A stretch of 64,000 nucleotides of DNA from Acidimicrobiales bacterium (GTDB taxonomy: Bacteria; Actinomycetota; Acidimicrobiia; Acidimicrobiales; Aldehydirespiratoraceae), in the NCBI GenBank assembly GCA_040219515.1, contig JAVJSI010000014.1, positions 310,001 to 374,000 of the forward strand. Reading direction: 5' to 3'. Every line of letters starts with the position of its first letter. The first letter of the stretch is position 1. A program made the translations under genes and the position numbers. The notes beneath the pieces were generated by a model. It searched no databases, had not been told where the DNA came from, and worked only from the letters and a program-made list of their open reading frames with translations. Shown piece by piece: positions 1-64,000 of the stretch.

Positions 1-273
1 GCGAATACGAAGTGTCGTCGTGGCAGCAATGTTTTGCGCTGCGGCAAGTTGGCGACGCTGCCCGGGCACAATCGGCTGCCGAGTGGCCACCAGATCGGCA
101 AGCTCGAACTCGAGCTGCAGTTCGACGTCGGCGTCTTCCTCGATGAGCACCCACAGTTCCTTGAGTTCGGCAGCGATCTTAGAGCGAACGAGCGGTTCGT
201 CTCCCCACGTTGCCGGCAGGCTTCGGCGGAGTTCGGGTCGACGATTCGCGACCTGTCGGATCGGCGATATCAT
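1..273 (-). CDS. Hypothetical protein, partial (C-terminus off the left edge)
   Basis: An open minus-strand frame runs off the left edge. It reads MISPIRQVANRRPELRRS and continues through an acidic stretch (ELKELWVLIEEDADVELQLE) with normal protein composition, unlike the plus-strand frames here. The ATG at 273 is the first ATG, but the frame stays open upstream to about 455 with no ATG, only a GTG near 290 (VPWVDLM), so the start is uncertain or the 5' end may be damaged. No family recognised. Confidence 0.4.
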   Translation of the reverse strand, partial: MISPIRQVANRRPELRRSLPATWGDEPLVRSKIAAELKELWVLIEEDADVELQLEFELADLVATRQPIVPGQRRQLAAAQNIAATTTLRIR

Positions 274-551
274 GAGATCGACCCACGGCACAGGAATAAT
301 GCCGATGGTGACATGCAGAGATAGATCCTGTGCCTGTGCGCGGTGGTCAGATCGATGGGCCAGGTCGGCTCCGCCGGCGAAAGCGCCGCCATGGAATCCT
401 TCTTTTCGCTCGCATGAGTCCCTTGGTTGTGCGGTTTCGGTTGCCCGGCCGAGGGCCCAGCACTACTGGCAATCCCACTCGCGGGTAGCGTGCTTCGCCT
501 CTTAGCCATTTCATCGTCTATGGGAGCGAGGAGTAGGAGGAGTAGATTGAC

Positions 552-1094
552 GTGATGGCTAAGCCGAGCGATGTCCTCACGCGCCTGAGAGGAGCAAAGT
601 ACCTGGGTAGCCATCCGAATGCCCCAGGTCAGGTAGAGAACCTCGATATCGAGTTCACCTCCGATGGCGTACGGCTCCGGGCAAGAAAGAGTTTGATCGA
701 GATTCCATGGAGGACCGTGGTTGAGCTGTCGGCAGACGATCGTGAGTCTGTGGAGAAGCGCGTCACCGGTCCACGCCTCCTCTTGCTTGGAGCTTTCGCC
801 CTGATAGCAAAGAAGGAACGAGTTCTGTCCTATTTGGCCGTTGTGGATGACAAGGGAGAGTGGCTGCTCGAAGTCCCGTCGCTATCGGCGATTGAACTCA
901 GGGCGGGGCTCAGCCAGCTGTTGTCATATGTTCCCGATGGCGGTTCACACCCAGCAGAGACTCGACCGTCTTCAGATTCTTCTGGGGCCACCATCGCCGA
1001 ACGTCTCGCAAGCCTGGACGAGCTGAAGGCTCTCGGCCTCATCTCGGACGTTGAGTATTCCTCTCAGCGAGCAGCGATCATTTCTTCCCTCTGA
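552..1094 (+). CDS. SHOCT-domain protein with PH-like N-terminal region
   Basis: A 180-aa soluble protein. Its C-terminal 30 residues (ASLDELKALGLISDVEYSS...) match the SHOCT signature, a short helical module at the C-terminus of many bacterial proteins that is thought to mediate oligomerisation. The N-terminal part alternates beta-strand-like segments (EFTSDGVRLRARKSLIEIPW) as in bacterial PH-like domains that sense membrane or cell state; that part is inference. A strong AGGAGG at 535-540 sits 11 bases before the GTG at 552 and 14 before an in-frame ATG at 555, so either codon may start it. It is monocistronic. Confidence 0.75.
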   Translation: MMAKPSDVLTRLRGAKYLGSHPNAPGQVENLDIEFTSDGVRLRARKSLIEIPWRTVVELSADDRESVEKRVTGPRLLLLGAFALIAKKERVLSYLAVVDDKGEWLLEVPSLSAIELRAGLSQLLSYVPDGGSHPAETRPSSDSSGATIAERLASLDELKALGLISDVEYSSQRAAIISSL

Positions 1095-1097
1095 GCC

Positions 1098-1310
1098 TCA
1101 CTTGAGGCCAAGGAGTAAACTCCAAACCCAGAGTCCGCATATGTGGTGACGTCGGTTTCGTTCCGCGTTGTCTATTTCGACCCCGTCTTTGTTCAGCAGG
1201 GTTGGGTAAACTCTGCGTACCTCTCCTTCGACGGGCTCGATTCGTGCGCTCTCGACACTGATGAGTGTGAACTCTGATTGGACGGAATCCGATCGAGGCC
1301 AGGGGCACAC
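1098..1310 (-). CDS. Possible small hypothetical protein
   Basis: A 70-aa frame in the gap between two convergent genes. Its middle (EFTLISVESARIEPVEGEVR, then RVYPTLLNKDGVEIDNAERN) looks protein-like, but the ends do not, there is no clear ribosome binding site, and third-position GC is lower than in neighbouring genes. It may be a decayed fragment or chance. No other gene is visible between 1095 and 1412. Confidence 0.22.
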   Translation of the reverse strand: MCPWPRSDSVQSEFTLISVESARIEPVEGEVRRVYPTLLNKDGVEIDNAERNRRHHICGLWVWSLLLGLK

Positions 1311-1412
1311 ATACGCGCTGTCGCTGCTCTCGCTACATCCAGCGTTCTCCAGTCGAATGCTGGTGTCTCCGGGACATCGTCGTCCACCTTGGTAGACGCT
1401 CGCACCCCGCCG

Positions 1413-2351
1413 CTAGTTCAACGGCGTGGTCCGTGTCCCTTCGATCATCAACAGTTCAAGCGAGGAGCTGTCGCGGAGGACGAGGGCGAGGTCCTTCGCC
1501 TCGCCTTCGCTGAAGTTGCCGGTGATCTGGATTTGAGTCCGGTCGAAGCTCGCCGCCTGGATGGTCGGCGCGCTCACCACACCGCCGTTGATCTCGATCG
1601 CCACGCGACCGCTGGGGCAGACGGCGGAGCCGGCGACGCACTGCGCGGCGAGCGCATTGAAGTCGTCGATGCCCGGGGAGCCCGAGCGAAGCACGAGGTC
1701 GACACTCCAGCCGGCGGTCAGCTGCGCGTTGGCGTCCTCGACTGCGAGACCGGTCAGGCGAGCTCCCACCCCGGAGGTGCTGATGAGGGCCGGTGCAGGA
1801 CCGAGCAGCAGCACGGACGCCACGTCGACGCCGTCGATGTTGTCGATCTGCTCTGCGACCATGCACTGATCGGCGTCGGCATCGGGCGTCGGGATACCGG
1901 CGGCGAACTCGGCGGGAGCGCCCTGACCTTCGGGGTAGTCGCACAGCGCCGCAGCGGCCGTGAGGTCAGTGCCGGAAGCGCCGACGTCAAGAACGGGTCT
2001 GAACGAGACGGTAGGTAAATCTCCGGACGTCACGGCATCCAGCACGGCATCGGTGTCGCTTTCGTTTATTCCGGTGACCACCACAGTGACGTCACGACCG
2101 TTGATCTCGGCAGGGGACGCGCCCGGATACTGGCTCAGCTGGGCGTCGATGTATCTGGCGGCCGACTCTGGCGAACTCTCTTCAGAAAGACGAAAGGTGA
2201 AGGCAAAGGCATCGCCGGTCGGCTCAGCCGGTGTGGTCGTGGCCGGCAAGGCCGTTGTAGTTGATTCGCCCTCCACGCCCAACTCCGAGGAGTCGTCTCC
2301 GCACGACACCGCGAGAACCACGACCGCTACCACCGCACAGAGCATCCGCAT
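1413..2351 (-). CDS. Lipoprotein with SecD P1-head-like C-terminus
   Basis: A 312-aa secreted lipoprotein. The N-terminus (MRMLCAVVAVVVLAVSCGDD) is a short signal with a lipobox Cys, followed by a Thr/Ala/Pro linker. The C-terminal 60 residues (NGGVVSAPTIQAASFDRTQI, then NFSEGEAKDLALVLR) match the P1 head segment of SecD (NGKVxSAPxI ... ITGxFxxxEAxxLAxxL). No transmembrane SecD core follows, so this is the extracytoplasmic domain alone. The start at ATG 2351 is preferred over the GTG at 2357 because a TAGGGT -10 box ends six bases before the ATG, so the message is probably leaderless and would begin at or near the A of the ATG. Role unknown; an accessory to Sec export or an unrelated use of the fold. 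Confidence 0.75.
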   Translation of the reverse strand: MRMLCAVVAVVVLAVSCGDDSSELGVEGESTTTALPATTTPAEPTGDAFAFTFRLSEESSPESAARYIDAQLSQYPGASPAEINGRDVTVVVTGINESDTDAVLDAVTSGDLPTVSFRPVLDVGASGTDLTAAAALCDYPEGQGAPAEFAAGIPTPDADADQCMVAEQIDNIDGVDVASVLLLGPAPALISTSGVGARLTGLAVEDANAQLTAGWSVDLVLRSGSPGIDDFNALAAQCVAGSAVCPSGRVAIEINGGVVSAPTIQAASFDRTQIQITGNFSEGEAKDLALVLRDSSSLELLMIEGTRTTPLN

Positions 2352-2357
2352 CGGCAC

Positions 2358-2363
2358 ACCCTA
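2358..2363 (-). promoter_or_regulatory. -10 box of a leaderless promoter (TAGGGT)
   Basis: Read on the minus strand, TAGGGT is followed by six bases (GTGCCG) and then ATG at 2351. Actinobacterial leaderless genes place the -10 hexamer about six or seven bases before the start codon. The nrtR-like gene at 38171 has the same hexamer and spacing. Confidence 0.55.
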
Positions 2364-2587
2364 GGCCACGTCGCCTCGGCGCTCACCGAGTCGACGACGT
2401 CCTCCCAACGCCCTGATGCTAGCTCTGCCCAACCGGTGGCCTCTGCGGTGGAGTTGCTCTCGTAGTTGTGGCACCGAGGCGTGTCATCGCACCACCACAC
2501 ACCCCGCGGTGCCCCAGTGATTCCGTCTCGGTGCACCAACCTTGCCCCATGGAGAGCAAGGTGCGTCATCCACGTGACGGCGGGTGC

Positions 2588-2610
2588 TGACTCGTTTTTC
2601 GTCGGAGAAC
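2588..2610. repeat. Dispersed intergenic dyad repeat, copy 1
   Basis: TGACTCGTTTTTCGTCGGAGAAC. Related copies lie at 32991, 33022, 33774, 34722, 42513 and 43391-43430, always between genes. The core is a small dyad (GTTCT ... AGAAC). The rest of the gene-free stretch 2364-2667 shows nothing else recognisable. Confidence 0.5.
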
Positions 2611-2667
2611 CGCTGCTCACCGTTGCGCCGGGCCGAGAGCCCCTGTGGCCCGTTTCAGCGCGGAGAG

Positions 2668-5535
2668 TCAGCTGTCGAGTGCCGGGTGGTCGAGAACGCC
2701 GCTGCCACACAGTTGGCCCTTGTCGCCGGTGCCGACCACCCCGACGAACAGGTCGTTGAAGTACCGCGATCCGGATTCATCGTAAATGGACACGTCGGAG
2801 CTGAACGCCTCGGGGATGCGGCCGTCCACCAGGTAGAGCGTGTTGCCGTCGAGCGCGGCGAAGAGGCCATCGGCCACCTGGCAGGCGGAGAGGCGGATCT
2901 CGAGTCCGGTCGCGACCTCGACGCCGTGGTACTGCAGGTTGCCGTTGGTGTCGATGCACACGACCACGTCGAACCCCGCCTCCGTGGATCCGCCGAATGT
3001 GGCGACCTCCCGATTCTCGCAACGGGCCGAACCGCTCGATGTCGGCAGCGTTGGGAGTTCGTCGCGAGCGACCCGGATCGAGTCAAGGAAGTGGGCGAGA
3101 TCCGCCGAACCCAAGACGTCCAGGTCCTCGATGTAGACGTAGGCGTAGGCCTCGATCGTCACGTTGCCGACCTCGATCATCAGGTTGTCGCTGGCCCCGT
3201 CGCCAGAGGAACTCGGGTCGGTGAAGCGAATCGCTCGGTCGGCCCCCTGGACCTCCACTTGCTCGTACCAGTGCGGTGACGGGTCATAGAACCCCTCGTC
3301 CACGAGTTCCTGCCAGTACGGCTCGGTCGAGGCGACGAGGTCGTCGATCAGCAGGCCGGGATAAATGGTGATGCCATAGCCCGAGTTTCCCATGCCCATC
3401 GCCACGATCGATCGAGCCCGGTCGCTGGGGGTCCAATTGCCGGCCAACGGCTCGGCGTAGGTCACGCCTTGGACGGTGATTAGCTCCGGTTCCGGCTCGG
3501 CAAGACAGTCGATTGCCGTGGGTACGTGGAGGATCGGCGTCGCCTTGGCCCACTCGGCGTCGGCGACGCGAGCAGGGGTCGCACTGACGAGGTTGTCGCT
3601 CACCCCGGTCGCCCGGTTCGGTGAAGTCGTGAGACAGGCAATGATCTCGCTCGGCGCGGCATCCGGCTGTTGTTCGAGGATCATGGCGGCGGCCCCCGTG
3701 ACCTGCGGGGCTGCCTGCGAGGTTCCGGCGCTCGAGTTGTAGCGCGAATCGCAACCGCCGAGTGTGCTGCACGGGAACGCTCCTGCGCTCCAGACGGCGT
3801 TGCCGGTGGTGCTGGAGAAGCCACCGGGGGCGAGCAGGGTGACGCCTTCGCCGAAACTGGAGAAGGCCGAGACGCGACGGTCGGCGTCGACGGAACCGAC
3901 TGTGATCACGTTGGACAGCGACTCGTTCAACGCGGCACCAGCCGGCGCAACGAGATCGATCGTCGTGCAATTGTTCCCGGCGGCGATCACGAAGAGCACT
4001 TCGGGGTGGCTTCCGAAGATGAGGTCGTAGCCGATCTGCTGGGCGGCAGCGGCCTCGGCCGCCTTCGTTCTGTTGGTGTCCGTGAGGGGGTCGGTGCACC
4101 GCGTCGAGAGGTGTTCCGGGGCACTCGTGGCCAGCGAGATGTTGACCACGGACGCACCTCGATCGATCACGTCGAGGATTCCCATGTAGGTATAGAGGGT
4201 GGAGGTGTGCGTCGGGAGGTACACCCGCGACGACACGTCGGGGGCATCGATCCCGCGGAATTCCGCCCACTTGTCGAATGTGTGGAGTCGGCACCGCCAC
4301 GCGGTTCCGAGAAGACCGAGGTCGTTGCCGCCTTCCCCGCAGGCGAGTGCGGCGACATGGGTGCCGTGTGCGTAGTCGTCTCGCACGCCGACCGAACCGG
4401 GGCTGATGTGGTGTTCAGGGAACTTCGTAGCGACGACGTTGACGAGGTCCTCGTGGTTGGGGAACAGGGCTTCGTCCACGATTCCGACATCGACGGACCC
4501 GGCGTGGTGTCCAGTGGCCCATGCCTCGGTGGCGCCGGTGAGACGATGGTGCCAGGTGGCGTCGTCCTCATCGTCATCCCAGTCGTTGGGCGACCCCGTC
4601 GGCTCCGCGACGGTCACGTTCCGGGGCGCGAGGACGTGAGGAGTCGTGGCCGCCACCGCTGAGTCGTTCCGCAGCGAGACGGCCACCGCAGAGAGCTGCG
4701 ACGGGTCGTCGAAGCGGGCCTGGAAGATCCCAACGGTGGGGAGCTGGCCGACGACGGTTCCGCCCACGTTCCGGATCGCCTCGCGCACCGTCTCGGCATC
4801 GGCACCCGCCACGCCGTAGACGATCAACTCGTCGATGACGACAGCGGGTTCCTCTGGCGAGGTGATCTCCACCCGCTGCGGCGACGGCCGAAGAACCGAA
4901 GCAGACTCGCCGTCGGCCTCCGCGGAGATGACATCGACGGTGACGAGCAGGACCGTGCTGGAACATTCGCCTGATTCCGGCGGACAGAGTTCCACCGCCA
5001 CCGGCTCCGCGGCCCTAGGTGCGTCCGCATCGACCGCCACGGACAGCGCGAGGTGCTCACTCGACGCTGTCACCGAAGCCGTGTAGCCCGGACCGTCGAA
5101 CTCGATCTCACTGGTGAGTCCTTCGGCCGGCGGGAGGAGAAGAACCGCAGAAGACCCGCGCTTCGCCTGGATCGTGGCGTCCAGCTGGGCGTCAGGCAGC
5201 GATGCCGGGGCAGTCGGAGCAGAGCTCGGCTCGTCGTCGTTTCCGCCCACGCTGGGGTTGGACGCGTCCCGGGGCCACACAACCACAGCGACGGCGACCA
5301 GGAGAGCGACGCCGACAGCTGCGGTGACAACGGGGGTCCGTCGGCTACGACCGCGCGGTGACGGTTGCTCGCTCGGCTCTTCTTCCGGACCCCGACTTGG
5401 CGCTGCGGACGCCGTTGTCTTGGCCTCGGGATGGTGAGTCTGGTCTGTCCACGTCCTGCCGTCCCACCACCGGAGGCGACCCTCCTCGAGAGGGTCAGGG
5501 TGCCAACCTGGAGCGGGACCTTCTCCGGAAGTCAT
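2668..5535 (-). CDS. Membrane-anchored subtilisin-family serine protease with N-terminal DUF2510
   Basis: A 955-aa protein. Domains in order: DUF2510 (GWHPDPLEEGRLRWWDGRTW), a Pro/Arg-rich cytoplasmic linker, one transmembrane helix (about residues 67-87), an extracytoplasmic beta-rich region, an I9-like propeptide (about 225-300), then a peptidase S8 domain with Asp near 354 (GIVDEA), His near 390 (HGTHVAALACG), oxyanion Asn near 521 (AAGNN) and Ser near 606 (GTSQAAPQ). All four catalytic elements are present. About 300 further residues form an unassigned C-terminal region. The protease would sit outside the membrane and process surface or extracellular proteins. ATG 5535 is chosen because DUF2510 proteins usually begin a few residues before the PGWxPDP motif; a GTG at 5550 is possible. 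No substrate gene is adjacent. Confidence 0.85.
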   Translation of the reverse strand: MTSGEGPAPGWHPDPLEEGRLRWWDGRTWTDQTHHPEAKTTASAAPSRGPEEEPSEQPSPRGRSRRTPVVTAAVGVALLVAVAVVVWPRDASNPSVGGNDDEPSSAPTAPASLPDAQLDATIQAKRGSSAVLLLPPAEGLTSEIEFDGPGYTASVTASSEHLALSVAVDADAPRAAEPVAVELCPPESGECSSTVLLVTVDVISAEADGESASVLRPSPQRVEITSPEEPAVVIDELIVYGVAGADAETVREAIRNVGGTVVGQLPTVGIFQARFDDPSQLSAVAVSLRNDSAVAATTPHVLAPRNVTVAEPTGSPNDWDDDEDDATWHHRLTGATEAWATGHHAGSVDVGIVDEALFPNHEDLVNVVATKFPEHHISPGSVGVRDDYAHGTHVAALACGEGGNDLGLLGTAWRCRLHTFDKWAEFRGIDAPDVSSRVYLPTHTSTLYTYMGILDVIDRGASVVNISLATSAPEHLSTRCTDPLTDTNRTKAAEAAAAQQIGYDLIFGSHPEVLFVIAAGNNCTTIDLVAPAGAALNESLSNVITVGSVDADRRVSAFSSFGEGVTLLAPGGFSSTTGNAVWSAGAFPCSTLGGCDSRYNSSAGTSQAAPQVTGAAAMILEQQPDAAPSEIIACLTTSPNRATGVSDNLVSATPARVADAEWAKATPILHVPTAIDCLAEPEPELITVQGVTYAEPLAGNWTPSDRARSIVAMGMGNSGYGITIYPGLLIDDLVASTEPYWQELVDEGFYDPSPHWYEQVEVQGADRAIRFTDPSSSGDGASDNLMIEVGNVTIEAYAYVYIEDLDVLGSADLAHFLDSIRVARDELPTLPTSSGSARCENREVATFGGSTEAGFDVVVCIDTNGNLQYHGVEVATGLEIRLSACQVADGLFAALDGNTLYLVDGRIPEAFSSDVSIYDESGSRYFNDLFVGVVGTGDKGQLCGSGVLDHPALDS

Positions 5536-5750
5536 GCGCCACTCTGCCACTCGGTTGCCCGCGAACGGGTTTCCGCCGGCGGTTTCAATCGATCATCGCG
5601 GAGGCTGGATGACGCGGACCCCGGCGGGTGGTTGACGTTCTCTCGGCGGGTCGCCCGGGCCAGCTCGCCCTTGGCTCAACAATTCAGCGACCTGAAACCG
5701 ACAAACGGGGGTCCACGAATGCCCTATTTTCTGCTTGCATGCGCAACGAG

Positions 5751-5785
5751 TTGTAGGATGCGCACTTGGTCCTACTATGTGCGCA
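5751..5785 (+). promoter_or_regulatory. Promoter with inverted repeat upstream of the small-protein/P-loop cassette
   Basis: A perfect inverted repeat, TGCGCAC (5759-5765) and GTGCGCA (5779-5785), flanks a good -10 box TACTAT (5773-5778). TTGTAG at 5751-5756 lies 16 bases upstream and could be the -35. The arms would place a dimeric repressor across the core promoter, which suggests autoregulation of the three genes downstream. No other gene is visible in 5551-5841. Confidence 0.45.
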
Positions 5786-5841
5786 CCCCCTGCGCGCTGG
5801 TTCATTGGCGGTGCCTCACGACAACGAAAGGACGAGGTGTC

Positions 5842-6015
5842 ATGAACGGATCACAAGGGTTGCAGCGGCGCACGAAGCGTCTCCGGCGAGCGGGGGTTGA
5901 GGTCGAGGTGCGAAAGAGCGGCCACCTTCGCTTGTTCTGCCCCGATGGTTCCTACGTCACGACCGGGGCCAGTCCGTCGTGTACTCGGGCCAACAAGGAA
6001 CTGGCATCGGCGTAG
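5842..6015 (+). CDS. Small HicA-like protein
   Basis: A 57-aa basic protein, MNGSQGLQRRTKRLRRAGVE and onward, with a GHLRLFCPDGSYVTTGASPS segment. A small positively charged helix followed by a GH-xxx-PDG-x-V-T/S hairpin resembles HicA-like double-stranded-RNA-binding folds found as toxins or phage accessory proteins. The match is by pattern only and the canonical HicA His context is not certain. It is the first gene after an operator-like repeat and precedes a 79-aa gene and a large P-loop protein on the same strand. The ATG at 5842 lies after AAAGGACGAGG, a ribosome binding site of reasonable strength. Confidence 0.55.
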   Translation: MNGSQGLQRRTKRLRRAGVEVEVRKSGHLRLFCPDGSYVTTGASPSCTRANKELASA

Positions 6016-6056
6016 CGGCGCCACGGTGTTGTCATCCATTGGAAGGAGCTGAGCTG

Positions 6057-6296
6057 ATGAAGATGACGGATCTTCCCCTCGGCCGCATGAAGGAGGCAAT
6101 TGTGGATCTTCCTGCTCAGTTCACGACGCTCGATGTGGTGGAGCACCCTGCAATGGCCGACGCCGGTCGGCGATTTGGCGGTGAGCCGATGTTTCGGGCG
6201 CTGGTGGGCAAGCAGATCAAGCGGCGGATGGGCTTCTGGAAGCTGACTGAACTCAAGTCCGGGACCTCTCGCGGTTCGGTCTGGGGCAAGCGATGA
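6057..6296 (+). CDS. Small hypothetical protein in P-loop cassette
   Basis: A 79-aa protein starting MKMTDLPLGRMKEAIVDLPA, basic towards the C-terminus (KQIKRRMGFWKLTELKSGT). The start is fixed by AAGGAGC at 6043-6048, about eight bases before the ATG. Its last four bases overlap the ATG of the next gene (ATGA), so translation of the two is coupled. No family recognised. The coupling suggests it partners the large HTH/P-loop protein, for example as an antitoxin-like inhibitor or adaptor; that is inference. Confidence 0.6.
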   Translation: MKMTDLPLGRMKEAIVDLPAQFTTLDVVEHPAMADAGRRFGGEPMFRALVGKQIKRRMGFWKLTELKSGTSRGSVWGKR

Positions 6297-8500
6297 GCGG
6301 CACCGACCCGGTCGTCGAGGTTCGCGATGTCCTGAACGCCACGTTCGGCGCTGACGGGGTGATCACCAACGGGGAGTTCGCCAGACGGGTCGAGGCAAAG
6401 CCGTCAGCCGTGCGGAGCTGGCGTAGCCGAGGCTCGGTTCCGCCGAAGAAGGTTGCGATCGTCGCTGATGTCGTCTCGGACGTTCTCGGTCCCGAGCAGG
6501 CCACCCGGTTGGCCAACGCCTGCCAGGTGAATCGTTCAGCAGCGACGATCACCCGTCGTCGTCGTGCGGCAGGGCAACGTGATCTCGACCTCGCCGGACC
6601 TGCTGAGACTTGGCTGTCGGCGCTAAGGCGGGTGATCCGGACCGACAGCGCCGAGGAAGCCCCCCTCGTACGCGAGGTTGATGGCGCAGCCTGGTTCGGT
6701 CTCGGCTCGGCGCTGCTCGATGGACTTGCTCCCGGCGCCCCGTGTGTAGACAGCCACGGACTGCCCACCTACGTCGAGCGGGAGTTCGACGCCTTTCTTC
6801 GTCAGCTTCTTCGAGACGCCGTTGATGTGCCGACGGGGCATGACAGGAGGATCGTGGCGGTGCACGGTCCCGCAGCATCGGGCCGATCACGGTCGGTTCT
6901 TGAGGCGCTGAGGGCCCATCCCGTACTTCGAGCATCCCCTCTTCATGTCCTTGAGGACACTCCGGGCAGGGATGTTCTCGAGGACTATGCGCGGTCCCTG
7001 GTTGCCGCCGCAGGGAGAGCCGGCCGGCCGGTCGTGACGTTCATCGACGACGCTGCGCACGTCCTGCGAGATGCAGGATCGATTCGTGCGTCGATGCGGG
7101 AGATCTCTCGTTGCGGCGCAATCGTCGTCGTACTTGGACCAAGCGAGATGTTCGCCGGCCGACCCCTTGTCGGGATGCACGCCAGCCCCGAGGACGCAAG
7201 GTGGCTGGCGAGCCTGACATCCATTGCGGTGGAACCGAGGTTCGATGAGCGCGAACAGGCACGGGCCCAACCGTTGTTCGCCACGCTGTGCTCTGCCGAC
7301 GACATCGAGACGTTGCCTCGAGCGCTACGCGGGTTGTCCGCCCTTCGGGCTCGAATCGCCGATGCCCGGTCAGCGGCGAGTCTCGACCACGACGCCGACC
7401 TCCGTTGGCTCGCCGTCGAAGCCCTCCGAGAGATCTACCTTCCAACCCATCGGGGCCCCACCATCGACGAATTCGGAGTCCTCCTGGAGGCGTGTCGGCG
7501 CAAGGCCCGTCCCGGCCAGTACTCCGACCCCGCTCGTATTCCTGGCGTCATCGAGTGGCTGACTCGTCCGATCGGGGACGCCACCCAGACAGGCAATCAG
7601 TGGTCGATCGCAATTGGGCGGCCCGCATCAGCATTCTTTGAGAGAGGAGACGAACCGCTACGCCTCAGGCTGAATGAGATCCTCGCCACGCCCCCCTCAT
7701 CAACCGCCGTGGTCGAGCCAAGCTCAGCGATGACACTCGGCGCCGACTATGTCCTTGAGATGGCCAAACTCCGGCTGCCCGAGTCGGTTCCGGTCGGCCA
7801 GAGCCACGCCGGGACCCCGTTCCTTGAGGAGGCGAGGTTTCGGAAGGTCGGCGCTGCGTCGAGGCTTCTCGCAGAGTCAGCCGACGGGGCAGAGAGGCTC
7901 GAACTCCTTGAAGAAGCGGCTGAAGCCGGTGACGCCGAAGCGGCCATCAGCATTTCCCGCGGGATGGGAGAGAACGGATACCTCGATCAAGCTCAGAACT
8001 ACCTACACCAGTGGTGGGAGCGGCATCATCGCTGGGATGACTACTCATGCACTCTGGCCGGCTGGGAACTCCTCGCACTAAGTGTGGAACGTCGTGATTG
8101 GGACTCACTGCATTCGGTGGCGGTGAGGGTGGCGGAAGACTTCAGCGAGCCGAACGTCCCCGCGCTGAGACTTTGCACGGCCGAGATTCACGACGTCGAC
8201 GACGCTGAAGGCTTTGGCCTCCTGGACCCAGCGGAGCAGGTCCCGATCTTCCTCGCAGCGGTCTGCTGCTGCGATCAGGTCCCCACCCATCAGGCGCAGT
8301 TCGCATCCCTCTGGATCGATGAACAGGACCGGGGCGAGCTCTGGGACGGTGCTCCCGACGAGGCGGCCCATGCACTCGGGGGAGTGCTCAGGACAGCGAC
8401 GGTCCGCTCGATCTTCGAACACAATCCTGACCCGGTAGACGCGCTCAGCGATATCCGCAACCGAGTGGACGACGCCATCGCCACGCGCCCAAGGCCGTAG
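6293..8500 (+). CDS. Large HTH/P-loop (STAND-like) protein
   Basis: A 735-aa protein. The first 70 residues include a probable HTH (NGEFARRVEAKPSAVRSWRS). A P-loop-like motif lies near residue 190 (VHGPAASGRSRSVLEAL) with Arg in place of the usual Walker A Lys, and a Walker B-like stretch near 245 (PVVTFIDDAAH). The C-terminal third has Sel1/TPR-like helical repeats (LEEAAEAGDAEAAISISRGM). HTH or effector, NTPase and superstructure-forming repeats in this order resemble STAND-type signalling ATPases, several of which are antiphage sensors. The Lys-to-Arg change may weaken ATP hydrolysis. It overlaps the previous gene by four bases, so the unit is an operon with the two small proteins. Exact family not identified. 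Confidence 0.6.
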   Translation: MSGTDPVVEVRDVLNATFGADGVITNGEFARRVEAKPSAVRSWRSRGSVPPKKVAIVADVVSDVLGPEQATRLANACQVNRSAATITRRRRAAGQRDLDLAGPAETWLSALRRVIRTDSAEEAPLVREVDGAAWFGLGSALLDGLAPGAPCVDSHGLPTYVEREFDAFLRQLLRDAVDVPTGHDRRIVAVHGPAASGRSRSVLEALRAHPVLRASPLHVLEDTPGRDVLEDYARSLVAAAGRAGRPVVTFIDDAAHVLRDAGSIRASMREISRCGAIVVVLGPSEMFAGRPLVGMHASPEDARWLASLTSIAVEPRFDEREQARAQPLFATLCSADDIETLPRALRGLSALRARIADARSAASLDHDADLRWLAVEALREIYLPTHRGPTIDEFGVLLEACRRKARPGQYSDPARIPGVIEWLTRPIGDATQTGNQWSIAIGRPASAFFERGDEPLRLRLNEILATPPSSTAVVEPSSAMTLGADYVLEMAKLRLPESVPVGQSHAGTPFLEEARFRKVGAASRLLAESADGAERLELLEEAAEAGDAEAAISISRGMGENGYLDQAQNYLHQWWERHHRWDDYSCTLAGWELLALSVERRDWDSLHSVAVRVAEDFSEPNVPALRLCTAEIHDVDDAEGFGLLDPAEQVPIFLAAVCCCDQVPTHQAQFASLWIDEQDRGELWDGAPDEAAHALGGVLRTATVRSIFEHNPDPVDALSDIRNRVDDAIATRPRP

Positions 8501-8747
8501 CATTCGCGTTCGCCTGCGTTGGCGAATGGCTTCTGTTCGGTAGAGAGCCGAGCCACTCGCGACTGGGTTGTCGCCCCTACCGCCTGTGGAACCTGACTCG
8601 TCCTCGATTGAAGAACTCCGCGAGCTGGTCATCCTCTGCGGGCCCGAGACAAAGGTGGAGTCCAGTGGAACGCGGGGAGATTCAAAGAGTCCTAGCGCTC
8701 CAAGGGTGAGTATTGCGTAGCCCGGGCCCCTAGATCAGTATCGACCC

Positions 8748-9884
8748 ATGTTTGGTCGACGGCGGTTGAAGAAGGAACTCGCAGCGTTACTTCCCGGCGG
8801 TGCGGTCACGCACGGCCCGGCTCAGGCTCACTGCCGTCTTAGAGATGAGACGATCTACCTCGCGTCGGATGGGGGCCATCTGCTGGTGCGCCGGCCGGAT
8901 CTGAGCACGGAGTTGCACGAGCTGGGGGCCCTCCAGCGTGTTTCTTCAATTCATCCGTACATGGCGCTCTACTCCGACGCAATCAACGACGAACAGCCGA
9001 CGGTCTCGTGCATCTTCGACTGGGGCGGAAACACGCTCACTGAACTGATCAAGAAGAGGGGCACTCTCGTAGATCCCAAGAAGCGGAGCGAAGCCCAGAC
9101 AAAGCCCAGACCGGACGGCAACCCGCACACGATCGGGACCTCTCCGCGGAGCGCGCCGGTCGGCGAGGCACACCATCCGGACGGGCAATCTCTGCTCGTG
9201 AACGCGTCGTTCGTGCACGACGGCAGCATCATCCTCACGGCTGCCTCCAGCGCGCTTGTGCCGCTTCAGGACCGCCCTGGGCTTGCGATTGATGCAAGCG
9301 ATGTCATTCGCTGTCGGTACGAAGGAGCGAGTTCACACGAATGGCGGGGCGGCCTGGTGGTCGACTTCAACCACGCGGAACTCGCTCAACTGCGTCTTCA
9401 AACTTCGGTGATCGACATGGCGGGTAGCTCCGAGGCCGAGATTGAATCGTGGATGAGCCACTACGGCGTCCCTGTTCAGACCAGGTCCGAAGCTGAACGG
9501 TCAGGTGGCGGCCGCGTAGCTGAGGGGGCCGCAGGTGGAAGCGGGGGGCGCCCGAGCCGCGCAGCCATCATGCTCGATCCGTCGGCTCGGCTCCCAGCGC
9601 CGTCGACTGCTCGAGCACGAAAGACGTTTCTGTTCGGCGAGCCGGAGCCGGTCGAACTCGTGCTCTTCAGCGAGCACGAGTTCATTGAGCTCGTCGACCC
9701 GCGCAACGGCTCGAGTGAGCTCCACCCCGTTGAGGGGGCCGAGGGGTTCCGGATTTCTGGGCAGGATCTCGTGATCCAATTCTCGGTACTGCCCAAGTTC
9801 GCGGTAGTCGCAGGTGTGGCAGGTATCGACGCTAACGCGATCTCGGCCTGGCTCGAACGGCTCGGTGTGCCGAAGGCAGCGTGA
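8748..9884 (+). CDS. Hypothetical protein
   Basis: A 378-aa soluble protein with no signal peptide or membrane helix. The N-terminal 230 residues are beta-rich (THGPAQAHCRLRDETIYLAS) and end in EIESWMSHYGVP; after a Gly/Ser-rich linker (about 245-262) a second beta-rich domain ends in the parallel phrase DANAISAWLERLGVP. The repeated acidic-I-xx-W-xx-xx-G-V-P ending suggests two copies of one domain. The family is not recognised. Upstream, CAGTAT lies six bases before the ATG and could be a weak -10 for a leaderless message. A poor copy of the dispersed dyad repeat is at 8594-8615. Confidence 0.6.
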   Translation: MFGRRRLKKELAALLPGGAVTHGPAQAHCRLRDETIYLASDGGHLLVRRPDLSTELHELGALQRVSSIHPYMALYSDAINDEQPTVSCIFDWGGNTLTELIKKRGTLVDPKKRSEAQTKPRPDGNPHTIGTSPRSAPVGEAHHPDGQSLLVNASFVHDGSIILTAASSALVPLQDRPGLAIDASDVIRCRYEGASSHEWRGGLVVDFNHAELAQLRLQTSVIDMAGSSEAEIESWMSHYGVPVQTRSEAERSGGGRVAEGAAGGSGGRPSRAAIMLDPSARLPAPSTARARKTFLFGEPEPVELVLFSEHEFIELVDPRNGSSELHPVEGAEGFRISGQDLVIQFSVLPKFAVVAGVAGIDANAISAWLERLGVPKAA

Positions 9885-10270
9885 CTTGAGCCGTTGGCTC
9901 GCCTCCCCGGCGCCCATGGGCGTAGTTGCTCCACGAGTGAATCTGCGGGGCTGCCGCGCGACGTTGGCAGTGTTTGCCGCCTCTTGTGCCCCGCCGTTGA
10001 TCCTTCCGGCAGGGACGAAGCTGGGCCGCAAGCTTCCATGCGCACCGTGAAGCGGTAGCCGAGTACGCAGCGCTTCTCGACTCGTTGTTCATCTGAGAAC
10101 GCCCGATCAACCGCGTCCAAGTCGACACCACTGAGTTCAGCACCAAGCAAGTTGGCTCCGTCCAGTCGAGCGCCGTCAAGCAGCGCACCAGACAGGTCAG
10201 CGTCGCGGAGGTCCACGGAGTTCAGGAAGGCCCCGATGAGGTCCACTTCCTGCAGTCGGGTCAGCTCCAA
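9476..10270 (-). CDS. Pentapeptide-repeat protein, 3' part doubtful
   Basis: The first 50 residues are clear pentapeptide repeats (DLRDADLSGALLDGARLDGA), which form a right-handed quadrilateral beta helix. Further on the frame loses the pattern and runs antisense through the end of the 378-aa gene, so the true C-terminus is unclear. The start at 10270 is a TTG. Upstream, the same reading frame continues through an in-frame TAG (10289-10291) into more pentapeptide repeats, so this may be the downstream half of a gene broken by a nonsense change. Confidence 0.4.
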   Translation of the reverse strand: MELTRLQEVDLIGAFLNSVDLRDADLSGALLDGARLDGANLLGAELSGVDLDAVDRAFSDEQRVEKRCVLGYRFTVRMEACGPASSLPEGSTAGHKRRQTLPTSRGSPADSLVEQLRPWAPGRRANGSSHAAFGTPSRSSQAEIALASIPATPATTANLGSTENWITRSCPEIRNPSAPSTGWSSLEPLRGSTSSMNSCSLKSTSSTGSGSPNRNVFRARAVDGAGSRADGSSMMAARLGRPPLPPAAPSATRPPPDRSASDLV

Positions 10271-10288
10271 TGCGGATCCTAGGCCGGT

Positions 10289-10478
10289 CTATCGGTAGCC
10301 GATTGCGCTGGTCAGGTTCGCGCCGGTCAGGTTTGCGCCATCCAGGGTTGCACGGGTGAGGTTCGCGCCGGTCAGGTTCGCGTAGGTCAGATTGGCGTCG
10401 ATCAAGTTCGCGTCACCCAGGTCCGCTCCGGTGAGGTTTGCGCTGGTCAGGTTCGCGTGGGCAACGTTCGCGTCGGGT
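10289..10478 (-). pseudogene. Pentapeptide-repeat gene fragment cut by the IS256 element
   Basis: Minus-strand frame of consecutive [10 protein letters not shown]-type pentapeptides ([18 protein letters not shown]) ending in AIGYR and a TAG. It abuts the left end of the IS256-family element, and a matching fragment lies beyond the right end, so the element interrupts a pentapeptide-repeat gene. Confidence 0.6.
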
Positions 10479-11860
10479 GAGTCCCTCGTAGTGGTGTAGG
10501 TCGGGGTCATCGCCGTGATGGTGGTGGCCATCGTGCGATTCTCAGAAGTGACAAAACGAACTGAGAAGGACACCGCACGATGACCACATCTGATTCTGCC
10601 TTGAACGCGCTCTCCGCGTCGCTGACCGCCGCCGATTCGCCGTTGGCGGCGTCGCTGGCCGAGATCCTCACGGACGCGATCCAGGACCTGATCGAGGCCG
10701 AACTCACGGCCCGGATCGGCGCCGAGCACGGCGAACGAACCCTGAGCCGATCGAACCTGCGCAACGGACACCGCGACAAGCTGTTATCGACCCCGGCCGG
10801 GGATCTCACCCTCGGGATCCCGAAGCTGCGCAAGGGGTCGTTCTTCCCGGAGCTGCTCGAGCCGCGGCGCCGCATCGACAAGGCCCTGTGGGCGGTGATC
10901 ATGACCGCCTACATCACCGGCACCTCCACGAGAAAGGTCGATGATCTGGTGAAGGCGTTGGGCTGTGACACCGGCATCTCCAAGAGCACCGTGTCGCGGA
11001 TCTGCAAACACCTCGACGCCGATGTCGCGGTGCTCCGCAACCGCGATCTTGGCCATCAGGCGTTCGTGTATCTGTGGCTCGACGCCACCTACGTCCACGT
11101 CCGCGAGGGCGGCCAGGTCGTCTCCAAAGCCGTGGTGATCGCGACCGGGCTGCGTGCTGATGGTTACCGCGAAGTGCTTGGTGTCGATGTCGGCGACTCC
11201 GAGAACGAGACGTTCTGGACCGACTTCCTGCGCGGCCTCGTCGAACGGAACCTGCACGGCGTGCGCCTCGTGATCTCCGACGCCCACGCCGGACTGAAAG
11301 CCGCGATCCGACGCGTGTTCCAAGGAGCCGGCTGGCAACGATGCCGAGTCCACGCCATGCGCAACTTCCTCGCCGTCGCCAAGCATCAACACCGGCTCAT
11401 GATCGCCGCGTTGATCCGCACGATCTTCGCCCAACCCGACGCCGACGCCGCCCGAACCCAGCTCCGCGCCGTGGTCACTCAGCTCGAGTCGGTCGCGCCC
11501 GAAGTCGCCGTCAAACTCGAAGCCGCCGAAGACGACCTCCTCGCCTACACGACCTACCCGCCCGCGCACTGGACCAAGATCTGGTCGAACAACCCCATCG
11601 AACGACTCAACCGAGAACTGAAACGACGCACCGATGTCGTTCAGATCTTCCACAACACCGAGTCCGTCATCCGCCTCGTCGGCGCTCTCCTCGTCGAGGT
11701 CAACGACGAAATGATCTCCTCCGAGCGCCGCTACATCGCCGCCGCATCCGTCGCCGCCCTCACCGACCAAGAGGAGAACCAACTAACATCGCTCCCCGCA
11801 GCACCCCGAACCTGAACAACCGGGAATCGCACAACCCACCTACACCACCCCACGGGACTC
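10479..11860 (+). mobile_element. IS256-family insertion sequence, complete
   Basis: A 1382-bp element with imperfect terminal inverted repeats: GAGTCCCTCGTAGTGGTGTA at the left and, read inward from the right, GAGTCCCGTGGGGTGGTGTA. It encodes one intact transposase. IS256 elements normally make 8-9 bp target duplications; the flanks here (CGTCGGGT on the left, AATCTTCG on the right) do not match, so the ends were recombined or the target has drifted. Confidence 0.85.
10580..11815 (+). CDS. IS256-family (Mutator-like) transposase
   Basis: A 411-aa transposase, full length for the family. The DDE triad is visible: Asp in [10 protein letters not shown], Asp in [13 protein letters not shown] and Glu in [18 protein letters not shown], the last being the family's hallmark C-terminal block. 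The N-terminal part carries the usual RNGHRDK and [14 protein letters not shown] phrases. It is intact and probably still capable of catalysis. The ATG follows GAGAAGGACACCGCACG, a modest ribosome binding site. Confidence 0.92.
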
Positions 11861-11955
11861 AATCTTCGCGTCACCCAGGTCCGAGCCGGTCAGGTTCGCG
11901 CTGTTGAGGTTCGCGCCGAACAGATCTGTGGAGCGAAGGTCTGCCCAGGCGCACA
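11861..11955 (-). pseudogene. Pentapeptide-repeat gene fragment, right side of the IS256 element
   Basis: Minus strand reads VCAWADLRSTDLFGANLNSA and then LTGSDLGDAK before the IS256 end. This is the continuation, in the N-terminal direction, of the fragment at 10289-10478. An in-frame TGA lies just upstream and the IS3-family element begins 25 bp further on, so the original 5' end is lost or was a GTG here. Confidence 0.5.
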
Positions 11956-12024
11956 CTCATTCTAGGAATGGAGCTTGATCTGACTGGAGTTGACCCGGTT
12001 TCGTGGACACGGGTTTCTGTGTGA

Positions 12025-12900
12025 TCAGGCTGCCTCGGTGGAGGCGGTGTAGGTCTCGGCGGGGGTTCGGTGGCCGAGGCGGGCTTGGTGTCGTCGCCGG
12101 TTGTAGAAGGTCTCGATGTAGTCGAAGAGCACGGTGCGGAGCTGGCTTCGGGTCATGTGTTCCCAGTCGCCGTGGATATGTCGGATCTCCTTCTTGATGG
12201 TGGCCCAGGTGGATTCCATGGCGGCGTTGTCCCAGCACACGCCGGTGCGGCCGAACGACGCCGCGACGTTGTGGTCGGTCATGGTGAGCGCCAGGTCGCT
12301 CGAGATGTATTGGCCGCCGCGATCGGCGTGGTGGATCACTTTGCCGTCGGGGTGACGCCGAGCCAGCGCCATCACCAACGCGTTGACGACGATGTCGGCG
12401 GTCGCTCGGTTCGACATCGACCAGCCGGCCAGACCTCGATCGTGGAGATCCAAGATGCCGGCCAAGAAGAGTTTGCCGTCGCGGCATTTGAACTCGGTGA
12501 TGTCGGCCAGCCAGCGTTGGTTCGATGCGTCGGCGGTGAAGTCTCGGCCGATCAGATCCGGCCCCGGGGCCGTGCCCGGCTTGCGACCGCGGCGCCATTT
12601 GCGGCGGCCGTGCACGCCAACCAGGCCGCACTCGGCCATGATCCGCGCCACGCGTTTGCGGCCCACCCGCCGGTCGCGGTGTTGGAGCTGGCCGAGCACC
12701 CGAGGGGTGCCGTAGGTGCGCTGGGAGGTTTCGTGGATCTCGAAGATCTCCGCTGCGAGATCGACATCGGCCAGATAGTGCGCCGACAACGGCCGATCAC
12801 GCCACGCGTAGAAACCCGACCTCGAGCACTCAACGAGCTCACACAACCGCTTCACCGGATAGTCGGCGCTGTGGTCTTGGACGAACCGGAAGCGGGTCAC
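12025..12900 (-). CDS. IS3-family transposase OrfB (integrase core)
   Basis: A 291-aa protein with an HTH_21-like N-terminus (RTYGTPRVLGQLQHR) and an rve-type integrase core. The DDE residues are Asp in LADITEF, Asp in IHHADRGGQYIS and Glu in NAAMESTWATIKKE, followed by the usual YNRRRHQARLGHRTPAE. It begins with GTG at 12900, overlapping the stop of orfA by four bases (GTGA). This suggests coupled re-initiation; the programmed -1 frameshift usual in IS3 elements is the alternative. Confidence 0.9.
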   Translation of the reverse strand: MTRFRFVQDHSADYPVKRLCELVECSRSGFYAWRDRPLSAHYLADVDLAAEIFEIHETSQRTYGTPRVLGQLQHRDRRVGRKRVARIMAECGLVGVHGRRKWRRGRKPGTAPGPDLIGRDFTADASNQRWLADITEFKCRDGKLFLAGILDLHDRGLAGWSMSNRATADIVVNALVMALARRHPDGKVIHHADRGGQYISSDLALTMTDHNVAASFGRTGVCWDNAAMESTWATIKKEIRHIHGDWEHMTRSQLRTVLFDYIETFYNRRRHQARLGHRTPAETYTASTEAA

Positions 12901-13181
12901 CGGATCGTCTCCCGGGCGAAATACGCGGCTGCCTTGCGCAGGATCTCGCGGTCCATCCGCAGATCCTGATTCTCCTTACGCAACCGAGCCAGCTCCGCAC
13001 GCTCACCCGGATCCAAAGCCCCCGGTTGGCTCGCCTCGTCGGCTTCCTTCACCCAGGCGGCGAGCGAACCATCCGAGATGCCGAGCGATTCCGCGATCTT
13101 GCACCGAGGCCGATCCGACGATCGATACAACTCGACCGCCTCACGCCGGAACTCCTCGGGATACTTCGATGGACGACCCAT
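12897..13181 (-). CDS. IS3-family transposase OrfA (HTH)
   Basis: A 94-aa protein, MGRPSKYPEEFRREAVELYR and onward, with a homeodomain-like HTH (KIAESLGISDGSLAAWVKEA) and a C-terminal leucine-zipper-like coil (LRKENQDLRMDREILRKAA). OrfA binds the IS ends and supplies DNA recognition to the OrfAB transposase. The ATG at 13181 is chosen because AAGGAGG precedes it at good spacing. Confidence 0.88.
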   Translation of the reverse strand: MGRPSKYPEEFRREAVELYRSSDRPRCKIAESLGISDGSLAAWVKEADEASQPGALDPGERAELARLRKENQDLRMDREILRKAAAYFARETIR

Positions 13182-13248
13182 CCGGGCCTCCTTCCCCTGG
13201 ACGTGCATCCAGGATCGGGTGTCCACCAAACCGGGTCAACTCCAGACA

Positions 13249-13520
13249 CCGTCAGTTCGCCCCCGGCGTCAAGCAGCGTCTGTTGGTAGGGGTAGACGGG
13301 AACCCGAATGCCATCCTCCCGGCCCTCATCTGATTGCCCCACGACTCGCCCTTTCGGCCTCGGGCGCACTGTGCCGCAGAGAGCGTGTCGAGCACAAGGC
13401 CGAGTGTTGCCTGAGCGCGTGCCAAACGGGCCGCACTCCGCGATTCAGGGCGCAGCCCCCTGTCTCGGATAGCCCCGCCGCTGTCGTATCGGCTGGCTAT
13501 GGTCAACGAAGGAGGATCGA
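13249..13520. other. Gap between IS3 element and the defence island
   Basis: On the minus strand a short frame from ATG 13369 (RPKGRVVGQSDEGREDGIRV) runs into the IS3 end and may be the 5' stub of a gene destroyed by the insertion. No family is recognisable. AAGGAGG at 13509-13515 is the ribosome binding site of the methyltransferase that follows. Confidence 0.3.
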
Positions 13521-15470
13521 GTGGGGAAGACGACAGTTGAGAAGGGCTCGTACGGGGTCAAGCTTGTGCGGGGTCCGTTCGTGGAACTCCCGCATCATCC
13601 GAAGGCCGTGGACGACGTCGACGAGCTCCGTGGGCTCGCCACCAGGCTGGACGGGCCGTTGGCCGCCGACCTGTTCTGCGGGGCGGGGGGCCTCAGCCTT
13701 GGCCTGGCCGAAGCCGGCTATTCCGTGGTCCTCGGAGTCGACAACGATGACGATGCGCTCGCCACACATCGCGCATACCACCCCGGCCTCAGCGTCAACT
13801 GGGATCTTGGCGACGAGGAAATCGTCGAGAGCACGGGCGAGCTGATTCGTGATCTCGGCATCGAGATTGTTGCGGGTGGGCCGCCCTGTCAGCCGTTCTC
13901 GAAGGCGGGCCGATCCGGCCTGCGCGACCTGGTTCGCACGGGCAGGCGCGATGCCCACGACAAGCGCAGCGAGCTCTGGCAGAGCTTCCTCCGGATTGTG
14001 TCGATCGCACGACCTCGAGCGGTCCTGATGGAGAACGTGCCGGACATGGCCCTCGATCGGGACATGCTGATTCTGCGCACGATGGCCGATGAGCTTGAGC
14101 ATCTGGGTTACTCGGTCGAAACCAGAGTTGTCGACACCTGGCGGTACGGAGTTCCGCAGCATCGTCAGCGTCTGATACTCGTCGCGCTGGCTGATCGAAC
14201 CCGTTTCGTCTGGCCCGCCGAGCACGCGCAGGTTGTGACGCTCGGAAACGCCATTTCCGATCTCCCGCCTGTCGAGGGTGGTTGGCGGCCGGATGGCGGA
14301 GCGGAGGGATGGGCCGACTACGACGGACCCCGAACCTCGTACCAGGAGAAGATGCGGGAGCAGGTGCGGATTGATGATTGGGGAAAGCTGTTCGACCACA
14401 TCACCCGTCCTGTCCGTGAGGACGATCTGCAGATTTTCGAGAACATGGACTCGAAGACCAAGTACTCCGACATCGATCCCGAGTTGCGGCGCTATCGACA
14501 CGACATCTTCGATGACAAGTACAAGCGCCTCGACTACGACGACCTGAGTCGAACGATCACCGCCCACATCGCCAAGGACGGATACTGGTACATCCATCCC
14601 GAGCAGCACCGCACGATTAGCGTGCGGGAAGCAGCACGAATCCAGACGTTCCCCGATCATGTTCGATTCTCCGGCCCGCCGACCGCCGCGTTCCGACAGA
14701 TCGGCAACGCGGTCCCTCCTCGCCTTGGATTCGAGCTGGGAACCGCAATCACGGCCAGCCTGGAGCGGGCCGACGAGGTTCCGCATACCCGTTCCGAGGT
14801 GGGGCTGAAACTTGCCCGCTGGTACATGAAGTCACCACGCGGAGGAGTCCCATGGCTTGATGCACCGAACAGATGGGTGGTGCTGCAGTGCGAGATTCTC
14901 TGGCCGCGGCTCAGCACTGACCAGCTCGGCGCGGCGTACAAGGCGACACTGGCGTGCGCGACGCCGCAGCAGACACTTGAGAACGAGGGACCGCTGCGGC
15001 GAATAGCCACCGTGCTCGGCCGCGGGCCCCGTGTGGATGACCTGATCGCGACTGCGGAGTACTTCGTTGACAACCCGAACGGGCTCGAGCCGAACACCCC
15101 GTCGGAGGAGTTGGCCAAGGCGCCGAACGTCAGTGCGACACTGGCGGCGTTCGCTGCCCGCATTGTCCCTGGAGCCTCCGAGGACCCTGTGATCGTGAAC
15201 CAAGCGGTGCTTCGGGTTGCCGCCCGATACCACGGGACGTCCGTCGATCAACGCAACAAGCTCAGCGACGGCCGGTTGGCGGTTGCCGCCATGATCGGTG
15301 GCGATGACCTCTCGCACGAAGCGCACCTCGCCCTTCTCGAGATCGGCCAGACGGTCTGCGGCCCGTCCAAAACGGACTGCGCGCACTGCCCGCTCGAGGC
15401 CGACTGCGTGGTGGCAGCGGACCTACCGATCCAGCAGTCGATGGTGGTGCTTACCAGCCCAGAGCCGTAG
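13521..15470 (+). CDS. C5-cytosine DNA methyltransferase fused to an endonuclease III-like Fe-S domain
   Basis: A 649-aa fusion. Residues about 45-410 are a Dcm-type methyltransferase with motif I (ADLFCGAGGLSLGL), motif IV with the catalytic Cys (GGPPCQPFS), motif VI (ENVPD), motif VIII (QHRQRLILVAL) and motif X (RQIGNAVPPRLG). Residues about 430-640 resemble HhH-GPD glycosylases of the endonuclease III/MutY/Mig group and end in the full [4Fe-4S] ligand set C-x6-C-x2-C-x5-C (VCGPSKTDCAHCPLEADC). The helix-hairpin-helix Gly-rich loop is altered (APNVSATLAAFAA) and the usual catalytic Asp aligns with Asn (VIVNQAVLRVAAR), so glycosylase activity is uncertain. The predicted role is self-marking by 5-methylcytosine plus recognition or repair of T:G mismatches arising from it. 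GTG start with AAGGAGG. Its 3' end overlaps the convergent ATPase gene by 20 bp. Confidence 0.85.
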   Translation: MGKTTVEKGSYGVKLVRGPFVELPHHPKAVDDVDELRGLATRLDGPLAADLFCGAGGLSLGLAEAGYSVVLGVDNDDDALATHRAYHPGLSVNWDLGDEEIVESTGELIRDLGIEIVAGGPPCQPFSKAGRSGLRDLVRTGRRDAHDKRSELWQSFLRIVSIARPRAVLMENVPDMALDRDMLILRTMADELEHLGYSVETRVVDTWRYGVPQHRQRLILVALADRTRFVWPAEHAQVVTLGNAISDLPPVEGGWRPDGGAEGWADYDGPRTSYQEKMREQVRIDDWGKLFDHITRPVREDDLQIFENMDSKTKYSDIDPELRRYRHDIFDDKYKRLDYDDLSRTITAHIAKDGYWYIHPEQHRTISVREAARIQTFPDHVRFSGPPTAAFRQIGNAVPPRLGFELGTAITASLERADEVPHTRSEVGLKLARWYMKSPRGGVPWLDAPNRWVVLQCEILWPRLSTDQLGAAYKATLACATPQQTLENEGPLRRIATVLGRGPRVDDLIATAEYFVDNPNGLEPNTPSEELAKAPNVSATLAAFAARIVPGASEDPVIVNQAVLRVAARYHGTSVDQRNKLSDGRLAVAAMIGGDDLSHEAHLALLEIGQTVCGPSKTDCAHCPLEADCVVAADLPIQQSMVVLTSPEP

Positions 15471-16725
15471 CGAGATCCTCGTCGGTTGATCGCAGCTCGG
15501 TCATGATCCGCTCGAGAGCGGCGTAGTCCCCACTTACCATCGCGGCGGCCAGCAGAGACGCCCCGGCGGTGCCCAGCTGGTGGTTCGCGGGTCGGTCCGA
15601 AGGAGCGGTGCGCGCCTTCAGCACGGATGCCTGACGGTAGACCTCCTCTGCCGCTTGGCAGAGTTCCTTGACCGGGCGCTCCAGCTGCGACCTGATCGTG
15701 GCAGGAATGTTGACCCGCATCTTCGCCACGTTCGTCTGCAGCAGGTCGTCGAGGTTGGTGTCGAACTCCAACGATGCGCGCGCCAACTTGGTGTGCTCAT
15801 CGATCGCCCGGATGCCGCTCCATCCTCCGCCCTGGATCAGGCGACCGGCCCGGTAGACGTAGAGCCCCTGTTGCCGGTTCCACTTCTGGGGACCGCTGTA
15901 GTGCTCGAACGCCTCCTGTGAGGAGAAACGATTGCGCGGTGGGAGTACGAACGGATTGAACGTAACGAATCCGGCAACACCGTCGAACTCGATCTCGAGC
16001 ACCGTGGCCGGCAGGGAGATCGTGCCCGGCTCGGTGGGAGCGAACGGGTCCCACGGATCGACCTTCTCGCCGTTGACCGTCAGGACGAGGTGGTCCGAGC
16101 TGGCGGAGTCGGCGAGGTACTGGTGGAACACCATCCCGAGGTACTCAGCGGTTCGCTCGGCCAGCGTCTCGAGCCTGCGACGGGCCCAGCCACCCTCCGG
16201 GTTCCGCTCAGGCAGCACGCGATCGAGTCGCTCCCAGGCCACCACGGTGCCGGGAGCGTCAGCCAGCGTCTCGGCGGCAAATTCCCGGATGGCCGGCGTC
16301 GCGGTGTCGAGGACCTCCCAACTGTCGCTCTCCTCGACATGATCGATATCGAGGACTCTCGTGGTGAGGCGGCGGCGCGTCGCCGCACGGCGTGAGATCA
16401 CAGTGAGTCGCCGACACTGGGAGATCGACGCCGTCTTGAGTCCCAGTCCGTAGCGGCCGAGCTCGTTGAGGCTGTAGCTCCTTCGGGATCCAAAACGCAT
16501 GGCTTCGTCGAGCCCTGTGGCGGTCATTCCTTCGCCGTCGTCGGCGATGAGTACTCGTGAGCCGGAGCCCCGAAAGTCGATCAGTACGTCGACTGTTGAG
16601 GCACCGGCTGAGACGCTGTTGTCCACCAAGTCCGCGATCGCCGTCACGAACTCGTAGCCGATATCGCGCAGGGAGTTTGTGAGCCGACCGGCGGATGGCG
16701 TCAGTTCGATTCGTTTGCCCCTCAT
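15451..16725 (-). CDS. MutL/MORC-type GHKL ATPase (copy A)
   Basis: A 424-aa ATPase of the HATPase_c_3 type. The N-box is AIADLVDNSVSAGA (near residues 30-42), the G1 box DDGEGM (near 63) and the G2 box LGRYGLGLKTAS (near 90). The position of the MutL catalytic Glu is Asp, as in the paralogue at 19413. The middle domain has WNRQQGLYVYRAGRLIQGGG, also shared with the paralogue. Such ATP-gated dimeric clamps cluster with methylases and Z1/AIPR genes. Here it is convergent with the methyltransferase and codirectional with vsr, so it probably serves the methylation/repair half of the island. ATG 16725 follows GGAGGG closely; a GTG at 16728 is adjacent. Confidence 0.85.
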   Translation of the reverse strand: MRGKRIELTPSAGRLTNSLRDIGYEFVTAIADLVDNSVSAGASTVDVLIDFRGSGSRVLIADDGEGMTATGLDEAMRFGSRRSYSLNELGRYGLGLKTASISQCRRLTVISRRAATRRRLTTRVLDIDHVEESDSWEVLDTATPAIREFAAETLADAPGTVVAWERLDRVLPERNPEGGWARRRLETLAERTAEYLGMVFHQYLADSASSDHLVLTVNGEKVDPWDPFAPTEPGTISLPATVLEIEFDGVAGFVTFNPFVLPPRNRFSSQEAFEHYSGPQKWNRQQGLYVYRAGRLIQGGGWSGIRAIDEHTKLARASLEFDTNLDDLLQTNVAKMRVNIPATIRSQLERPVKELCQAAEEVYRQASVLKARTAPSDRPANHQLGTAGASLLAAAMVSGDYAALERIMTELRSTDEDLATALGW

Positions 16726-16835
16726 CACCCCTCCGGTTTGTGACCTGACACTAGTGACGAGTTGTGACAGCGCGAACGATCCTCTCGGTTTGGACGTCGA
16801 CCAGCGGATTCATCGACGCAGCCAACACGGGGCAG

Positions 16836-17249
16836 TCACAGCTGTGCGCTGCGCTCCCTCCAGCGACCCTCAATGTGGTCGGCAACGTCCACGTGGTTCT
16901 CGTGTTCCCACATGTGAATGACCTCCCAGCCCAGTTCCCGCAGGGCTGCATCCTTTCGAGCGTCCCGTTCGCGCGTTCGTTGGAACTTCTCCTCCCACCA
17001 CGCCCGGTTGTTCTTTGGAACTGAGCCGTGCTCGTCGCAGGCGTGCCAGAAACAGCCGTCCACGAAGACCGCGATCCTGGCTCGGGTAAGGGCGACGTCC
17101 GGGGTCCCCGGCAGGCCAACCAGGTTCACCCGAAACCGAAGTCCTCGACGGTGCAGTTCTCTCCTGAGCAGGAGCTCCGGTCCGGAGTTGCGAACCGGCA
17201 TTCGGCTCATCTGGCGGCTGACTGCGACTGATTTCGGTCGGGGACCCAT
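16836..17249 (-). CDS. vsr: Very-short-patch-repair (Vsr-type) DNA endonuclease
   Basis: A 137-aa protein. The family signature is clear: RQMSRMPVRNSGPELLLRRE, GLRFRVNLVGLPGTPDVAL with the catalytic Asp, AVFVDGCFWHAC with the conserved His, and GWEVIHMWEHE at the C-terminus. Vsr nicks 5' of the T in T:G mismatches made by deamination of 5-methylcytosine, which limits mutation at sites methylated by a partner methylase. The partner is probably the fusion methylase 1.4 kb away. ATG 17249 is preferred; the open frame reaches a TTG at 17285. It lies upstream of the ATPase on the same strand with a 110-bp gap. Confidence 0.88.
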   Translation of the reverse strand: MGPRPKSVAVSRQMSRMPVRNSGPELLLRRELHRRGLRFRVNLVGLPGTPDVALTRARIAVFVDGCFWHACDEHGSVPKNNRAWWEEKFQRTRERDARKDAALRELGWEVIHMWEHENHVDVADHIEGRWRERSAQL

Positions 17250-17382
17250 CCGGAGAGTGTTGGCGTCCGGATCCCGACAGGGCAAGCGGGGTTCCTCACG
17301 GGGTTGTCACGGCTGTGGTGTACTTCATGTGGTGCCGCCGAGTTCGAGGCGGTTGAAAGCACGGCGCGACAGGGGCATTGAG

Positions 17383-19416
17383 TTGGCTACACCACTCCAC
17401 GAATCTCTAGAGGAGTATGCGGTGGAGCTCCGCCACGAGGTCGTGTCAATGGCGAACCAGGCTGAGGACGGGACGATGCTGGCCGAGGCCTTCACCGAAT
17501 ACGCGATGGACGCCATGACGGACACAGGCGACTGGCCTGAGAGCCAGCTCTGCTACCACCGCCAGCGCGGGTCCGAGATCTCGGGATGGGGATGGGACCC
17601 CGAGTCGGGGACCATCAACCTCGCCGTGACCCGCTTCGCCGGACTGGGAACCGTTGAACGCCTCTCGAAATCGGATGCGGCGGCCTCGCTTCGACGACTA
17701 CGCGGCTTTCTTGAGCGGAGCCTGTCGGGCTTCCATGATCAGCTGGAGGAATCCTCCCCGGCCTTTGACCTCGCCTACCGAATCCATGAGTCCGCCGACG
17801 CGATCGCCAACGCCCGGCTGTTTCTTCTCACAGACATGGTCACCAACCTCGAGGGCGAGAAGGCTGACCCGGTTGGAGAGATCTCCACAAGTCTCCATGT
17901 TTGGGACCTGGCCCGCCTGCATCGGCTCCACTCATCGGGGCGAACCCGCGAACGCATCGATATCGATATTGCCGGCTTCCACGGTGAAGGCCTGCGATAC
18001 CTCGAGGCGCCCTCCGGCGATCCCGATCTCAAGTCGTTTCTGCTCGTCATGCCCGGTCAGCTTCTCGCTGATCTGTACGTCAAGTACGGCCCCCAGCTGC
18101 TCGAGCTGAACGTCCGATCCTTTCTCCAGGCCCGCGGAAAGGTGAACCGCGGGATCAGACAGACAATCATCGACGCCCCCGAGCGAATCTTCGCCTACAA
18201 CAATGGGATCTCAGCCACGGCCTCCGGCGTTCGTTTCGGCACCGACGAGCACGGCGGCCGCAGAATTGTTTCGATCGAGGATCTTCAGATCGTCAACGGT
18301 GGCCAGACCACGGCCTCGATCGCGACGGTTCACAATCGGGACAAGCAGCCGGTCGAGGACGTGTTCGTCCAGGCCAAGCTCACAGTGGTGCCGGAGAACA
18401 AGGTCGCCGATCTGGTGCCGAAGATCTCACGGTTTGCAAATAGCCAGAACGCCGTCAGCGAAGCTGACCTCACGGCGAATGACGCCTTTCACGTGCAGTT
18501 GGAGAAGCTCTCGCGCACCGTCTGGGCGCCGGCCGTCGACGAAGCCGGCAACTCCGAGACACGATGGTTCTACGAACGCGCCCGCGGCCAGTACGCGGAC
18601 GCACTGGCCCGCGAACGAACGCCGGCGCGCAAGAAGAACTTCCGGCGCGTGCATCCCTCCGCGCAGAAGTTCACCAAGACCGACGTCGCCAAGTTCGAAA
18701 ACACATGGTCGCAGAAGCCGCACATCGTGAGCCGAGGAGCCCAGAAGAGTTTCTTTGAGTTCATGGACGGCCTGACAGCGGACGGTAAGGAGCCCCCGCT
18801 TCCGGGAGTCCCGTTCTTCCAGCAGCTCTGCGCGAAGGCGCTGATGTACAAGAGCGCCGAGAAGATTGTGGGTAGCCAGAACTTTGGCGGGTACCGGGCG
18901 AACATCGTTACCTACACTCTGAGTCGCATCAATCTGGCCACCGAGAACCGCTTGGACCTGCATGCCATCTGGATGCACCAGAAGATAGGGCCCGAGCTTG
19001 AGAGCGCGATCGAAGCGGTCTCCTACGATGCATTCGGGGTGATCACGCGTCCTCCCGGTGGCCAGAACGTCACGGAGTGGTGCAAGAAGTCCGACTGTTG
19101 GGAGCGGATGATGGAGGTGGAGGTCAACCTCGACCACCTCGGGCCGGAACTCATCTCCGAAGACACCAGCCCAGCCGACGGAAGCGGCGCCGGTCGGGCC
19201 CCGGAGAGTGTCAGCGCCGACGATTGGCGGCGCCTGACGGAGTGGATCGAAGAGGAGCGCAACCTCTCAGGGCATCACCTCAGCCAGGCGAGACTCATTG
19301 AGAACTCGATTCGGAGAGGCAGAGGTATCTCTCCTGCGCAGCGGAACGGCGCCGCAGAACTGGTCCGGCTCTGCGCTGAGCACGGATTCGAGTTCGGCGA
19401 GGTGCCAACCGCATGA
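17383..19416 (+). CDS. AIPR-family abortive-infection protein
   Basis: A 677-aa protein with the AIPR core: NVRSFLQARGKVNRGIRQTI (near residue 243), the YNNGISATA block (near 273) and DLQIVNGGQTTASIA (near 300). AIPR proteins are found in phage-resistance loci and in MutL/Z1-type (Mza-like) systems; their biochemical activity is not settled. The start is uncertain. The TTG at 17383, with AGGGGC at 17371-17376 upstream, gives the natural N-terminus LATPLHESLEEYAVELRHEV; an in-frame GTG near 17329 is the alternative. Its stop overlaps the next ATG by four bases, so it heads a four-gene unit with the second ATPase, Z1 and DUF4420 genes. Confidence 0.85.
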   Translation: MATPLHESLEEYAVELRHEVVSMANQAEDGTMLAEAFTEYAMDAMTDTGDWPESQLCYHRQRGSEISGWGWDPESGTINLAVTRFAGLGTVERLSKSDAAASLRRLRGFLERSLSGFHDQLEESSPAFDLAYRIHESADAIANARLFLLTDMVTNLEGEKADPVGEISTSLHVWDLARLHRLHSSGRTRERIDIDIAGFHGEGLRYLEAPSGDPDLKSFLLVMPGQLLADLYVKYGPQLLELNVRSFLQARGKVNRGIRQTIIDAPERIFAYNNGISATASGVRFGTDEHGGRRIVSIEDLQIVNGGQTTASIATVHNRDKQPVEDVFVQAKLTVVPENKVADLVPKISRFANSQNAVSEADLTANDAFHVQLEKLSRTVWAPAVDEAGNSETRWFYERARGQYADALARERTPARKKNFRRVHPSAQKFTKTDVAKFENTWSQKPHIVSRGAQKSFFEFMDGLTADGKEPPLPGVPFFQQLCAKALMYKSAEKIVGSQNFGGYRANIVTYTLSRINLATENRLDLHAIWMHQKIGPELESAIEAVSYDAFGVITRPPGGQNVTEWCKKSDCWERMMEVEVNLDHLGPELISEDTSPADGSGAGRAPESVSADDWRRLTEWIEEERNLSGHHLSQARLIENSIRRGRGISPAQRNGAAELVRLCAEHGFEFGEVPTA

Positions 19417-20876
19417 AGTTCGAGATCGTTGAGCCGGATCCAGCGGCTCTCATCGAGTCCCTGAGATCGTTCGGTTACTCGCTGGAGACAGCGATCGCAG
19501 ACCTGGTGGACAACAGCGTCACGGCCGGCGCGAGCAACATCGAGATCGCTTTCAACTGGACGGGGCCGGACTCCTGGATCACCGTTCTCGACGACGGCTC
19601 CGGGATCGAGCCGGAGCGGCTCAATGACGTCATGCGCCCTGGCTCGACGAACCCACTCGACGACCGAGACCCGGGAGACCTTGGGCGGTTCGGCCTTGGT
19701 CTGAAGACCGCAAGCTTTTCGCAGGCACGGTCACTCACCGTCCTCACCCGCAAGGACCCCGGTCCCCCCGCATGCCGACGATGGGACCTCGACCATGTTG
19801 GCCGCACCCGCCAGTGGCAACTACTCATGGAGCCGCGACCGGAGAGCGAAGACCGGCTTGGGGCACTGGACGACATGCCCACGGGCACGCTCGTCCTCTG
19901 GGAGAACCTGGACCGCGTCGTCGATGGCGATGCAACCGACTCGGACGCGCGCCACTTCTATGAGTCGGCTGCGAAGGTCGAGCAGCATCTCGCCGCCGTG
20001 TTTCAGCGGTTTCTTGGCAAGAAACTGCAGATCCGTCTGAACGGAAACTCGATTCAGCCTTGGGATCCCTTCTGCACCACTCATGACGCAACGCAGCCGC
20101 TACCGGAGGAGCGCCTCCCGTTTCGCAGCGGCTCCGTTCTCGTTAGGCCGTTCGTTCTTCCCCATCACTCCCTATTCGAGGACAAGCGCGCCCACCAGGA
20201 CGCCGGCGGCATCAAGGGCTGGAACGCGCAGCAGGGCTTCTACCTCTACCGCGGCGATCGACTCATCCTCTCGGGCGGCTGGATCATCGGCGGTTTCAAA
20301 CCCGAAGAGCACCACAAGCTGGCCAGGATCTCAATCGACATCGATCAGACAATGGATGCCGACTGGGCACTCGATGTGCGCAAGTCGCGGGCCAGACCCC
20401 CCGCCGGGCTTATCGACGACCTCATCCGTATCGCGCGGACGACACGCTCACGGGCCTCCGAGGTCTACCGCCACCGCGGAACCAAGCTGACCAGACTCGG
20501 TGGTCCCAAGGTCATCGAGCCCACATGGAAGGCCAGAAAGCAGGGCGGGGCGTACCACTACACGATCAACCGCAAGCACCCCCTTGTGGTTCAGGCGGAG
20601 AGCGACGATGTGGATCGCAGAACCTCGGTCCGTGCTCTGATCGATCTGCTCGAGGGGACGCTCCCCGTTGAGCGGATCGCATTCGACGCCTACCGCGATG
20701 GCGAGTCGATAGGCAATCCGGAGTCGGCGACGCCCTCGGGTGATCTGCTCGATGCAGCGCGAGCATTCATAGACAAGCTTGTCAGCGCTGGAACGTCGCT
20801 CGCGGACGCAAAGGCGGCACTGCTTGCCGTTGAGCCCTTCAGCTCCTACCCCGATGTTGTCGAAGCGATGGGCTGA
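19413..20876 (+). CDS. MutL/MORC-type GHKL ATPase (copy B)
   Basis: A 487-aa ATPase. N-box ETAIADLVDNSVTAGA, G1 LDDGSGIEPERL, G2 LGRFGLGLKTASFSQ. The middle segment WNAQQGFYLYRGDRLILSGG aligns with WNRQQGLYVYRAGRLIQGGG of copy A, so the two are clear paralogues, about 60 residues different in length. Copy B has a longer C-terminal tail. By gene order (AIPR, MutL-like, Z1, DUF4420) this is the ATPase of the effector operon. It overlaps the AIPR stop by ATGA; the following gap of 78 bp leads to Z1. Confidence 0.87.
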   Translation: MKFEIVEPDPAALIESLRSFGYSLETAIADLVDNSVTAGASNIEIAFNWTGPDSWITVLDDGSGIEPERLNDVMRPGSTNPLDDRDPGDLGRFGLGLKTASFSQARSLTVLTRKDPGPPACRRWDLDHVGRTRQWQLLMEPRPESEDRLGALDDMPTGTLVLWENLDRVVDGDATDSDARHFYESAAKVEQHLAAVFQRFLGKKLQIRLNGNSIQPWDPFCTTHDATQPLPEERLPFRSGSVLVRPFVLPHHSLFEDKRAHQDAGGIKGWNAQQGFYLYRGDRLILSGGWIIGGFKPEEHHKLARISIDIDQTMDADWALDVRKSRARPPAGLIDDLIRIARTTRSRASEVYRHRGTKLTRLGGPKVIEPTWKARKQGGAYHYTINRKHPLVVQAESDDVDRRTSVRALIDLLEGTLPVERIAFDAYRDGESIGNPESATPSGDLLDAARAFIDKLVSAGTSLADAKAALLAVEPFSSYPDVVEAMG

Positions 20877-20954
20877 TGTCCAGGGAGTCCGCAATGACTG
20901 AACTATCACCAAGAACAGCGGTCACGGGTCCTAGCCGAACCCGAGGCGGCTTCC

Positions 20955-23696
20955 GTGGCTGCTGACCTTCACGATGAAGCGGCCCGGATGGTCGCTTCGA
21001 TGCTCAACGCGCAGGAACAACGAGTCACCACCGAGTTGGTGCAGCAGTTCGTGGACGCGGCTCTGACGCTGCCGCAGTTCGGTGCTGCCGGACTCGATCA
21101 TGAGCGAATTGTTCGTTTGGTCAAGGCGACAATCAACGTGTGGGTTCCAGCCGCCTCCGTCCTCGAGGACAACACCGACCACATCGACTGGCTGGCCCTG
21201 AGACGCGCCGAGATCGAATGGACGTTCTGGGACCGCTACCGGCTGTGGCTTGAATCGAGGAAAGGATTTCCGACAGACGTCGTCAGAAAGACTGACGACG
21301 TCACCGACAACATTCTCGGCCGGCTGGAGGATCCACACCGAGAAGGCGCTTGGGATCGCAGGGGGCTCGTGGCCGGACAGGTCCAGTCAGGCAAGACGTC
21401 CAACTACCTCGGCTTGGCCTGCAAGGCAGCCGACGCCGGCTACAAGCTGATCGTGGTCCTCGCAGGAATCCACAACAGCCTCAGATCTCAGACCCAGGCC
21501 AGGCTCGACGAGGGACTCCTCGGCATCGACAGCCAGACCAGGGAGAGGATCGGGGTCGGGGCCCTGCCATCACAAAACCGACCCATGATCCACTCCCTTA
21601 CCTCGAGCGCTGACAACGGCGACTTCAAGCTGGCCACCGCCAACGCGGCCACGGTGAGGCTCGGGTCCGACCCGATCGTCGTAGTGATCAAGAAGAATGC
21701 GACGATCCTGCAAAACTTTCTCGAATGGGTGACGTCGCTCAACGCGATCGAGGGTGAGGACGGCCGCTCAATTGTCGAGGGCATCCCGATGCTGCTCATT
21801 GACGACGAGGCGGACAGCGCCTCAATCAACACCAAGGACAAGGAGGCCGACCCGACAAAGGTGAACCAACTGATCCGCATGGTTCTCAAGGGTTTCGAAA
21901 AGGTCGCCTACGTGGGTTACACGGCCACCCCGTTCGCGAATCTCTATATCAACGAAGAGCGTGACCATCCCGAGTACGGGCGCGACCTCTTCCCACGAAG
22001 CTTCATCGTCGCATTGCGCCCTCCGTCCAACTACACAGGGCCCGGGGATGTTTTCGGCGCAAGCTCGATACCTGAACTCGATAGATCCGCCACCGAGGGT
22101 CTGCCCATCGTCCGGTCCATCGCCGACTACGAGGGGTGGATCCCCGACCGCCACAAGAAGGAACTCGTACCCGGCCCGCTTCCCGCCTCCCTTACCGCAG
22201 CACTTCGATCATTTGTTCTGGCATCAACGATCCGTAGGGTCCGAGGTCAGGACACCCACAACTCGATGCTTGTGCACGTGACTCGGTTCACCGCCGTGCA
22301 GGGACTCGTGTTCGAGCAGATTGACGACTGGCTCTCACGGGCCAGGAACGAAATCCGTTACGGGGGAGAGCAAACGGAGCTACGAGACCAGCTCAAAGCC
22401 CTTTGGGAGGCCGACTTCGCCCCCACAACGGCGGCGATCGCCGAGCTGCATCCCGATCGAATCGATCCCACCAACCTCGCAATGACCTGGGGCGACATCA
22501 CCGCAGAGCTCGAAGAAGCCATCAACCGGATCGAGGTTCGCCGGATCAACGGGACCGCGAAGGACGCGCTGGACTACACGAGCGCTCCAAACCCGCTAAA
22601 CGTCATTGCCGTCGGTGGGGACAAATTGTCGAGAGGTCTCACGCTGGAGGGCCTGACCGTTAGCTACTACCTCCGCGCCTCCAAGATGTACGACACTCTC
22701 ATGCAGATGGGCCGGTGGTTCGGCTACCGCCCCGGCTACCTCGACCTGTGCAGACTTCACACCACCCACGAACTGATCGGCTGGTACCGGGACATCGCAG
22801 CAGCGTCAGAGGAGCTCTGGTCCGACTTTGAGGCAATGGCTGCAGCCCACGAGAACCCCGAGACCTTCGGGCTTCGTGTGCGTAGCCACCCTGACGGCCT
22901 TCTCGTCACAGCCGCCAACAAGATGCGCGATGGGGAGAAGCGCTCCCTCTCCTACGCTGCCTCGCTCACGGAGTCTGTGATATTCGACGCAAAGAAAGAA
23001 CGGGTTGAGAAGGACTATAAGACCCTCAGCGAATTTGTGGATTCACTCCACGGTGGTGGCCATGCGCCAGCCGGAACTGCAGCTCACCACTACTCTTGGA
23101 CTCGAGTCAGCCCAGAAGATGTTGCGGACTTTCTTGAGAATCTCTACAACAAGCCGATCCATTCGAGTACCCCGCGGGCTAACCCATCGCTCATTGCAAA
23201 TTACATCAGGCGTGCAGCATCAATGGGCGAACTATCAGACTGGACAGTGGTCTTGGTGAACAGCAAGGGCCGAGAGCCGCGGCGGCTGGCCAACTGCGAC
23301 GTTGGGTACACGACCCGAAGTAGGCAGGATGGAGGAGAGGACGGAGTATTCCGCATTCGCCGACTGCTCGACCCGACCCACGAGTGTCTTGACCTCAGTG
23401 AACAAGAACGAAGCTATGCACTTCAGCGAACCGTCGAAGCATGGATAGAAAGGACCGCAGGCAAGGGAACTAGACCAGTTGACCCATCTGGAACGTGCGC
23501 TCGGCGCGCGAGATCAAAGGATCGTGGCCTACTCCTCCTCTATCCACTGGTTCCGGTTGGTCAAGAGGAGCCAGACCTTCTTCCTTTTGTCGGGTATGGC
23601 GTGTCCCTGCCCCCGAGTACGACTGCTCCCCAGATCGAGTACATCGTGAACAACGTCTACGCACAGCAGGAGATCGACTTTGCGGACGAGGCTTGA
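20955..23696 (+). CDS. Z1-domain helicase-like ATPase
   Basis: A 913-aa protein. Walker A is VAGQVQSGKTSN (near residues 139-150), the DEAD-like box MLLIDDEADSAS (near 279-290), the SF2 motif III-like region YVGYTATPFANLY (near 318-330), and the Z1 hallmark GGDKLSRGLTLEGLTVSYYL followed by MQMGRWFGYRPGY. Z1 proteins are SF2-like ATPases found with MutL-like, AIPR and DUF4420 partners in defence loci; DNA translocation or remodelling is the expected role. The GTG start at 20955 gives MAADLHDEAARM. Its 3' end overlaps the next gene by 17 bp. Confidence 0.88.
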   Translation: MAADLHDEAARMVASMLNAQEQRVTTELVQQFVDAALTLPQFGAAGLDHERIVRLVKATINVWVPAASVLEDNTDHIDWLALRRAEIEWTFWDRYRLWLESRKGFPTDVVRKTDDVTDNILGRLEDPHREGAWDRRGLVAGQVQSGKTSNYLGLACKAADAGYKLIVVLAGIHNSLRSQTQARLDEGLLGIDSQTRERIGVGALPSQNRPMIHSLTSSADNGDFKLATANAATVRLGSDPIVVVIKKNATILQNFLEWVTSLNAIEGEDGRSIVEGIPMLLIDDEADSASINTKDKEADPTKVNQLIRMVLKGFEKVAYVGYTATPFANLYINEERDHPEYGRDLFPRSFIVALRPPSNYTGPGDVFGASSIPELDRSATEGLPIVRSIADYEGWIPDRHKKELVPGPLPASLTAALRSFVLASTIRRVRGQDTHNSMLVHVTRFTAVQGLVFEQIDDWLSRARNEIRYGGEQTELRDQLKALWEADFAPTTAAIAELHPDRIDPTNLAMTWGDITAELEEAINRIEVRRINGTAKDALDYTSAPNPLNVIAVGGDKLSRGLTLEGLTVSYYLRASKMYDTLMQMGRWFGYRPGYLDLCRLHTTHELIGWYRDIAAASEELWSDFEAMAAAHENPETFGLRVRSHPDGLLVTAANKMRDGEKRSLSYAASLTESVIFDAKKERVEKDYKTLSEFVDSLHGGGHAPAGTAAHHYSWTRVSPEDVADFLENLYNKPIHSSTPRANPSLIANYIRRAASMGELSDWTVVLVNSKGREPRRLANCDVGYTTRSRQDGGEDGVFRIRRLLDPTHECLDLSEQERSYALQRTVEAWIERTAGKGTRPVDPSGTCARRARSKDRGLLLLYPLVPVGQEEPDLLPFVGYGVSLPPSTTAPQIEYIVNNVYAQQEIDFADEA

Positions 23697-25167
23697 AACG
23701 CTCTGGACTGAGATGGAGGCCAACGACTCGCCAGCAGGAGTCGTTCGGCGCCTGCTGGATCCCAACTGGCCGGGTGAGCTCTCGGCCGCCATGGTCAAGC
23801 CCGACAACGCGCCGGCATTGCTATTGGAGGTGCCTGTCGGCATTCCCATCGATCCCGATCAACTCGCCAAGAGCGATGCCATAGAGGTAGCGACATCCGG
23901 CGACGCGGCCGGCGTGAGATCTATTCAGCTCACCCTCATCGATCCCCGGTTCCGCGACACGTTCCTCACCCTGAGTGCCGATCTCGCCGAGCGCGTCCTT
24001 GCCACCAGCACCCCAGCTGATGGGGCCCGAGCGCTTGTTCACAATCTGGGACGCTGGCTCCGGTTTCTGAAGCGGCGCAAGGCCGACGTGCTCACCGTCG
24101 AACGACAAACCGGCCTGTACGGCGAGCTGGCGACCCTCGCCGACCTCCTCGCCGATTCCATCGGCTTCTCCGCTGCGGTTTGGGCTTGGACCGGACCCAA
24201 CGGCGCCTATCAGGACTTCCAGCTCGGACGCCTCGCGATCGAGGTGAAGACGCTCGCTGCAACCCAGCCCCAACAGCTACGTATCGAGACCGAGCGGCAA
24301 CTCGACGACCGGGGTCTCGACGCCTTGGTGGTCGCCCATCACAAGGTCGACCGCCGCCGCGACGCTGGGAGAAGTCTTCCCGACCTCGTTGAGTACATCC
24401 GCGATGGACTCGCGGGCGACGAGGTCGCCCGCGAGCACTTAGATGACCAGCTCTTCGAGGTCGGATACCTCGATGCACACGCCCACCTCTACGCGCAACA
24501 CGGCTACGCCGCGCGCGGTGACGCGTACTACCGCGTTGGTATCGGTTTCCCGAGAATCGTGGAAGATGATCTCCGACCGGGACTGGGAGCCGTTCGCTAT
24601 ATGATCGACGCCTCCGCGTGTTCCCCCTTCGAGATTGACTCCGGACAGGTCGCCGCCTGGGTCCGTGAGGCGCCGGTGCCCGACGATCCGATTACGTCCG
24701 ACGAGAGTCAGCATCTCGAGTTCAAGGCATCAGCATGGGCGGCTCAGGACCCGAACGTGCCCTCGAAGGTCATCAACGAAAGCACTGTGAAGGCAATCGC
24801 CGGTTTCCTCAACGCCGAGGGCGGCCTTCTCGTTGTCGGTGTCGAGGACAGGACACGAGGCATCCTCGGAATCCAGACCGATCTCGACTACCTCGATACC
24901 GACGTTGATGACTACGAGAACCGGCTCACCACCCTCGTTATTGAGGCTGCAGGGGCGGCGGCCGCTGCCAACGTCAGGGTTTCGTTCGAAGACCGCGAGG
25001 GAGCCACCGTCTGCCTTGTGGCGGTGAGGCCATCTGCGTCGCCCGTCTTCTGCGATTCGCCTGCCAGGAAGGACCGCAAGGGGATCTTCTGGGCGAGGAT
25101 CAACAACAGCACCCGCGAACTCAGCGCCGAGGAACTTGTCACATACATCCGCACCCACTGGGGATGA
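23680..25167 (+). CDS. DUF4420 (PD-(D/E)XK) protein fused to an AlbA_2 (Schlafen-type) domain
   Basis: A 495-aa fusion. Residues about 85-320 are DUF4420, a restriction-endonuclease-like fold: RQTGLYGELATLADLL, then Asp near 179 (YQDFQLG) and E-x-K near 187-189 (AIEVKTLA). Residues about 341-490 are AlbA_2: SDESQHLEFKASAW, FLNAEGGLLVVGVEDRT and the C-terminal FWARINNSTREL. AlbA_2 occurs in Schlafen-like nucleic-acid-binding proteins and in transcriptional regulators. The known DUF4420 partner in Z1 loci lacks it as far as I recall. The start is TTG 23680, inside the Z1 gene; an ATG at 23713 would shorten it by 11 residues. It is the last gene of the effector operon. Confidence 0.82.
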   Translation: MRTRLETLWTEMEANDSPAGVVRRLLDPNWPGELSAAMVKPDNAPALLLEVPVGIPIDPDQLAKSDAIEVATSGDAAGVRSIQLTLIDPRFRDTFLTLSADLAERVLATSTPADGARALVHNLGRWLRFLKRRKADVLTVERQTGLYGELATLADLLADSIGFSAAVWAWTGPNGAYQDFQLGRLAIEVKTLAATQPQQLRIETERQLDDRGLDALVVAHHKVDRRRDAGRSLPDLVEYIRDGLAGDEVAREHLDDQLFEVGYLDAHAHLYAQHGYAARGDAYYRVGIGFPRIVEDDLRPGLGAVRYMIDASACSPFEIDSGQVAAWVREAPVPDDPITSDESQHLEFKASAWAAQDPNVPSKVINESTVKAIAGFLNAEGGLLVVGVEDRTRGILGIQTDLDYLDTDVDDYENRLTTLVIEAAGAAAAANVRVSFEDREGATVCLVAVRPSASPVFCDSPARKDRKGIFWARINNSTRELSAEELVTYIRTHWG

Positions 25168-25181
25168 CCGAACAGCAGGGC

Positions 25182-27791
25182 TCAACGTTCCGAGCGGCTT
25201 CGTTTCCCCAGGATCTCAGCGATCTGAGGGTCGTGCTCCGCTCCGCACAGACACCACACGCCGTCCACCACCTCGTCCACAATGGCCATTGAAGCGAGAG
25301 TGCTCGCAGCCGGACGGCTCCGCGTGTCGTACTCCCAGAGCTGGTTCGCCAATTCCTCGGTGGAGCAGACGCCGCCGCGCGAGAAAGCTATGGCTTCCGC
25401 AACGGTCAGCTCGAGTTCGCTGAGCATCTCGTCCGAGGGTTGCTCGCTTGTGTACACCAACTGCTGGTCATCGACGGTGAGCCCGTCCACCAGTTCCGCC
25501 CACCGGGTAAGTACCTCTCCCGGCGGGACGAAATCGGTCCCCTCATGAGGAGTTGATCCCCCCATGGCCTGTCGCAGCAGCGCTCTTTGCAGGTCCGATC
25601 CCGTGAATGATCGGCTCGCGACATACGCAATCTTCTCTGCTACCCGGACCGCGTTTGACGGGTCGTCATCGGACGTGGTGAACCACCACCAACCATCGCC
25701 GATCTTCACTCCGCCACGCGTTTCGGCGAGGATTCGCTGAAGATCCGGCAACGATGTTGTGAATCCGGCATCCACCAGCCTGTCGATCGCGTCGCTCACT
25801 CGGAGGAACCCGTATGGTTCAGAAATCCTCCGCAGCTCGCTCTCGATGTCGACGCCGGGATCCGCCGCCGTGGTCCCGGTGCCTCCAGTTGAAGGACCGA
25901 AACGAGAAAGCCGCAGGCGTTGTCCGTCAGTCCCGAGTAGATCGGCGATTGCTGAGGGGACCAGAACGACTGCTGCGTCTTGATTCGGCCCGACGGCGCG
26001 ATCGGCGCGCTCAAGCGAGATGATTGTCTGCTCCAGCTGCGGCAGCCAGACCCGGCCCTCTGCCTTCTTTCTGGTAGCAGTCCGAAGTCTCAGGAACCGC
26101 TGTCTTGACAGCGAGCCTGCCGCCGCTGATTCGGTTGAGTTTCCGGGCTGATGTCCACGCATTCCTATGTAGGCGTGGAGGGCGGCCTCCTCATCGCCTG
26201 TAGGTGACGTGTGGCCAATGACCCGACTCGCAGCCTCCTGAAGAGGCAGCGAGTTGAACTCCTCAACCTCGGCCGCGAGGGAAAGGAGTTTCTCGGCACG
26301 GCTCAGCCGGGCGGGTGTCGAGCTCGCTTCGATTTTCCGGCGTAGCGCCGCACACTCGTCGCGAAGACTGGCGAAGTCGACGGGTGCGCCAAGCGAGATG
26401 AAATTGGAGTGGAAACCGTCGGCCCACGGAAGGCCCTCAACATGCTCCAGACCGCCGATGACAACCGGGTCTGCGAGGTTGGAGGCCGGCTTCGGAGAGG
26501 CGACTCGGGCGATCAGGTCGCGTAGCTCGTTGAGACGACGGTGGTTTCTCGTGATGGTGCTGACGGCCCTGGCAGCGGGGTCGGAGCCTGGCTGGCGGCC
26601 CTCTGCTGCCGGCCCACTCGGAACCGGAATTCCAGCGGCTTCCATGAAGGCGGCAATCGAGTCGCCCGGAACATCCCGCTTCTTCGGTTGGAGCGCGCGC
26701 CATGCAGTTGCGATCTCCAGACCGGAACGGAACCGAAGGCGGAGCTGATTCTTGTTGGCCTCGGAGAGATCAAGTTCAAGGATGGCGCTGAGGGTGTCGG
26801 CTGACCAGGCGACGATGAGCCGGTCCTCTTCGCGCGCGAAGTCAGCCAGCTCTCCAAGTGCGAGCTTCGGCGCCAGCGACTTCCACTGCAGATGGTCGAC
26901 GCCAACCAGATCCAGTCGAACGGATGACTCCAAATCGCAGCCGCCGAGGTCGTAGTGCTGGAGCGACAATGGGCCGCCAGGCCTGCTGAGATACATGATC
27001 CCGAGGACGCCCGACCTGTTGTCCGCGTGCATCTCGAAGCGGACGTAGACGGCCCGCTCTGCGTCGCTGTCCAGGATCGAGCTCCGCTCCGCGAGCGGAG
27101 CGCCCGTATCGGTATCCGCAGAATCGACTCTCTGGCTGAACGCGGCGGCTGTGTCCTGCCCCGGCTCATGGCGAACGTGTCCCGTTGCTTTCCCCGCTTC
27201 GGCCTCAGGGCGAAAGGAGACTGGCTCGCTTCCGGTTGGCGCCCGCTCGGCTGCCGGTGATCTGGTTGGGCCCGCGGCCCGCGGCTTGCCCTTGGCGGCG
27301 TTGCCCTGCAGCTGCGAGCGTCTCTTACCGATCTGCTTGACGAGGTATCCGACCTTGCCCACTGTCTCGCCTCGTCGGACGGCGGTCTCGACTGTCTCGT
27401 AGGGGTGGTTCGCCAACCAGCCCGGCAGCTTCCGTTGGAGTTCGCGTATCTCCGCTTTCGAAACCAGCTGGTGAGCATTCCGGAACTCGTGTACGAGCGA
27501 TTCGACCTCGCTAGTGGCTTGGTCATTGCCGTCGCTGATTGGAGCTGAGCGGCTCGAGACAACTCCTTGACGGGCTCGTGAACCCGGCTCGTGGTGGGTT
27601 CCTGCCGCGGGCTTCGAATCCTTGGGCGCCGTGGCCTGAGCCCCTGCGATTGAGCGGAGCAGACTGCTCGAGAGCTCCATGGTTCCGTCGTTGCGCGCCC
27701 TCTGCTGCGACGCTCTCGAGGAGTCCTTTGGGTTCCCGAGTTTCCCTCTACGGCGAAGCTCCCGAAGCGCCATCTCTGCCGTGATCTCCAT
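25182..27791 (-). CDS. Large protein with degenerate RNase H-like exonuclease domain and winged-helix repeats
   Basis: An 869-aa protein. After a 220-residue low-complexity and coiled region, residues about 240-420 align with the 245-aa exonuclease at 29340: AVYVRFEMH versus AIYVDFEGR, EDRLIVAWSADT versus QDRLIVAWSQHD, and NHRRLNELRDLIAR versus HNYFDLDSMREIVIR. The catalytic acids are all altered, so this copy is probably inactive and structural. The C-terminal 250 residues contain repeated winged-helix-like units (ISEPYGFLRVSDAIDRLVDA). ATG 27791 follows GGAG at good spacing; GTG 27797 is possible. It is convergent with the DUF4420 gene (14-bp gap) and lies downstream of two genes on the same strand. 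Confidence 0.6.
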   Translation of the reverse strand: MEITAEMALRELRRRGKLGNPKDSSRASQQRARNDGTMELSSSLLRSIAGAQATAPKDSKPAAGTHHEPGSRARQGVVSSRSAPISDGNDQATSEVESLVHEFRNAHQLVSKAEIRELQRKLPGWLANHPYETVETAVRRGETVGKVGYLVKQIGKRRSQLQGNAAKGKPRAAGPTRSPAAERAPTGSEPVSFRPEAEAGKATGHVRHEPGQDTAAAFSQRVDSADTDTGAPLAERSSILDSDAERAVYVRFEMHADNRSGVLGIMYLSRPGGPLSLQHYDLGGCDLESSVRLDLVGVDHLQWKSLAPKLALGELADFAREEDRLIVAWSADTLSAILELDLSEANKNQLRLRFRSGLEIATAWRALQPKKRDVPGDSIAAFMEAAGIPVPSGPAAEGRQPGSDPAARAVSTITRNHRRLNELRDLIARVASPKPASNLADPVVIGGLEHVEGLPWADGFHSNFISLGAPVDFASLRDECAALRRKIEASSTPARLSRAEKLLSLAAEVEEFNSLPLQEAASRVIGHTSPTGDEEAALHAYIGMRGHQPGNSTESAAAGSLSRQRFLRLRTATRKKAEGRVWLPQLEQTIISLERADRAVGPNQDAAVVLVPSAIADLLGTDGQRLRLSRFGPSTGGTGTTAADPGVDIESELRRISEPYGFLRVSDAIDRLVDAGFTTSLPDLQRILAETRGGVKIGDGWWWFTTSDDDPSNAVRVAEKIAYVASRSFTGSDLQRALLRQAMGGSTPHEGTDFVPPGEVLTRWAELVDGLTVDDQQLVYTSEQPSDEMLSELELTVAEAIAFSRGGVCSTEELANQLWEYDTRSRPAASTLASMAIVDEVVDGVWCLCGAEHDPQIAEILGKRSRSER

Positions 27792-27797
27792 CGTCAC

Positions 27798-28058
27798 TCC
27801 GCTACGCCGACATCAGCAAGAGTAGGCTTCCATCGGGGTTTGCGCCCTGTCGCCGATTGGGAGAGCGACAGGAGGCGCCGCGGCCTTCGCTAAGCCATGC
27901 ATTCATGTCCAATGGCGTAGCACCCGCAGCAGTCTTTCCGGTTCTCGACTCGGGAACGAGGCAAGTTCGCCAGGTCAGCCTCAGCAGTCGTCTTGGCAGC
28001 CACGACCCTCTGACCTATCGACGAGCCAGGGCCGATCCTTAGCCGACCATGCTGCCAG
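27798..28058. other. Gap with no gene seen
   Basis: Between the 869-aa and 401-aa genes there is no reading frame with protein-like composition and no recognisable hairpin or repeat. The promoter of the 869-aa gene may lie here. Confidence 0.4.
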
Positions 28059-29264
28059 CTACGGGTCGGGCGCGTCACTCCCACGTGACAACACAGACTG
28101 AAGCCTCGAACGTGAGGCATCCACCCCTCGGGTGAGGGCACCACCGGTGGTGCTGAATGCTGCGGCTGGCAGGGTCCGCATGCGGGTGGCCAGCTCATCC
28201 CATGCATCGGGTTGGAGTTCGGCCGGCTCCGCGGCCTTCAGGCCCAGCGATGTGAGCGAATCTCGGAACTCGCGCTGGACAGAGTCGAGATCCAGGATCA
28301 GCTTCCGCAATCGATTCCGGCTGATCAGGCGTACCGCGTCGAATCTCGATCCGCCGCCCGCATTAGTCTCGAGGAACGCCGCGATTCCATCTGCGAACTC
28401 CGCCATGTCCCAGTGCCGCTTCGCCACAGCCGCCGCGACTTCGCTGCTCAACGCCGAGGCCCGCTCGGGTTGGGTCTCGATCTGACGCAGCACCCAAAGG
28501 ATCTCCCACTGCGTCAGCGCCCGCTCGGCGTGGAAGTACATCGGTAGCCAGACCTCGAGGTGGGCATCGCGGACCGCCTTGTTCAGGACCCTGACCCGTT
28601 CACCGACGTTGCCCGACGGCTGTTCCATCGCATGATCAATGCCCCGCAGGTGGACAAGACATCGAGCATGAAGCTCACGAATCACCTGCTCCAGGGGGAC
28701 GATCCGCTGCCACTGGTCGTCGTCGAACCGACCACGCTCTGTCATCTCGGCGTATACGTCGTCGAGCACGTGAAGCGCCGACGTCATCCTCGCTTCCACC
28801 TCCGCATGCTGGGAGTCGATGAGGTACTCGAGGTCGGTCTTGATGTCATCGAGCTTCTTCTCGATGGCGACCAACTGCTGCTGCGTCGCGACGGTGGTTG
28901 CGAGACTGGACAGTGTGGCCAACTGCACACCGGGCTCTTCGAATCGAAGGGGTGCGACGATGCGCCCCTTCTTCTCGACCGCCATCCCGATCACGGCTCC
29001 GTCAGACCGCATGACGTCGTAGCGCTTGAGCAGCTCTGCAGACTCGGGCGTGAGCTTCATGACCTTGCCGGATGCCTCGTCCGCGATTCTGGCGAAGTCG
29101 GCGGTCGTGGCCATCGCCGCCGAGATCGCTCGCGTGAACCCCGCTGGGACGGCCGACTGCTCCTCGCCGATGGTCGCGAGGTCGGCTGCGTGCCCGAACG
29201 CCACGACCTCCGACTCAGAGATCGGAACCACGCATATCGGGCGAGACTTCTTCCGGAAGGCCAT
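28059..29264 (-). CDS. Hypothetical coiled-coil protein
   Basis: A 401-aa, mostly helical soluble protein. The N-terminus is beta-rich (RPICVVPISESEVVAFGHAA). A central coiled coil (TVATQQQLVAIEKKLDDIKT) is followed by long helices (DLEYLIDSQHAEVEARMTSA), and the C-terminal half is alpha-helical. No catalytic motif is visible. It lies 75 bp downstream of the exonuclease gene on the same strand, and the three minus-strand genes probably form a unit. The ATG at 29264 begins MAFRKKSRPICVV. Confidence 0.6.
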   Translation of the reverse strand: MAFRKKSRPICVVPISESEVVAFGHAADLATIGEEQSAVPAGFTRAISAAMATTADFARIADEASGKVMKLTPESAELLKRYDVMRSDGAVIGMAVEKKGRIVAPLRFEEPGVQLATLSSLATTVATQQQLVAIEKKLDDIKTDLEYLIDSQHAEVEARMTSALHVLDDVYAEMTERGRFDDDQWQRIVPLEQVIRELHARCLVHLRGIDHAMEQPSGNVGERVRVLNKAVRDAHLEVWLPMYFHAERALTQWEILWVLRQIETQPERASALSSEVAAAVAKRHWDMAEFADGIAAFLETNAGGGSRFDAVRLISRNRLRKLILDLDSVQREFRDSLTSLGLKAAEPAELQPDAWDELATRMRTLPAAAFSTTGGALTRGVDASRSRLQSVLSRGSDAPDP

Positions 29265-29339
29265 GCGCCCGAGGTTAGGGCGCCGGTCTCAAGGAGTCAG
29301 CTTGCGGCGTTCGGTCCGGATCTGGATTCGGAGCTCTGG

Positions 29340-30077
29340 TTAGGTGATCACCCTGCTCCGCTCGCTCTCCCATGTGGCGGTTTCATCGGCCGCGCGGATG
29401 ACGATCTCCCGCATGCTGTCGAGATCGAAGTAGTTGTGGCCGATGACTTCGAGAGCTCGCTGGTGCTGCCTGTCGGTGAGGTCGTCCCATCCGCCTCGCT
29501 TCTCGAGCGCCTTGATCAGTTCGCCCAGATTCGTTCCCGTGCGGCCGATTCCGTAGGCCGCAGGGACCTCGTAACCGATCAGCTGCTGATAGCGATCCAG
29601 CGTGTGGCCCTTCCCCGGCGGAAGCGCCGTTCCCGCAATCCCGCGGTTGACCCACTTCTTGGCCGTCTCCTTTGCGTCTCGATAGCGGGGGACCAGGTGG
29701 CGTTGCTGATACGGCGACAACCCTCGTCCCTCGGCGACAACCTTGAAATCGTGCTGCGACCAGGCGACGATCAAGCGGTCCTGCTTCTTCGCCAGCCCGA
29801 GCAGTTCGGTAATTGCCGCGCGGGTCGTGGTCACCGCCCACTCGTGCTCCGCAACGTCGTCGCCGTCCATGACGATCCGGTCGGCGATCGGCGACAACCG
29901 CTTGTCGATTACATAGTGGCGAAGCGATGGCGGGCCTGACTTCTTCCTTTGCCAGGAGGCTCCGAGCAACATCTCCGGCTCGGCCTTGCGGCCCTCGAAG
30001 TCCACGTAGATGGCCCGACGGGCCTCAGCAGGGGAGATGAGGTGCTTTGCGTTGATTGGCGCTGGTCGATCAGCCAT
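29340..30077 (-). CDS. Predicted RNase H-like (DEDD/YprB-type) 3'-5' exonuclease
   Basis: A 245-aa protein. Exo I motif D-x-E is in AIYVDFEGRKAE, a second acid lies in DRLIVAWSQHDFKVV, and the third block is GHNYFDLDSMREIVIRA, resembling the YN-xx-D-x-xx-L motif of YprB-like RNase H folds. All acids are present, so it is predicted active, on DNA or RNA. It is the first gene of a three-gene minus-strand unit whose last gene carries a degenerate copy of the same domain. No ribosome binding site of note; the start MADRPAPINAKHLIS is the natural ATG. Confidence 0.65.
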   Translation of the reverse strand: MADRPAPINAKHLISPAEARRAIYVDFEGRKAEPEMLLGASWQRKKSGPPSLRHYVIDKRLSPIADRIVMDGDDVAEHEWAVTTTRAAITELLGLAKKQDRLIVAWSQHDFKVVAEGRGLSPYQQRHLVPRYRDAKETAKKWVNRGIAGTALPPGKGHTLDRYQQLIGYEVPAAYGIGRTGTNLGELIKALEKRGGWDDLTDRQHQRALEVIGHNYFDLDSMREIVIRAADETATWESERSRVIT

Positions 30078-30257
30078 GCCCGCATTCGATCAGCGACGTG
30101 GAGGGGATGCGAAATCGATGCCGGCCAACTGCCACGCTGCGGTCCAACGCTCAGGACGGATCGCTTCGCGACCGCGGCCCACCTGCCGATTCAGGGTCCC
30201 CGCCCATCGGCCGGTCTACGATCTTGCTGATGACCTTGAGGCGGGGGGTGCGGGTTC

Positions 30258-30932
30258 ATGCCGGAGAAAGAGTTGTACCCGGCGGTACGGCGTTGGTTGG
30301 TGGCGGACTACGGATGTAAGGACCAGCATGTATTCGTGGATCGCGGGTTCCGCTACGGACGGATCGACGTCTGCGGGCTGAGGCATGTCGGCGGGGATCT
30401 CTCTGGTGACACCGACTTCGTAGCGGTAGAGGTCAAGCCCGAAGGACGGGCATTCGGAACGTCTGCCGGCCAAGCCGCGGGCTACTCCGTGTATGCCGAT
30501 CGCTGCTACCTGGCCGTGGTGAAGACCTCCGAAGGATTCACCACGGACGAGATCGCGATCGCCGACAGCCTCGGCGTCGGCCTATTCGAACTACGACGGG
30601 CCGGCCGGGGTGCGCGTGTGGTGCGGGAGCGCCTATCTGCACCGAAGCGTGAGCCGATTCGGAGGTTGAGACTTCAATACCTGGATCAACTCGGGTTCGG
30701 CCAGTGTGCGATCTGCGAGAGCCCATTCAAACGAGGCGATCACCGGCAGGGAAGCTGGGGCGAGAACGTCACCCGCCAGAAGCTTCAGAAGGCGGTTCAA
30801 GCCGAGAAGGGCTACATGTGGTGGCTGGATCGTGCGGCTGAGGATCTGGACGACAAGCGGGATGGCACATTCCTCCGTCGCTACCTCTGCCCAGACTGCA
30901 CGTCGGGGCTCTTCGGCGAGATCCTGCCCTGA
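30258..30932 (+). CDS. PD-(D/E)XK nuclease-like protein with C-terminal zinc ribbon
   Basis: A 224-aa protein. The N-terminal half has the restriction-endonuclease fold pattern: a helix (YPAVRRWLVADYG), Asp near 35 (YGRIDVCGLR), and E-x-K near 56-58 (FVAVEVKPEG) followed by QAAGYSVYADRCYLAV. The C-terminal half has two CxxC pairs (CAICESPF and YLCPDCTSG) that would bind zinc. It is divergent from the exonuclease unit with a 180-bp gap. Such proteins cleave or nick DNA in restriction systems; the substrate here is unknown. Confidence 0.65.
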   Translation: MPEKELYPAVRRWLVADYGCKDQHVFVDRGFRYGRIDVCGLRHVGGDLSGDTDFVAVEVKPEGRAFGTSAGQAAGYSVYADRCYLAVVKTSEGFTTDEIAIADSLGVGLFELRRAGRGARVVRERLSAPKREPIRRLRLQYLDQLGFGQCAICESPFKRGDHRQGSWGENVTRQKLQKAVQAEKGYMWWLDRAAEDLDDKRDGTFLRRYLCPDCTSGLFGEILP

Positions 30933-30960
30933 GAACGGTAGTTCGTCAAGGGAACAGACG

Positions 30961-31446
30961 CTACGAACCGGGCGGCAGGTCGAGCAGGCACAGTGAGTCG
31001 TCGTTTGCGGCTTCTTCCACGATGGCCCACCATTCGTCGCCATTGAAGTGGACAACGGCATGGATGCCGGCGAACGCGCCGAGTAACTCGGCGTCGGTCG
31101 GGGCAGGCGGTTCGTTGCTCGCGCGGGGACGCCGCCGCAATGTGACGCCTCCGCGAAAGAACTCGACCTGCCAGGTCACCGGGGTGTCCCAGAGACAGAT
31201 TCCGCCGCCTTCGTCGTCCTCGCGTTGGTACGGGTAGAGCTCGAGGAGTCGCTCGATCACCGGCTTGGCCCAGCCCGACGGCGGCTCCCATTCGGACACC
31301 GAGTCCTCGATGTGTTCATCGACTGTTTCCCAGCCGTCGTCGGTTTCCGTCCAGCTGATCTGCAATCCACCGCCGTAGATGCGCGCCATCGCGGCTTCGG
31401 GGCTTTCGCCTGGCCCGATTGGTGTGATGTCGAACGTGATTGCCAT
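30961..31446 (-). CDS. Hypothetical protein
   Basis: A 161-aa acidic soluble protein, MAITFDITPIGPGESPEAAM and onward. It contains WQVEFFRGGVTLRRRP and an FAGIHAVVHFNGDEWWAIVE segment, suggesting an alpha/beta fold, perhaps immunity-protein-like. No family recognised. ATG 31446 is preferred to the GTG at 31452. It is convergent with the PD-(D/E)XK gene. Confidence 0.6.
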   Translation of the reverse strand: MAITFDITPIGPGESPEAAMARIYGGGLQISWTETDDGWETVDEHIEDSVSEWEPPSGWAKPVIERLLELYPYQREDDEGGGICLWDTPVTWQVEFFRGGVTLRRRPRASNEPPAPTDAELLGAFAGIHAVVHFNGDEWWAIVEEAANDDSLCLLDLPPGS

Positions 31447-31549
31447 CCCCACACTTTCGCTCTGTCTCTACCCTCTGTGTACCGGTCGGCTGTGACGTAC
31501 AACTGCGTGTCACGCCGTCGCCCGACAGTGCTCAAGAAGGGGGACGAAC

Positions 31550-31885
31550 ATGGGACGAGGCATCGGCTATAGATGTGAGGGGTGCGGCTTCGAGGCCAGC
31601 GCCGGCGTTGGTTGGGGCATGGCCGGTATCCGCTACGCGGCCTACGCGTGCGGTGCGTGCAGGGCGGTCGGTGTCGTACCCGTCGAGTCGTGGGCCGACC
31701 CGACCGAGACTGATGACTCGCGACGGGTCGAGTTGTGGCAGGACCGCGACGGTTGCCCGACCTGTGCGAGTCCGGTCGTCGTACTCGGCGACGACAGCGA
31801 ACCAACCGCTTTGCGTTGGCCGTGCCCGGCCTGCGGTGAGCAGCTCCTGGCCCGTGATCCCCTCAAGTACTACCTCTGGGACTGA
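31550..31885 (+). CDS. Multi-zinc-ribbon protein
   Basis: A 111-aa protein with four CxxC knuckles: YRCEGCGF, YACGACRAV, GCPTCASPV and WPCPACGEQ. They would form two zinc ribbons in tandem. The start is fixed by AAGGGGGAC just upstream of the ATG at 31550. A nucleic-acid- or protein-binding role is usual for such proteins. Function otherwise unknown. Confidence 0.65.
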   Translation: MGRGIGYRCEGCGFEASAGVGWGMAGIRYAAYACGACRAVGVVPVESWADPTETDDSRRVELWQDRDGCPTCASPVVVLGDDSEPTALRWPCPACGEQLLARDPLKYYLWD

Positions 31886-32203
31886 GTTCTTTGGCGCACA
31901 AGAGGCAACACCTGCGACTCGTTTCTTGGTTGAGGACTCTTCGTCGACTCGTTCAGCGTTGGAGGGCTGCGCCGCTGAATCGTTGAAGCGGCATGCCCTT
32001 CGTGGCCGACTTGAACGAGGCCGAGTGCGATCCCTGCCCGCTCGGTGCCTGGGACTCACCACTCGATTCGTTCTCGGCCCTCATGAGGAACGCTCTATCC
32101 GGGATTGGGGTCAAACGTGGCGGGCGCTCGCCGCTGCCGGGTGTCGCAGCGTGCTTGAGTCACGCGACAACCTCGGGCAGGATCGCTCGGTGATGGAGTT
32201 GCG
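31886..32203. other. Gap with degenerate dyad-repeat sequence
   Basis: No convincing gene. Several partial matches to the dispersed repeat core occur (GACTCGTTTCTTGGTTGAGG near 31918, GACTCGTTCAGCGTTGGAGG near 31944, GATTCGTTCTCGGCCCTCAT near 32067). It may be decayed accessory DNA. Confidence 0.4.
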
Positions 32204-32911
32204 ATGCGGATAGCGACCTGGAATCTCGAACGGAAGACGACGACATCGCCCACGGGCGCAGCGGCGGTTACACATCTCGGTTCTCTTGGCGCTGACATCC
32301 TTGTGCTCACTGAAGCGCGCCTTTCTTTCCCGGCCGGCGATGGCTTCCTCGTATCGAGCCGGTCGTGGGGCAGCGATGATGAGCGGAAGGTCGTGATGTG
32401 GTCCCGGAAACCGTGGCGCAACGTCGACGACGTCGGCTCATTGGAGTTGCCGCCCCATCGTTTCGTTGCGGCGACCACGGACACTGAATCAGGACCCGTC
32501 CACGTGATCGGTGTTTGCATCTCCTGGCACATGGCCAACGTGGTGCACGGAGACAGGAACAGGAAGCCGTGGGAGGACCACATCGCCTACTGCGCTTGCC
32601 TGCGAAAGCTCATCGACGATCGACGGACATCCACTCCGCTGGTCGTGGCCGGCGACTTCAATCAGAGGCTTCGATCTCCTCCCCAACGGGGCGCGCGGCA
32701 CCGCGACGCGATTGCGAACTGTCTTGATGGCCTCGCGCTTCCGACCGCCGGCATCGTCCCGGGTTGGGACCGCGAGGAGAACGACCACATCGCTACCGCG
32801 TTTCTCCGCTCAGAGAGCGTGCACGGCTGGCCGAAGGTCGTCGATGGCGTGCGGATGAGCGACCATGCCGGTGTCGTTGGTGACTTCTTTCCGCAGTCGA
32901 CGCTTCGCTAG
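32204..32911 (+). CDS. Endonuclease/exonuclease/phosphatase (EEP) family protein
   Basis: A 235-aa protein with the EEP motifs in order: MRIATWNLERK (metal-binding Asn), LVLTEARL (Glu), VVAGDFNQRL (the Asp/Asn pair) and MSDHAGVVGDF (catalytic Asp-His at the end). This fold hydrolyses phosphodiester bonds in DNA, RNA or small phosphorylated molecules. It is cytoplasmic, with no signal peptide. Dyad repeats lie 80-130 bp after its stop. Confidence 0.8.
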   Translation: MRIATWNLERKTTTSPTGAAAVTHLGSLGADILVLTEARLSFPAGDGFLVSSRSWGSDDERKVVMWSRKPWRNVDDVGSLELPPHRFVAATTDTESGPVHVIGVCISWHMANVVHGDRNRKPWEDHIAYCACLRKLIDDRRTSTPLVVAGDFNQRLRSPPQRGARHRDAIANCLDGLALPTAGIVPGWDREENDHIATAFLRSESVHGWPKVVDGVRMSDHAGVVGDFFPQSTLR

Positions 32912-32990
32912 TTGCGATCGACGCGAAGGCGAGCAACTCACCGACCGCAATCGATTCGGTACTCGGACGAGAGCTCACCAGCTGACCGGC

Positions 32991-33042
32991 GATTCGTTCT
33001 TCGTCCGAGAACCGCCATCACGACTCGTTCTTCCCGCAAGAA
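32991..33042. repeat. Dispersed dyad repeat, tandem copies 2 and 3
   Basis: GATTCGTTCTTCGTCCGAGA at 32991 and GACTCGTTCTTCCCGCAAGA at 33022. In each the arms GTTCT(T) and (A)AGAAC can pair. They lie 56-90 bp upstream of the small gene at 33078 and just after the EEP gene. Confidence 0.5.
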
Positions 33043-33077
33043 CGGTTCGGACGCGGTCGATTGCGCGACGCTTTGTC

Positions 33078-33284
33078 ATGGCTACGCATGCGATCACGGT
33101 TCATCCCTCCCGACCCCTCGAGGTCGTCAACGCCGACCTGATCATCGAGGTCACCGCCGACGACGAGAAGTTCGGCCAACTGCAGGTGTCGCGGGGCACC
33201 ATCGACTGGGTCCCGCGCGGGCACAAGTCGGCGATCTCACTCACCTGGGAGCGCTTCGATCAACTCATGCGCGACGCCGGCTGA
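33078..33284 (+). CDS. Small hypothetical protein
   Basis: A 68-aa protein, MATHAITVHPSRPLEVVNAD and onward, with DDEKFGQLQVSRGTIDWVPR and a WERFDQLMRDAG ending. The latter half resembles small proteins seen in phage and accessory regions. The ATG at 33078 is chosen because the composition becomes protein-like exactly there. No function assigned. Confidence 0.6.
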   Translation: MATHAITVHPSRPLEVVNADLIIEVTADDEKFGQLQVSRGTIDWVPRGHKSAISLTWERFDQLMRDAG

Positions 33285-33658
33285 GACGGCAGCGCCTGGC
33301 TCAACGCGCTGTCGGGGCCTGGCATGGCGGCCGACGACGGGTCCGACACCTCTGCACGCCGCGTCGAGGTGATCATCGTGTCGAGTGGCCGTCCGGTCCT
33401 CAGACCACCGGCTCCGTCTCCTGCCAACCGCCTGAGTGCCTCGTCCCGACGTGCCCGAGCCACCGAGATCCTCGCGCCGATCAATGCCGTGCCCGTCGCC
33501 GGATACTCCGGTTTCGGCGTCGACGCGATCTGCGCCGCGTTGCGTTGCCGCGTCGCTTCGTGCACTTCCCAGTCGTACCCGGCCCTGGAACGCAGCGCCT
33601 TCCTCATCTCTTTGTCCATCACACTCACCGTCGCTTCCGTCTGCTCCGAGTAGGACAA
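33260..33658 (-). CDS. Hypothetical protein
   Basis: A 132-aa protein, MSYSEQTEATVSVMDKEMRK and onward, rich in Arg/Ala helices (RSRAGYDWEVHEATRQRNAA). The C-terminal third is Ser/Pro-rich and low complexity. It overlaps the end of the convergent 68-aa gene by 25 bp. The composition supports a real gene, but I see no family. Confidence 0.45.
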   Translation of the reverse strand: MSYSEQTEATVSVMDKEMRKALRSRAGYDWEVHEATRQRNAAQIASTPKPEYPATGTALIGARISVARARRDEALRRLAGDGAGGLRTGRPLDTMITSTRRAEVSDPSSAAMPGPDSALSQALPSQPASRMS

Positions 33659-33773
33659 CGCTCCAGAACGACGCGAGTCGCGCGCAACGGCCGGCGCGGG
33701 TTCTCCGAGGGCCGAAAAGCGCGCCCGGATCAGCGGGATCTCGGCGGATCGATGACGACGAAGTCATGCGCTG

Positions 33774-33795
33774 TGACCCGTTCTCCCGCCCAGAA
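33774..33795. repeat. Dispersed dyad repeat, copy 4
   Basis: TGACCCGTTCTCCCGCCCAG followed by AA, 94 bp before the start of the first nucleotidyltransferase module. The equivalent module at 42601 has a copy 67 bp before its start. Confidence 0.45.
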
Positions 33796-33859
33796 TCGAC
33801 CGAGCGGTCCTCGTGGAATTGTTCGCTTCGGGGCGTTGTGGGGCGTTGCGGGCTGAGCA

Positions 33860-33888
33860 GTGTCGGCGGGGGCGTCTACAGTTGCGCC
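33860..33888 (+). promoter_or_regulatory. Leaderless promoter of nucleotidyltransferase module 1
   Basis: GTGTCG at 33860-33865, 11 bases, TACAGT at 33877-33882, six bases, then ATG at 33889. The same arrangement (GTGTCG-N11-TACAGT-N6-ATG) precedes module 2 at 42601, and the VapB-like gene at 52155 has GCTACAGTTGTCGCATG. Confidence 0.6.
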
Positions 33889-34134
33889 ATGAGCGTGACG
33901 GACACCCCACCCCATGTGCGCCGGCGCCTGTCGGGCATCTTCGCGTCGATGACCGGCGCGGAGCGGGTGGCCATTGCCGTCGAGATGGCCGAGGAAGCAA
34001 AGGCGATCGCGGTGGCGGGCATCCGGGCGCGGCGCCCCGAATGGTCTGAGGCCGAGGTCGCTCTCGAGTGGTTGCGGCTCCTGCACGGCGACGAGGTCGC
34101 CGAGCGCGTGGCTCGATGCAGTTCGAGTTCCTGA
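33889..34134 (+). CDS. Small helical partner protein of nucleotidyltransferase module 1
   Basis: An 81-aa, mostly helical protein (VRRRLSGIFASMTGAERVAI, then EVALEWLRLLHGDEVAERVA). It is the paralogue of the gene at 42601 and ends in the same ARCSSSS. The last 19 bases overlap the nucleotidyltransferase ATG in another frame, which explains the conserved Ser tail. The tight overlap and leaderless promoter fit a toxin-antitoxin-like pair; which partner is toxic is unknown. Confidence 0.65.
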   Translation: MSVTDTPPHVRRRLSGIFASMTGAERVAIAVEMAEEAKAIAVAGIRARRPEWSEAEVALEWLRLLHGDEVAERVARCSSSS

Positions 34135-34664
34135 GCGCGGTCGTCGCCCTTCTCGACGACGCCGAGATTCCTCACATGCTGGCGGGTTCGATGGCGAGCA
34201 CGTTTCATGGGGAGCCGAGGATGACCCGTGATGTCGACATGGTCATCGATCCAACCGTCGAGTCGATCGAGCGGTTCGTGGCCGCCCTCGATCGGTCTCG
34301 GTACTACGTGGACGATGCTGTTGAGGCGGTTCGTAGCCGCGACATGTGCAACGTGATCGACACCGAGACGGGTTGGAAGGTCGATCTGATTGTGCGCAAG
34401 GACCGCCCGTTCAGCCGCGAGGAGTTCGATCGACGCCAGCCGGCGGTCGTCGGTGGGGTGGAGCTGTTCATTGCCACCGCGGAGGACACCGTTCTCGCGA
34501 AGTTGGAGTGGCGGGCCCGTTCGGATTCCGAGCGTCAGTTCCGCGACGTGGTCGCCGTCCTGGCTGCGCAGGACCTCGACACGGTCTACTTGCAGCGCTG
34601 GGCCGCAGAGCTGGGAGTCGCCGACTCGCTCAACGAAGCGTTGGCTGCAGCGGGCAAAGCCTAG
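34116..34664 (+). CDS. MNT-fold nucleotidyltransferase-like protein, module 1
   Basis: A 182-aa protein. LAGSMASTFHGEPRMTRDVD gives the nucleotidyltransferase GS-x10-D-x-D pattern, and ETGWKVDLIVRKDRPFSREE supplies the third acid. The AbiEii/DUF6036-like set of such proteins includes antitoxins and toxins that add nucleotides to tRNA or proteins. The gene at 42828 is a close paralogue. The ATG is embedded in the end of the partner gene. Confidence 0.75.
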   Translation: MQFEFLSAVVALLDDAEIPHMLAGSMASTFHGEPRMTRDVDMVIDPTVESIERFVAALDRSRYYVDDAVEAVRSRDMCNVIDTETGWKVDLIVRKDRPFSREEFDRRQPAVVGGVELFIATAEDTVLAKLEWRARSDSERQFRDVVAVLAAQDLDTVYLQRWAAELGVADSLNEALAAAGKA

Positions 34665-34721
34665 GTCCCGCCGCGCCAGGCCAAGAAGCCGAGTCAGATT
34701 GTGGCCGAATGCCGACGTCCG

Positions 34722-34743
34722 TGACCCGTTCTTCGGACGAGAA
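34722..34743. repeat. Dispersed dyad repeat, copy 5
   Basis: TGACCCGTTCTTCGGACGAG followed by AA, 57 bp after the stop of the first nucleotidyltransferase gene. Confidence 0.45.
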
Positions 34744-34833
34744 GATCGGCGTCGCAAGAGTTGTAGGTGTCGTCTGCGTCCTCGGTGGCATCTCGCGTTC
34801 GGCTACGAACAGCGACTGGCTACGTCCCGTTCG

Positions 34834-35361
34834 TCATCCCAGGCTGCGCTCCATGAATCGCCAGTTGTGATGAAGCTCACTGGGCACCTCCGCATCGTCA
34901 TAGATGGGCCGGTCCCGGAATCCCTCGGACTCGTAGAGCCGATGTGCCGACGTCATGAACGGCCCGGAATCGAGTTGCATGCTCGTGTAGCCGAACGACT
35001 CCGCATCGGAGATCAGCCGCTTCACGATGGTTATTCCCAACCCGCCGCCACGTTGATCCGGCCGCACGAACACCCGCTTCATCTCGGATGCTCCCGAGCT
35101 CGTACGACGCACCCCTCCCATGCCGACGGCCCGCCCGTCGTTGCGAACGATGTAGAACACCCCCTCCGGTGGCTCGGCTGCACACAGTTTGTCGAGCGTT
35201 TCGGCCACGTAATCGTGGATCGGCTGTCCCAGTAGCGATGGCAGGGTCATCCCGAAATCGCGTCGGATGTTCGCATCGAGCCAGTCGAGGTACTCGACGT
35301 TGAGTTCCGTCAGCACGGCGTGATCTCGGCGGGCGTCAGCCGGTTCGAATGTGATTGCCAT
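34834..35361 (-). CDS. GNAT-family N-acetyltransferase
   Basis: A 175-aa protein. FYIVRNDGRAVGMGGVRR is GNAT strand beta 4 with its preceding turn, and EMKRVFVRPDQRGGGLGITI carries the acetyl-CoA-binding R/Q-xx-G-x-G/A loop. YESEGFRDRPIY is the usual C-terminal motif. It acetylates an unknown amine from acetyl-CoA in the cytoplasm. ATG 35361 is chosen over the upstream ATG at 35472 because the protein-like sequence begins there. Confidence 0.8.
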   Translation of the reverse strand: MAITFEPADARRDHAVLTELNVEYLDWLDANIRRDFGMTLPSLLGQPIHDYVAETLDKLCAAEPPEGVFYIVRNDGRAVGMGGVRRTSSGASEMKRVFVRPDQRGGGLGITIVKRLISDAESFGYTSMQLDSGPFMTSAHRLYESEGFRDRPIYDDAEVPSELHHNWRFMERSLG

Positions 35362-35634
35362 ACGACGCCCCGGCATTTCTTGTCGAGCACTGAATCTCCG
35401 GAAGGCAATCTTCGCGTGAATCTGCCGTTGTAGCGCGATCATTCGATGTTCGGCGGGCAGAAGCGTCATCACGAGGAACGCCCGAGACGATCTGGGACTG
35501 GGCCGCGAACTGAGATCCGTCGGAACCCCTCGTGCCCGATGTGGCGAGACTCGTCTTGGCTCGAGAACGTCTCTGACGCATTCGCTGTGGAAGAACCTGC
35601 GTCGGCGGCCGCTGCTCCGGTGCAGAGTGGCCGG

Positions 35635-36963
35635 TCAGCGGCCGCCGAGGGCGAGGTCGTGCAGCATGCGTTCGGCGACGTCGCGGCGGGCCCGGGTCGG
35701 GCGGGAGTTCGCAATGCCGACGAACTGGCGAACGGTGCCGTTGCGAAGCTCCAGCGCGGCCACGAGAGTGTCGCGTTCCTCGAGGCCGACCACGACCGAG
35801 TGGCCACTGCGCACCGCTCCCGCGTAGTCGGCGAGGCAGTTCGACAACCGCCGACCCCACCGCGTCAGCTCCACCGGGTCACCGGGCAGGACCAGCCGGT
35901 GTTCGCCGAGTCGATAGCCGTGGGCGATCTCGATGGTCGGCGGATAGACGAACCCGTCGGTGCCGCCCGGGCCGTCATTCGGTGCGATGAGGGGAACGGC
36001 GGGGAGGGGGTCCGGCGCGGGAGCGGGAGCGGGCGCCGCGGCGATGACGGGGGCCCGGCGAACTCGCAGTTCTCGTCGCGGCACCGGTTCGGGGTGCTCG
36101 AGCGGTACGGCCACCGCGGTCTGGCGCTCGAGATCGACGACGCGACGGGCCAGGGTCAGCTCGGCGACCACCACAAACGGTTCGATGATGGTCAACGACC
36201 GGCGCAGGCGGGTGCAACCGCGCTCGATGCTCAGGGCATCGACGGCGAGGGCGGTCGCGGTCGCCTCGTCGACCGTTCGCCACAGTCGGCGCAACTGTTT
36301 CACGTCGTCGTCGGTCGGCCAGTGCTGCGGCGGCAACCATCGCCCGCCCCCGGCCAGCACCGTGGCCAGGCGCTCCGCAGGGAGGTGGTCGGCCAACGAG
36401 ATGGCGAGCCCGAGCGGGCGCAGGTCCGGCGCCGCCTCCGCCGGGGCACCGTCGCCGGGCATCATCCCCCGGGGCAGCGCGCGGGCTGCGCTGCGGTTGG
36501 CCGTCGGGCCGAGCGCGACCCGGGCTGCTGCGGTGGCCGACTCCGCGCGCAGGGTCGGCGCGGCCCAACGGGGAACGTGGGGAAGAGGTCCGGCGCCGCC
36601 CCGCCGGGCCAGCAAGGCGAGCGGGAACGACAGCGACACGAGCATCGCGTCGAGGTCGCCTCGATCGTTGGCCGGGAGGTCGCCGAACCCCCACCGGGTC
36701 GCCACCTCGAACAGCGCGCCGGCCACGCCGTTGCACCACCGATTCGGGTCCTCTCGCCGAGTCCGCGCCTCGCGGCGCAGCATGGTCGGCACCGTTCCGG
36801 GCTGGGTGCTGACATCGATGCAGCGATCGCCGCCGAGCATCAGGACCCCGACGTGCACGCCGCCGTCGCGCCGGTCGACGCGCGCGACCGGGCGGCCGAC
36901 GATGGCGATTTCCAGTCGATCGTCCGATGGGGTCGCTGAAAGAGAAGGAGTGATCACAGGCAT
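35635..36963 (-). CDS. Hypothetical protein with PcfJ-like C-terminus
   Basis: A 442-aa Ala/Arg/Pro-rich protein. The C-terminal segment LTRWGRRLSNCLADYAGAVR followed by SVVVGLEERDTLVAALELRN and QFVGIANSRPT resembles the PcfJ-like domain (a Cys-containing helix, then beta strands ending in a Gln/Asn turn) found in mobile-element proteins. The rest is unassigned, with an Ala/Pro linker around residues 315-330. The function is unknown. Confidence 0.55.
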   Translation of the reverse strand: MPVITPSLSATPSDDRLEIAIVGRPVARVDRRDGGVHVGVLMLGGDRCIDVSTQPGTVPTMLRREARTRREDPNRWCNGVAGALFEVATRWGFGDLPANDRGDLDAMLVSLSFPLALLARRGGAGPLPHVPRWAAPTLRAESATAAARVALGPTANRSAARALPRGMMPGDGAPAEAAPDLRPLGLAISLADHLPAERLATVLAGGGRWLPPQHWPTDDDVKQLRRLWRTVDEATATALAVDALSIERGCTRLRRSLTIIEPFVVVAELTLARRVVDLERQTAVAVPLEHPEPVPRRELRVRRAPVIAAAPAPAPAPDPLPAVPLIAPNDGPGGTDGFVYPPTIEIAHGYRLGEHRLVLPGDPVELTRWGRRLSNCLADYAGAVRSGHSVVVGLEERDTLVAALELRNGTVRQFVGIANSRPTRARRDVAERMLHDLALGGR

Positions 36964-37102
36964 GAGGAGGGCCGGTCCCGCATCCGGTTCGACCCATACA
37001 AGTGTTCGCCCGACCTGCCGTCAAGCGCGTACGGCTTCGGCGGACCGTTGTCACAGGGGTCGACTACACATTCCGTCTCGATCCCGAACCGGAGGCGCTG
37101 CC

Positions 37103-37435
37103 ATGGACGACGACGAACACCCACCCGACATCAACCCCACCATGAGCTTCTCGCTCTTCGACACCGAACACGACGGCTGCGGGATGCAGCTCTGCTTCCT
37201 CGATCCGGACGCAATGGAACCCTTGGCAGAGATTCGCTTCGATGATCCGGCAGCCCTGGCCGCCACGCTCGAGGCGACGATGTCGGCACTGAAGATCCTT
37301 CTCACGGCACGACAACACGGCTTCCATGCCGCCATCGAGGCGCACGGCCTCGCTGCGGCCATCGAGATCCCGGATCTCACCGGCGTGGAGCTGACGGTCG
37401 AGGACATCCTGGAGGCCCGGCCGGGCGAGACCTGA
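37103..37435 (+). CDS. Hypothetical protein
   Basis: A 110-aa acidic soluble protein, MDDDEHPPDINPTMSFSLFD and onward, with a beta-rich first half (MQLCFLDPDAMEPLAEIRF) and helical second half (ALAATLEATMSALKILLTAR). GGAGG at 37091-37095 supports the ATG at 37103. No family recognised. Convergent with the nrtR-like gene. Confidence 0.6.
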   Translation: MDDDEHPPDINPTMSFSLFDTEHDGCGMQLCFLDPDAMEPLAEIRFDDPAALAATLEATMSALKILLTARQHGFHAAIEAHGLAAAIEIPDLTGVELTVEDILEARPGET

Positions 37436-37448
37436 GCAGGCCGAGAGA

Positions 37449-38171
37449 TCAATCCCTGCGTTCGCGCCGGATCGGCGACTCGAGTCGCCTGAGCGAGGGT
37501 TGGCTGGAGAACAGCTCGGCCGGTCGGCCCGTGCCGCGCTCGTCGAACGAGCCGGTGGGCCGGAGCCAACCGGGGACCTTGCGGACCTTTCGTTGGAAGT
37601 TGCCCGGCTCGAGTTCGGTGTCCCACACGATCTCGTACACGCGTCGGAGGTCGCTGATGCGGAACTCGTCGGTCCAGAACGTGGTGGCGATGGTGGTGTC
37701 CTCGAGTCGGTCACGCAGCGCCTCCAGCGCGTCGATGACGATGCGACGGTGGTCGAAGGCGAGCTCGACCCGGCCCTCGATCACGTCGTCGACCCCGATC
37801 AGATCGGCGTGCGCTGCGTCGGTGCCGGCCCGAGGGTCGGGGACCGCGGCCATGATCGCCCACCAGGCCACCGTCACCACCCGCATGCGGGGGTCGCGGT
37901 CGGGGGCGCCGTAGGCACCGAGCTGGGCGAGATGGCTCGGTCCGGTGTCGACACCGGTCTCCTCGACGAGCTCGCGGCGGGCCGCGTCCTCGAGGTCTTC
38001 GTCGACGTGGACGAAGCCGCCCGGAAGCGCCCACGACCGCTCGAACGGGGGAGCGCCCCGCTGCACGAGCACGAGCTGCAGACGGTCGTCACGGATGGTG
38101 AAGACCACCAGGTCAACCGTGACGGCGAACGGTGGGAACGCTGCGGGGTCGTAGTCCTCGCCGTCGGCCAT
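37449..38171 (-). CDS. NrtR-like Nudix/winged-helix transcriptional regulator
   Basis: A 240-aa protein. The N-terminal Nudix domain has an intact box (GGFVHVDEDLEDAARREL continuing VEETGV), matching G-x5-E-x7-R-E-U-x-E-E-x-G-U, so ADP-ribose pyrophosphohydrolase activity is possible. The C-terminal part (TTFWTDEFRISDLRRVYEIV) is the NrtR winged helix. NrtR-type proteins sense ADP-ribose-type ligands and repress NAD-related genes. It is divergent from the ADP-ribosylglycohydrolase operon across a 174-bp region with a candidate operator. Its own start is leaderless: TAGGGT, six bases, ATG. Repression of both directions by its product is the natural guess. Confidence 0.8.
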   Translation of the reverse strand: MADGEDYDPAAFPPFAVTVDLVVFTIRDDRLQLVLVQRGAPPFERSWALPGGFVHVDEDLEDAARRELVEETGVDTGPSHLAQLGAYGAPDRDPRMRVVTVAWWAIMAAVPDPRAGTDAAHADLIGVDDVIEGRVELAFDHRRIVIDALEALRDRLEDTTIATTFWTDEFRISDLRRVYEIVWDTELEPGNFQRKVRKVPGWLRPTGSFDERGTGRPAELFSSQPSLRRLESPIRRERRD

Positions 38172-38177
38172 CCCGAC

Positions 38178-38183
38178 ACCCTA
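38178..38183 (-). promoter_or_regulatory. -10 box of the nrtR-like gene (TAGGGT, leaderless)
   Basis: Minus strand TAGGGT, six bases (GTCGGG), then ATG at 38171. Same hexamer and spacing as for the lipoprotein at 2351. Confidence 0.5.
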
Positions 38184-38198
38184 CCATTTCGTATCAGT

Positions 38199-38238
38199 TT
38201 GACAAGAACATCCATCTCTTGATATTGTCGTATCGACA
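38199..38238 (+). promoter_or_regulatory. Promoter and candidate NrtR-like operator of the ADP-ribose operon
   Basis: TTGACA at 38199-38204, 18 bases, TATTGT at 38223-38228 is a good sigma70-type promoter reading towards the operon. A near-perfect palindrome, TGTCGTATCGACA (38226-38238; arms TGTCG/CGACA), overlaps the -10. A related half (CGTATCAGTTTGACA) lies at 38190-38204 over the -35. A dimeric repressor bound here would block the polymerase. Confidence 0.55.
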
Positions 38239-38345
38239 CAAAGGGCGGCGGATGCCCTCGTGGCCAGTGCGCCCGAGTCACGACCAAGCCGTACATCTCT
38301 CATGGACGCACCCGAACCCGACCTCAGAACCCCTGGAGCAAGACT

Positions 38346-40109
38346 GTGAACACCACCGACATCGACACCCAACTCACCAACCGGGGCCTTCTCCCCACCG
38401 GATCGGCCGGACCCCGCTCGACCGCCTTCATCGCCGCCGCCGACGCCCCCACTGCGGACCGGTTCCGTGGCGCCCTGCTCGGCTCGGCCTGCGGCGACGC
38501 CCTCGGCCGCCCGGCCGAAGGCAGCTCACCGTCCCGCATCAAGGCCCGCCACGGACAGATCCGTGAGTTCATGCCGTGGCGCGGCTGGAACGGGGGACCG
38601 GTCGGCACCTTCACCGACGACACCCAGCTCACCCTGTGGACCGCCCGGGCGATCCTCGACGCCGGCGACGAACACCCCGCCGACTTCGGCCGGACCCTCG
38701 TCGACCGCCTCGATGCCATCCGCGGGATCGGCCGGGCCACCCGCCAGTCGATCATCCGTCAACGCGACGGCAAGGACTGGTGGCAGGCCGGCGTGCCCTC
38801 GGCCGGCAACGGCGTGGCCATGCGGGTGGCCCCGCTCGGGCTCGCATTCGGCGATGACCTCACCGCCCTGCGCCGCGAGACGGCCCGCAACGCCGTGGTC
38901 ACCCACGCCGACCGCCTCGCCGTGGCCTCCGGCATCGTCCAGGCCTACGCCGTCGCCCGCCTCACCCGCACCGCCTCCGGCACGCTCGACCCGAAGGCAT
39001 TCCTAGCCGAGCTGGTCGACGTGCTCGAGGGCTTCGACGATGCCGGCGCCACCGAGCGCCGCCCCGACGCCGGGCCCGACCCGGTCCGTCTCGTCGATCG
39101 CATCGCCGAGCTCGCCGACATGCTCGCCCTCACGCCGTCGGAGGCCTTCGCCCGGACCCACAACGGCGCGTTCGTTCTCGAATCGCTCCCGGCTGCGATC
39201 TGGTCCTTCCTGGCCAATGCCGATGATCCCGAGGAGGCGATTGTCGTGGCGGTCAATGGCGGCTACGACGCCGACACCGTCGCCGCCATGACCGGCGCTA
39301 TGGCCGGCGCCTACCACGGCGAGACCGGCCTGCCCGACCGCTGGCTCGACGACCTCGAGGCCGCCGGCGACATCCGGGCCATGGCCGACCGACTCCACCG
39401 CGAGTTCGTGTCCGGCACACCGACCACGGCCACCGACGTCGCCTCGGCCGCCGACGCCGACCGCGTCCATGTCGCCGTCCTGCTCGACCGCAGCGGCTCG
39501 ATGAGCTCGATCGCCGACGACACCATCGGCGGCTTCAACACCTTCGTCGCCCAACAGCGCGAGCTTCCCGGCGAGTGCCGGATCACGCTCGTGCAGTTCG
39601 ACGGCCTCGACCCCCAGGCCGTGGTGGCCGACGCGGTCCCCGTTGCCAAGATCGCCGACCTCGACGAGCGCACCTACCAGCCCCGCGGCAGCACACCGCT
39701 GCTCGACGCCCTCGGCACGCTCATCGAGACGATCGACCGGCGTACGACCGCCGACCCCGACGAGTTCCAGCTCGTCGCCGTCATCACCGACGGCCAGGAG
39801 AACGCCAGCAGCCGCTTCACCCGGGACCGCATCGCCGACATGGTCAAGGCCCGCAGCGACGCCGGCTGGGCGTTCGTCTTCCTCGGGGCCAACATCGACA
39901 GCTTCGGCGAAGCCCGCACCATGGGCATGCGCCACGGCCAGGCCGCCGACTGGGACCACACCGGCGACGGCGTGCGCGACGGCTTCGCCATGCTCGCCGA
40001 ATCCAGCATCGCCGTGCGCGGCGCCGGTCGAGCGGTGAGGCACGCCATGAAGGACCGTCTTCTCGACGACGTCCGGGCCGAACGCAAGCGCAAGAGCCGC
40101 TCCCGCTGA
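38346..40109 (+). CDS. ADP-ribosylglycohydrolase fused to a von Willebrand factor A domain
   Basis: A 587-aa fusion. Residues about 35-355 are an ARH/DraG-type ADP-ribosylglycohydrolase: FRGALLGSACGDALGRPAEG, the metal-binding GTFTDDTQLTLW, and AVNGGYDADTVAAMTGAMAG with the C-terminal ADT metal ligands. Residues about 375-560 are a vWA domain with a MIDAS motif (VLLDRSGSMSS) and a later TDGQE. ARH enzymes remove ADP-ribose from protein, DNA or RNA; the vWA part would recruit partners. GTG start at 38346. First gene of an operon whose next gene begins 26 bp on. Confidence 0.85.
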   Translation: MNTTDIDTQLTNRGLLPTGSAGPRSTAFIAAADAPTADRFRGALLGSACGDALGRPAEGSSPSRIKARHGQIREFMPWRGWNGGPVGTFTDDTQLTLWTARAILDAGDEHPADFGRTLVDRLDAIRGIGRATRQSIIRQRDGKDWWQAGVPSAGNGVAMRVAPLGLAFGDDLTALRRETARNAVVTHADRLAVASGIVQAYAVARLTRTASGTLDPKAFLAELVDVLEGFDDAGATERRPDAGPDPVRLVDRIAELADMLALTPSEAFARTHNGAFVLESLPAAIWSFLANADDPEEAIVVAVNGGYDADTVAAMTGAMAGAYHGETGLPDRWLDDLEAAGDIRAMADRLHREFVSGTPTTATDVASAADADRVHVAVLLDRSGSMSSIADDTIGGFNTFVAQQRELPGECRITLVQFDGLDPQAVVADAVPVAKIADLDERTYQPRGSTPLLDALGTLIETIDRRTTADPDEFQLVAVITDGQENASSRFTRDRIADMVKARSDAGWAFVFLGANIDSFGEARTMGMRHGQAADWDHTGDGVRDGFAMLAESSIAVRGAGRAVRHAMKDRLLDDVRAERKRKSRSR

Positions 40110-40135
40110 GCGGCCCGCAGAAAAGGAACACCACC

Positions 40136-41029
40136 ATCAAAATCTTCTACGACGACCACTACATCGCGGCCGAGTACGCCTTCGACACCACTCGCAAGGC
40201 CCTCCGAATCGCCGAGACCATCCGCACCCGCGAACCCGCCGGCGTGGAACTGCTCGAGCCACCCACCGACGCCGTCGCCGCAGCCGCCGCGGGCATCTAC
40301 CACCTCCACGACGCCGACTATGTCGAAGCCCTGCGAACCGGAGTCGACCAGTACCTGGCCGAATCCCAGGGCTTCGACTGGTGTTCCGGCATCTGGACCA
40401 TGGCCGTCCACACCACCGCCGGTGTGATTGCGGCGACCGACGCGGCCCTCGACGACGGTGTCGCCGGATCGCTCTCGTCGGGGCTGCACCATGCGCGACC
40501 CGAACAGGGCGCCGGATTCTGCACTGTCAACGGACTCGCAGTGGCCGCGGCTCGCCTCGTCGCCGACGACCTGCAAGTGGTCGTACTCGATCTCGACGCC
40601 CACTGCGGCGGAGGAACCGCAGCCATGATTGCCCACCACGACCTGACCGACTCGGTTCGCCAGTTCGACCTGTCGACCAACATCTTCGACGGCTACGACC
40701 ACGTCGGCCCCCACGACCGCCTCGTCGTGGTCCGACGAGGCGACGACGACTACATCGTCGCCGTCGCCGGGATGCTCGACGAAATCGACTGGGCGGGCAC
40801 CGACATCGTCCTCTACAACGCCGGCGTCGACATCCACCCCGGCTTCAGTCGCCTCACCGTGACCGTGCGCGAACGGATGGTGTTCGAACGCGCCGCCGCC
40901 GAGCAGACACCGATCGCCTGGGTCCTGGCCGGCGGCTACACGGCCGGCATCACCATGGAGCAGCTCGTCGACGTCCACTGGCAGACCATCGACGCAGCAG
41001 CCACCAACCACCGAAAGGCAACCACATGA
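40136..41029 (+). CDS. Histone-deacetylase-like amidohydrolase, apparent ATC start
   Basis: A 297-aa protein of the HDAC/acetylpolyamine amidohydrolase family: SSGLHHARPEQGAGFCTVNG (the His pair and gating Gly-rich segment), LDLDAHCGGGTAAM (zinc-binding DxD/H), YNAGVDIHP and WVLAGGYT. Substrates could be acetyl-lysine, acetylpolyamines or O-acetyl-ADP-ribose; in an ADP-ribose operon the last is attractive. The natural N-terminus is [I]KIFYDDHYIAAEYAFD, where the first codon is ATC at 40136, eight bases after AAAAGGA. No ATG, GTG or TTG lies near. The stop overlaps the next ATG by four bases. Confidence 0.82.
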   Translation: MKIFYDDHYIAAEYAFDTTRKALRIAETIRTREPAGVELLEPPTDAVAAAAAGIYHLHDADYVEALRTGVDQYLAESQGFDWCSGIWTMAVHTTAGVIAATDAALDDGVAGSLSSGLHHARPEQGAGFCTVNGLAVAAARLVADDLQVVVLDLDAHCGGGTAAMIAHHDLTDSVRQFDLSTNIFDGYDHVGPHDRLVVVRRGDDDYIVAVAGMLDEIDWAGTDIVLYNAGVDIHPGFSRLTVTVRERMVFERAAAEQTPIAWVLAGGYTAGITMEQLVDVHWQTIDAAATNHRKATT

Positions 41030-41511
41030 CCGAAGCAGTGACCGGACGCCGACCGGTGTCGGACGCATGGCCGGGATTCCACGAACGCCTCACCGAGGCC
41101 CTGCGAGCGCTCGAGGAGGACCAGTTCCTCAACCTCAACGTGAAGTGCAGGAACCGTTTCGTGCAGTTCGCTGCCCAGGGCTACTTCGGCATGCGGGCCG
41201 AAACGGTCGGCAACGCCTACCTCGAAGGCCCCGAGCGGCTGAGCATCGAGGACATCGCGATACTGCGTGCGCTCGGCTGGAACGACCCGACCTCGGGCCC
41301 GGGCGTCGTCCCGCAGGCCGACCCCGACGGATCGCCCAATCACTACCTGGAATGGGCGCCGCCTCTCGACCACGCCGAGATCGCCGAGCTCGCCGTGCGG
41401 ACCCTCCTCGAGATCCACGACGTCGCCCATCCCGGCTGGCTCACCTACCGTGCCTTCCACTCCGAAGGGCAGGAGATCCTCCTGCCCGGACTGGGGCTGA
41501 AGCCGGAGTGA
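41026..41511 (+). CDS. TY-Chap-domain protein
   Basis: A 161-aa protein, MTEAVTGRRPVSDAWPGFHE and onward. RFVQFAAQGYFGMRAETVGN and LSIEDIAILRALGWNDPTSG match the TY-Chap N-terminal domain, a T3SS-chaperone/YbjN-like fold thought to act as a chaperone or adaptor. It overlaps the preceding stop by ATGA and the next gene follows 14 bp later, so it is translated with the enzymes of the operon. Confidence 0.7.
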   Translation: MTEAVTGRRPVSDAWPGFHERLTEALRALEEDQFLNLNVKCRNRFVQFAAQGYFGMRAETVGNAYLEGPERLSIEDIAILRALGWNDPTSGPGVVPQADPDGSPNHYLEWAPPLDHAEIAELAVRTLLEIHDVAHPGWLTYRAFHSEGQEILLPGLGLKPE

Positions 41512-41525
41512 CACAGGGAGACACG

Positions 41526-42485
41526 ATGACCGAGACGATCGAGGGCTACGACGTGATCGGCGACGTACACGGCCATGCCGACAAGCTCGTCGCCCTCCTC
41601 GAGAGGATGGGCTACGAGGCACGCGCCGGCGTGTGGACGCATCCGGACCGCCAGGCGATCTTCGTCGGCGACCTCATTGACCGAGGTCCGAAACAGGTCG
41701 AGACCGTCGCCATCGCGCGATCGATGGTCGACGCCGGCACGGCGCAGATCGTCCTCGGCAACCACGAGTTCAATGCCATCGCTTGGGCGACTCGTGACCC
41801 AGAGGAGCCCACCGCGTATCTGCGTCGCCACAACAAGAAGAACTACAGACAGCACCAGAGCTATCTCCGTCAAGTCGGTGAGTGGAGCGACCTCCACCAC
41901 GAGCATCTGCGCTGGTTCAGGGAGCTTCCGCTGTGGCTCGACCTCGGCGAGCTTCGGGTCGTCCACGCCTGCTGGGACCCGAAGGCGATGGCCGACATCG
42001 CCGGAATCGTCGGCCCCGCCAACTCCCTCACCGATGAACTCGTCCTCGAGGCATCCCGCGAGGGCAGCGCTGCGCATCACGCGATCGAACACCTGCTCAA
42101 GGGTCCGGAGATCGCGATCCCAGAGCCGTTCGTCGACAAGGACGGTCACGAACGCAACGAGGCCAGACTCAGGTGGTGGCTCGCCGACGCGGCAACGAGC
42201 CTGCGCCGTGCGGCGGTCATCCCCGAACACTCGAAGACCCTCGACGGCCGCGACTACCCGCCGTTGCCTGAGACCCCGATCGACCCGCCGCCCCCGGTCG
42301 AACCGTACGCCGACGACGTCCCAGTGTTCTACGGCCACTACTGGGAGGGCGGTACGCCGGCCATCACCAGCGACCGCACTGCCTGCGTCGACTACAGCGT
42401 CGCCAAAGGCGGGCCGCTCGTCGCCTACCAGTGGCAGCGCGGATCCGTCCTAATCGACGAGCGTTTCGTCGCAACTGCTGCCTGA
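41526..42485 (+). CDS. Calcineurin-like metallophosphoesterase
   Basis: A 319-aa protein. The metallophosphoesterase blocks are complete: YDVIGDVHGHADKL (D-x-H), AIFVGDLIDRGP (GD-xx-DRG), IVLGNHEFN (GNHE), and FYGHYWEGG with the terminal GH. It resembles PrpE/ApaH-type phosphatases and would hydrolyse phosphomonoesters or nucleotide polyphosphates, perhaps an ADP-ribose-derived product in this setting. Last gene of the operon. ACAGGGAGACACG supplies a ribosome binding site. Confidence 0.85.
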   Translation: MTETIEGYDVIGDVHGHADKLVALLERMGYEARAGVWTHPDRQAIFVGDLIDRGPKQVETVAIARSMVDAGTAQIVLGNHEFNAIAWATRDPEEPTAYLRRHNKKNYRQHQSYLRQVGEWSDLHHEHLRWFRELPLWLDLGELRVVHACWDPKAMADIAGIVGPANSLTDELVLEASREGSAAHHAIEHLLKGPEIAIPEPFVDKDGHERNEARLRWWLADAATSLRRAAVIPEHSKTLDGRDYPPLPETPIDPPPPVEPYADDVPVFYGHYWEGGTPAITSDRTACVDYSVAKGGPLVAYQWQRGSVLIDERFVATAA

Positions 42486-42512
42486 ACCTGTCACGAACGC
42501 CAGTCCGAGGCG

Positions 42513-42534
42513 TGACTCGTTCTGCGTCAAAGAA
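42513..42534. repeat. Dispersed dyad repeat, copy 6
   Basis: TGACTCGTTCTGCGTCAAAG followed by AA, 28 bp after the stop of the metallophosphoesterase and 67 bp before the second nucleotidyltransferase module. Confidence 0.45.
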
Positions 42535-42571
42535 GAGGTCGCCCGTCGCAACCGCCGAAGACCTGGCCCCG

Positions 42572-42600
42572 GTGTCGCAGCCGACGTCTACAGTTGGCGC
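42572..42600 (+). promoter_or_regulatory. Leaderless promoter of nucleotidyltransferase module 2
   Basis: GTGTCG at 42572-42577, 11 bases, TACAGT at 42589-42594, six bases, then ATG at 42601. Identical layout to the promoter at 33860-33888. Confidence 0.6.
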
Positions 42601-42846
42601 ATGGCCACCACTGACACCTCGCCAGAGATCCGGCGGCGTGTCACGGCCGTCTTCGCGTCGATGAGCGGCGCCCAGCGGGTTGCCCATGCCGCGGAGATGG
42701 CCGAGGAGAGCAAGACGATCGCGCTGGCCGGAATCCGGTCCCGCCACCCTGGGCTCACCGACGCAGAGGTCGCCCTCGAGTGGGTCCGCCTTTTGCACGG
42801 CGACGAGATCGCTGGCTACGCAGCTCGATGCAGCTCGAGTTCCTGA
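42601..42846 (+). CDS. Small helical partner protein of nucleotidyltransferase module 2
   Basis: An 81-aa protein, MATTDTSPEIRRRVTAVFAS and onward. It aligns along its length with the protein at 33889 (VFASMSGAQRVAHAAEMAEE versus IFASMTGAERVAIAVEMAEE) and ends in the same ARCSSSS. The last 19 bases overlap the next start out of frame. Confidence 0.65.
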   Translation: MATTDTSPEIRRRVTAVFASMSGAQRVAHAAEMAEESKTIALAGIRSRHPGLTDAEVALEWVRLLHGDEIAGYAARCSSSS

Positions 42847-43373
42847 GCTTCATCGTCGCGTCGCTCGACGACGCGGAGATCCCTCACATGCTGGCCGGCT
42901 CCATGGCGAGCACGTTCCACGGTGAGCCGCGAATGACCCGGGACATCGACCTCGTGATCGACCCCACGCCCGACGCGATCCGGCGCTTTGCCGATGACCT
43001 CGACCGCTCCCGCTACTACGTCGATGACGTTGTCGGAGCGGTCCGCACCCGAGACATGTGCAATGTCATCGACACCGAGACCGGCTGGAAGGCCGATCTG
43101 ATCATCCGCAAGGATCGACCGTTCAGCCGGGAGGAGTTCCGGCGCCGTCAGCAGGCGGTCATCGGCGACGTGGAGTTGTTCGTCGCCACGGCCGAGGACA
43201 CGGTCCTGGCCAAGCTCGAGTGGCGATCGCGGTCGGGTTCCGAGCAGCAGCTTCGTGACGTTGTCGCCATCTTGGCCGGGCGGGACCTCGACACCGACTA
43301 CCTCCGACGGTGGGCGACCGAACTCGGGATCGGCGAGGCTCTCGACGAGGCGCTGGCGTCGGCTGGGCGCTGA
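42828..43373 (+). CDS. MNT-fold nucleotidyltransferase-like protein, module 2
   Basis: A 181-aa protein with LAGSMASTFHGEPRMTRDID (GS-x10-D-x-D) and ETGWKADLIIRKDRPFSREE. It is a close paralogue of the protein at 34116 with the same length and no insertions in the core, so the duplication is not ancient. All three catalytic acids remain. The start is embedded in the upstream gene. Confidence 0.75.
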   Translation: MQLEFLSFIVASLDDAEIPHMLAGSMASTFHGEPRMTRDIDLVIDPTPDAIRRFADDLDRSRYYVDDVVGAVRTRDMCNVIDTETGWKADLIIRKDRPFSREEFRRRQQAVIGDVELFVATAEDTVLAKLEWRSRSGSEQQLRDVVAILAGRDLDTDYLRRWATELGIGEALDEALASAGR

Positions 43374-43390
43374 CACTTGCGGTCACCGCG

Positions 43391-43430
43391 GACTCGTTCT
43401 GCCATACCGACTCGTTCGGTGTCAGAGAAG
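43391..43430. repeat. Dispersed dyad repeat, tandem copies 7 and 8
   Basis: GACTCGTTCTGCCATACCGA at 43391 and GACTCGTTCGGTGTCAGAGA at 43409. The stretch after it (CTGTCACAGCCGGTGAATAG near 43458) also resembles the upstream region of module 2, as if a third promoter copy had decayed here. Confidence 0.45.
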
Positions 43431-43596
43431 GTCGCGGCCGATGATCCGGTGCGCGCTGTCACAGCCGGTGAATAGGTTGTATGCACCGGGTCGGTTCGAC
43501 GCCGACGCGCTCTCGGAGCTCACGCTCCCGCCACACGACGCACTGCGCGTCATGGAGGGGGCCAGCCGCACGGCGCCTCCGGAGAGGAGGCCGCAG

Positions 43597-43860
43597 ATGG
43601 CCTTGTGTCACTGGTGTGAGTTGGAGATGACGGACGGCGTGTCGTGCTCGACTGCCGAGCTGCATCGTGGAGGATTGTCGGTTCCGATGGTGAGGTTCGG
43701 TCAGGAGCGGCCGAAGTGGCGGGGCGCGAGATGTGGCGACTGTGGTGCGCCCCGCGGTGGCTTCCATCACCCGGGCTGTGACGTTCAGCGTTGCCCGGTC
43801 TGCGGCGGTCAGATGCTGTCGTGCGGGTGTCGCTTCGACGAGGACGGGGACCACTCATAG
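43597..43860 (+). CDS. Small zinc-ribbon protein
   Basis: An 87-aa Cys-rich protein: LCHWCELEM, CGDCGAPRGG, GCDVQRCPVCGG and LSCGCRFDE. It would bind two or three zinc ions. GGAGAGGAGG at 43581-43590, six bases before the ATG, decides the start. The frame is open upstream to about 43441 (LYAPGRFDADALSELTLPPH), so a longer form is possible. Function unknown. Confidence 0.6.
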   Translation: MALCHWCELEMTDGVSCSTAELHRGGLSVPMVRFGQERPKWRGARCGDCGAPRGGFHHPGCDVQRCPVCGGQMLSCGCRFDEDGDHS

Positions 43861-43888
43861 CATGGGAATAGCATACCCATGCTATGTT
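43856..43888 (+). promoter_or_regulatory. MazEF operator and leaderless promoter
   Basis: Perfect 11-bp inverted repeat CATAGCATGGG (43856-43866) and CCCATGCTATG (43876-43886) with a 9-base centre. It overlaps a -10 box TATGTT (43883-43888) that lies six bases before the antitoxin ATG. Binding of the antitoxin or toxin-antitoxin complex here would shut its own operon. Confidence 0.65.
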
Positions 43889-43894
43889 TGTGGC

Positions 43895-44134
43895 ATGCCA
43901 CGGACGAGGATCAGTACGACCGTCGATCAGGAGCTTCTGCAACACGCGCGCGAGACGGGTGCAGGCTCGAACGACGCCGAACTCATCGACGCGGCCCTCG
44001 CCGCCCTCCTTTCGCACTACCGCAGGGTCGACACCGACGAGCGCTACACGGCTGCCTACCGAGCGCATCCACCCGAGGAACCCGACGAGTGGGGTGACCT
44101 CTCGACGTTTCGAGACGCGGCCTCGGCGACATGA
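43895..44134 (+). CDS. MazE/VapB-like ribbon-helix-helix antitoxin
   Basis: A 79-aa protein, MPRTRISTTVDQELLQHARE and onward. The N-terminal RISTTVDQELL strand-helix and NDAELIDAALAALLSHYR helices form a ribbon-helix-helix DNA-binding fold; the acidic tail (HPPEEPDEWGDLSTF) would occupy the toxin groove. It overlaps the toxin ATG by four bases. The palindrome upstream is the likely operator. Confidence 0.78.
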   Translation: MPRTRISTTVDQELLQHARETGAGSNDAELIDAALAALLSHYRRVDTDERYTAAYRAHPPEEPDEWGDLSTFRDAASAT

Positions 44135-44457
44135 CCGGAACGCCACGCCGAGGCGAAGTGTGGTGGTGTGAGCCACCGTCCGTCGGGCGCCGTCCCGTCG
44201 TCGTGCTCAGCCGTGACGTGGCGATCCCGCGCCTTCGTCGAGCGCTCGTTGCGCCCTGCACGACCACGATCCGCGGGTTGCCCAGCGAGGTCCTGCTGGA
44301 GCCGGGCGACGACCCGGTCCCGCGACCGTGCGCCGTCAATCTCGACTCGGTCGAGTCCGTCTCCGTCGCGGTGCTGACCGACCGGCTCGGTTCACTCACC
44401 GTCCGCCGGCTGGATGAAGTGTGTGCCGCTCTCGCAGTTGCGACCGACTGCAGCTGA
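44131..44457 (+). CDS. mazF: MazF/PemK-family endoribonuclease toxin
   Basis: A 108-aa protein. PRRGEVWWCEPPSVGRRPVV is the MazF signature, with the catalytic Arg in GRRPVVVLSRD and the Thr-rich VAPCTTTIRGLP strand. CAVNLDSVESV supplies the C-terminal block. MazF toxins cleave mRNA or tRNA at short sequence motifs. Translation is coupled to the antitoxin. Confidence 0.85.
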   Translation: MTGTPRRGEVWWCEPPSVGRRPVVVLSRDVAIPRLRRALVAPCTTTIRGLPSEVLLEPGDDPVPRPCAVNLDSVESVSVAVLTDRLGSLTVRRLDEVCAALAVATDCS

Positions 44458-44515
44458 CCGAGGGCGGCTCCGTAGGCCCTGTCGTCGGTCGTGCCGGCCG
44501 CCTATCGTCTCCACC

Positions 44516-45646
44516 GTGCCCGTTCCGTTTCCCGATGTCGATGCGCCGCTCATGGGTCCACCGGACCGCGGCGAGGTGGTCCACCTCACCCGTGGCCTGA
44601 AGACAGCCATGCAGCCCGACGACGGGCTCTCGCCACTCCAGGCGAAGGTGCTCACGGCGATCACCGCGTCGATGACGGGGCACGAGCTCGACCTGGATGA
44701 GCTCGAGCCGATCGGGCCGGTCGAGTTCGCCGAGGGGCTGGCGGGCCGAGACCGCCGATTCCGAGCCGAGATGGTTCACCTCATGGACCTCGGTCACATG
44801 TTGCTCCCGTTCCCCGATGCGGGGGTCGCCGACCGTGTCATCGCGTTCGCGACCGAGCTCTCGGTGCCGACCGACTCGCTGCACAAGGCGAAGGCCCTCG
44901 CCACCGGGTCGGCCCAGCTCGTCGCGGCCGACATCGACCGCGGCTCGTACATCAGCACGCTCGACCTCAGTGAGTTCACACCGCTACGGACTTCCGAGGA
45001 CCACGTGCAGGCGTGGTCCGCCACCGCCGTCGCCCCGGAATTGGCGGCCCGCTGGCGGGCGCTCGGCGACCTCGACGAGGGAACGCTCGGGCGCGCCGTG
45101 CACGACTTCTACGTGGCCCGCGGCTTCCACTTCCCGGGCGAACCCGACTCGGTTCCGCCGCTGTTGTCCCAACACGATTGGGTCCACGTGCTCGCCGACT
45201 ACGGGAGTCGGCTGGAGGCCGAGATCGAGGTGTTCGCCTTCATGGCGCGGGCGAGCGACAACCCCGAGGCGTTCGCGCTGCTCGGGATGGCGATCACGCT
45301 CTTTCACACCGGCTTGTTGCCCGCGGCGGCAGGCCTCTTCGAGGCGGACCACGGGGTGCTCGATCTCGACGGCATGCCGGAGCGGCTGGCCGACGCGTTC
45401 CGGCGTGGCGCCCTGGTCGCCGGCAGCGTCGACTTCCTCGCGCTCGATTACTTCTCGATGGCGGACCGGACGCTCGACGACATCCGTCGCGCGTACAACA
45501 TCACCCCGAAGTCCGACGTCGCCGTTGCCGTCGGTTCCCGGGGGCCGTTCGAGCCCGGCGGGATCAGCGATTCGCAGCTCGACGCCGGCCGGCGGATGGC
45601 CGAGTCCCGCGGCCAGGCGTACGACGCGTTCGGCGCCCTCGGCTGA
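44516..45646 (+). CDS. Coq4-like protein (paralogue 1)
   Basis: A 376-aa protein. HDWVHVLADYGSRLEAEIEV gives the Coq4 metal motif HD-xx-H-x11-E. Coq4 is a scaffold and decarboxylase/hydroxylase component of ubiquinone synthesis; in menaquinone-using actinobacteria homologues have no settled role. The N-terminal 150 residues are an extra helical region also found in the paralogue at 62030. TATCGT lies seven bases before the GTG at 44516, so the message is probably leaderless. Confidence 0.65.
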   Translation: MPVPFPDVDAPLMGPPDRGEVVHLTRGLKTAMQPDDGLSPLQAKVLTAITASMTGHELDLDELEPIGPVEFAEGLAGRDRRFRAEMVHLMDLGHMLLPFPDAGVADRVIAFATELSVPTDSLHKAKALATGSAQLVAADIDRGSYISTLDLSEFTPLRTSEDHVQAWSATAVAPELAARWRALGDLDEGTLGRAVHDFYVARGFHFPGEPDSVPPLLSQHDWVHVLADYGSRLEAEIEVFAFMARASDNPEAFALLGMAITLFHTGLLPAAAGLFEADHGVLDLDGMPERLADAFRRGALVAGSVDFLALDYFSMADRTLDDIRRAYNITPKSDVAVAVGSRGPFEPGGISDSQLDAGRRMAESRGQAYDAFGALG

Positions 45647-45691
45647 CACTTCTCGCCCGCGTTGCCCGCGTCCCGAGACCCGCCGGCCTGA

Positions 45692-46591
45692 TCAGGCCTC
45701 GAGGCCGAGCTTCTCGTCGAGCTTGAGGATGCGAATCGCGTTGCCTCGGAGGAACTTCGGCCACACCTCGTCCTTGAACGGGTTGTACTCGGCCATCTCG
45801 GTGAACTGTCGCTCCATCGACAGGCCGGCCGGGAAGTAGCCGGTGAACATCACCTTGTCCGCGCCGCGAGTGTTGGCGAACTTGACGATCTCATCCGGAT
45901 AGTGCTTCGGGGCGAACGCGCTCGTGCAGTAGTGCAGGCCCGGCCACTTGAGCATCAGCTTCATCGCCAGCTTCTCCCACGGCTCACAGCCGTGGCGGGT
46001 GACGATGGTGAGCTCGGGGAAGTCGTAGCAGACCTGATCGAGGCGCCAGACCTCCTGTGGCGAACTCGGCATCCGGGGCCCGACGATGCCGGCGTTGATG
46101 AAGATGGGGAGGTCCAGCTCCACACATGTCGCGTAGACCGGATACATCTTCGGATCGTCGATGGCGACCTGCGGGAACATCCCGCAAGGGAAGCAACCCA
46201 CGCTGACGATGTCGTGTTCGTCCTTTGCCCGCCGGATACCGTCGACGGTCTCCATCACATGGTTCGTGTTCTCCAGCCCGTGCGATTGCACGAACCGGCC
46301 AGGATGTCGACGTACGGCCTCCACGCTCTGTTCGTCGGTACCGATGACGCCGACCTGCACGTTCCACTTGTCCATCTCGGCGATGGTCCACTCGATCGGA
46401 TCTGTCCCTTCGGCCACCACATCGGGCGCGTTCTTGAACATGTACTCCGCGGGGAACTCCATCGACTCGATCGTGTCGGTGTCCTTGTAGAGCGGCCGCA
46501 TGAACTGGTAGGCAGCCTTCTTCTCCTCGACGCTGGTGTAGGGGAATCCGACCCCCGGGTCGATTATGCCGATGTTGTCCGGAAAGCCCAT
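45692..46591 (-). CDS. Amidohydrolase_2-fold protein with lost metal ligands
   Basis: A 299-aa TIM-barrel protein of the COG2159 (amidohydrolase_2) type. The general layout is kept: GRFVQSHGLEN, TIVTRHGCEPW and the final ADKVMFTGYFPAG. The usual N-terminal H-x-H is absent (IGIIDPGVGFPY) and the usual G-S/T-D-Y-P aspartate is Tyr (TGYFP), so canonical metal-dependent hydrolysis or decarboxylation is unlikely. GAGGAGAAATC precedes the ATG. Convergent with the Coq4-like gene. Confidence 0.7.
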   Translation of the reverse strand: MGFPDNIGIIDPGVGFPYTSVEEKKAAYQFMRPLYKDTDTIESMEFPAEYMFKNAPDVVAEGTDPIEWTIAEMDKWNVQVGVIGTDEQSVEAVRRHPGRFVQSHGLENTNHVMETVDGIRRAKDEHDIVSVGCFPCGMFPQVAIDDPKMYPVYATCVELDLPIFINAGIVGPRMPSSPQEVWRLDQVCYDFPELTIVTRHGCEPWEKLAMKLMLKWPGLHYCTSAFAPKHYPDEIVKFANTRGADKVMFTGYFPAGLSMERQFTEMAEYNPFKDEVWPKFLRGNAIRILKLDEKLGLEA

Positions 46592-46770
46592 GATTTCTCC
46601 TCATGTCGGGCGGCGGATGTCGTCGGCGACACGATCGTGACCGGTCGTCCACTACTCACCCGGTCCCCGAGCAACTTCAGCACCAGCCGCAGCGCGGTGC
46701 ACGACGAGTATTGCCGCTGCGGGTGGCCCGGACCAATGCCCCACCGCACCGGGCGGCGATCACCGCTCGA

Positions 46771-47424
46771 TCACCGTGTGGCGACGCCGCTCACCACGTC
46801 GAGGATCACGGCAAAGCGCCGGGCGTCGTCGGGTTCGAGGGCCACGGTTCGATCGAACTCGTTGGTGTGGAGGCGAACATGGACCGTTCCGTCGATGGCG
46901 GCGACGCCGATACCGCGCCAGCGGGGATCGTCGATCGGCGGACCCGTCGTGGGGCGGGCGACGTCGCCCAGCGCGGCACGGACACGGTTGGCGAGCAGGA
47001 CGGCGACACCCCAGAGCGTGGCCCGGACCGGGAACTCGTCCGGGCACAGAAACACGATCGCGGGCGTGCCCCGCTCGACCAACACGACGAAGCCGGTTGC
47101 TCCTCGATGATCGACGGCCGATCGGGGAACGAATCGTCCGCCCCGCAGCCGGAAGACGTCGACGTCGGCGGAACAGAGCTCGTCGCTGTCAGCCACCGCG
47201 ATCGCGTTGCGGGCCACATGCTCGATGCGGCGGCGCATCGAGCGCGTCCAGGTGAACGGGCCGGGCTCGGGCCGGGACGGGTCGTCGGCGTCGGGTAACG
47301 CGGGCCGACGACCCGGGGAGCGCGAACCGAGGCGGGCGAGGAGTCGTTCGATGTCGGTTCGGTTGTCGTAGGGACTCGGCCCGTCGTAGCGGCCCGGTGA
47401 TCCAGACTGCTCGTCGGCGGTCAC
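46771..47424 (-). CDS. Hypothetical protein
   Basis: A 217-aa soluble protein, MTADEQSGSPGRYDGPSPYD and onward, starting with GTG. It contains IVFLCPDEFPVRATLWGVAV and RLHTNEFDRTVALEPDDARR, pointing to an alpha/beta fold. No family recognised. The stretch 46592-46770 before the amidohydrolase shows no gene. Confidence 0.5.
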   Translation of the reverse strand: MTADEQSGSPGRYDGPSPYDNRTDIERLLARLGSRSPGRRPALPDADDPSRPEPGPFTWTRSMRRRIEHVARNAIAVADSDELCSADVDVFRLRGGRFVPRSAVDHRGATGFVVLVERGTPAIVFLCPDEFPVRATLWGVAVLLANRVRAALGDVARPTTGPPIDDPRWRGIGVAAIDGTVHVRLHTNEFDRTVALEPDDARRFAVILDVVSGVATR

Positions 47425-47501
47425 ACCCCGATGGTCGTTCCTCGCCGTGACAACTCCCGGGCGCGCCTGACCCGGCCGACCGGCCGGGCCGCCGTCGGTG
47501 T

Positions 47502-48815
47502 CTACGAACCCGCCGGTCCGACGAGGGTGACGTCACCGGTGGAGATGTCCGCGACCCACAACCGGTCGCCGGCCGCCGTGCCCGTGCTCACGTTGGCAGC
47601 CGATTCGAACTGCAGTATCTCGGACACCTGCATGGTCGCCGGATCGATGAGCGTCGCGCTGCCGCTCTGTCCCGTCACCAGCCATGCCGCGTCGCCGAGC
47701 AGGAGGTCGCCCGTCGCGCCGGACTCCTCGATGACGACGGCCGTGGCCAGTTCGTCCGCGGCGCCGGCCGCCCGACCGACGGCGTTGCGGCCCGTTCCTG
47801 CCATCCGGAAGTTCGGGTTCTCGACGATCCAGAGATCGTCGCCGCTGACGAGCGCAGAGCAGCGGTCCGGCCCCCCGGCCGGGCCCTCGCAGATCCCGTC
47901 CTCGGTGGTGAGTTCCCGCTTCTCCTGCCGGCCCTCGACATCGTGCCAGGAGACGGTGACCGTCCCCTCCGACTCGGAGGTGGCGGTCAACCCCACGAGA
48001 AGCTGTCCGTTCGAGATGGCCAGCGGGACGCCCTGGTCCCGGTCCAGCGTCTCCTCCACCGTGGTCCCCTCTTCGTACGGGTAGGTGTCGGTGACGATCA
48101 TGGTCGACGGGTCGATCCGCAGCAGCGCTGCCGCAGCGGCGTCGTCAGCGAACTTGCGGTAGTCGGTGAGGGTGACCCAGATCGCCCCGTCGTGGGCCAG
48201 CACCGCGGTGGGCTCGCCGCCCAGGTGGAGATACCGCTGGAACTCGAGCGACTGGTTGTCCATTTGCACCAGCCGCTGGCTGGTCGGGTCGACGATCCAC
48301 ACGCTGTCGTCGCTCACGTCGTACGCGGTGATCTTGAGCCCGCTGTTCTTCAGATCGGCTTCGGGGTCGATGGCGCACGGATGCTGTCCGCTCTCGAGCT
48401 GTGAGGTGATGGAGTTGCAGATGTCGTCGGCGTCGTCGGCGAGACCGTAGGCCTCGTCGCTCTCGGTTTCGATCTCGAGGGTGTCGGGGTCGAGACGCAG
48501 GATCGTGTCGCCGGCCGTTCGCGCCGCGTAGAGCCCGTCGTCGGTGATCAGAAGGTGGAAGATGCCTTCGCCGAGGTTGGTGGTGGCGATGACCTCGGGC
48601 ATGGCGATCTTGTCGAGTTCGGCCTCGGTGTCGGCCGGTCCCTCGCCGAGATCGGGCTGACCTTCGGGGTCGCGTCCCTCGGGGATGGTCGAGGTGGACT
48701 CGGGCGCCGCACTGTCCGGCATCGACAGCGGTTGCACGCCCGAGTCGTCGCCGCACGACGTTCCCAGCGCCACGAGTCCGATCGCGGCCAGCACCACCGC
48801 ACTACGTCGCCCCAT
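47502..48815 (-). CDS. Lipoprotein with predicted beta-propeller
   Basis: A 437-aa secreted lipoprotein: signal and lipobox in VLAAIGLVALGTSCGDD, an acidic linker, then repeated strands of the kind GLYAARTAGDTILRLDPDTL, SVWIVDPTSQRLVQMDNQSL and AIWVTLTD, DLWIVENPN, RLWVADISTGDVTLVGP. The spaced W-V/I-D/T pattern is typical of a six- or seven-bladed propeller. It sits outside the membrane and probably binds a ligand or protein. No neighbour suggests a role. Confidence 0.7.
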   Translation of the reverse strand: MGRRSAVVLAAIGLVALGTSCGDDSGVQPLSMPDSAAPESTSTIPEGRDPEGQPDLGEGPADTEAELDKIAMPEVIATTNLGEGIFHLLITDDGLYAARTAGDTILRLDPDTLEIETESDEAYGLADDADDICNSITSQLESGQHPCAIDPEADLKNSGLKITAYDVSDDSVWIVDPTSQRLVQMDNQSLEFQRYLHLGGEPTAVLAHDGAIWVTLTDYRKFADDAAAAALLRIDPSTMIVTDTYPYEEGTTVEETLDRDQGVPLAISNGQLLVGLTATSESEGTVTVSWHDVEGRQEKRELTTEDGICEGPAGGPDRCSALVSGDDLWIVENPNFRMAGTGRNAVGRAAGAADELATAVVIEESGATGDLLLGDAAWLVTGQSGSATLIDPATMQVSEILQFESAANVSTGTAAGDRLWVADISTGDVTLVGPAGS

Positions 48816-48941
48816 CTGTCCCGCGCCCCTTACTGGTCGTCCCTGTCAGTCGGCCGTCGACGGTAGGCGGCCGCCCGAGCTGCACGCAAACGTCGCCGAG
48901 GGTGAGGTGTCGAAACCCGCGCTGGCAGCGACACTGTCCTC

Positions 48942-49094
48942 ATGAGCGACCTGTGGGACGAGACCGATGATGATGATGTTTCGCCGATCTGCGCGTCGTG
49001 CGGTGTGAGCGCACTGCCACCCGAGGCCGCGGGCGAACCCTCGATGTGTGAGAACCCCGACTGCTCGGCCTTCGGCGAACTGATGAACCGATGA
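48942..49094 (+). CDS. Tiny zinc-ribbon protein
   Basis: A 50-aa protein, MSDLWDETDDDDVSPICASC and onward, with CASCGVSALPPE and MCENPDCSAF as two Cys pairs. The ATG is at 48942; its stop overlaps the ATG of the PGPGW protein (ATGA), so the two are coupled. The pair recurs at 63697-64000. It may be an adaptor for the membrane protein. Confidence 0.6.
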   Translation: MSDLWDETDDDDVSPICASCGVSALPPEAAGEPSMCENPDCSAFGELMNR

Positions 49095-49537
49095 GTGCGA
49101 CCGACGGCAAGAGAGATTCCAGCCGAGGGCTGCACCATCCACTGACCTGGCTCGAGTTGATCGCGTCGAACCTTCGACGGCTCGTGATCTTCCTCCTCGG
49201 GGTCACGGTGCTCGGCGCCGGCGTGGCCATGCTCGTGCTGCCCGGCCCCGGCCTGATCGTCGCCATCCTCGGTCTGGCGATCCTCGCCACCGAGTTCGCG
49301 TGGGCCGAGCGCACCCTCGACCGGGCGAAGGAGCGCACAAAGAAGGTCACCGACCAGATCGACGACAGTCGCTCGGCGCGCGGGCTGCTCCTGCTCTCGG
49401 CGGTTGCGTTGGTCGGAGGTGGACTCGTCGCGGTGCTCCTCAGCGAGAGCGCCGGTCTCGGCCTGTCGGCGATCGTGGCCGGCACGTGCGCCATGGCCGT
49501 GCTCGTTCCCCGGGTGCGGCGGTGGATCCTGGGCTGA
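49091..49537 (+). CDS. PGPGW-type transmembrane protein (TIGR02611-like)
   Basis: A 148-aa membrane protein. A cytoplasmic start (SRGLHHPLTWLELIASNLRR) leads to a first hairpin (VIFLLGVTVLGAGVAMLVLP, GPGLIVAILGLAILATEFAW) containing the PGPG motif, a basic coiled segment (ERTLDRAKERTKKVTDQIDD) and two further helices. Function unknown; the family is common in actinobacteria. A close copy begins at 63837. Confidence 0.75.
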   Translation: MSATDGKRDSSRGLHHPLTWLELIASNLRRLVIFLLGVTVLGAGVAMLVLPGPGLIVAILGLAILATEFAWAERTLDRAKERTKKVTDQIDDSRSARGLLLLSAVALVGGGLVAVLLSESAGLGLSAIVAGTCAMAVLVPRVRRWILG

Positions 49538-49635
49538 GCGATAGCCCGAGGGTTCCACCGGCCTCGGCCCCGGTGATCGTCGCGGCACCGGCGCCCACTA
49601 GGTTCGGCGGCAACCGACACTTTCGAGGAGCACCG

Positions 49636-49923
49636 ATGAGCGCAGCCGGCAAGTGGATCATGACCATGCAGACCCCGATGGGGGAGCAGAAGCCCGAGGT
49701 CGTCCTGGGTGAGGACGGTACCGGGACGATGACGAGCCCGATGGGCGAGGCCGTGCTGCACGACGTCGTCATCGATGGCGACACCGTGAGCTTCGCGAGC
49801 CACATGAAGAGCCCCCGGGGCGAGGCGACCCTGGTCTTCACCGGCACGGTCTCGGGTGACGAGTTCACGGGAAGCGTCACGACGCCGATGGGGGATCAGC
49901 CGGTCACCGGCGTTCGCGCCTGA
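49636..49923 (+). CDS. Small beta-rich hypothetical protein
   Basis: A 95-aa soluble protein, MSAAGKWIMTMQTPMGEQKP and onward. The phrase T/S-PMGE/D recurs three times (TPMGEQ, SPMGEA, TPMGDQ) at even spacing, so it is a small meander of strands. Similar proteins are fused to Zn-hydrolases or amidohydrolases in actinobacteria and may act as a cofactor- or substrate-binding domain. GAGGAG precedes the ATG. It overlaps the convergent MBL/rhodanese gene by 20 bp. Confidence 0.65.
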   Translation: MSAAGKWIMTMQTPMGEQKPEVVLGEDGTGTMTSPMGEAVLHDVVIDGDTVSFASHMKSPRGEATLVFTGTVSGDEFTGSVTTPMGDQPVTGVRA

Positions 49924-51247
49924 CCGAACGGTCGTCGGGCCCTCCGTCGACGAGGACGACATCGAAGCGGGCCCGGTGCAACACGCTGGCGGCGATGGAT
50001 GCCCGGGCCCCGGAGGCGCAGTGGACCCAGAGCTGGTTGTCGGGCACGTGGTGGAGGTGGTCGAGCAGTTCGTGGAGCGGGATGTTGATGGCTCCGTCCA
50101 GGTGGCCGGCCTCGTATTCGTCGCTTCGTCGCACATCGATGACGTCGAAGTCTCGGTCGGTGATGGCGACCGCGGCGAGATCGTCATAGTCGACCACCGG
50201 GTACTCGCTGGTGGCCAGTCGATCAACGGACGCGGCGAGGTCCCCGGCCGAGGGACGATCGATGCCGATCCGGCACAGGGCACGTTGGGCAAGGGTGATG
50301 TCGTCGGGGTTCTCGGCCAGCAGTGTGAGCCTCGACGCCCACGGCATGAGCCAGCCGAGGTGGGTGGGGAGACCTTCGGCCTCGAAGTTGAAGGTGCCGA
50401 CGAGATGGCGGCCGGCGTAGGCACACCGGTCGCGAAGGTCGACGACCCATTCGCCTGCGTCGAGGCGCGCGGCCAGTTCGTCGACATCGACACCGACGGG
50501 TGCCGACAGGTCGGGCTCGGCGATGCCGGCTCGATTGAGAGGGCCCATGTGGGCGTAGTAGGCGGGGTAGTCGGTCAATCCGGCGAGCAGTTCTTCGACG
50601 AAGGCGTCGACGTCGTCGTTGGCGAGTGCCGGGTTGGTGCGTTCGTCGCCGATGGTGCCGCTCTGGCGATCGGCCCCGGCCTGGGCGGAACAGAAGCTGC
50701 CGAATCCGTGCGTCGGGTACACGGGGACATCGTCGTCGACGTCCTCGACCAGTGATCGTACGGTCGCCCACTGGTCTCGAGTGAGTTGATCGGTTGCGTC
50801 CTCGCCCACCAGGTCGGTGCGTCCAACCGTGCCGTACAGCAACGATCCGCCCGTGAACACGGCACGAACGAAGCCGTCGAGGTGGACGAGATAGCACAGG
50901 TGGGTGTGGGTGTGGCCGGGGCTGTGCCGGGCCTCCACGGTCATCGTCCCAACGCGGATCATGTCGCCGTGGGTGACGCCCTGCACGCCGAAACTGAGGT
51001 CGTCGTCGATGTTGGCAACGATGGCGGCGCCGGTGCGTCGGCTGAGCGCGAGGCCCCCGCTCACGTAGTCGTTGTGCACGTGGGTCTCGAAGACCTTCGA
51101 GATCGTGACCGCGTGACCGGCGGCGGCCGAGAGCACGCGGTCGATGTCGCGGGGTGGGTCTACGACGAACGCGGTCGTACCGTCGTGAACGAGATAGCTT
51201 CGATCACCCAGTCCCGGCGTGTCGATCGTGTGAACCATCACGGGCAT
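49904..51247 (-). CDS. Metallo-beta-lactamase-fold protein with two rhodanese domains
   Basis: A 447-aa protein. The metallo-beta-lactamase domain has the metal motif ETHVHNDYVSGG, then HSPGHTHTHLCYLV and FTGGSLLYGTVGRTDL, as in persulfide dioxygenases and glyoxalase II relatives. The first rhodanese domain (WVVDLRDRCAYAGRHLVG) lacks the catalytic Cys; the second (VIDVRRSDEYEAGHLDGAIN) has it in LWVHCASGARAS. The predicted role is oxidation of a persulfide made or carried by the rhodanese. ATG 51247 is preferred because GAAAGG lies before it; upstream extensions are less protein-like. Confidence 0.82.
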   Translation of the reverse strand: MPVMVHTIDTPGLGDRSYLVHDGTTAFVVDPPRDIDRVLSAAAGHAVTISKVFETHVHNDYVSGGLALSRRTGAAIVANIDDDLSFGVQGVTHGDMIRVGTMTVEARHSPGHTHTHLCYLVHLDGFVRAVFTGGSLLYGTVGRTDLVGEDATDQLTRDQWATVRSLVEDVDDDVPVYPTHGFGSFCSAQAGADRQSGTIGDERTNPALANDDVDAFVEELLAGLTDYPAYYAHMGPLNRAGIAEPDLSAPVGVDVDELAARLDAGEWVVDLRDRCAYAGRHLVGTFNFEAEGLPTHLGWLMPWASRLTLLAENPDDITLAQRALCRIGIDRPSAGDLAASVDRLATSEYPVVDYDDLAAVAITDRDFDVIDVRRSDEYEAGHLDGAINIPLHELLDHLHHVPDNQLWVHCASGARASIAASVLHRARFDVVLVDGGPDDRSVRRERR

Positions 51248-51517
51248 CGGGGGCCTTTCGCCGGAGTGGGCATGGGCGGTCGGGCTGACCGGCTCTCGGC
51301 TCATCGAAGCGTTACCCGTTGGTCCACGAGCGAAACATCGCCGGTCTCGTTCTCCCGTCGCGTTTGCGGGTCGGTCATGACGGAAAACCCTGCCGAGCGT
51401 CCTCATGGCCATGAAGACTGAGACTTCGACTCGTGCGGCGCGGTTCCTCACGAAACGTCTTGTGTGCGCCTTGCCCCCGAGCGCATCTGGGTCACGTACC
51501 GCTGCGTGCCACGCCCC

Positions 51518-51904
51518 TCAGACTCTGGTGATCCTGAGGTCCGGCACCTGGGGGAAGTCGTCGTCCTGTGTGACGACGGCGACGTCGAGCGCGAGGGCGG
51601 TCGCCGCGATCCACGAGTCGTTGACCGGCATGCGTTGTCCGCTGTCACGCAGTTGGACCCGTAGGCGCGCCCACTCGCGGGCGACGGCATCGTCGACGGG
51701 AACAGGGTCGAGTCGCAGCGCAGCGGTGAGCGTGGTCAGCCGCCGGTCGCGAGTCTCCACGGACTCGGCGGCCAGCACGCCCGCCCGCAGTTCACCGATG
51801 GTGATGATCGACACGGCCAGTTCATCGGGCAGAGCCTCGACCCTCAGGGGCCGGCCGGTCTCTCGAGCGATGAACACCGAAGTGTCGGCCAGGCCGCGGC
51901 TCAC
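51518..51904 (-). CDS. vapC: VapC-family PIN-domain toxin
   Basis: A 128-aa PIN ribonuclease. The four acids are present: LADTSVFIA, TIGELRAGV, NDSWIAATAL and TQDDDFPQV. VapC toxins cleave tRNA or rRNA. The start overlaps the antitoxin stop by four bases. Confidence 0.85.
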   Translation of the reverse strand: MSRGLADTSVFIARETGRPLRVEALPDELAVSIITIGELRAGVLAAESVETRDRRLTTLTAALRLDPVPVDDAVAREWARLRVQLRDSGQRMPVNDSWIAATALALDVAVVTQDDDFPQVPDLRITRV

Positions 51905-52155
51905 GGGAGCGGGAGTTCATCGGTCATCTCGCCGGCGAGATCGGCAAGGTCATCGGTGAGGCCGGGATCGGCCTGGTGCTCCAGGATGGATGCGGCGAAC
52001 TCGGCTCGTGCGAGCCAGCGCGGCCGGTGGCCGACGGGGGCCAACACCGCCTTGGGCCGTCCGTCCACAGTGATCGTGATCGTTTCGCCGGACTCGACAC
52101 GGTCCAGCAGCGATCGTGTCGAGTTGCGGAGCTCCCGCGATGCGACGTCGGCCAT
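51901..52155 (-). CDS. Phd/VapB-like antitoxin
   Basis: An 84-aa protein, MADVASRELRNSTRSLLDRV and onward. ESGETITITVDGRPKAVLAP is the Phd/YefM DNA-binding fold; the acidic C-terminus (DDLADLAGEMTDELPLP) binds the toxin. The promoter is leaderless, with TACAGT six bases before the ATG. Confidence 0.82.
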   Translation of the reverse strand: MADVASRELRNSTRSLLDRVESGETITITVDGRPKAVLAPVGHRPRWLARAEFAASILEHQADPGLTDDLADLAGEMTDELPLP

Positions 52156-52161
52156 GCGACA

Positions 52162-52167
52162 ACTGTA
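52162..52167 (-). promoter_or_regulatory. -10 box of VapBC (TACAGT, leaderless)
   Basis: Minus strand GCTACAGTTGTCGCATG. The core CTACAGTTG...CATG is the same as at both nucleotidyltransferase modules (33889, 42601). Confidence 0.55.
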
Positions 52168-52198
52168 GCAGATGTGCGACGCCTGGCACCGCGCCCGC

Positions 52199-52633
52199 TC
52201 CGTCTGGGTGCATCCGGGTCATGGATGTCGAGGCGCTCCGCGTCGGGCCATCGGGACTCGTCGCGGTTCGCGGCGCCGGGCAACAGGAGCATGGCACTCC
52301 CCTCGGGGACGGTTCGGCCCTGGAACTCGATGTCGTGGGCGACATGGCGCCCGACCTGAGGGGCCGGCGGTTCGAAGCGGAGGGTCTCCTCGATCGTCGC
52401 GGGGATCAGCGACCGGTCACTCACGATGCCGCACCGCGTCCGGAGATCAGGTTGACGTTGTCGCGCAACCCGCGTTCGACGTCGTCGAAACGACTCACTG
52501 CGAAGAAGTCGAACTCTTCGTTGTAGTCGAGCGGCGTCTCTTGTCGCAGCCGCTGGAAGACCGGGTACGGGTCGTGGTTGATGGCGATGTCGTAGGGGTC
52601 GTAGTCGACCGGGGACGTGGAGACGGCGGACAA
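52199..52633 (-). pseudogene. Cytochrome P450 remnant
   Basis: The N-terminal part (DPYDIAINHDPYPVFQRLRQ, then FDFFAVSRFDDVERGLRDN) and a central part (IPATIEETLRFEPPAPQVGR, then VPEGSAMLLLPGAANRDESR) of a P450 lie in two overlapping frames joined near 52424. About 150 residues between them, including the I-helix, and the heme-Cys loop at the C-terminus are missing. The VapBC genes begin where the C-terminus should continue. It cannot bind heme. Confidence 0.75.
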
Positions 52634-52709
52634 CAGGATCTCCTGGGATCGTGACGAGGCGCGATCATTTCGTTTCCCAGCGATCGCCGCCCGCCTCCGT
52701 CACCGGTGG

Positions 52710-53411
52710 TCACGCGGGAATGGCGTAGGCAACGACGTTGTCGTCGTAGCTGCGAAGCGTCGGGTTGAAGGTCCCGCCGCAGGTGACCAGGGCCACGATC
52801 GGGTCGCCGTCCTTGGCGAATATCCGGTCGACCGGCAACTCGTTCTTGGGGTACTGGCCGACATCGATGATCACGAAATCCTGCACGGAGCCATCGTCGT
52901 AGCCGATCGTGACCCCCGCGCCGACGTTCACGTCGTCGAGGTTGCGGAACACCCCGTCGGCGTCGTTGTAGGCGATGTGGGCGGCCAGAACCGCCGATCC
53001 CGCCCGGCCGGGGCTCGAACTCCATCGGTACCAGCCGACTTCCCTGGCGCCGGGGATCTCCATCTCGCCGTTGGGCTCGACCCCGACGTCACGCACCTCG
53101 GCACCCGTGACGCCGATGCTTCGGATGTCGACCGAGATCGGCTGCGGAACCGGCGTGGTGGCCAACGGATCGAACAGCAGGCTCCCGGCCGGCTGCACCA
53201 GGTCGGCCAGTGGCGAGACCTCGGGACCCGGCGTCGGCTCCGAGGTGGTCGTGGTCGGTGGAGCCGACGCCGACCCGGGGGCTACGGCATCCGCATCCTC
53301 GGCGACCGACGTCGTCGGCGCGGGCCCGCCCGACGCGGCACCGCCGCCGGCGCAGGACCCGACCAGAATGGCCAGGGCGAGCATGCCGGCGGCGGTGCGC
53401 AGGGTGTTCAC
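52710..53411 (-). CDS. Class F-like sortase
   Basis: A 233-aa protein with a lipoprotein-type or membrane N-terminus (MLALAILVGSCAGGGAASGG) and a long Pro/Thr linker. The catalytic domain has AVLAAHIAYNDADGVFRNLD (His), ALVTCGGTFNPTLRSYDDNV (Cys and Arg). Sortases attach surface proteins through a C-terminal sorting signal. The GTG at 53411 is chosen. It lies 7 bp downstream of the DUF4397 gene, a plausible substrate. Confidence 0.82.
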   Translation of the reverse strand: MNTLRTAAGMLALAILVGSCAGGGAASGGPAPTTSVAEDADAVAPGSASAPPTTTTSEPTPGPEVSPLADLVQPAGSLLFDPLATTPVPQPISVDIRSIGVTGAEVRDVGVEPNGEMEIPGAREVGWYRWSSSPGRAGSAVLAAHIAYNDADGVFRNLDDVNVGAGVTIGYDDGSVQDFVIIDVGQYPKNELPVDRIFAKDGDPIVALVTCGGTFNPTLRSYDDNVVAYAIPA

Positions 53412-53418
53412 CTGTGGG

Positions 53419-54213
53419 TCAGGCCTTGACCGTGGCGAGGCGGCGGGTGCCGATGCCGAGGCCGAGCAACGCGATGACCGCAACCGCGGTGATGGCCAGC
53501 GTGTTGACGCCGCTGTCGTCGACCGGGCTGTTGCCGGTGTTGACGACGGTGGGGCTGGAGCCGAGGCCGGCGATGCTCTGGGTCAGGACCGAGAGGCTGT
53601 CGGCATCGAGCGAACCGACGGCGTAGACGATGAGCGACTCGCCTTCGGTGATGGGCAGGTCGGCCGGGCCGATCACGACGGGTTCGGTGGCACCGGTGGG
53701 CACGACCTCAGCCGAGATGGTGCCGGCGGGGAGATCGGCCTGCGCCTCCTGGCCGTTGGTCACGTTGGTGAACGCGGCGTCGCCGTTGGCGAGGATGTCC
53801 ACGGCCGGAGCGGCTGCGGTGTGCCGGACGACGAGGCGACCTTCACCGGCGGCGATCGCCGAAGTGTCGTTCTCGAAGACCGCTGCCGTCGGGTTGGCGT
53901 CGGCATCGAGGTGGGCGATGACAGTGAAGTTGCCGCTCGCGGGGACGTCGAAGTCGCCGAGGTCGATGGCGACCGTGTCGGTGCCGGCGAGGTTGACGGT
54001 CAGGCCGGCGAGGGTCTGACCGGCGAACGAGGAGAGGTCCTCCATGTCACCGAACGACAATCCCTCGATGACGGCGCTGCCGTCGACGACGACATCGACG
54101 TCGGTGTCGGGGATTCCGTGGGCCAGCATGATCGTGGCATCGTCCTGCGCGCCGGCCGGCGACGCAAGCATCATGGTGAACAGTGCAACCAGCACTGCGA
54201 CGGACTTCTTCAT
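53419..54213 (-). CDS. DUF4397 surface protein, likely sortase substrate
   Basis: A 264-aa secreted protein with a signal peptide (MKKSVAVLVALFTMMLASPA, cleaved after AGA). Two DUF4397 repeats follow: ATIMLAHGIPDTDVDVVVDG and LVVRHTAAAPAVDILANGDA. The C-terminus has a sorting-signal layout: VVNTGNSPVDDSG, a hydrophobic stretch (LAITAVAVIALLGLGIG) and a basic tail (TRRLATVKA). NTG would be a variant of the LPxTG cleavage site. GGAGCTC precedes the ATG. It is co-transcribed with the sortase. Confidence 0.8.
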   Translation of the reverse strand: MKKSVAVLVALFTMMLASPAGAQDDATIMLAHGIPDTDVDVVVDGSAVIEGLSFGDMEDLSSFAGQTLAGLTVNLAGTDTVAIDLGDFDVPASGNFTVIAHLDADANPTAAVFENDTSAIAAGEGRLVVRHTAAAPAVDILANGDAAFTNVTNGQEAQADLPAGTISAEVVPTGATEPVVIGPADLPITEGESLIVYAVGSLDADSLSVLTQSIAGLGSSPTVVNTGNSPVDDSGVNTLAITAVAVIALLGLGIGTRRLATVKA

Positions 54214-54402
54214 GGTGAGCTCCGTTGGTCGGACCCACAACGGTGTTGGTGTGGGTTGTGGGTCCTACGGAACGCGATTGCGCCGCAGATGCACACCCGG
54301 GCGAAAGCACGGTCTGGGTCCAGGAGGCGGTGGGCGACGCCGTCCCCCTCGCCGGGCTCGCGTTGGTCTTGCCGACCGAGCCGGCGGCTGCGATCGTGGC
54401 CC

Positions 54403-54789
54403 ATGCCCACCACGGTCGCCCAGTACTGCATCAACGTCACCGATCTCGAGCGGTCGGTCCGGTTCTACGAGGACCTCATCGGTCTGCCGGTGCAGACCCG
54501 CATCGAGACCGACGACTTCTCCGAGATCGTCCTCGCCGCCCACGACGGCGGCGGACGCCTCCAGCTCGCGTATCACCGCGACCAGGACGGGCCGATCGAC
54601 CACGGCAACGCGCTCTGGAAGATCTACTTCAACGTCGAGGACGCAGAGGAAACCCACCGCCGCGTGGTCGAGGCGGGCTACGAGAGCGAGAGCGCGCCGA
54701 AGCAGCTCGACCGTTGGCCGGTCACCGTTGCCTTCGTGCGTGACCCCGACGGCTACCTGATCGAGCTGCTGCAACGACACGCCGACTGA
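54403..54789 (+). CDS. VOC-family (glyoxalase-like) protein
   Basis: A 128-aa protein. YCINVTDLERSVRFYEDLIG is the N-terminal VOC motif, and FVRDPDGYLIELLQRH the C-terminal metal-binding motif. Such proteins are small metal-dependent dioxygenases, isomerases or glyoxalases. ATG 54403 gives the usual length. No substrate is suggested by context. Confidence 0.8.
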   Translation: MPTTVAQYCINVTDLERSVRFYEDLIGLPVQTRIETDDFSEIVLAAHDGGGRLQLAYHRDQDGPIDHGNALWKIYFNVEDAEETHRRVVEAGYESESAPKQLDRWPVTVAFVRDPDGYLIELLQRHAD

Positions 54790-54810
54790 CGCGCCATCGG
54801 CGCCTCGGGC

Positions 54811-55725
54811 TCAGGTCAGCCAGGCCAGGAACTCGCGGGTGCGGGCCTGCTCTTCGGGTGTGCCGACCACGTTGGCGCACAGCTCGGTCATCCCGGCGTC
54901 GACATAGCGCGAGAGCTGCGCCGTCACCTCGACCTCGTCGCCGAGCACGACGAGGTCGACCGGGTCGGTCACCCCTTCGGCGGCGACCTTGCGGGCGTAG
55001 GACGGCATGGTGGCGACGCGATCCATCATCGGGGCCAGACGGTCCCGCGCGGCGGAGCCGTCGTCGCTGACGCAGACCGGGATGCCGACGATCACCCGCG
55101 GTGCGGGCCGAGACGCGTCGTCGGCGGCCCGACGCAGGGTCGGCACGATGTCACGCTCGAGCGCCACGGGGCCGGTCATCCAGGTGACCGTGCCGTCGGT
55201 GGCGCGGCCGGCGAGCTCGAGCATGCGGGGCCCGAGCGCGGCCAGCACGACGCTCGGCGCCGCCGCTTCGATCGGCGTCGTCAGTCGGGCCGTGACGTGA
55301 TCGCCCTCGACGTCGCAGCGTCGCTCGTCCGACAGCAACCCGTCGACGGCCTCGATCACCTCGGCACACACGTCGACGATGCCGCGGTAGGGCACGCCGA
55401 ACCATCCTTCGGACACCGCGGGGTGGGTGACGCCCAATCCCGCGGTGAGTCGACCCGCACCGATGGCGTCGGCGGTGGTCAGCGTCTGCAGCGCAAGTGG
55501 AATCGGGTGTCGTCCCTGGATCGGCACGACGGCCGTCCCGAGGCCGATGCCGGGTACCTCGCGGCCGGCAACCGCCAGCACCGTGAACGCGTCGAGCCCG
55601 TTCGTCTGGGGCAGCCACACCATCTCGAAGCCGCCGTCGGCCGCCGAGCGGACCCGCTCCACGGCCTGGGCCACCGACGTCGCGTCGCTGCCGGCGAACA
55701 GACCAACGGTGAAACGTCCCCTCAT
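54811..55725 (-). CDS. Luciferase-like (probably F420-dependent) oxidoreductase
   Basis: A 304-aa protein of the bacterial-luciferase-like monooxygenase fold: RFTVGLFAGSDATSVAQAVE, GFEMVWLPQTNGLDAFTVLA, IGLGTAVVPIQGRHPIPLAL and RLTAGLGVTHPAVSEGWFG. Actinobacterial members generally use F420. TACCCT lies seven bases before the ATG (55725), a likely leaderless start. Divergent from the CmcJ-like gene. Confidence 0.82.
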   Translation of the reverse strand: MRGRFTVGLFAGSDATSVAQAVERVRSAADGGFEMVWLPQTNGLDAFTVLAVAGREVPGIGLGTAVVPIQGRHPIPLALQTLTTADAIGAGRLTAGLGVTHPAVSEGWFGVPYRGIVDVCAEVIEAVDGLLSDERRCDVEGDHVTARLTTPIEAAAPSVVLAALGPRMLELAGRATDGTVTWMTGPVALERDIVPTLRRAADDASRPAPRVIVGIPVCVSDDGSAARDRLAPMMDRVATMPSYARKVAAEGVTDPVDLVVLGDEVEVTAQLSRYVDAGMTELCANVVGTPEEQARTREFLAWLT

Positions 55726-55820
55726 GGGCGGCAGGGTAGCCCCGCCGCGCCGTGTCGAGCTTCGGTCACCGGGTCGCTCGACCGCTCGCCCGTGGAGGCT
55801 GACCTGGGTAGCGTCGTGGT

Positions 55821-56948
55821 GTGCGAGCAACCCTCACGTTCTCCGAGCCGAGCCATGTCACGCCCGACGCCGAGCGTCCCGGACTTCTCCGGGCCGACTT
55901 CGCATCCGAGGACGGCACCGGCGACGAGCACGTGTGCGACGTCACCGACCTCTCGGCGCCCGGCGCGATCGAACCGGGCCTGGAGGCCGCGGGGTTCGAG
56001 ACGATCGGCCTCGAGGCCAACACGGCACTCCAACGGGCGCTCGCCGATGTTCGTCGGCGTGACCGGCTGACGAGCGACGCCGAGGCGGCGATCCGACAGA
56101 GTCTCACCGGCACCGAGGTGGAGCTGGCGAACGGCACACGGCTTCGCATCGACCTGGTCGTCGACGACGGCTTGTTCTACCGTCGAGCCGGCCCCGGCTG
56201 GATCGACGTCAACCCGGGTGGGATCGTCGGCGCCAACGGGCACGGCGGCGCGAAGTACGTCCACGGCGACCAGGACGTCTACGGCACGCCGCTGCGTCAG
56301 CTGATGCACGACACCGCGCCGGACACGTTCCGCCACGTCACCCCGGACGGCCGTAACGACGACGCCGCCACCTTCCTGCTCAACCTCTGGATTCCGCTCC
56401 ACGCGCCGGTGCAACCCCTCACCCTCATGGACGGGCGCACCCTCGACGCCGAGCGCCACCAGCTGCGTTTCGGGCTACCCGTCGACGGGTTCCTCGAGCG
56501 CGACGACGACGCCGCGATCAACGACATCTGGCGCTTCCTGTATCACGAGGACCAGCAGTGGTTCGTGCGGACCGACATGGATTCGCGTCAGGGTTACCTG
56601 TTCAACACCCTCGGCTCCGGGCACGGCGCCGCGTGTCTCGCCGGTGAGGAAGCGCTCGTTCCGCTCTTCCGCGCGTTGTCCGGGGCCGTGAGCGCAGTCG
56701 GGTCCGGCGATGGGGTCCCGGCGCCCGTCAACGTGTCGACGATCGAGCCCCCCGACGACGCGCCCGACGCGATCCGCCGGGGATGGACGCGACTGGCCGA
56801 GCAGGTCGACCGGGCGAACGCGCTGATCACCGGTGCCGGATCCGACGAGGCGTGGAACGAGTGGCGCACCGGCACCGTCGACGCGCTCGACGCCGTCGTC
56901 CGCCGCTCGGTCGAGCTCCGCCTCGTCGCCTCCGTGATCGAGGGGTAG
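55821..56948 (+). CDS. CmcJ/NvfI-like oxidoreductase
   Basis: A 375-aa protein. VHGDQDVYGTPLRQLMHD and FLLNLWIPLHAPVQPLTLMD match the CmcJ/NvfI iron-dependent oxygenase-like pattern (VHxDQ and NxWxPL-xx-P). The C-terminal 100 residues are helical. The start is GTG 55821: TAGCGT at 55809-55814 lies six bases upstream, so it is leaderless. Substrate unknown. Confidence 0.65.
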   Translation: MRATLTFSEPSHVTPDAERPGLLRADFASEDGTGDEHVCDVTDLSAPGAIEPGLEAAGFETIGLEANTALQRALADVRRRDRLTSDAEAAIRQSLTGTEVELANGTRLRIDLVVDDGLFYRRAGPGWIDVNPGGIVGANGHGGAKYVHGDQDVYGTPLRQLMHDTAPDTFRHVTPDGRNDDAATFLLNLWIPLHAPVQPLTLMDGRTLDAERHQLRFGLPVDGFLERDDDAAINDIWRFLYHEDQQWFVRTDMDSRQGYLFNTLGSGHGAACLAGEEALVPLFRALSGAVSAVGSGDGVPAPVNVSTIEPPDDAPDAIRRGWTRLAEQVDRANALITGAGSDEAWNEWRTGTVDALDAVVRRSVELRLVASVIEG

Positions 56949-57010
56949 CCCCGTCAGCTCGCGCCCGGTCTCGATCGGTGGTCAAGCGATCAGCCGGGCG
57001 CGACGATGCA

Positions 57011-57574
57011 ATGTGTATGGGTCGTTTCTTCCTTCACCGCGTCCGTTGGGCTGCCGTCGTCTGCGCCCTGATGATCGTCACCTCCTGTGGAGACGATGAC
57101 GACAGCCCCGCAGGCCCCGCCGGCGGCGCCGAAGAACCGGACTCGGGCGAGGCGGACTCGGCTGAAGCCGACTCGGGTGATGCCCCGTCGTCCTCTGCGG
57201 CGAGCGGCTCGGTCACCGTCGACGGCGTGACCTATGAGTTCACCGACGTCACCGAATGCGAGGTGGGTGGCGAGACCTGGGGACCCGAGTGGCGCAGCTT
57301 CATCGCCTTCGACGAAGGCGGACGGAACCATGTCAACATCACGCACGCCGCCGCTCCCGACGACTGGATGACGTCGTTCGACCTCGACGTCGGTCTGCAG
57401 AACGCCCGGACGCTCGACGAGGGGAATCCGGACCAGGGGTGGACCGCAGGGATGGGCGGGTCGGTGGCGGCCACTCTGACCGACACCGGCGCGCAGGGAA
57501 CCGCCGAGGTCACCAACCTCGATGTCGTCGAGGGCGCGGTCGACGCCACTGCGAGCTGGTCGTTCTCCTGCTGA
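57011..57574 (+). CDS. Small secreted lipoprotein
   Basis: A 187-aa protein with signal and lipobox (WAAVVCALMIVTSCGDDDD), a Gly/Glu/Ser-rich linker and a beta-rich domain (GSVTVDGVTYEFTDVTECEV) ending in ATASWSFSC. The terminal and internal Cys may pair. Similar domains recur in actinobacterial lipoproteins without known role. ATG 57011 and ATG 57017 are both possible. Confidence 0.65.
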   Translation: MCMGRFFLHRVRWAAVVCALMIVTSCGDDDDSPAGPAGGAEEPDSGEADSAEADSGDAPSSSAASGSVTVDGVTYEFTDVTECEVGGETWGPEWRSFIAFDEGGRNHVNITHAAAPDDWMTSFDLDVGLQNARTLDEGNPDQGWTAGMGGSVAATLTDTGAQGTAEVTNLDVVEGAVDATASWSFSC

Positions 57575-57613
57575 AGCCGGACCCGTCGTCGGGACCCGGT
57601 TGATCGACGCGTC

Positions 57614-58348
57614 TCAGAGGGGCACGGGGGCGAAGACGGCCTCGATCTCGACGATCTGGCCGCCGACCACCCGGAACCGCTCGGCGATCCGGACCGTCAT
57701 CTCGTCGTCGGGACCGTCGCCGATGCGGGCCCGCAGATCGTAGAACACGGCGGCATCGGGGCCATCGACGAACCAGCGCTCGTCGGTGATGGCCTGCACC
57801 GTGTGCATGATCTCGGACTCGAGCGAGCGGCGGAGTTCGTCGCCATCGTCGGCGGTGACCTGTCCGTTCTCCACCCGCCAGAGGTCGGACGCGGCCGGCA
57901 CGTCGGTGGCGTCGTGGCTGACGAGGGCGGCGACGTAGCGCTGAGCGGCGGCGAGGGTCTCGTCGCCGTCACCGGGTGCTGCTGGGTGACGTTCGGGTCT
58001 CGGCGGTCGTGGTTCGCCCAGCCGCGCCGTGTAGACGACCTCGATCTCCTCGATCATCCCGTCGCGCACGGTGAAGCGCTCGCCGATGTAGGCGGGGATG
58101 AGCGCGTCGCCGTCCATGTCCGCGTCGAGGTCGTAGAAGGTGACCGCGTGGTCGCCGTCGACGAGCCAGCGAAACCCGTGTGTGGTCACCTTCGGCTCGC
58201 GGCGGATGACGGCGCGCAGTTCGTCGGCGTTCTGCGCCATCACCTTGCCGTTGTTGATCCGCCGGACGTGGTCGGCGAGGGGCACGGAGTCGGCGTCGTG
58301 GCTGATCAGCGCATCGAGGTAGGTGGTGGCAGCGGCGACGATCGTCAT
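57614..58348 (-). CDS. Tandem NTF2/SnoaL-like domain protein
   Basis: A 244-aa protein with two copies of one NTF2-like domain: AATTYLDALISHDADSVPLA...VRRINNGKVMAQNADELRAV and AQRYVAALVSHDATDVPAAS...WRVENGQVTADDGDELRRS. Each ends in an FxVxxGxIxEIExVF phrase. The copies have the DUF8021-type SHDADxVPxA motif. No catalytic residues assigned; the fold binds small hydrophobic molecules. ATG 58348 chosen. Confidence 0.72.
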   Translation of the reverse strand: MTIVAAATTYLDALISHDADSVPLADHVRRINNGKVMAQNADELRAVIRREPKVTTHGFRWLVDGDHAVTFYDLDADMDGDALIPAYIGERFTVRDGMIEEIEVVYTARLGEPRPPRPERHPAAPGDGDETLAAAQRYVAALVSHDATDVPAASDLWRVENGQVTADDGDELRRSLESEIMHTVQAITDERWFVDGPDAAVFYDLRARIGDGPDDEMTVRIAERFRVVGGQIVEIEAVFAPVPL

Positions 58349-58475
58349 GGCGCCATCCTCGCGCGGGTGGGCGACCCGCACGGCGTGGCTGGTCGAGAAC
58401 GGCCGTTCGTCACACCACACGAGATTTCTCGTCGGAAGTGAATCCTTTCACCTTGCTCGGTCCGTAGAGGGAAAC

Positions 58476-58808
58476 ATGGAACCGATGTCGACCCCCCACG
58501 CTGCGGTCCGGCTGCTCGAAGAACTCGTCGCCGAACGCATCGACCCGCTCGTGTCGAAGACGGAGGTGTACGACCGACTGCTCGACCTCCGCAACTTGGT
58601 CACCGAGCTCCCGTCGATCACCGCGATCGTCGACGACCGCCTCCGCGCCGTCCCCGGGGCCACACTGGTGCCCGGCGCGTGGTGGCACGAAGAGCTGCGA
58701 TCGTTGCGGATGCTCCTGGATGCAGCCTTCATCCCCGAATCCGCAGCGCAGATCACCGACTCGATCACCCCATACGACCGACCGCTCGAAGGAGCCCCCA
58801 CATCATGA
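58476..58808 (+). CDS. Hypothetical helical protein
   Basis: A 110-aa helical protein, MEPMSTPHAAVRLLEELVAE and onward. AGAGGGA before ATG 58476 fixes the start. It overlaps the DoxX-like gene by four bases (ATGA), so the two probably act together. No family recognised. Confidence 0.55.
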   Translation: MEPMSTPHAAVRLLEELVAERIDPLVSKTEVYDRLLDLRNLVTELPSITAIVDDRLRAVPGATLVPGAWWHEELRSLRMLLDAAFIPESAAQITDSITPYDRPLEGAPTS

Positions 58809-59203
58809 ACACCATCGGCAAGCTGGCCCAGACCGTCGCCCCCCTCTGGATCCTCAACGTCTGGTTCAACCGGTTCAACAAGGACACCGGCTACCGCGGC
58901 GGCGACGCCAAGAACATGAAGGAGGAGTTCGCCGCCTACGGAATGTCGGAGACCACGATGTACGCCGTCGGCGCAGCGAAGGTCGGCCTGGCCGGACTGA
59001 TGCTCGCCGGTCACGCCGAGCCGAAACTCACCCGACCGGCATCCATCGGGCTCGCTGCGTTCATGGCCGGCGCGATCGGCATGCACCTCAAGGTCGGCGA
59101 CCCGGTCAAGCGCTATCTCCCGGCATTGACGGTCTTCACGCTCGCGACGACGTCGGCAATCCTCAACGGGGCGCCGTCGCAGCCGGAGTCGGCTACGAAC
59201 TGA
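58805..59203 (+). CDS. DoxX-like membrane protein
   Basis: A 132-aa protein with four hydrophobic segments, among them AVGAAKVGLAGLMLAGHA and SIGLAAFMAGAIGMHLKVGD. KNMKEEFAAYGMSETTMYAV is the DoxX-type lead (EF-xx-xG). DoxX proteins are small four-helix membrane proteins linked to redox and thiol stress. It is convergent with another DoxX-like gene, overlapping by 11 bp. Confidence 0.72.
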   Translation: MNTIGKLAQTVAPLWILNVWFNRFNKDTGYRGGDAKNMKEEFAAYGMSETTMYAVGAAKVGLAGLMLAGHAEPKLTRPASIGLAAFMAGAIGMHLKVGDPVKRYLPALTVFTLATTSAILNGAPSQPESATN

Positions 59204-59531
59204 GGAAGAGACCGACGAGGACGGCATTGACCCCCGCGAGGATTGCGGCGGGAATCATGAGTCGGACCCTGTCGTGAAGCCGCAGGCGCACACGCAGTCC
59301 CAGCACCATGAGCGCCATGAGACCGGCCGCCCCCATCGCACCAAGGGGTGCAACGACGAGACCGAGCAGGACTGCCAGGCCGCCGAGCACTTCCATGGTG
59401 CCGACGAAGACCCGAAGCCTCCGCATGCCGTAGCGCTCGAACTCGTCGCGCAGTCGGACCCGGAAGAGGATGTCGGTCCCGTACTTCAGGAACGAGAGCC
59501 CCGAGACGAGTGCCAGGACCGTGAGAATCAT
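59193..59531 (-). CDS. DoxX-family membrane protein
   Basis: A 112-aa protein with four helices. DEFERYGMRRLRVFVGTMEV followed by LGGLAVLLGLVVAPLGAMGA is the DoxX core, and RLMIPAAILAGVNAVLVGLF the last helix. ATG 59531 gives MILTVLALVSGLSFLKYGTD as the first helix. Two DoxX genes facing each other may share a terminator region. Confidence 0.75.
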   Translation of the reverse strand: MILTVLALVSGLSFLKYGTDILFRVRLRDEFERYGMRRLRVFVGTMEVLGGLAVLLGLVVAPLGAMGAAGLMALMVLGLRVRLRLHDRVRLMIPAAILAGVNAVLVGLFLSS

Positions 59532-59733
59532 TCGGGCGCACCCTACCGACGGAGATGACAGGCCGGGCAAGCGCATTCATCCAGGCCGTCACGACTGCGG
59601 ACCCCGAGTCGGTTCCAGGAGGCCACCGGCGCTGGGCCCGGCGAACCCGAACCGGTCGCCCGGCCCCACACCGGAACGGGCGAGGGCCCCGACCACCCGT
59701 CGTGCAGCCGAGTCCGTGGACGTGGCAGGACCG

Positions 59734-60633
59734 TCAGCCGACGGGCGCGAAGATTCGGATCTCGACCGCACCCGTGTTGCCCCCCGACGACGAATCCACC
59801 TCGAAGCGCACCATCTGACCGGTGACGGTCCCGTCGGACAGTGGCACGAAGCGGCTCGTGCGGACGGTGGCGGCGTCGAACGGTCCGAACGTCTCGTCGT
59901 CCACCATCACCGTGAACATCGAGGTGGTGGCACTGTCGTCGGCCATCGTGCGGGTGACGAACTCCACGCCGGCGATCTCGTGGGTATCGCCCAGGTCGAA
60001 CTCGATGAACGCCTCATCGCCGTCGCCCTCGGTGGACCACTCGGTCGACAGGTCTCCGTCGATCGCGGCCTCGGCGGCGAAGGACTCGCCGAACTCGGAG
60101 CTGACATCGACGACGGTGGCGTCGAGCGAGAGGTTGCGGCCCTCGGTTCGCGGGTCGGTCGTCGTCGGCGCGACATCGGTCGGAGGACCTCCTTCCTCGG
60201 ACAGCGAGAAGGTGTCGGAGCCGACGTCGAACACCGCCGAGCCGGTCTCGGGGATCGTGACCGAGAGCAGCTCCGATCGGTACAACGTCCCCTCGGCGTC
60301 GGCGCCCTGAACGGTGAAGAAGTACTCCTCGCCGGCCTGCGCGCCGGGGAGCACCACATCGTGTTGCTCGATCCCGGTGCCGTCCATCGTCAGCGAGTTG
60401 TTCTGATTGCCCAGCGACTCCGTGGACCCCCAGGTGATCGAACAGATCATGGGGATCGTGGTGGTCACGTGGAAGAGGGCTCGGGACGGATCGTCGGGGT
60501 CGACTTCGAAGACCATCTCGGAACTCTGCACGTCGGTGAACGGGCGCACCGCGGTGTCGGTCGAGCCGTCCCCGTCGCTGCCGGAACACGCGGCCGCCAG
60601 CACGGCGATGATCGTCACCAGCGCCACCCGCAT
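59734..60633 (-). CDS. Lipoprotein with F5/8 type C (discoidin-like) domain
   Basis: A 299-aa secreted lipoprotein (MRVALVTIIAVLAAACSGSD lipobox). A fibronectin-III-like region (SITWGSTESLGNQNNSLTMD) is followed by a C-terminal F5/8 type C domain: AAEAAIDGDLSTEWSTEGDG, IEFDLGDTHEIAGVEFVTR and VTGQMVRFEVDSSSGGNTGA. The second binds carbohydrates or lipids in many secreted proteins. ATG 60633 begins the signal; ATG 60681 extends it by 16 residues. Confidence 0.72.
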   Translation of the reverse strand: MRVALVTIIAVLAAACSGSDGDGSTDTAVRPFTDVQSSEMVFEVDPDDPSRALFHVTTTIPMICSITWGSTESLGNQNNSLTMDGTGIEQHDVVLPGAQAGEEYFFTVQGADAEGTLYRSELLSVTIPETGSAVFDVGSDTFSLSEEGGPPTDVAPTTTDPRTEGRNLSLDATVVDVSSEFGESFAAEAAIDGDLSTEWSTEGDGDEAFIEFDLGDTHEIAGVEFVTRTMADDSATTSMFTVMVDDETFGPFDAATVRTSRFVPLSDGTVTGQMVRFEVDSSSGGNTGAVEIRIFAPVG

Positions 60634-60697
60634 GCGCCACCCGGGCCCAATGACAACCACGTCTGCCTTTTGATCACCCATGGAAACGGGAACCCGG

Positions 60698-61849
60698 CTA
60701 CCCGGGCGCTTGTTCCCCCCGCCGGGCCGGCGATCCCTCCAGCGCTGCGTCGAGGTTGCGGTGGAAGTGGATGATGGCGTTCTCGAAGTGACCGAACGTG
60801 AAGTGCTCGTTCGCTCCGCTCGTCATCGAGCGCTGCACGCCCTCGGCCAGCGCGCGGTCCTCCGGTGCGCCGGTCTGGGTCACGAAATTGGCATCGCGCT
60901 TGGCCGTCTCGGTCGCGGCCTCCGCGCCGCCGGTTTGCGCAAGGGAGTAGGAGATGTTGCGAGTCCGCCCCGGAGCGATCGGCTCGAACACCACCAGGAT
61001 CGTGTGACGTGACAAGACGGTGACCAGCGCGTTGGGGAACAGGTGGTACACGTAGGTGACGCGACCGCCGATGTCGCGGTCCGCCGTCGGGATCTCGGCC
61101 AACTTCTCGATGCGGCGGAAAGGAAAGGTCACGCGGCTGTTCGGCCCGCAATGCTCCACCACGTTCAGGTTGTCGTACCCGTACGGAAAGAAGGTCTCGG
61201 GATGGCCGAAGCGGATGTGGTAACCCTCGATCGCCCCCTCGACCTGAATCTTCCAGTTGACGTCCACTTCCGTGTCGTTCGACTTGAGGAGGTCGAGGTC
61301 GGCCGAGCTCAGATCGGGTACGCCGTCACCCGGGTCGCGTTGGACGTGGTCCCCCTCCTGCGTGACGAAGACGATCCCGGATCGTTCCTGGGCAATCACC
61401 GGGAGGAGCCCATGGGCCTCCTTGTCGAGGTCCGGGAAGCCACGCTCGTGCTGGACAAGTCGCAGCTGCCCGTCGAGCGCGTAGGTCCACCCGTGAAAAG
61501 GGCAGACGAACCCCTTTGCGCAACCCATGCCCGTGGCGAGTTCGGCGCCTCGGTGACGGCAGGCGTTGCGGAACGCGCGGACGACCCCGTCCCTCCCTCG
61601 CACTGCGACGATCGGGACTCCGGCTGCCTGGCGCGCCACGTAGTCGCCGGGCTCACGGAGTGCGGCCGAGGGACAGAAGGGCACGGGCAGCCGGCGGAGG
61701 ACAGCGAGCTCTCGGCGGAAGCGTTCCTCGCTGCGGTAGTTCTCCACCGGTTCGCGCCACACCTCATCGCCCTCGTCGGTGGTCCCGTCGCGCACATGCG
61801 ACAGGATGCGTTCAACGACATCTCGGTCATCCATGAAACTCTCTGCCAC
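60698..61849 (-). CDS. Rieske non-heme iron oxygenase, alpha subunit
   Basis: A 383-aa protein. The Rieske cluster ligands are C-x-H...C-x2-H in NACRHRGAELATGM and FVCPFHGWTYAL. The mononuclear iron site is in EGAIEGYHIRFGH (two His) with the remaining acid towards the C-terminus. Such oxygenases hydroxylate aromatic or aliphatic rings with a separate reductase; none is adjacent. GTG 61849 and ATG 61834 are possible starts. Confidence 0.85.
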   Translation of the reverse strand: MAESFMDDRDVVERILSHVRDGTTDEGDEVWREPVENYRSEERFRRELAVLRRLPVPFCPSAALREPGDYVARQAAGVPIVAVRGRDGVVRAFRNACRHRGAELATGMGCAKGFVCPFHGWTYALDGQLRLVQHERGFPDLDKEAHGLLPVIAQERSGIVFVTQEGDHVQRDPGDGVPDLSSADLDLLKSNDTEVDVNWKIQVEGAIEGYHIRFGHPETFFPYGYDNLNVVEHCGPNSRVTFPFRRIEKLAEIPTADRDIGGRVTYVYHLFPNALVTVLSRHTILVVFEPIAPGRTRNISYSLAQTGGAEAATETAKRDANFVTQTGAPEDRALAEGVQRSMTSGANEHFTFGHFENAIIHFHRNLDAALEGSPARRGEQAPG

Positions 61850-62029
61850 CGACTCACTGTTTCAGATCTCCGGAGACGCGCCAAGAGAACGGGACTGTCA
61901 CACGCGCGGTGCACCGGTCTGGCCGGAAGCACTCCGACTCCATATCGCGCCCGACGGCCGACTCGGTGTCCATGCAGCTGTGGGCCGGTTGTGCTGGTGT
62001 GGCACCGAAACCCTGCTTTGGGGTGCCGC

Positions 62030-63118
62030 ATGGTTCGTGTCGCGACGGTCGATGAGCTGACGGGCGACGATGTCCGCGCGATCGCCGGGGGTATCGCTGC
62101 GGCGGTGACGCCCAGTGACACACTCGACTCGGTGCAGGTGAGCCTTCTGGAGGAATTGGTCGTCTCCCTGTTCGGGTGCGAGGTGGATCTGACGTCGGTT
62201 GAACGCCTCGACCCAGAACGGCTCGCCACAGTCCTCGCGCCTCGCCCCGCCGCGCTCCGGCATCGGATCGTGCATCTCATGGTGCTGGGCGAACTGATCC
62301 TGCGTCCGATTCCGCCGGTCGTCGCCCGTCGTGTCTCGGACTACGCCGACGCGCTCGGGGTCGACGACAAGTTCGTGCGGGTGGCCCGTCGCTACGCCCA
62401 GGGTGCGTTCGGCCTGGCGTGGCTCGATCTGCATCAGAGCGGGTTTGCCGAGCACTGGGAGTCGGCTCGCCGTGACCAGCTCAAGACCGACATCCGCCTG
62501 CCGGACCAGATCTCGCCCGGAGTCGAGGACCCGGCTCTGGCCGAAGCCTGGGCGGTCTTGGAACACCTCGACGTCGGCACACTCGGGCGCAGCGTCTGGG
62601 ACATGTACCACGGTCGCGGCTTCTCGATTCCCGGGTCGCCGGGGGGCGCGTCGGCGTACCTCGCCCAGCACGACTTCGTCCACGTGCTCGCCGACTACGG
62701 CACCAATCTCAACGGCGAGATCGAGGTTTTCTCGCTGATCGGATTCGCCGACCCCGATCCGAAAGGGTTCGCTTGGCTCACCACGCTCATCGGCCTCTTC
62801 GAGACCGGGTATGTGGCCGACGCCGGGTTCTTCTCCGGTGACCTCAAGGAGAAGCGGCTCGACAGCAAGGAGATGCACGTCCGTCTGTCCGACGCCCTCT
62901 CGCGAGGCAACGCCATTCGCGAGGCGCTCGGTACCGACCTTCTCGATGTGGACTTCCATGAGTTGGCGGAGCGGCCGGTGGACGAGGTTCGCGAGGTGTT
63001 GTCGTTCCCTCCGAAATCGGACCGAGCGGTTTCGAGCGGCAGTGTGGGCGCGTTCGACCTCACGGGCATGTCCGTGATCCAACAGGCGTACGCCGCCTCG
63101 CTCGGCTCGAGCGAATGA
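62030..63118 (+). CDS. Coq4-like protein (paralogue 2)
   Basis: A 362-aa protein with HDFVHVLADYGTNLNGEIEV, the same HD-xx-H-x11-E motif as the paralogue at 44516, and a matching HRIVHLMVLGELILRPIP versus FRAEMVHLMDLGHMLLPFP helix near residue 80. Both share YHGRGF/YVARGF and P-KSD-AV blocks, so they are one family with an extra N-terminal domain. Function not known; an isoprenoid-quinone or related role is speculative. Confidence 0.65.
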   Translation: MVRVATVDELTGDDVRAIAGGIAAAVTPSDTLDSVQVSLLEELVVSLFGCEVDLTSVERLDPERLATVLAPRPAALRHRIVHLMVLGELILRPIPPVVARRVSDYADALGVDDKFVRVARRYAQGAFGLAWLDLHQSGFAEHWESARRDQLKTDIRLPDQISPGVEDPALAEAWAVLEHLDVGTLGRSVWDMYHGRGFSIPGSPGGASAYLAQHDFVHVLADYGTNLNGEIEVFSLIGFADPDPKGFAWLTTLIGLFETGYVADAGFFSGDLKEKRLDSKEMHVRLSDALSRGNAIREALGTDLLDVDFHELAERPVDEVREVLSFPPKSDRAVSSGSVGAFDLTGMSVIQQAYAASLGSSE

Positions 63119-63140
63119 CCGCATACCAACGGAGATCCCG

Positions 63141-63485
63141 ATGAAGTTCAGCCAGGCAATACGGGTTCGAGCCGCCGACGCCGATGAGCTGGTCGAGTTG
63201 CTGGCCGATTGGGATCGTGGACAGGCGGCGGACGAGGTCATGGGCTATATCGGCACGCGGCTACTTGCCGACCGCGACAATCCTGGCAGCTACATGATCC
63301 TCGCGGAGTTCGCAGAGGTCGACGGCGACCTCACCGCTGCGGAGGAAGCCGAGATGAACAATCGGCGCGAACAGACCGAGGCGTGGGCCCGCAGGCTCCG
63401 CCAACTCGTTGAGGGAGAGCCCGAGTGGGTCCACTACGACGAGCTCTACCGGACCGGCCTCACGGGCGACCTGCGCACTGGGTGA
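63141..63485 (+). CDS. ABM-like (dimeric alpha-beta barrel) hypothetical protein
   Basis: A 114-aa protein, MKFSQAIRVRAADADELVEL and onward. RVRAADADELVELLADWD and DNPGSYMILAEFAEVDGDL resemble the antibiotic-biosynthesis-monooxygenase-like ferredoxin fold. AACGGAGATCC precedes the ATG. It may be a monooxygenase or a stress-related binding protein; not assigned. Confidence 0.6.
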   Translation: MKFSQAIRVRAADADELVELLADWDRGQAADEVMGYIGTRLLADRDNPGSYMILAEFAEVDGDLTAAEEAEMNNRREQTEAWARRLRQLVEGEPEWVHYDELYRTGLTGDLRTG

Positions 63486-63696
63486 TGCCGGTTGGGCCTC
63501 TTCGCGGTGCCTGCCGACTCGACGACGGTGCAACACGCGGACTGGTGCGTCGACGATCCCTGCGTAGGTCTCGATGATGCTCACGATGCCGGTGCTTGGA
63601 CGACATCCGGTCATCATCACAGACGCGGCCGGTCGCCGAGGACTGTCGACAACCGGCGGAACCACAAATGGCTGCCGATGCGGCAAGACTGCCGAC

Positions 63697-63840
63697 ACGA
63701 GTGACTCCTGGGACGAGACTGACGATCGCAATGACTCGCCGATCTGCCCCGCGTGCGGCGTGAGCGCATTGCGGCCCGAGGCCCCCGGCAGCAGGACCGA
63801 CACCGACGGCGCGTCGTTGTCGGCAATGCTTGACCGATGA
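63697..63840 (+). pseudogene. Degenerate copy of the tiny zinc-ribbon gene
   Basis: Reads TSDSWDETDDRNDSPICPAC and onward, aligned with MSDLWDETDDDDVSPICASC at 48942. The start codon position is ACG (63697-63699) instead of ATG, and the second Cys pair (CENPDC) is replaced by TDTDGA, so the protein could not bind zinc normally. The stop still overlaps the next ATG. An upstream ATG at 63574 would give a longer fusion frame, but that part is not protein-like. Confidence 0.55.
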
Positions 63841-64000
63841 GCACGACCGACGACAAGGCTGATTCCGGCCGAGGACTGCACCATCCACTGACCTGGCTCG
63901 AGTTGATCGCGTCGAATCTCCGGCGGCTCGTGATCTTTCTCTTCGGGATCACGGTGCTCGGTGCCGGATTGGCGATGTTGGTGCTGCCCGGCCCCGGCCT
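63837..64000 (+). CDS. PGPGW-type transmembrane protein, partial (runs off the right edge)
   Basis: Starts MSTTDDKADSGRGLHHPLTW and continues through the first helix (VIFLFGITVLGAGLAMLVLP) to PGPGL at the window end. The match to the gene at 49091 is close at the nucleotide level as well. Confidence 0.8.
   Translation, partial: MSTTDDKADSGRGLHHPLTWLELIASNLRRLVIFLFGITVLGAGLAMLVLPGPG

Follow-up and report, generated by a model that had tools for sequence, protein, structure and literature searches.

A C5-cytosine methylase fused to a degenerate MutY/Mig-like domain in an MZA-like defence locus

What does a DNA repair fold do on a modification enzyme once the residue that served base excision has gone? 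The question is raised by a single open reading frame in a 64,000-nucleotide stretch of Acidimicrobiales DNA (hereafter the window), in which a C5-cytosine methylase continues into a domain resembling MutY and Mig. The answer bears on more than one gene: a repair enzyme fold appears to have been recruited into a restriction-type defence system, and the domain is conserved across its family although the excision residue is gone. Whether systems of this type monitor the mutagenic damage that they themselves cause can be tested directly at this locus, which also points to a paraMORC ATPase as a specific partner in MZA-like systems.

The fused protein and its family

The fused gene has the following layout:
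13521-15470, plus strand: fused gene, C5-cytosine methylase with a C-terminal MutY/Mig-like HhH-[4Fe-4S] domain (open reading frame with a GTG start, 649 aa)
13665-14750, plus strand: methylase domain, residues 49-410 (Pfam PF00145, DNA_methylase, E=4e-56)
14808-15422, plus strand: degenerate MutY/Mig-like domain, residues ~430-634 (profile and fold matches)

Residues 49-410 are a C5-cytosine DNA methyltransferase: PF00145 scores 191 bits against a cut-off of 22, and the methylase motifs (PPC, ENV and others) are unchanged in an alignment of 22 full-length relatives. The remainder is less easily named. Taken alone, the last ~220 residues have no Pfam match; plain phmmer against the PDB aligns query residues 6-213, nearly the whole domain, with MutY (E=4e-7), and the NCBIfam mutY model matches at E=1e-9, with a score far below its curated cut-off. 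A profile built from 24 fused homologues finds MutY (5e-20), Mig.MthI (1kea; 9e-20) and endonuclease III (2e-12) in the PDB. A template-free AlphaFold2 model of the domain (pLDDT 85, pTM 0.78) leads to the same proteins: below E=1e-3, Foldseek against the PDB returns only MutY, Mig and endonuclease III, the best matches at a TM of about 0.69-0.72. The full-length model of the fused protein reaches a pTM of 0.82. Predicted fold and sequence homology together place the domain, by descent, in the HhH-GPD superfamily, and the profile scores put it nearer to MutY and Mig than to endonuclease III.

The fusion itself is real, as the first-pass annotation of this DNA had proposed when it put a methylase and a [4Fe-4S] domain into one reading frame; its suggestion of kinship to Mig.MthI is borne out by the profile match, and the structure prediction that it called for returns the HhH-GPD fold. 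Its label "endonuclease III-like" holds for the fold and the ligand spacing and gives way to MutY and Mig as nearest relatives. A zinc ribbon, the alternative it had named, or a chance cysteine pattern is ruled out by the whole-domain MutY/Mig profile and fold matches, with the cysteines at the cluster position of MutY and endonuclease III. Nor does the fusion stem from sequencing or assembly, given homologues in many independent genomes and low dN/dS in the tested pairs; a housekeeping MutY swallowed by the methylase is ruled out by the MutY-like gene that the genome has of its own (331-aa frame). Directly upstream lie a Mutator-family transposase (10580-11815) and an IS3-type transposase pair (12025-13229); the IS3 element ends ~290 bp ahead of the fused-gene start, which may mean that the system is rearranged at its left edge. 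No RNA families are found in window positions 12800-25300.

How widespread is this architecture? The search for other C5 methylase-HhH fusions yields 28 distinct fused homologues (24 alignment rows plus L182, L184, L185 and L188), 27 in Actinomycetota and one, more divergent, on a cyanobacterial plasmid (Synechococcus); the hosts include Acidimicrobiales, Frankiaceae, Streptomyces, Embleya and Mycobacterium. In a sample of 396 genomes of the phylum, all methylases that fall in this subfamily (E<1e-50) carry the fusion. It is absent from the equivalent methylases in the Z1 systems of Pseudomonadota, Bacteroidota and Bacillota, and in Pseudarthrobacter; these end soon after motif X, at 26-63 residues past it where the pattern located that motif. 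Fused and unfused methylases part in the tree with one change (weak support, 32/76, the unfused rows being very long branches), which is compatible with a single origin of the fusion. A viral origin is rejected: no fused relatives are found in viral contigs or phage records, and the viral methylases retrieved align to the methylase part only.

The fusions are of two kinds, a core group (n=15) with the whole domain and divergent members in which its N-terminal half is degenerate or missing. Three shorter fused methylases (L071 8576-10336, L072 5934-7685 and L188) have only the C-terminal half, with the RVAxR helix and the four cysteines, and the cluster part can thus outlast loss of the first half of the fold. 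Three Frankiaceae loci (L034 8471-13241, L038 8666-13454 and L039 8420-13130) each carry two fused methylases of different kinds, one core and one divergent, on opposite strands with Vsr in between. In genome G440 (L069 4074-10105), overlapping frames split each of two genes, the fused methylase and Z1, which points to a decaying copy or assembly errors.

Residues kept and lost in the domain

Does the domain still cut bases? The positions that bear on this question are:
14892-14909, plus strand: E458 (MutY Glu43 position) to R463 (MutY Gln48 position), from the alignment
15021-15023, plus strand: R501 (MutY Tyr88 position), from the alignment
15198-15200, plus strand: N560, at the catalytic Asp position (EcNth D138, GsMutY D144)
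15357-15407, plus strand: the four [4Fe-4S] ligand cysteines C613, C620, C623 and C629

In MutY and endonuclease III, the [4Fe-4S] cluster sits in a DNA-binding loop. The cysteines that would hold it here are present in 28 of 28 fused relatives, with the spacing C613-x6-C620-x2-C623-x5-C629 noted in the first reading of the sequence. That reading had also seen the altered HhH glycine loop and the Asn in place of the catalytic Asp; both observations are correct, and both losses are family-wide. None of the 28 relatives has Asp at its position, where N, G, K, T, A, R or S stands instead. Core members have A, S, T or V, never Lys or Tyr, at the Lys120/Tyr126 position, and S, T, A or N for the second Gly of the HhH hairpin (Gly-h-Gly); a few divergent members retain the hairpin Gly, and Gly-x-Gly is lost in most fusions.

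Loss of the Asp alone would be no proof of inactivity, because Sis-HhH-GPD of Saccharolobus works with Ser at this position (PMC11754123). This enzyme resembles the domain in its HhH-GPD fold, its Fe-S cysteines and its non-Asp residue; however, it is stand-alone and active via Glu134 at the Lys120 position, which is A, S, T or V in the core group. With the Asp, the Lys or Tyr at 120/126 and the second hairpin Gly all gone from core members, base cleavage by known chemistry is unlikely. The fold need not suffer: solved D138N/D144N MutY structures are among the structural neighbours of the domain model, so a domain without the Asp can keep its fold.

GsMutY touches the lesion through Tyr88 and the intercalating Gln48 (PMC10993402); both positions are Arg in all 15 core members, and the Glu43 position is Glu in 14 of them. 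The divergent members have neither the two arginines nor the Glu43-type Glu and are missing part of the domain. After the old active site, most core members share a new motif, N-x-[LM]-[ST]-[DE]-GRLA-x-A-x-[LM]-IG. The MutYs compared have a more basic cluster loop, and most members of the domain family are acidic (pI about 5-6), as are some true MutYs. By the NG86 method, the domain has a dN/dS of 0.086-0.094, where the methylase of the same pairs has 0.041-0.045; these values, rough with dS near saturation, point to strong purifying selection on the domain.

Set against its relatives, the domain shares with the MutY/MUTYH catalytic domain the fold, the four-cysteine spacing, the Glu43 position and the RVxAR helix; unlike MutY, it has no catalytic Asp and no Tyr126, its hairpin Gly is changed, and Gln48 and Tyr88 have become Arg, in a protein without a NUDIX domain and joined to a methylase. 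Mig.MthI is a T:G glycosylase genetically linked to a cytosine methylase. Its profile score is nearly equal to that of MutY, and its Arg47 (numbering of the aligned chain) likewise occupies the inserting Gln48 position, but it is a separate, active enzyme, whereas the domain has lost the catalytic Asp and is part of a methylase. Endonuclease III shares the fold and the Fe-S ligand spacing; it is the weaker match, and the domain lacks its Lys120 and Asp138.

The defence locus and the partners of the fusion

The fused gene is followed by a compact set of genes:
15451-16728, minus strand: MORC_A, a paraMORC-type GHKL ATPase (HATPase_c_3, 1e-29), convergent with the fused gene and overlapping it by 20 bp
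16836-17285, minus strand: Vsr very-short-patch mismatch endonuclease (TIGR00632; conserved core aligned, start codon uncertain)
16918-19416, plus strand: AIPR/MzaE-like protein (PF10592, 1.6e-97; start uncertain, probably near 17347)
19413-20876, plus strand: MORC_B, an MzaB-like paraMORC GHKL ATPase (profile matches)
20955-23696, plus strand: MzaC-like Z1-domain protein (PF10593, 3.8e-81)
23680-25167, plus strand: MzaD-like PD-(D/E)XK protein (DUF4420; PF14390, 8.8e-70) with a C-terminal SLFN_AlbA_2 domain (PF04326, 4.9e-14)

PADLOC models match the adjacent homologues of MzaB (5e-97), MzaC (1e-201), MzaD (1e-22) and MzaE (2e-86); the NCBIfam equivalog scores for MzaB to MzaE all lie below their cut-offs (412 of 850, 757 of 1500, 144 of 420 and 402 of 1050 bits). 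The MzaA sigma factor has no match among the ten window proteins scanned. The Vsr assignment is firm, TIGR00632 scoring 114.5 bits against a cut-off of 97.85, and the first-pass annotation was right to place a Vsr next door. By gene content, the fused gene belongs to an MZA-like, or Z1-DUF4420-AIPR, restriction-type system with Vsr. Similar systems are on record: predicted systems combining Z1, DUF4420, a cytosine methylase, AIPR and MORC have the same gene set as here (Miller et al., 2022; PMC9523054), and paraMORC restriction-modification neighbourhoods bring together GHKL ATPases, cytosine methylases and Vsr nucleases (Iyer et al., 2008; PMC2292703). The locus shares with MZA (mzaABCDE) its MzaB-, C-, D- and E-like proteins, and with the type II system of Miller et al. 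the cytosine methylase, the MORC-type ATPase and AIPR; it differs from both in its sub-threshold equivalog scores, in having no MzaA among the genes examined, and in its additional methylase domain, extra paraMORC and Vsr. The main texts of PMC2292703 and PMC9523054 make no mention of a glycosylase, and that of PMC2292703 none of an HhH domain. In the literature searched, where few subscription journals were covered and absence is accordingly not firm, no C5 methylase joined to an Fe-S domain of the MutY/Mig type is described; the methylase is of a known type and stands in a known, if poorly understood, kind of defence system.

Gene content varies somewhat among fusion loci, some of which have a different gene set in place of the AIPR part. 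One such set includes a trio ending in DUF6339, its functions uncharacterised, which stands beside the fused methylase in a same-genus genome (G424; L063 10919-14580) and on the Synechococcus plasmid (L081 256-3898). Judged by length, L035 has an MzaD-like protein similar in size to the AlbA_2 (Schlafen) fusion of the window. One Frankiaceae locus (L034 3968-6904) encodes a protein of 978 aa in which sigma-70 regions 2-4 lie close to the middle; weakly similar to the GHKL ATPases, this protein is possibly an MzaA-like part of the Frankiaceae loci.

Which of these neighbours tracks the fusion? The first reading of the locus had passed over the paraMORC (MutL-like) ATPase that accompanies every core fusion: a MORC_A orthologue is present in 15 of 15 core loci, directly convergent (tail-to-tail) in most. 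Across the 396 genomes, such orthologues (E<=1e-60, excluding the window's own paralogue) are confined to the four genomes with a core fusion. The divergent fusions L070-L073 have no MORC_A nearby. Vsr is found in at least 11 of the 15 core loci; counts of Vsr, Z1 or AIPR are lower bounds, as some loci stop at contig ends. Vsr also stands beside the unfused methylases of equivalent systems in Agrobacterium, Neorhizobium, Hymenobacter and Rhodovastum, and its presence therefore says little about the domain; as support for T:G detection, Vsr adjacency is uninformative.

Possible roles of the domain

If the domain does not cut, why has it been kept? The pattern of retained and lost residues suggests that it has probably lost its function as a base cutter and taken on that of a sensor or docking part, with lesion detection among its possible tasks. 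We favour, at about an even balance of confidence, a glycosylase fold reused on the methylase as a non-cleaving DNA reader. The protein would be the modification methylase of an MZA-like/Z1-DUF4420-AIPR restriction-type defence system, to which a domain of MutY/Mig descent has been added that has probably given up base excision. This domain would keep the glycosylase fold and the [4Fe-4S] cluster so as to grip DNA next to the methylase and examine it. Candidates for what it may read are a mismatch, a modified base (oxidised or phage-modified), T:G, or the methylation state of the site; two arginines would stand in for the lesion-contacting residues of MutY, and the domain would then position the methylase or recruit the neighbouring MutL-like paraMORC ATPase. 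This non-cleaving reader is favoured because fold and ligands are kept while excision residues are lost, the lesion-facing positions of MutY are arginine, selection is strong and the ATPase partner is dedicated. Against it stand the lost hairpin Gly-x-Gly, the less basic cluster loop, the mostly acidic domain, and the divergent members, which have neither the two arginines nor a complete domain.

The fold may instead have come off DNA altogether to serve as a docking scaffold that binds the paraMORC ATPase or stabilises the methylase. This is the main rival, somewhat unlikely in our estimate: the hairpin Gly and the basic cluster loop are largely gone, the domain is mostly acidic, MORC_A pairing is strict in core loci, and the new conserved motif (RNxLSDGRLA..IG) occupies the region after the old active site. 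However, a domain with no role on DNA would hardly be expected to have invariant Arg at both lesion-contacting positions and to retain the MutY-type Glu, and some divergent fusions (L070-L073) do without a nearby MORC_A.

Could the domain inspect the methylase's own product? Built into the methylase, a non-cutting glycosylase may sense either the methylation state of the enzyme's own site or, in T:G, the by-product of deamination, and signal through the dedicated MutL-like paraMORC ATPase to Vsr or the restriction machinery, a proposal we rate as unlikely; if true, it would make the protein a self-checking modification enzyme, and the domain a lesion- or mark-sensing arm of phage defence. The original suggestion, detection of the mutagenic by-product built into the methylase with Vsr as a second route, survives in part: fold, ligands, Mig kinship and the neighbouring Vsr agree with it, but Vsr does not track the domain. 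As a working T:G detector that passes the site to Vsr, a special case overlapping the DNA-reader model, it appears less likely again: Mig.MthI, one of the closest relatives of solved structure, shares the Arg at the Gln48 position, Vsr is frequent in core loci and the locus has a MutL-like ATPase, as VSP repair does; yet Vsr equally accompanies unfused methylases, and no T:G-specific residue signature is established.

Continued excision by an unusual chemistry is improbable. The Glu43-type residue, nearly constant in the core group, might act on a damaged or phage-modified base, with Sis-HhH-GPD as a precedent for activity with Ser at the Asp position; that enzyme, however, needs a Glu where core members have A, S, T or V, no constraint at all is seen at the Asp position, and the Glu43-type Glu is itself missing from divergent members. 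Very improbable, finally, is a redox or nitric-oxide switch in which the cluster senses stress and alters methylase activity: the four cysteines are the most conserved feature and shortened members keep mainly the cluster end, but no regulatory gene tracks the fusion, and the structural role of the cluster in the DNA-binding loop of MutY and endonuclease III accounts for the conservation.
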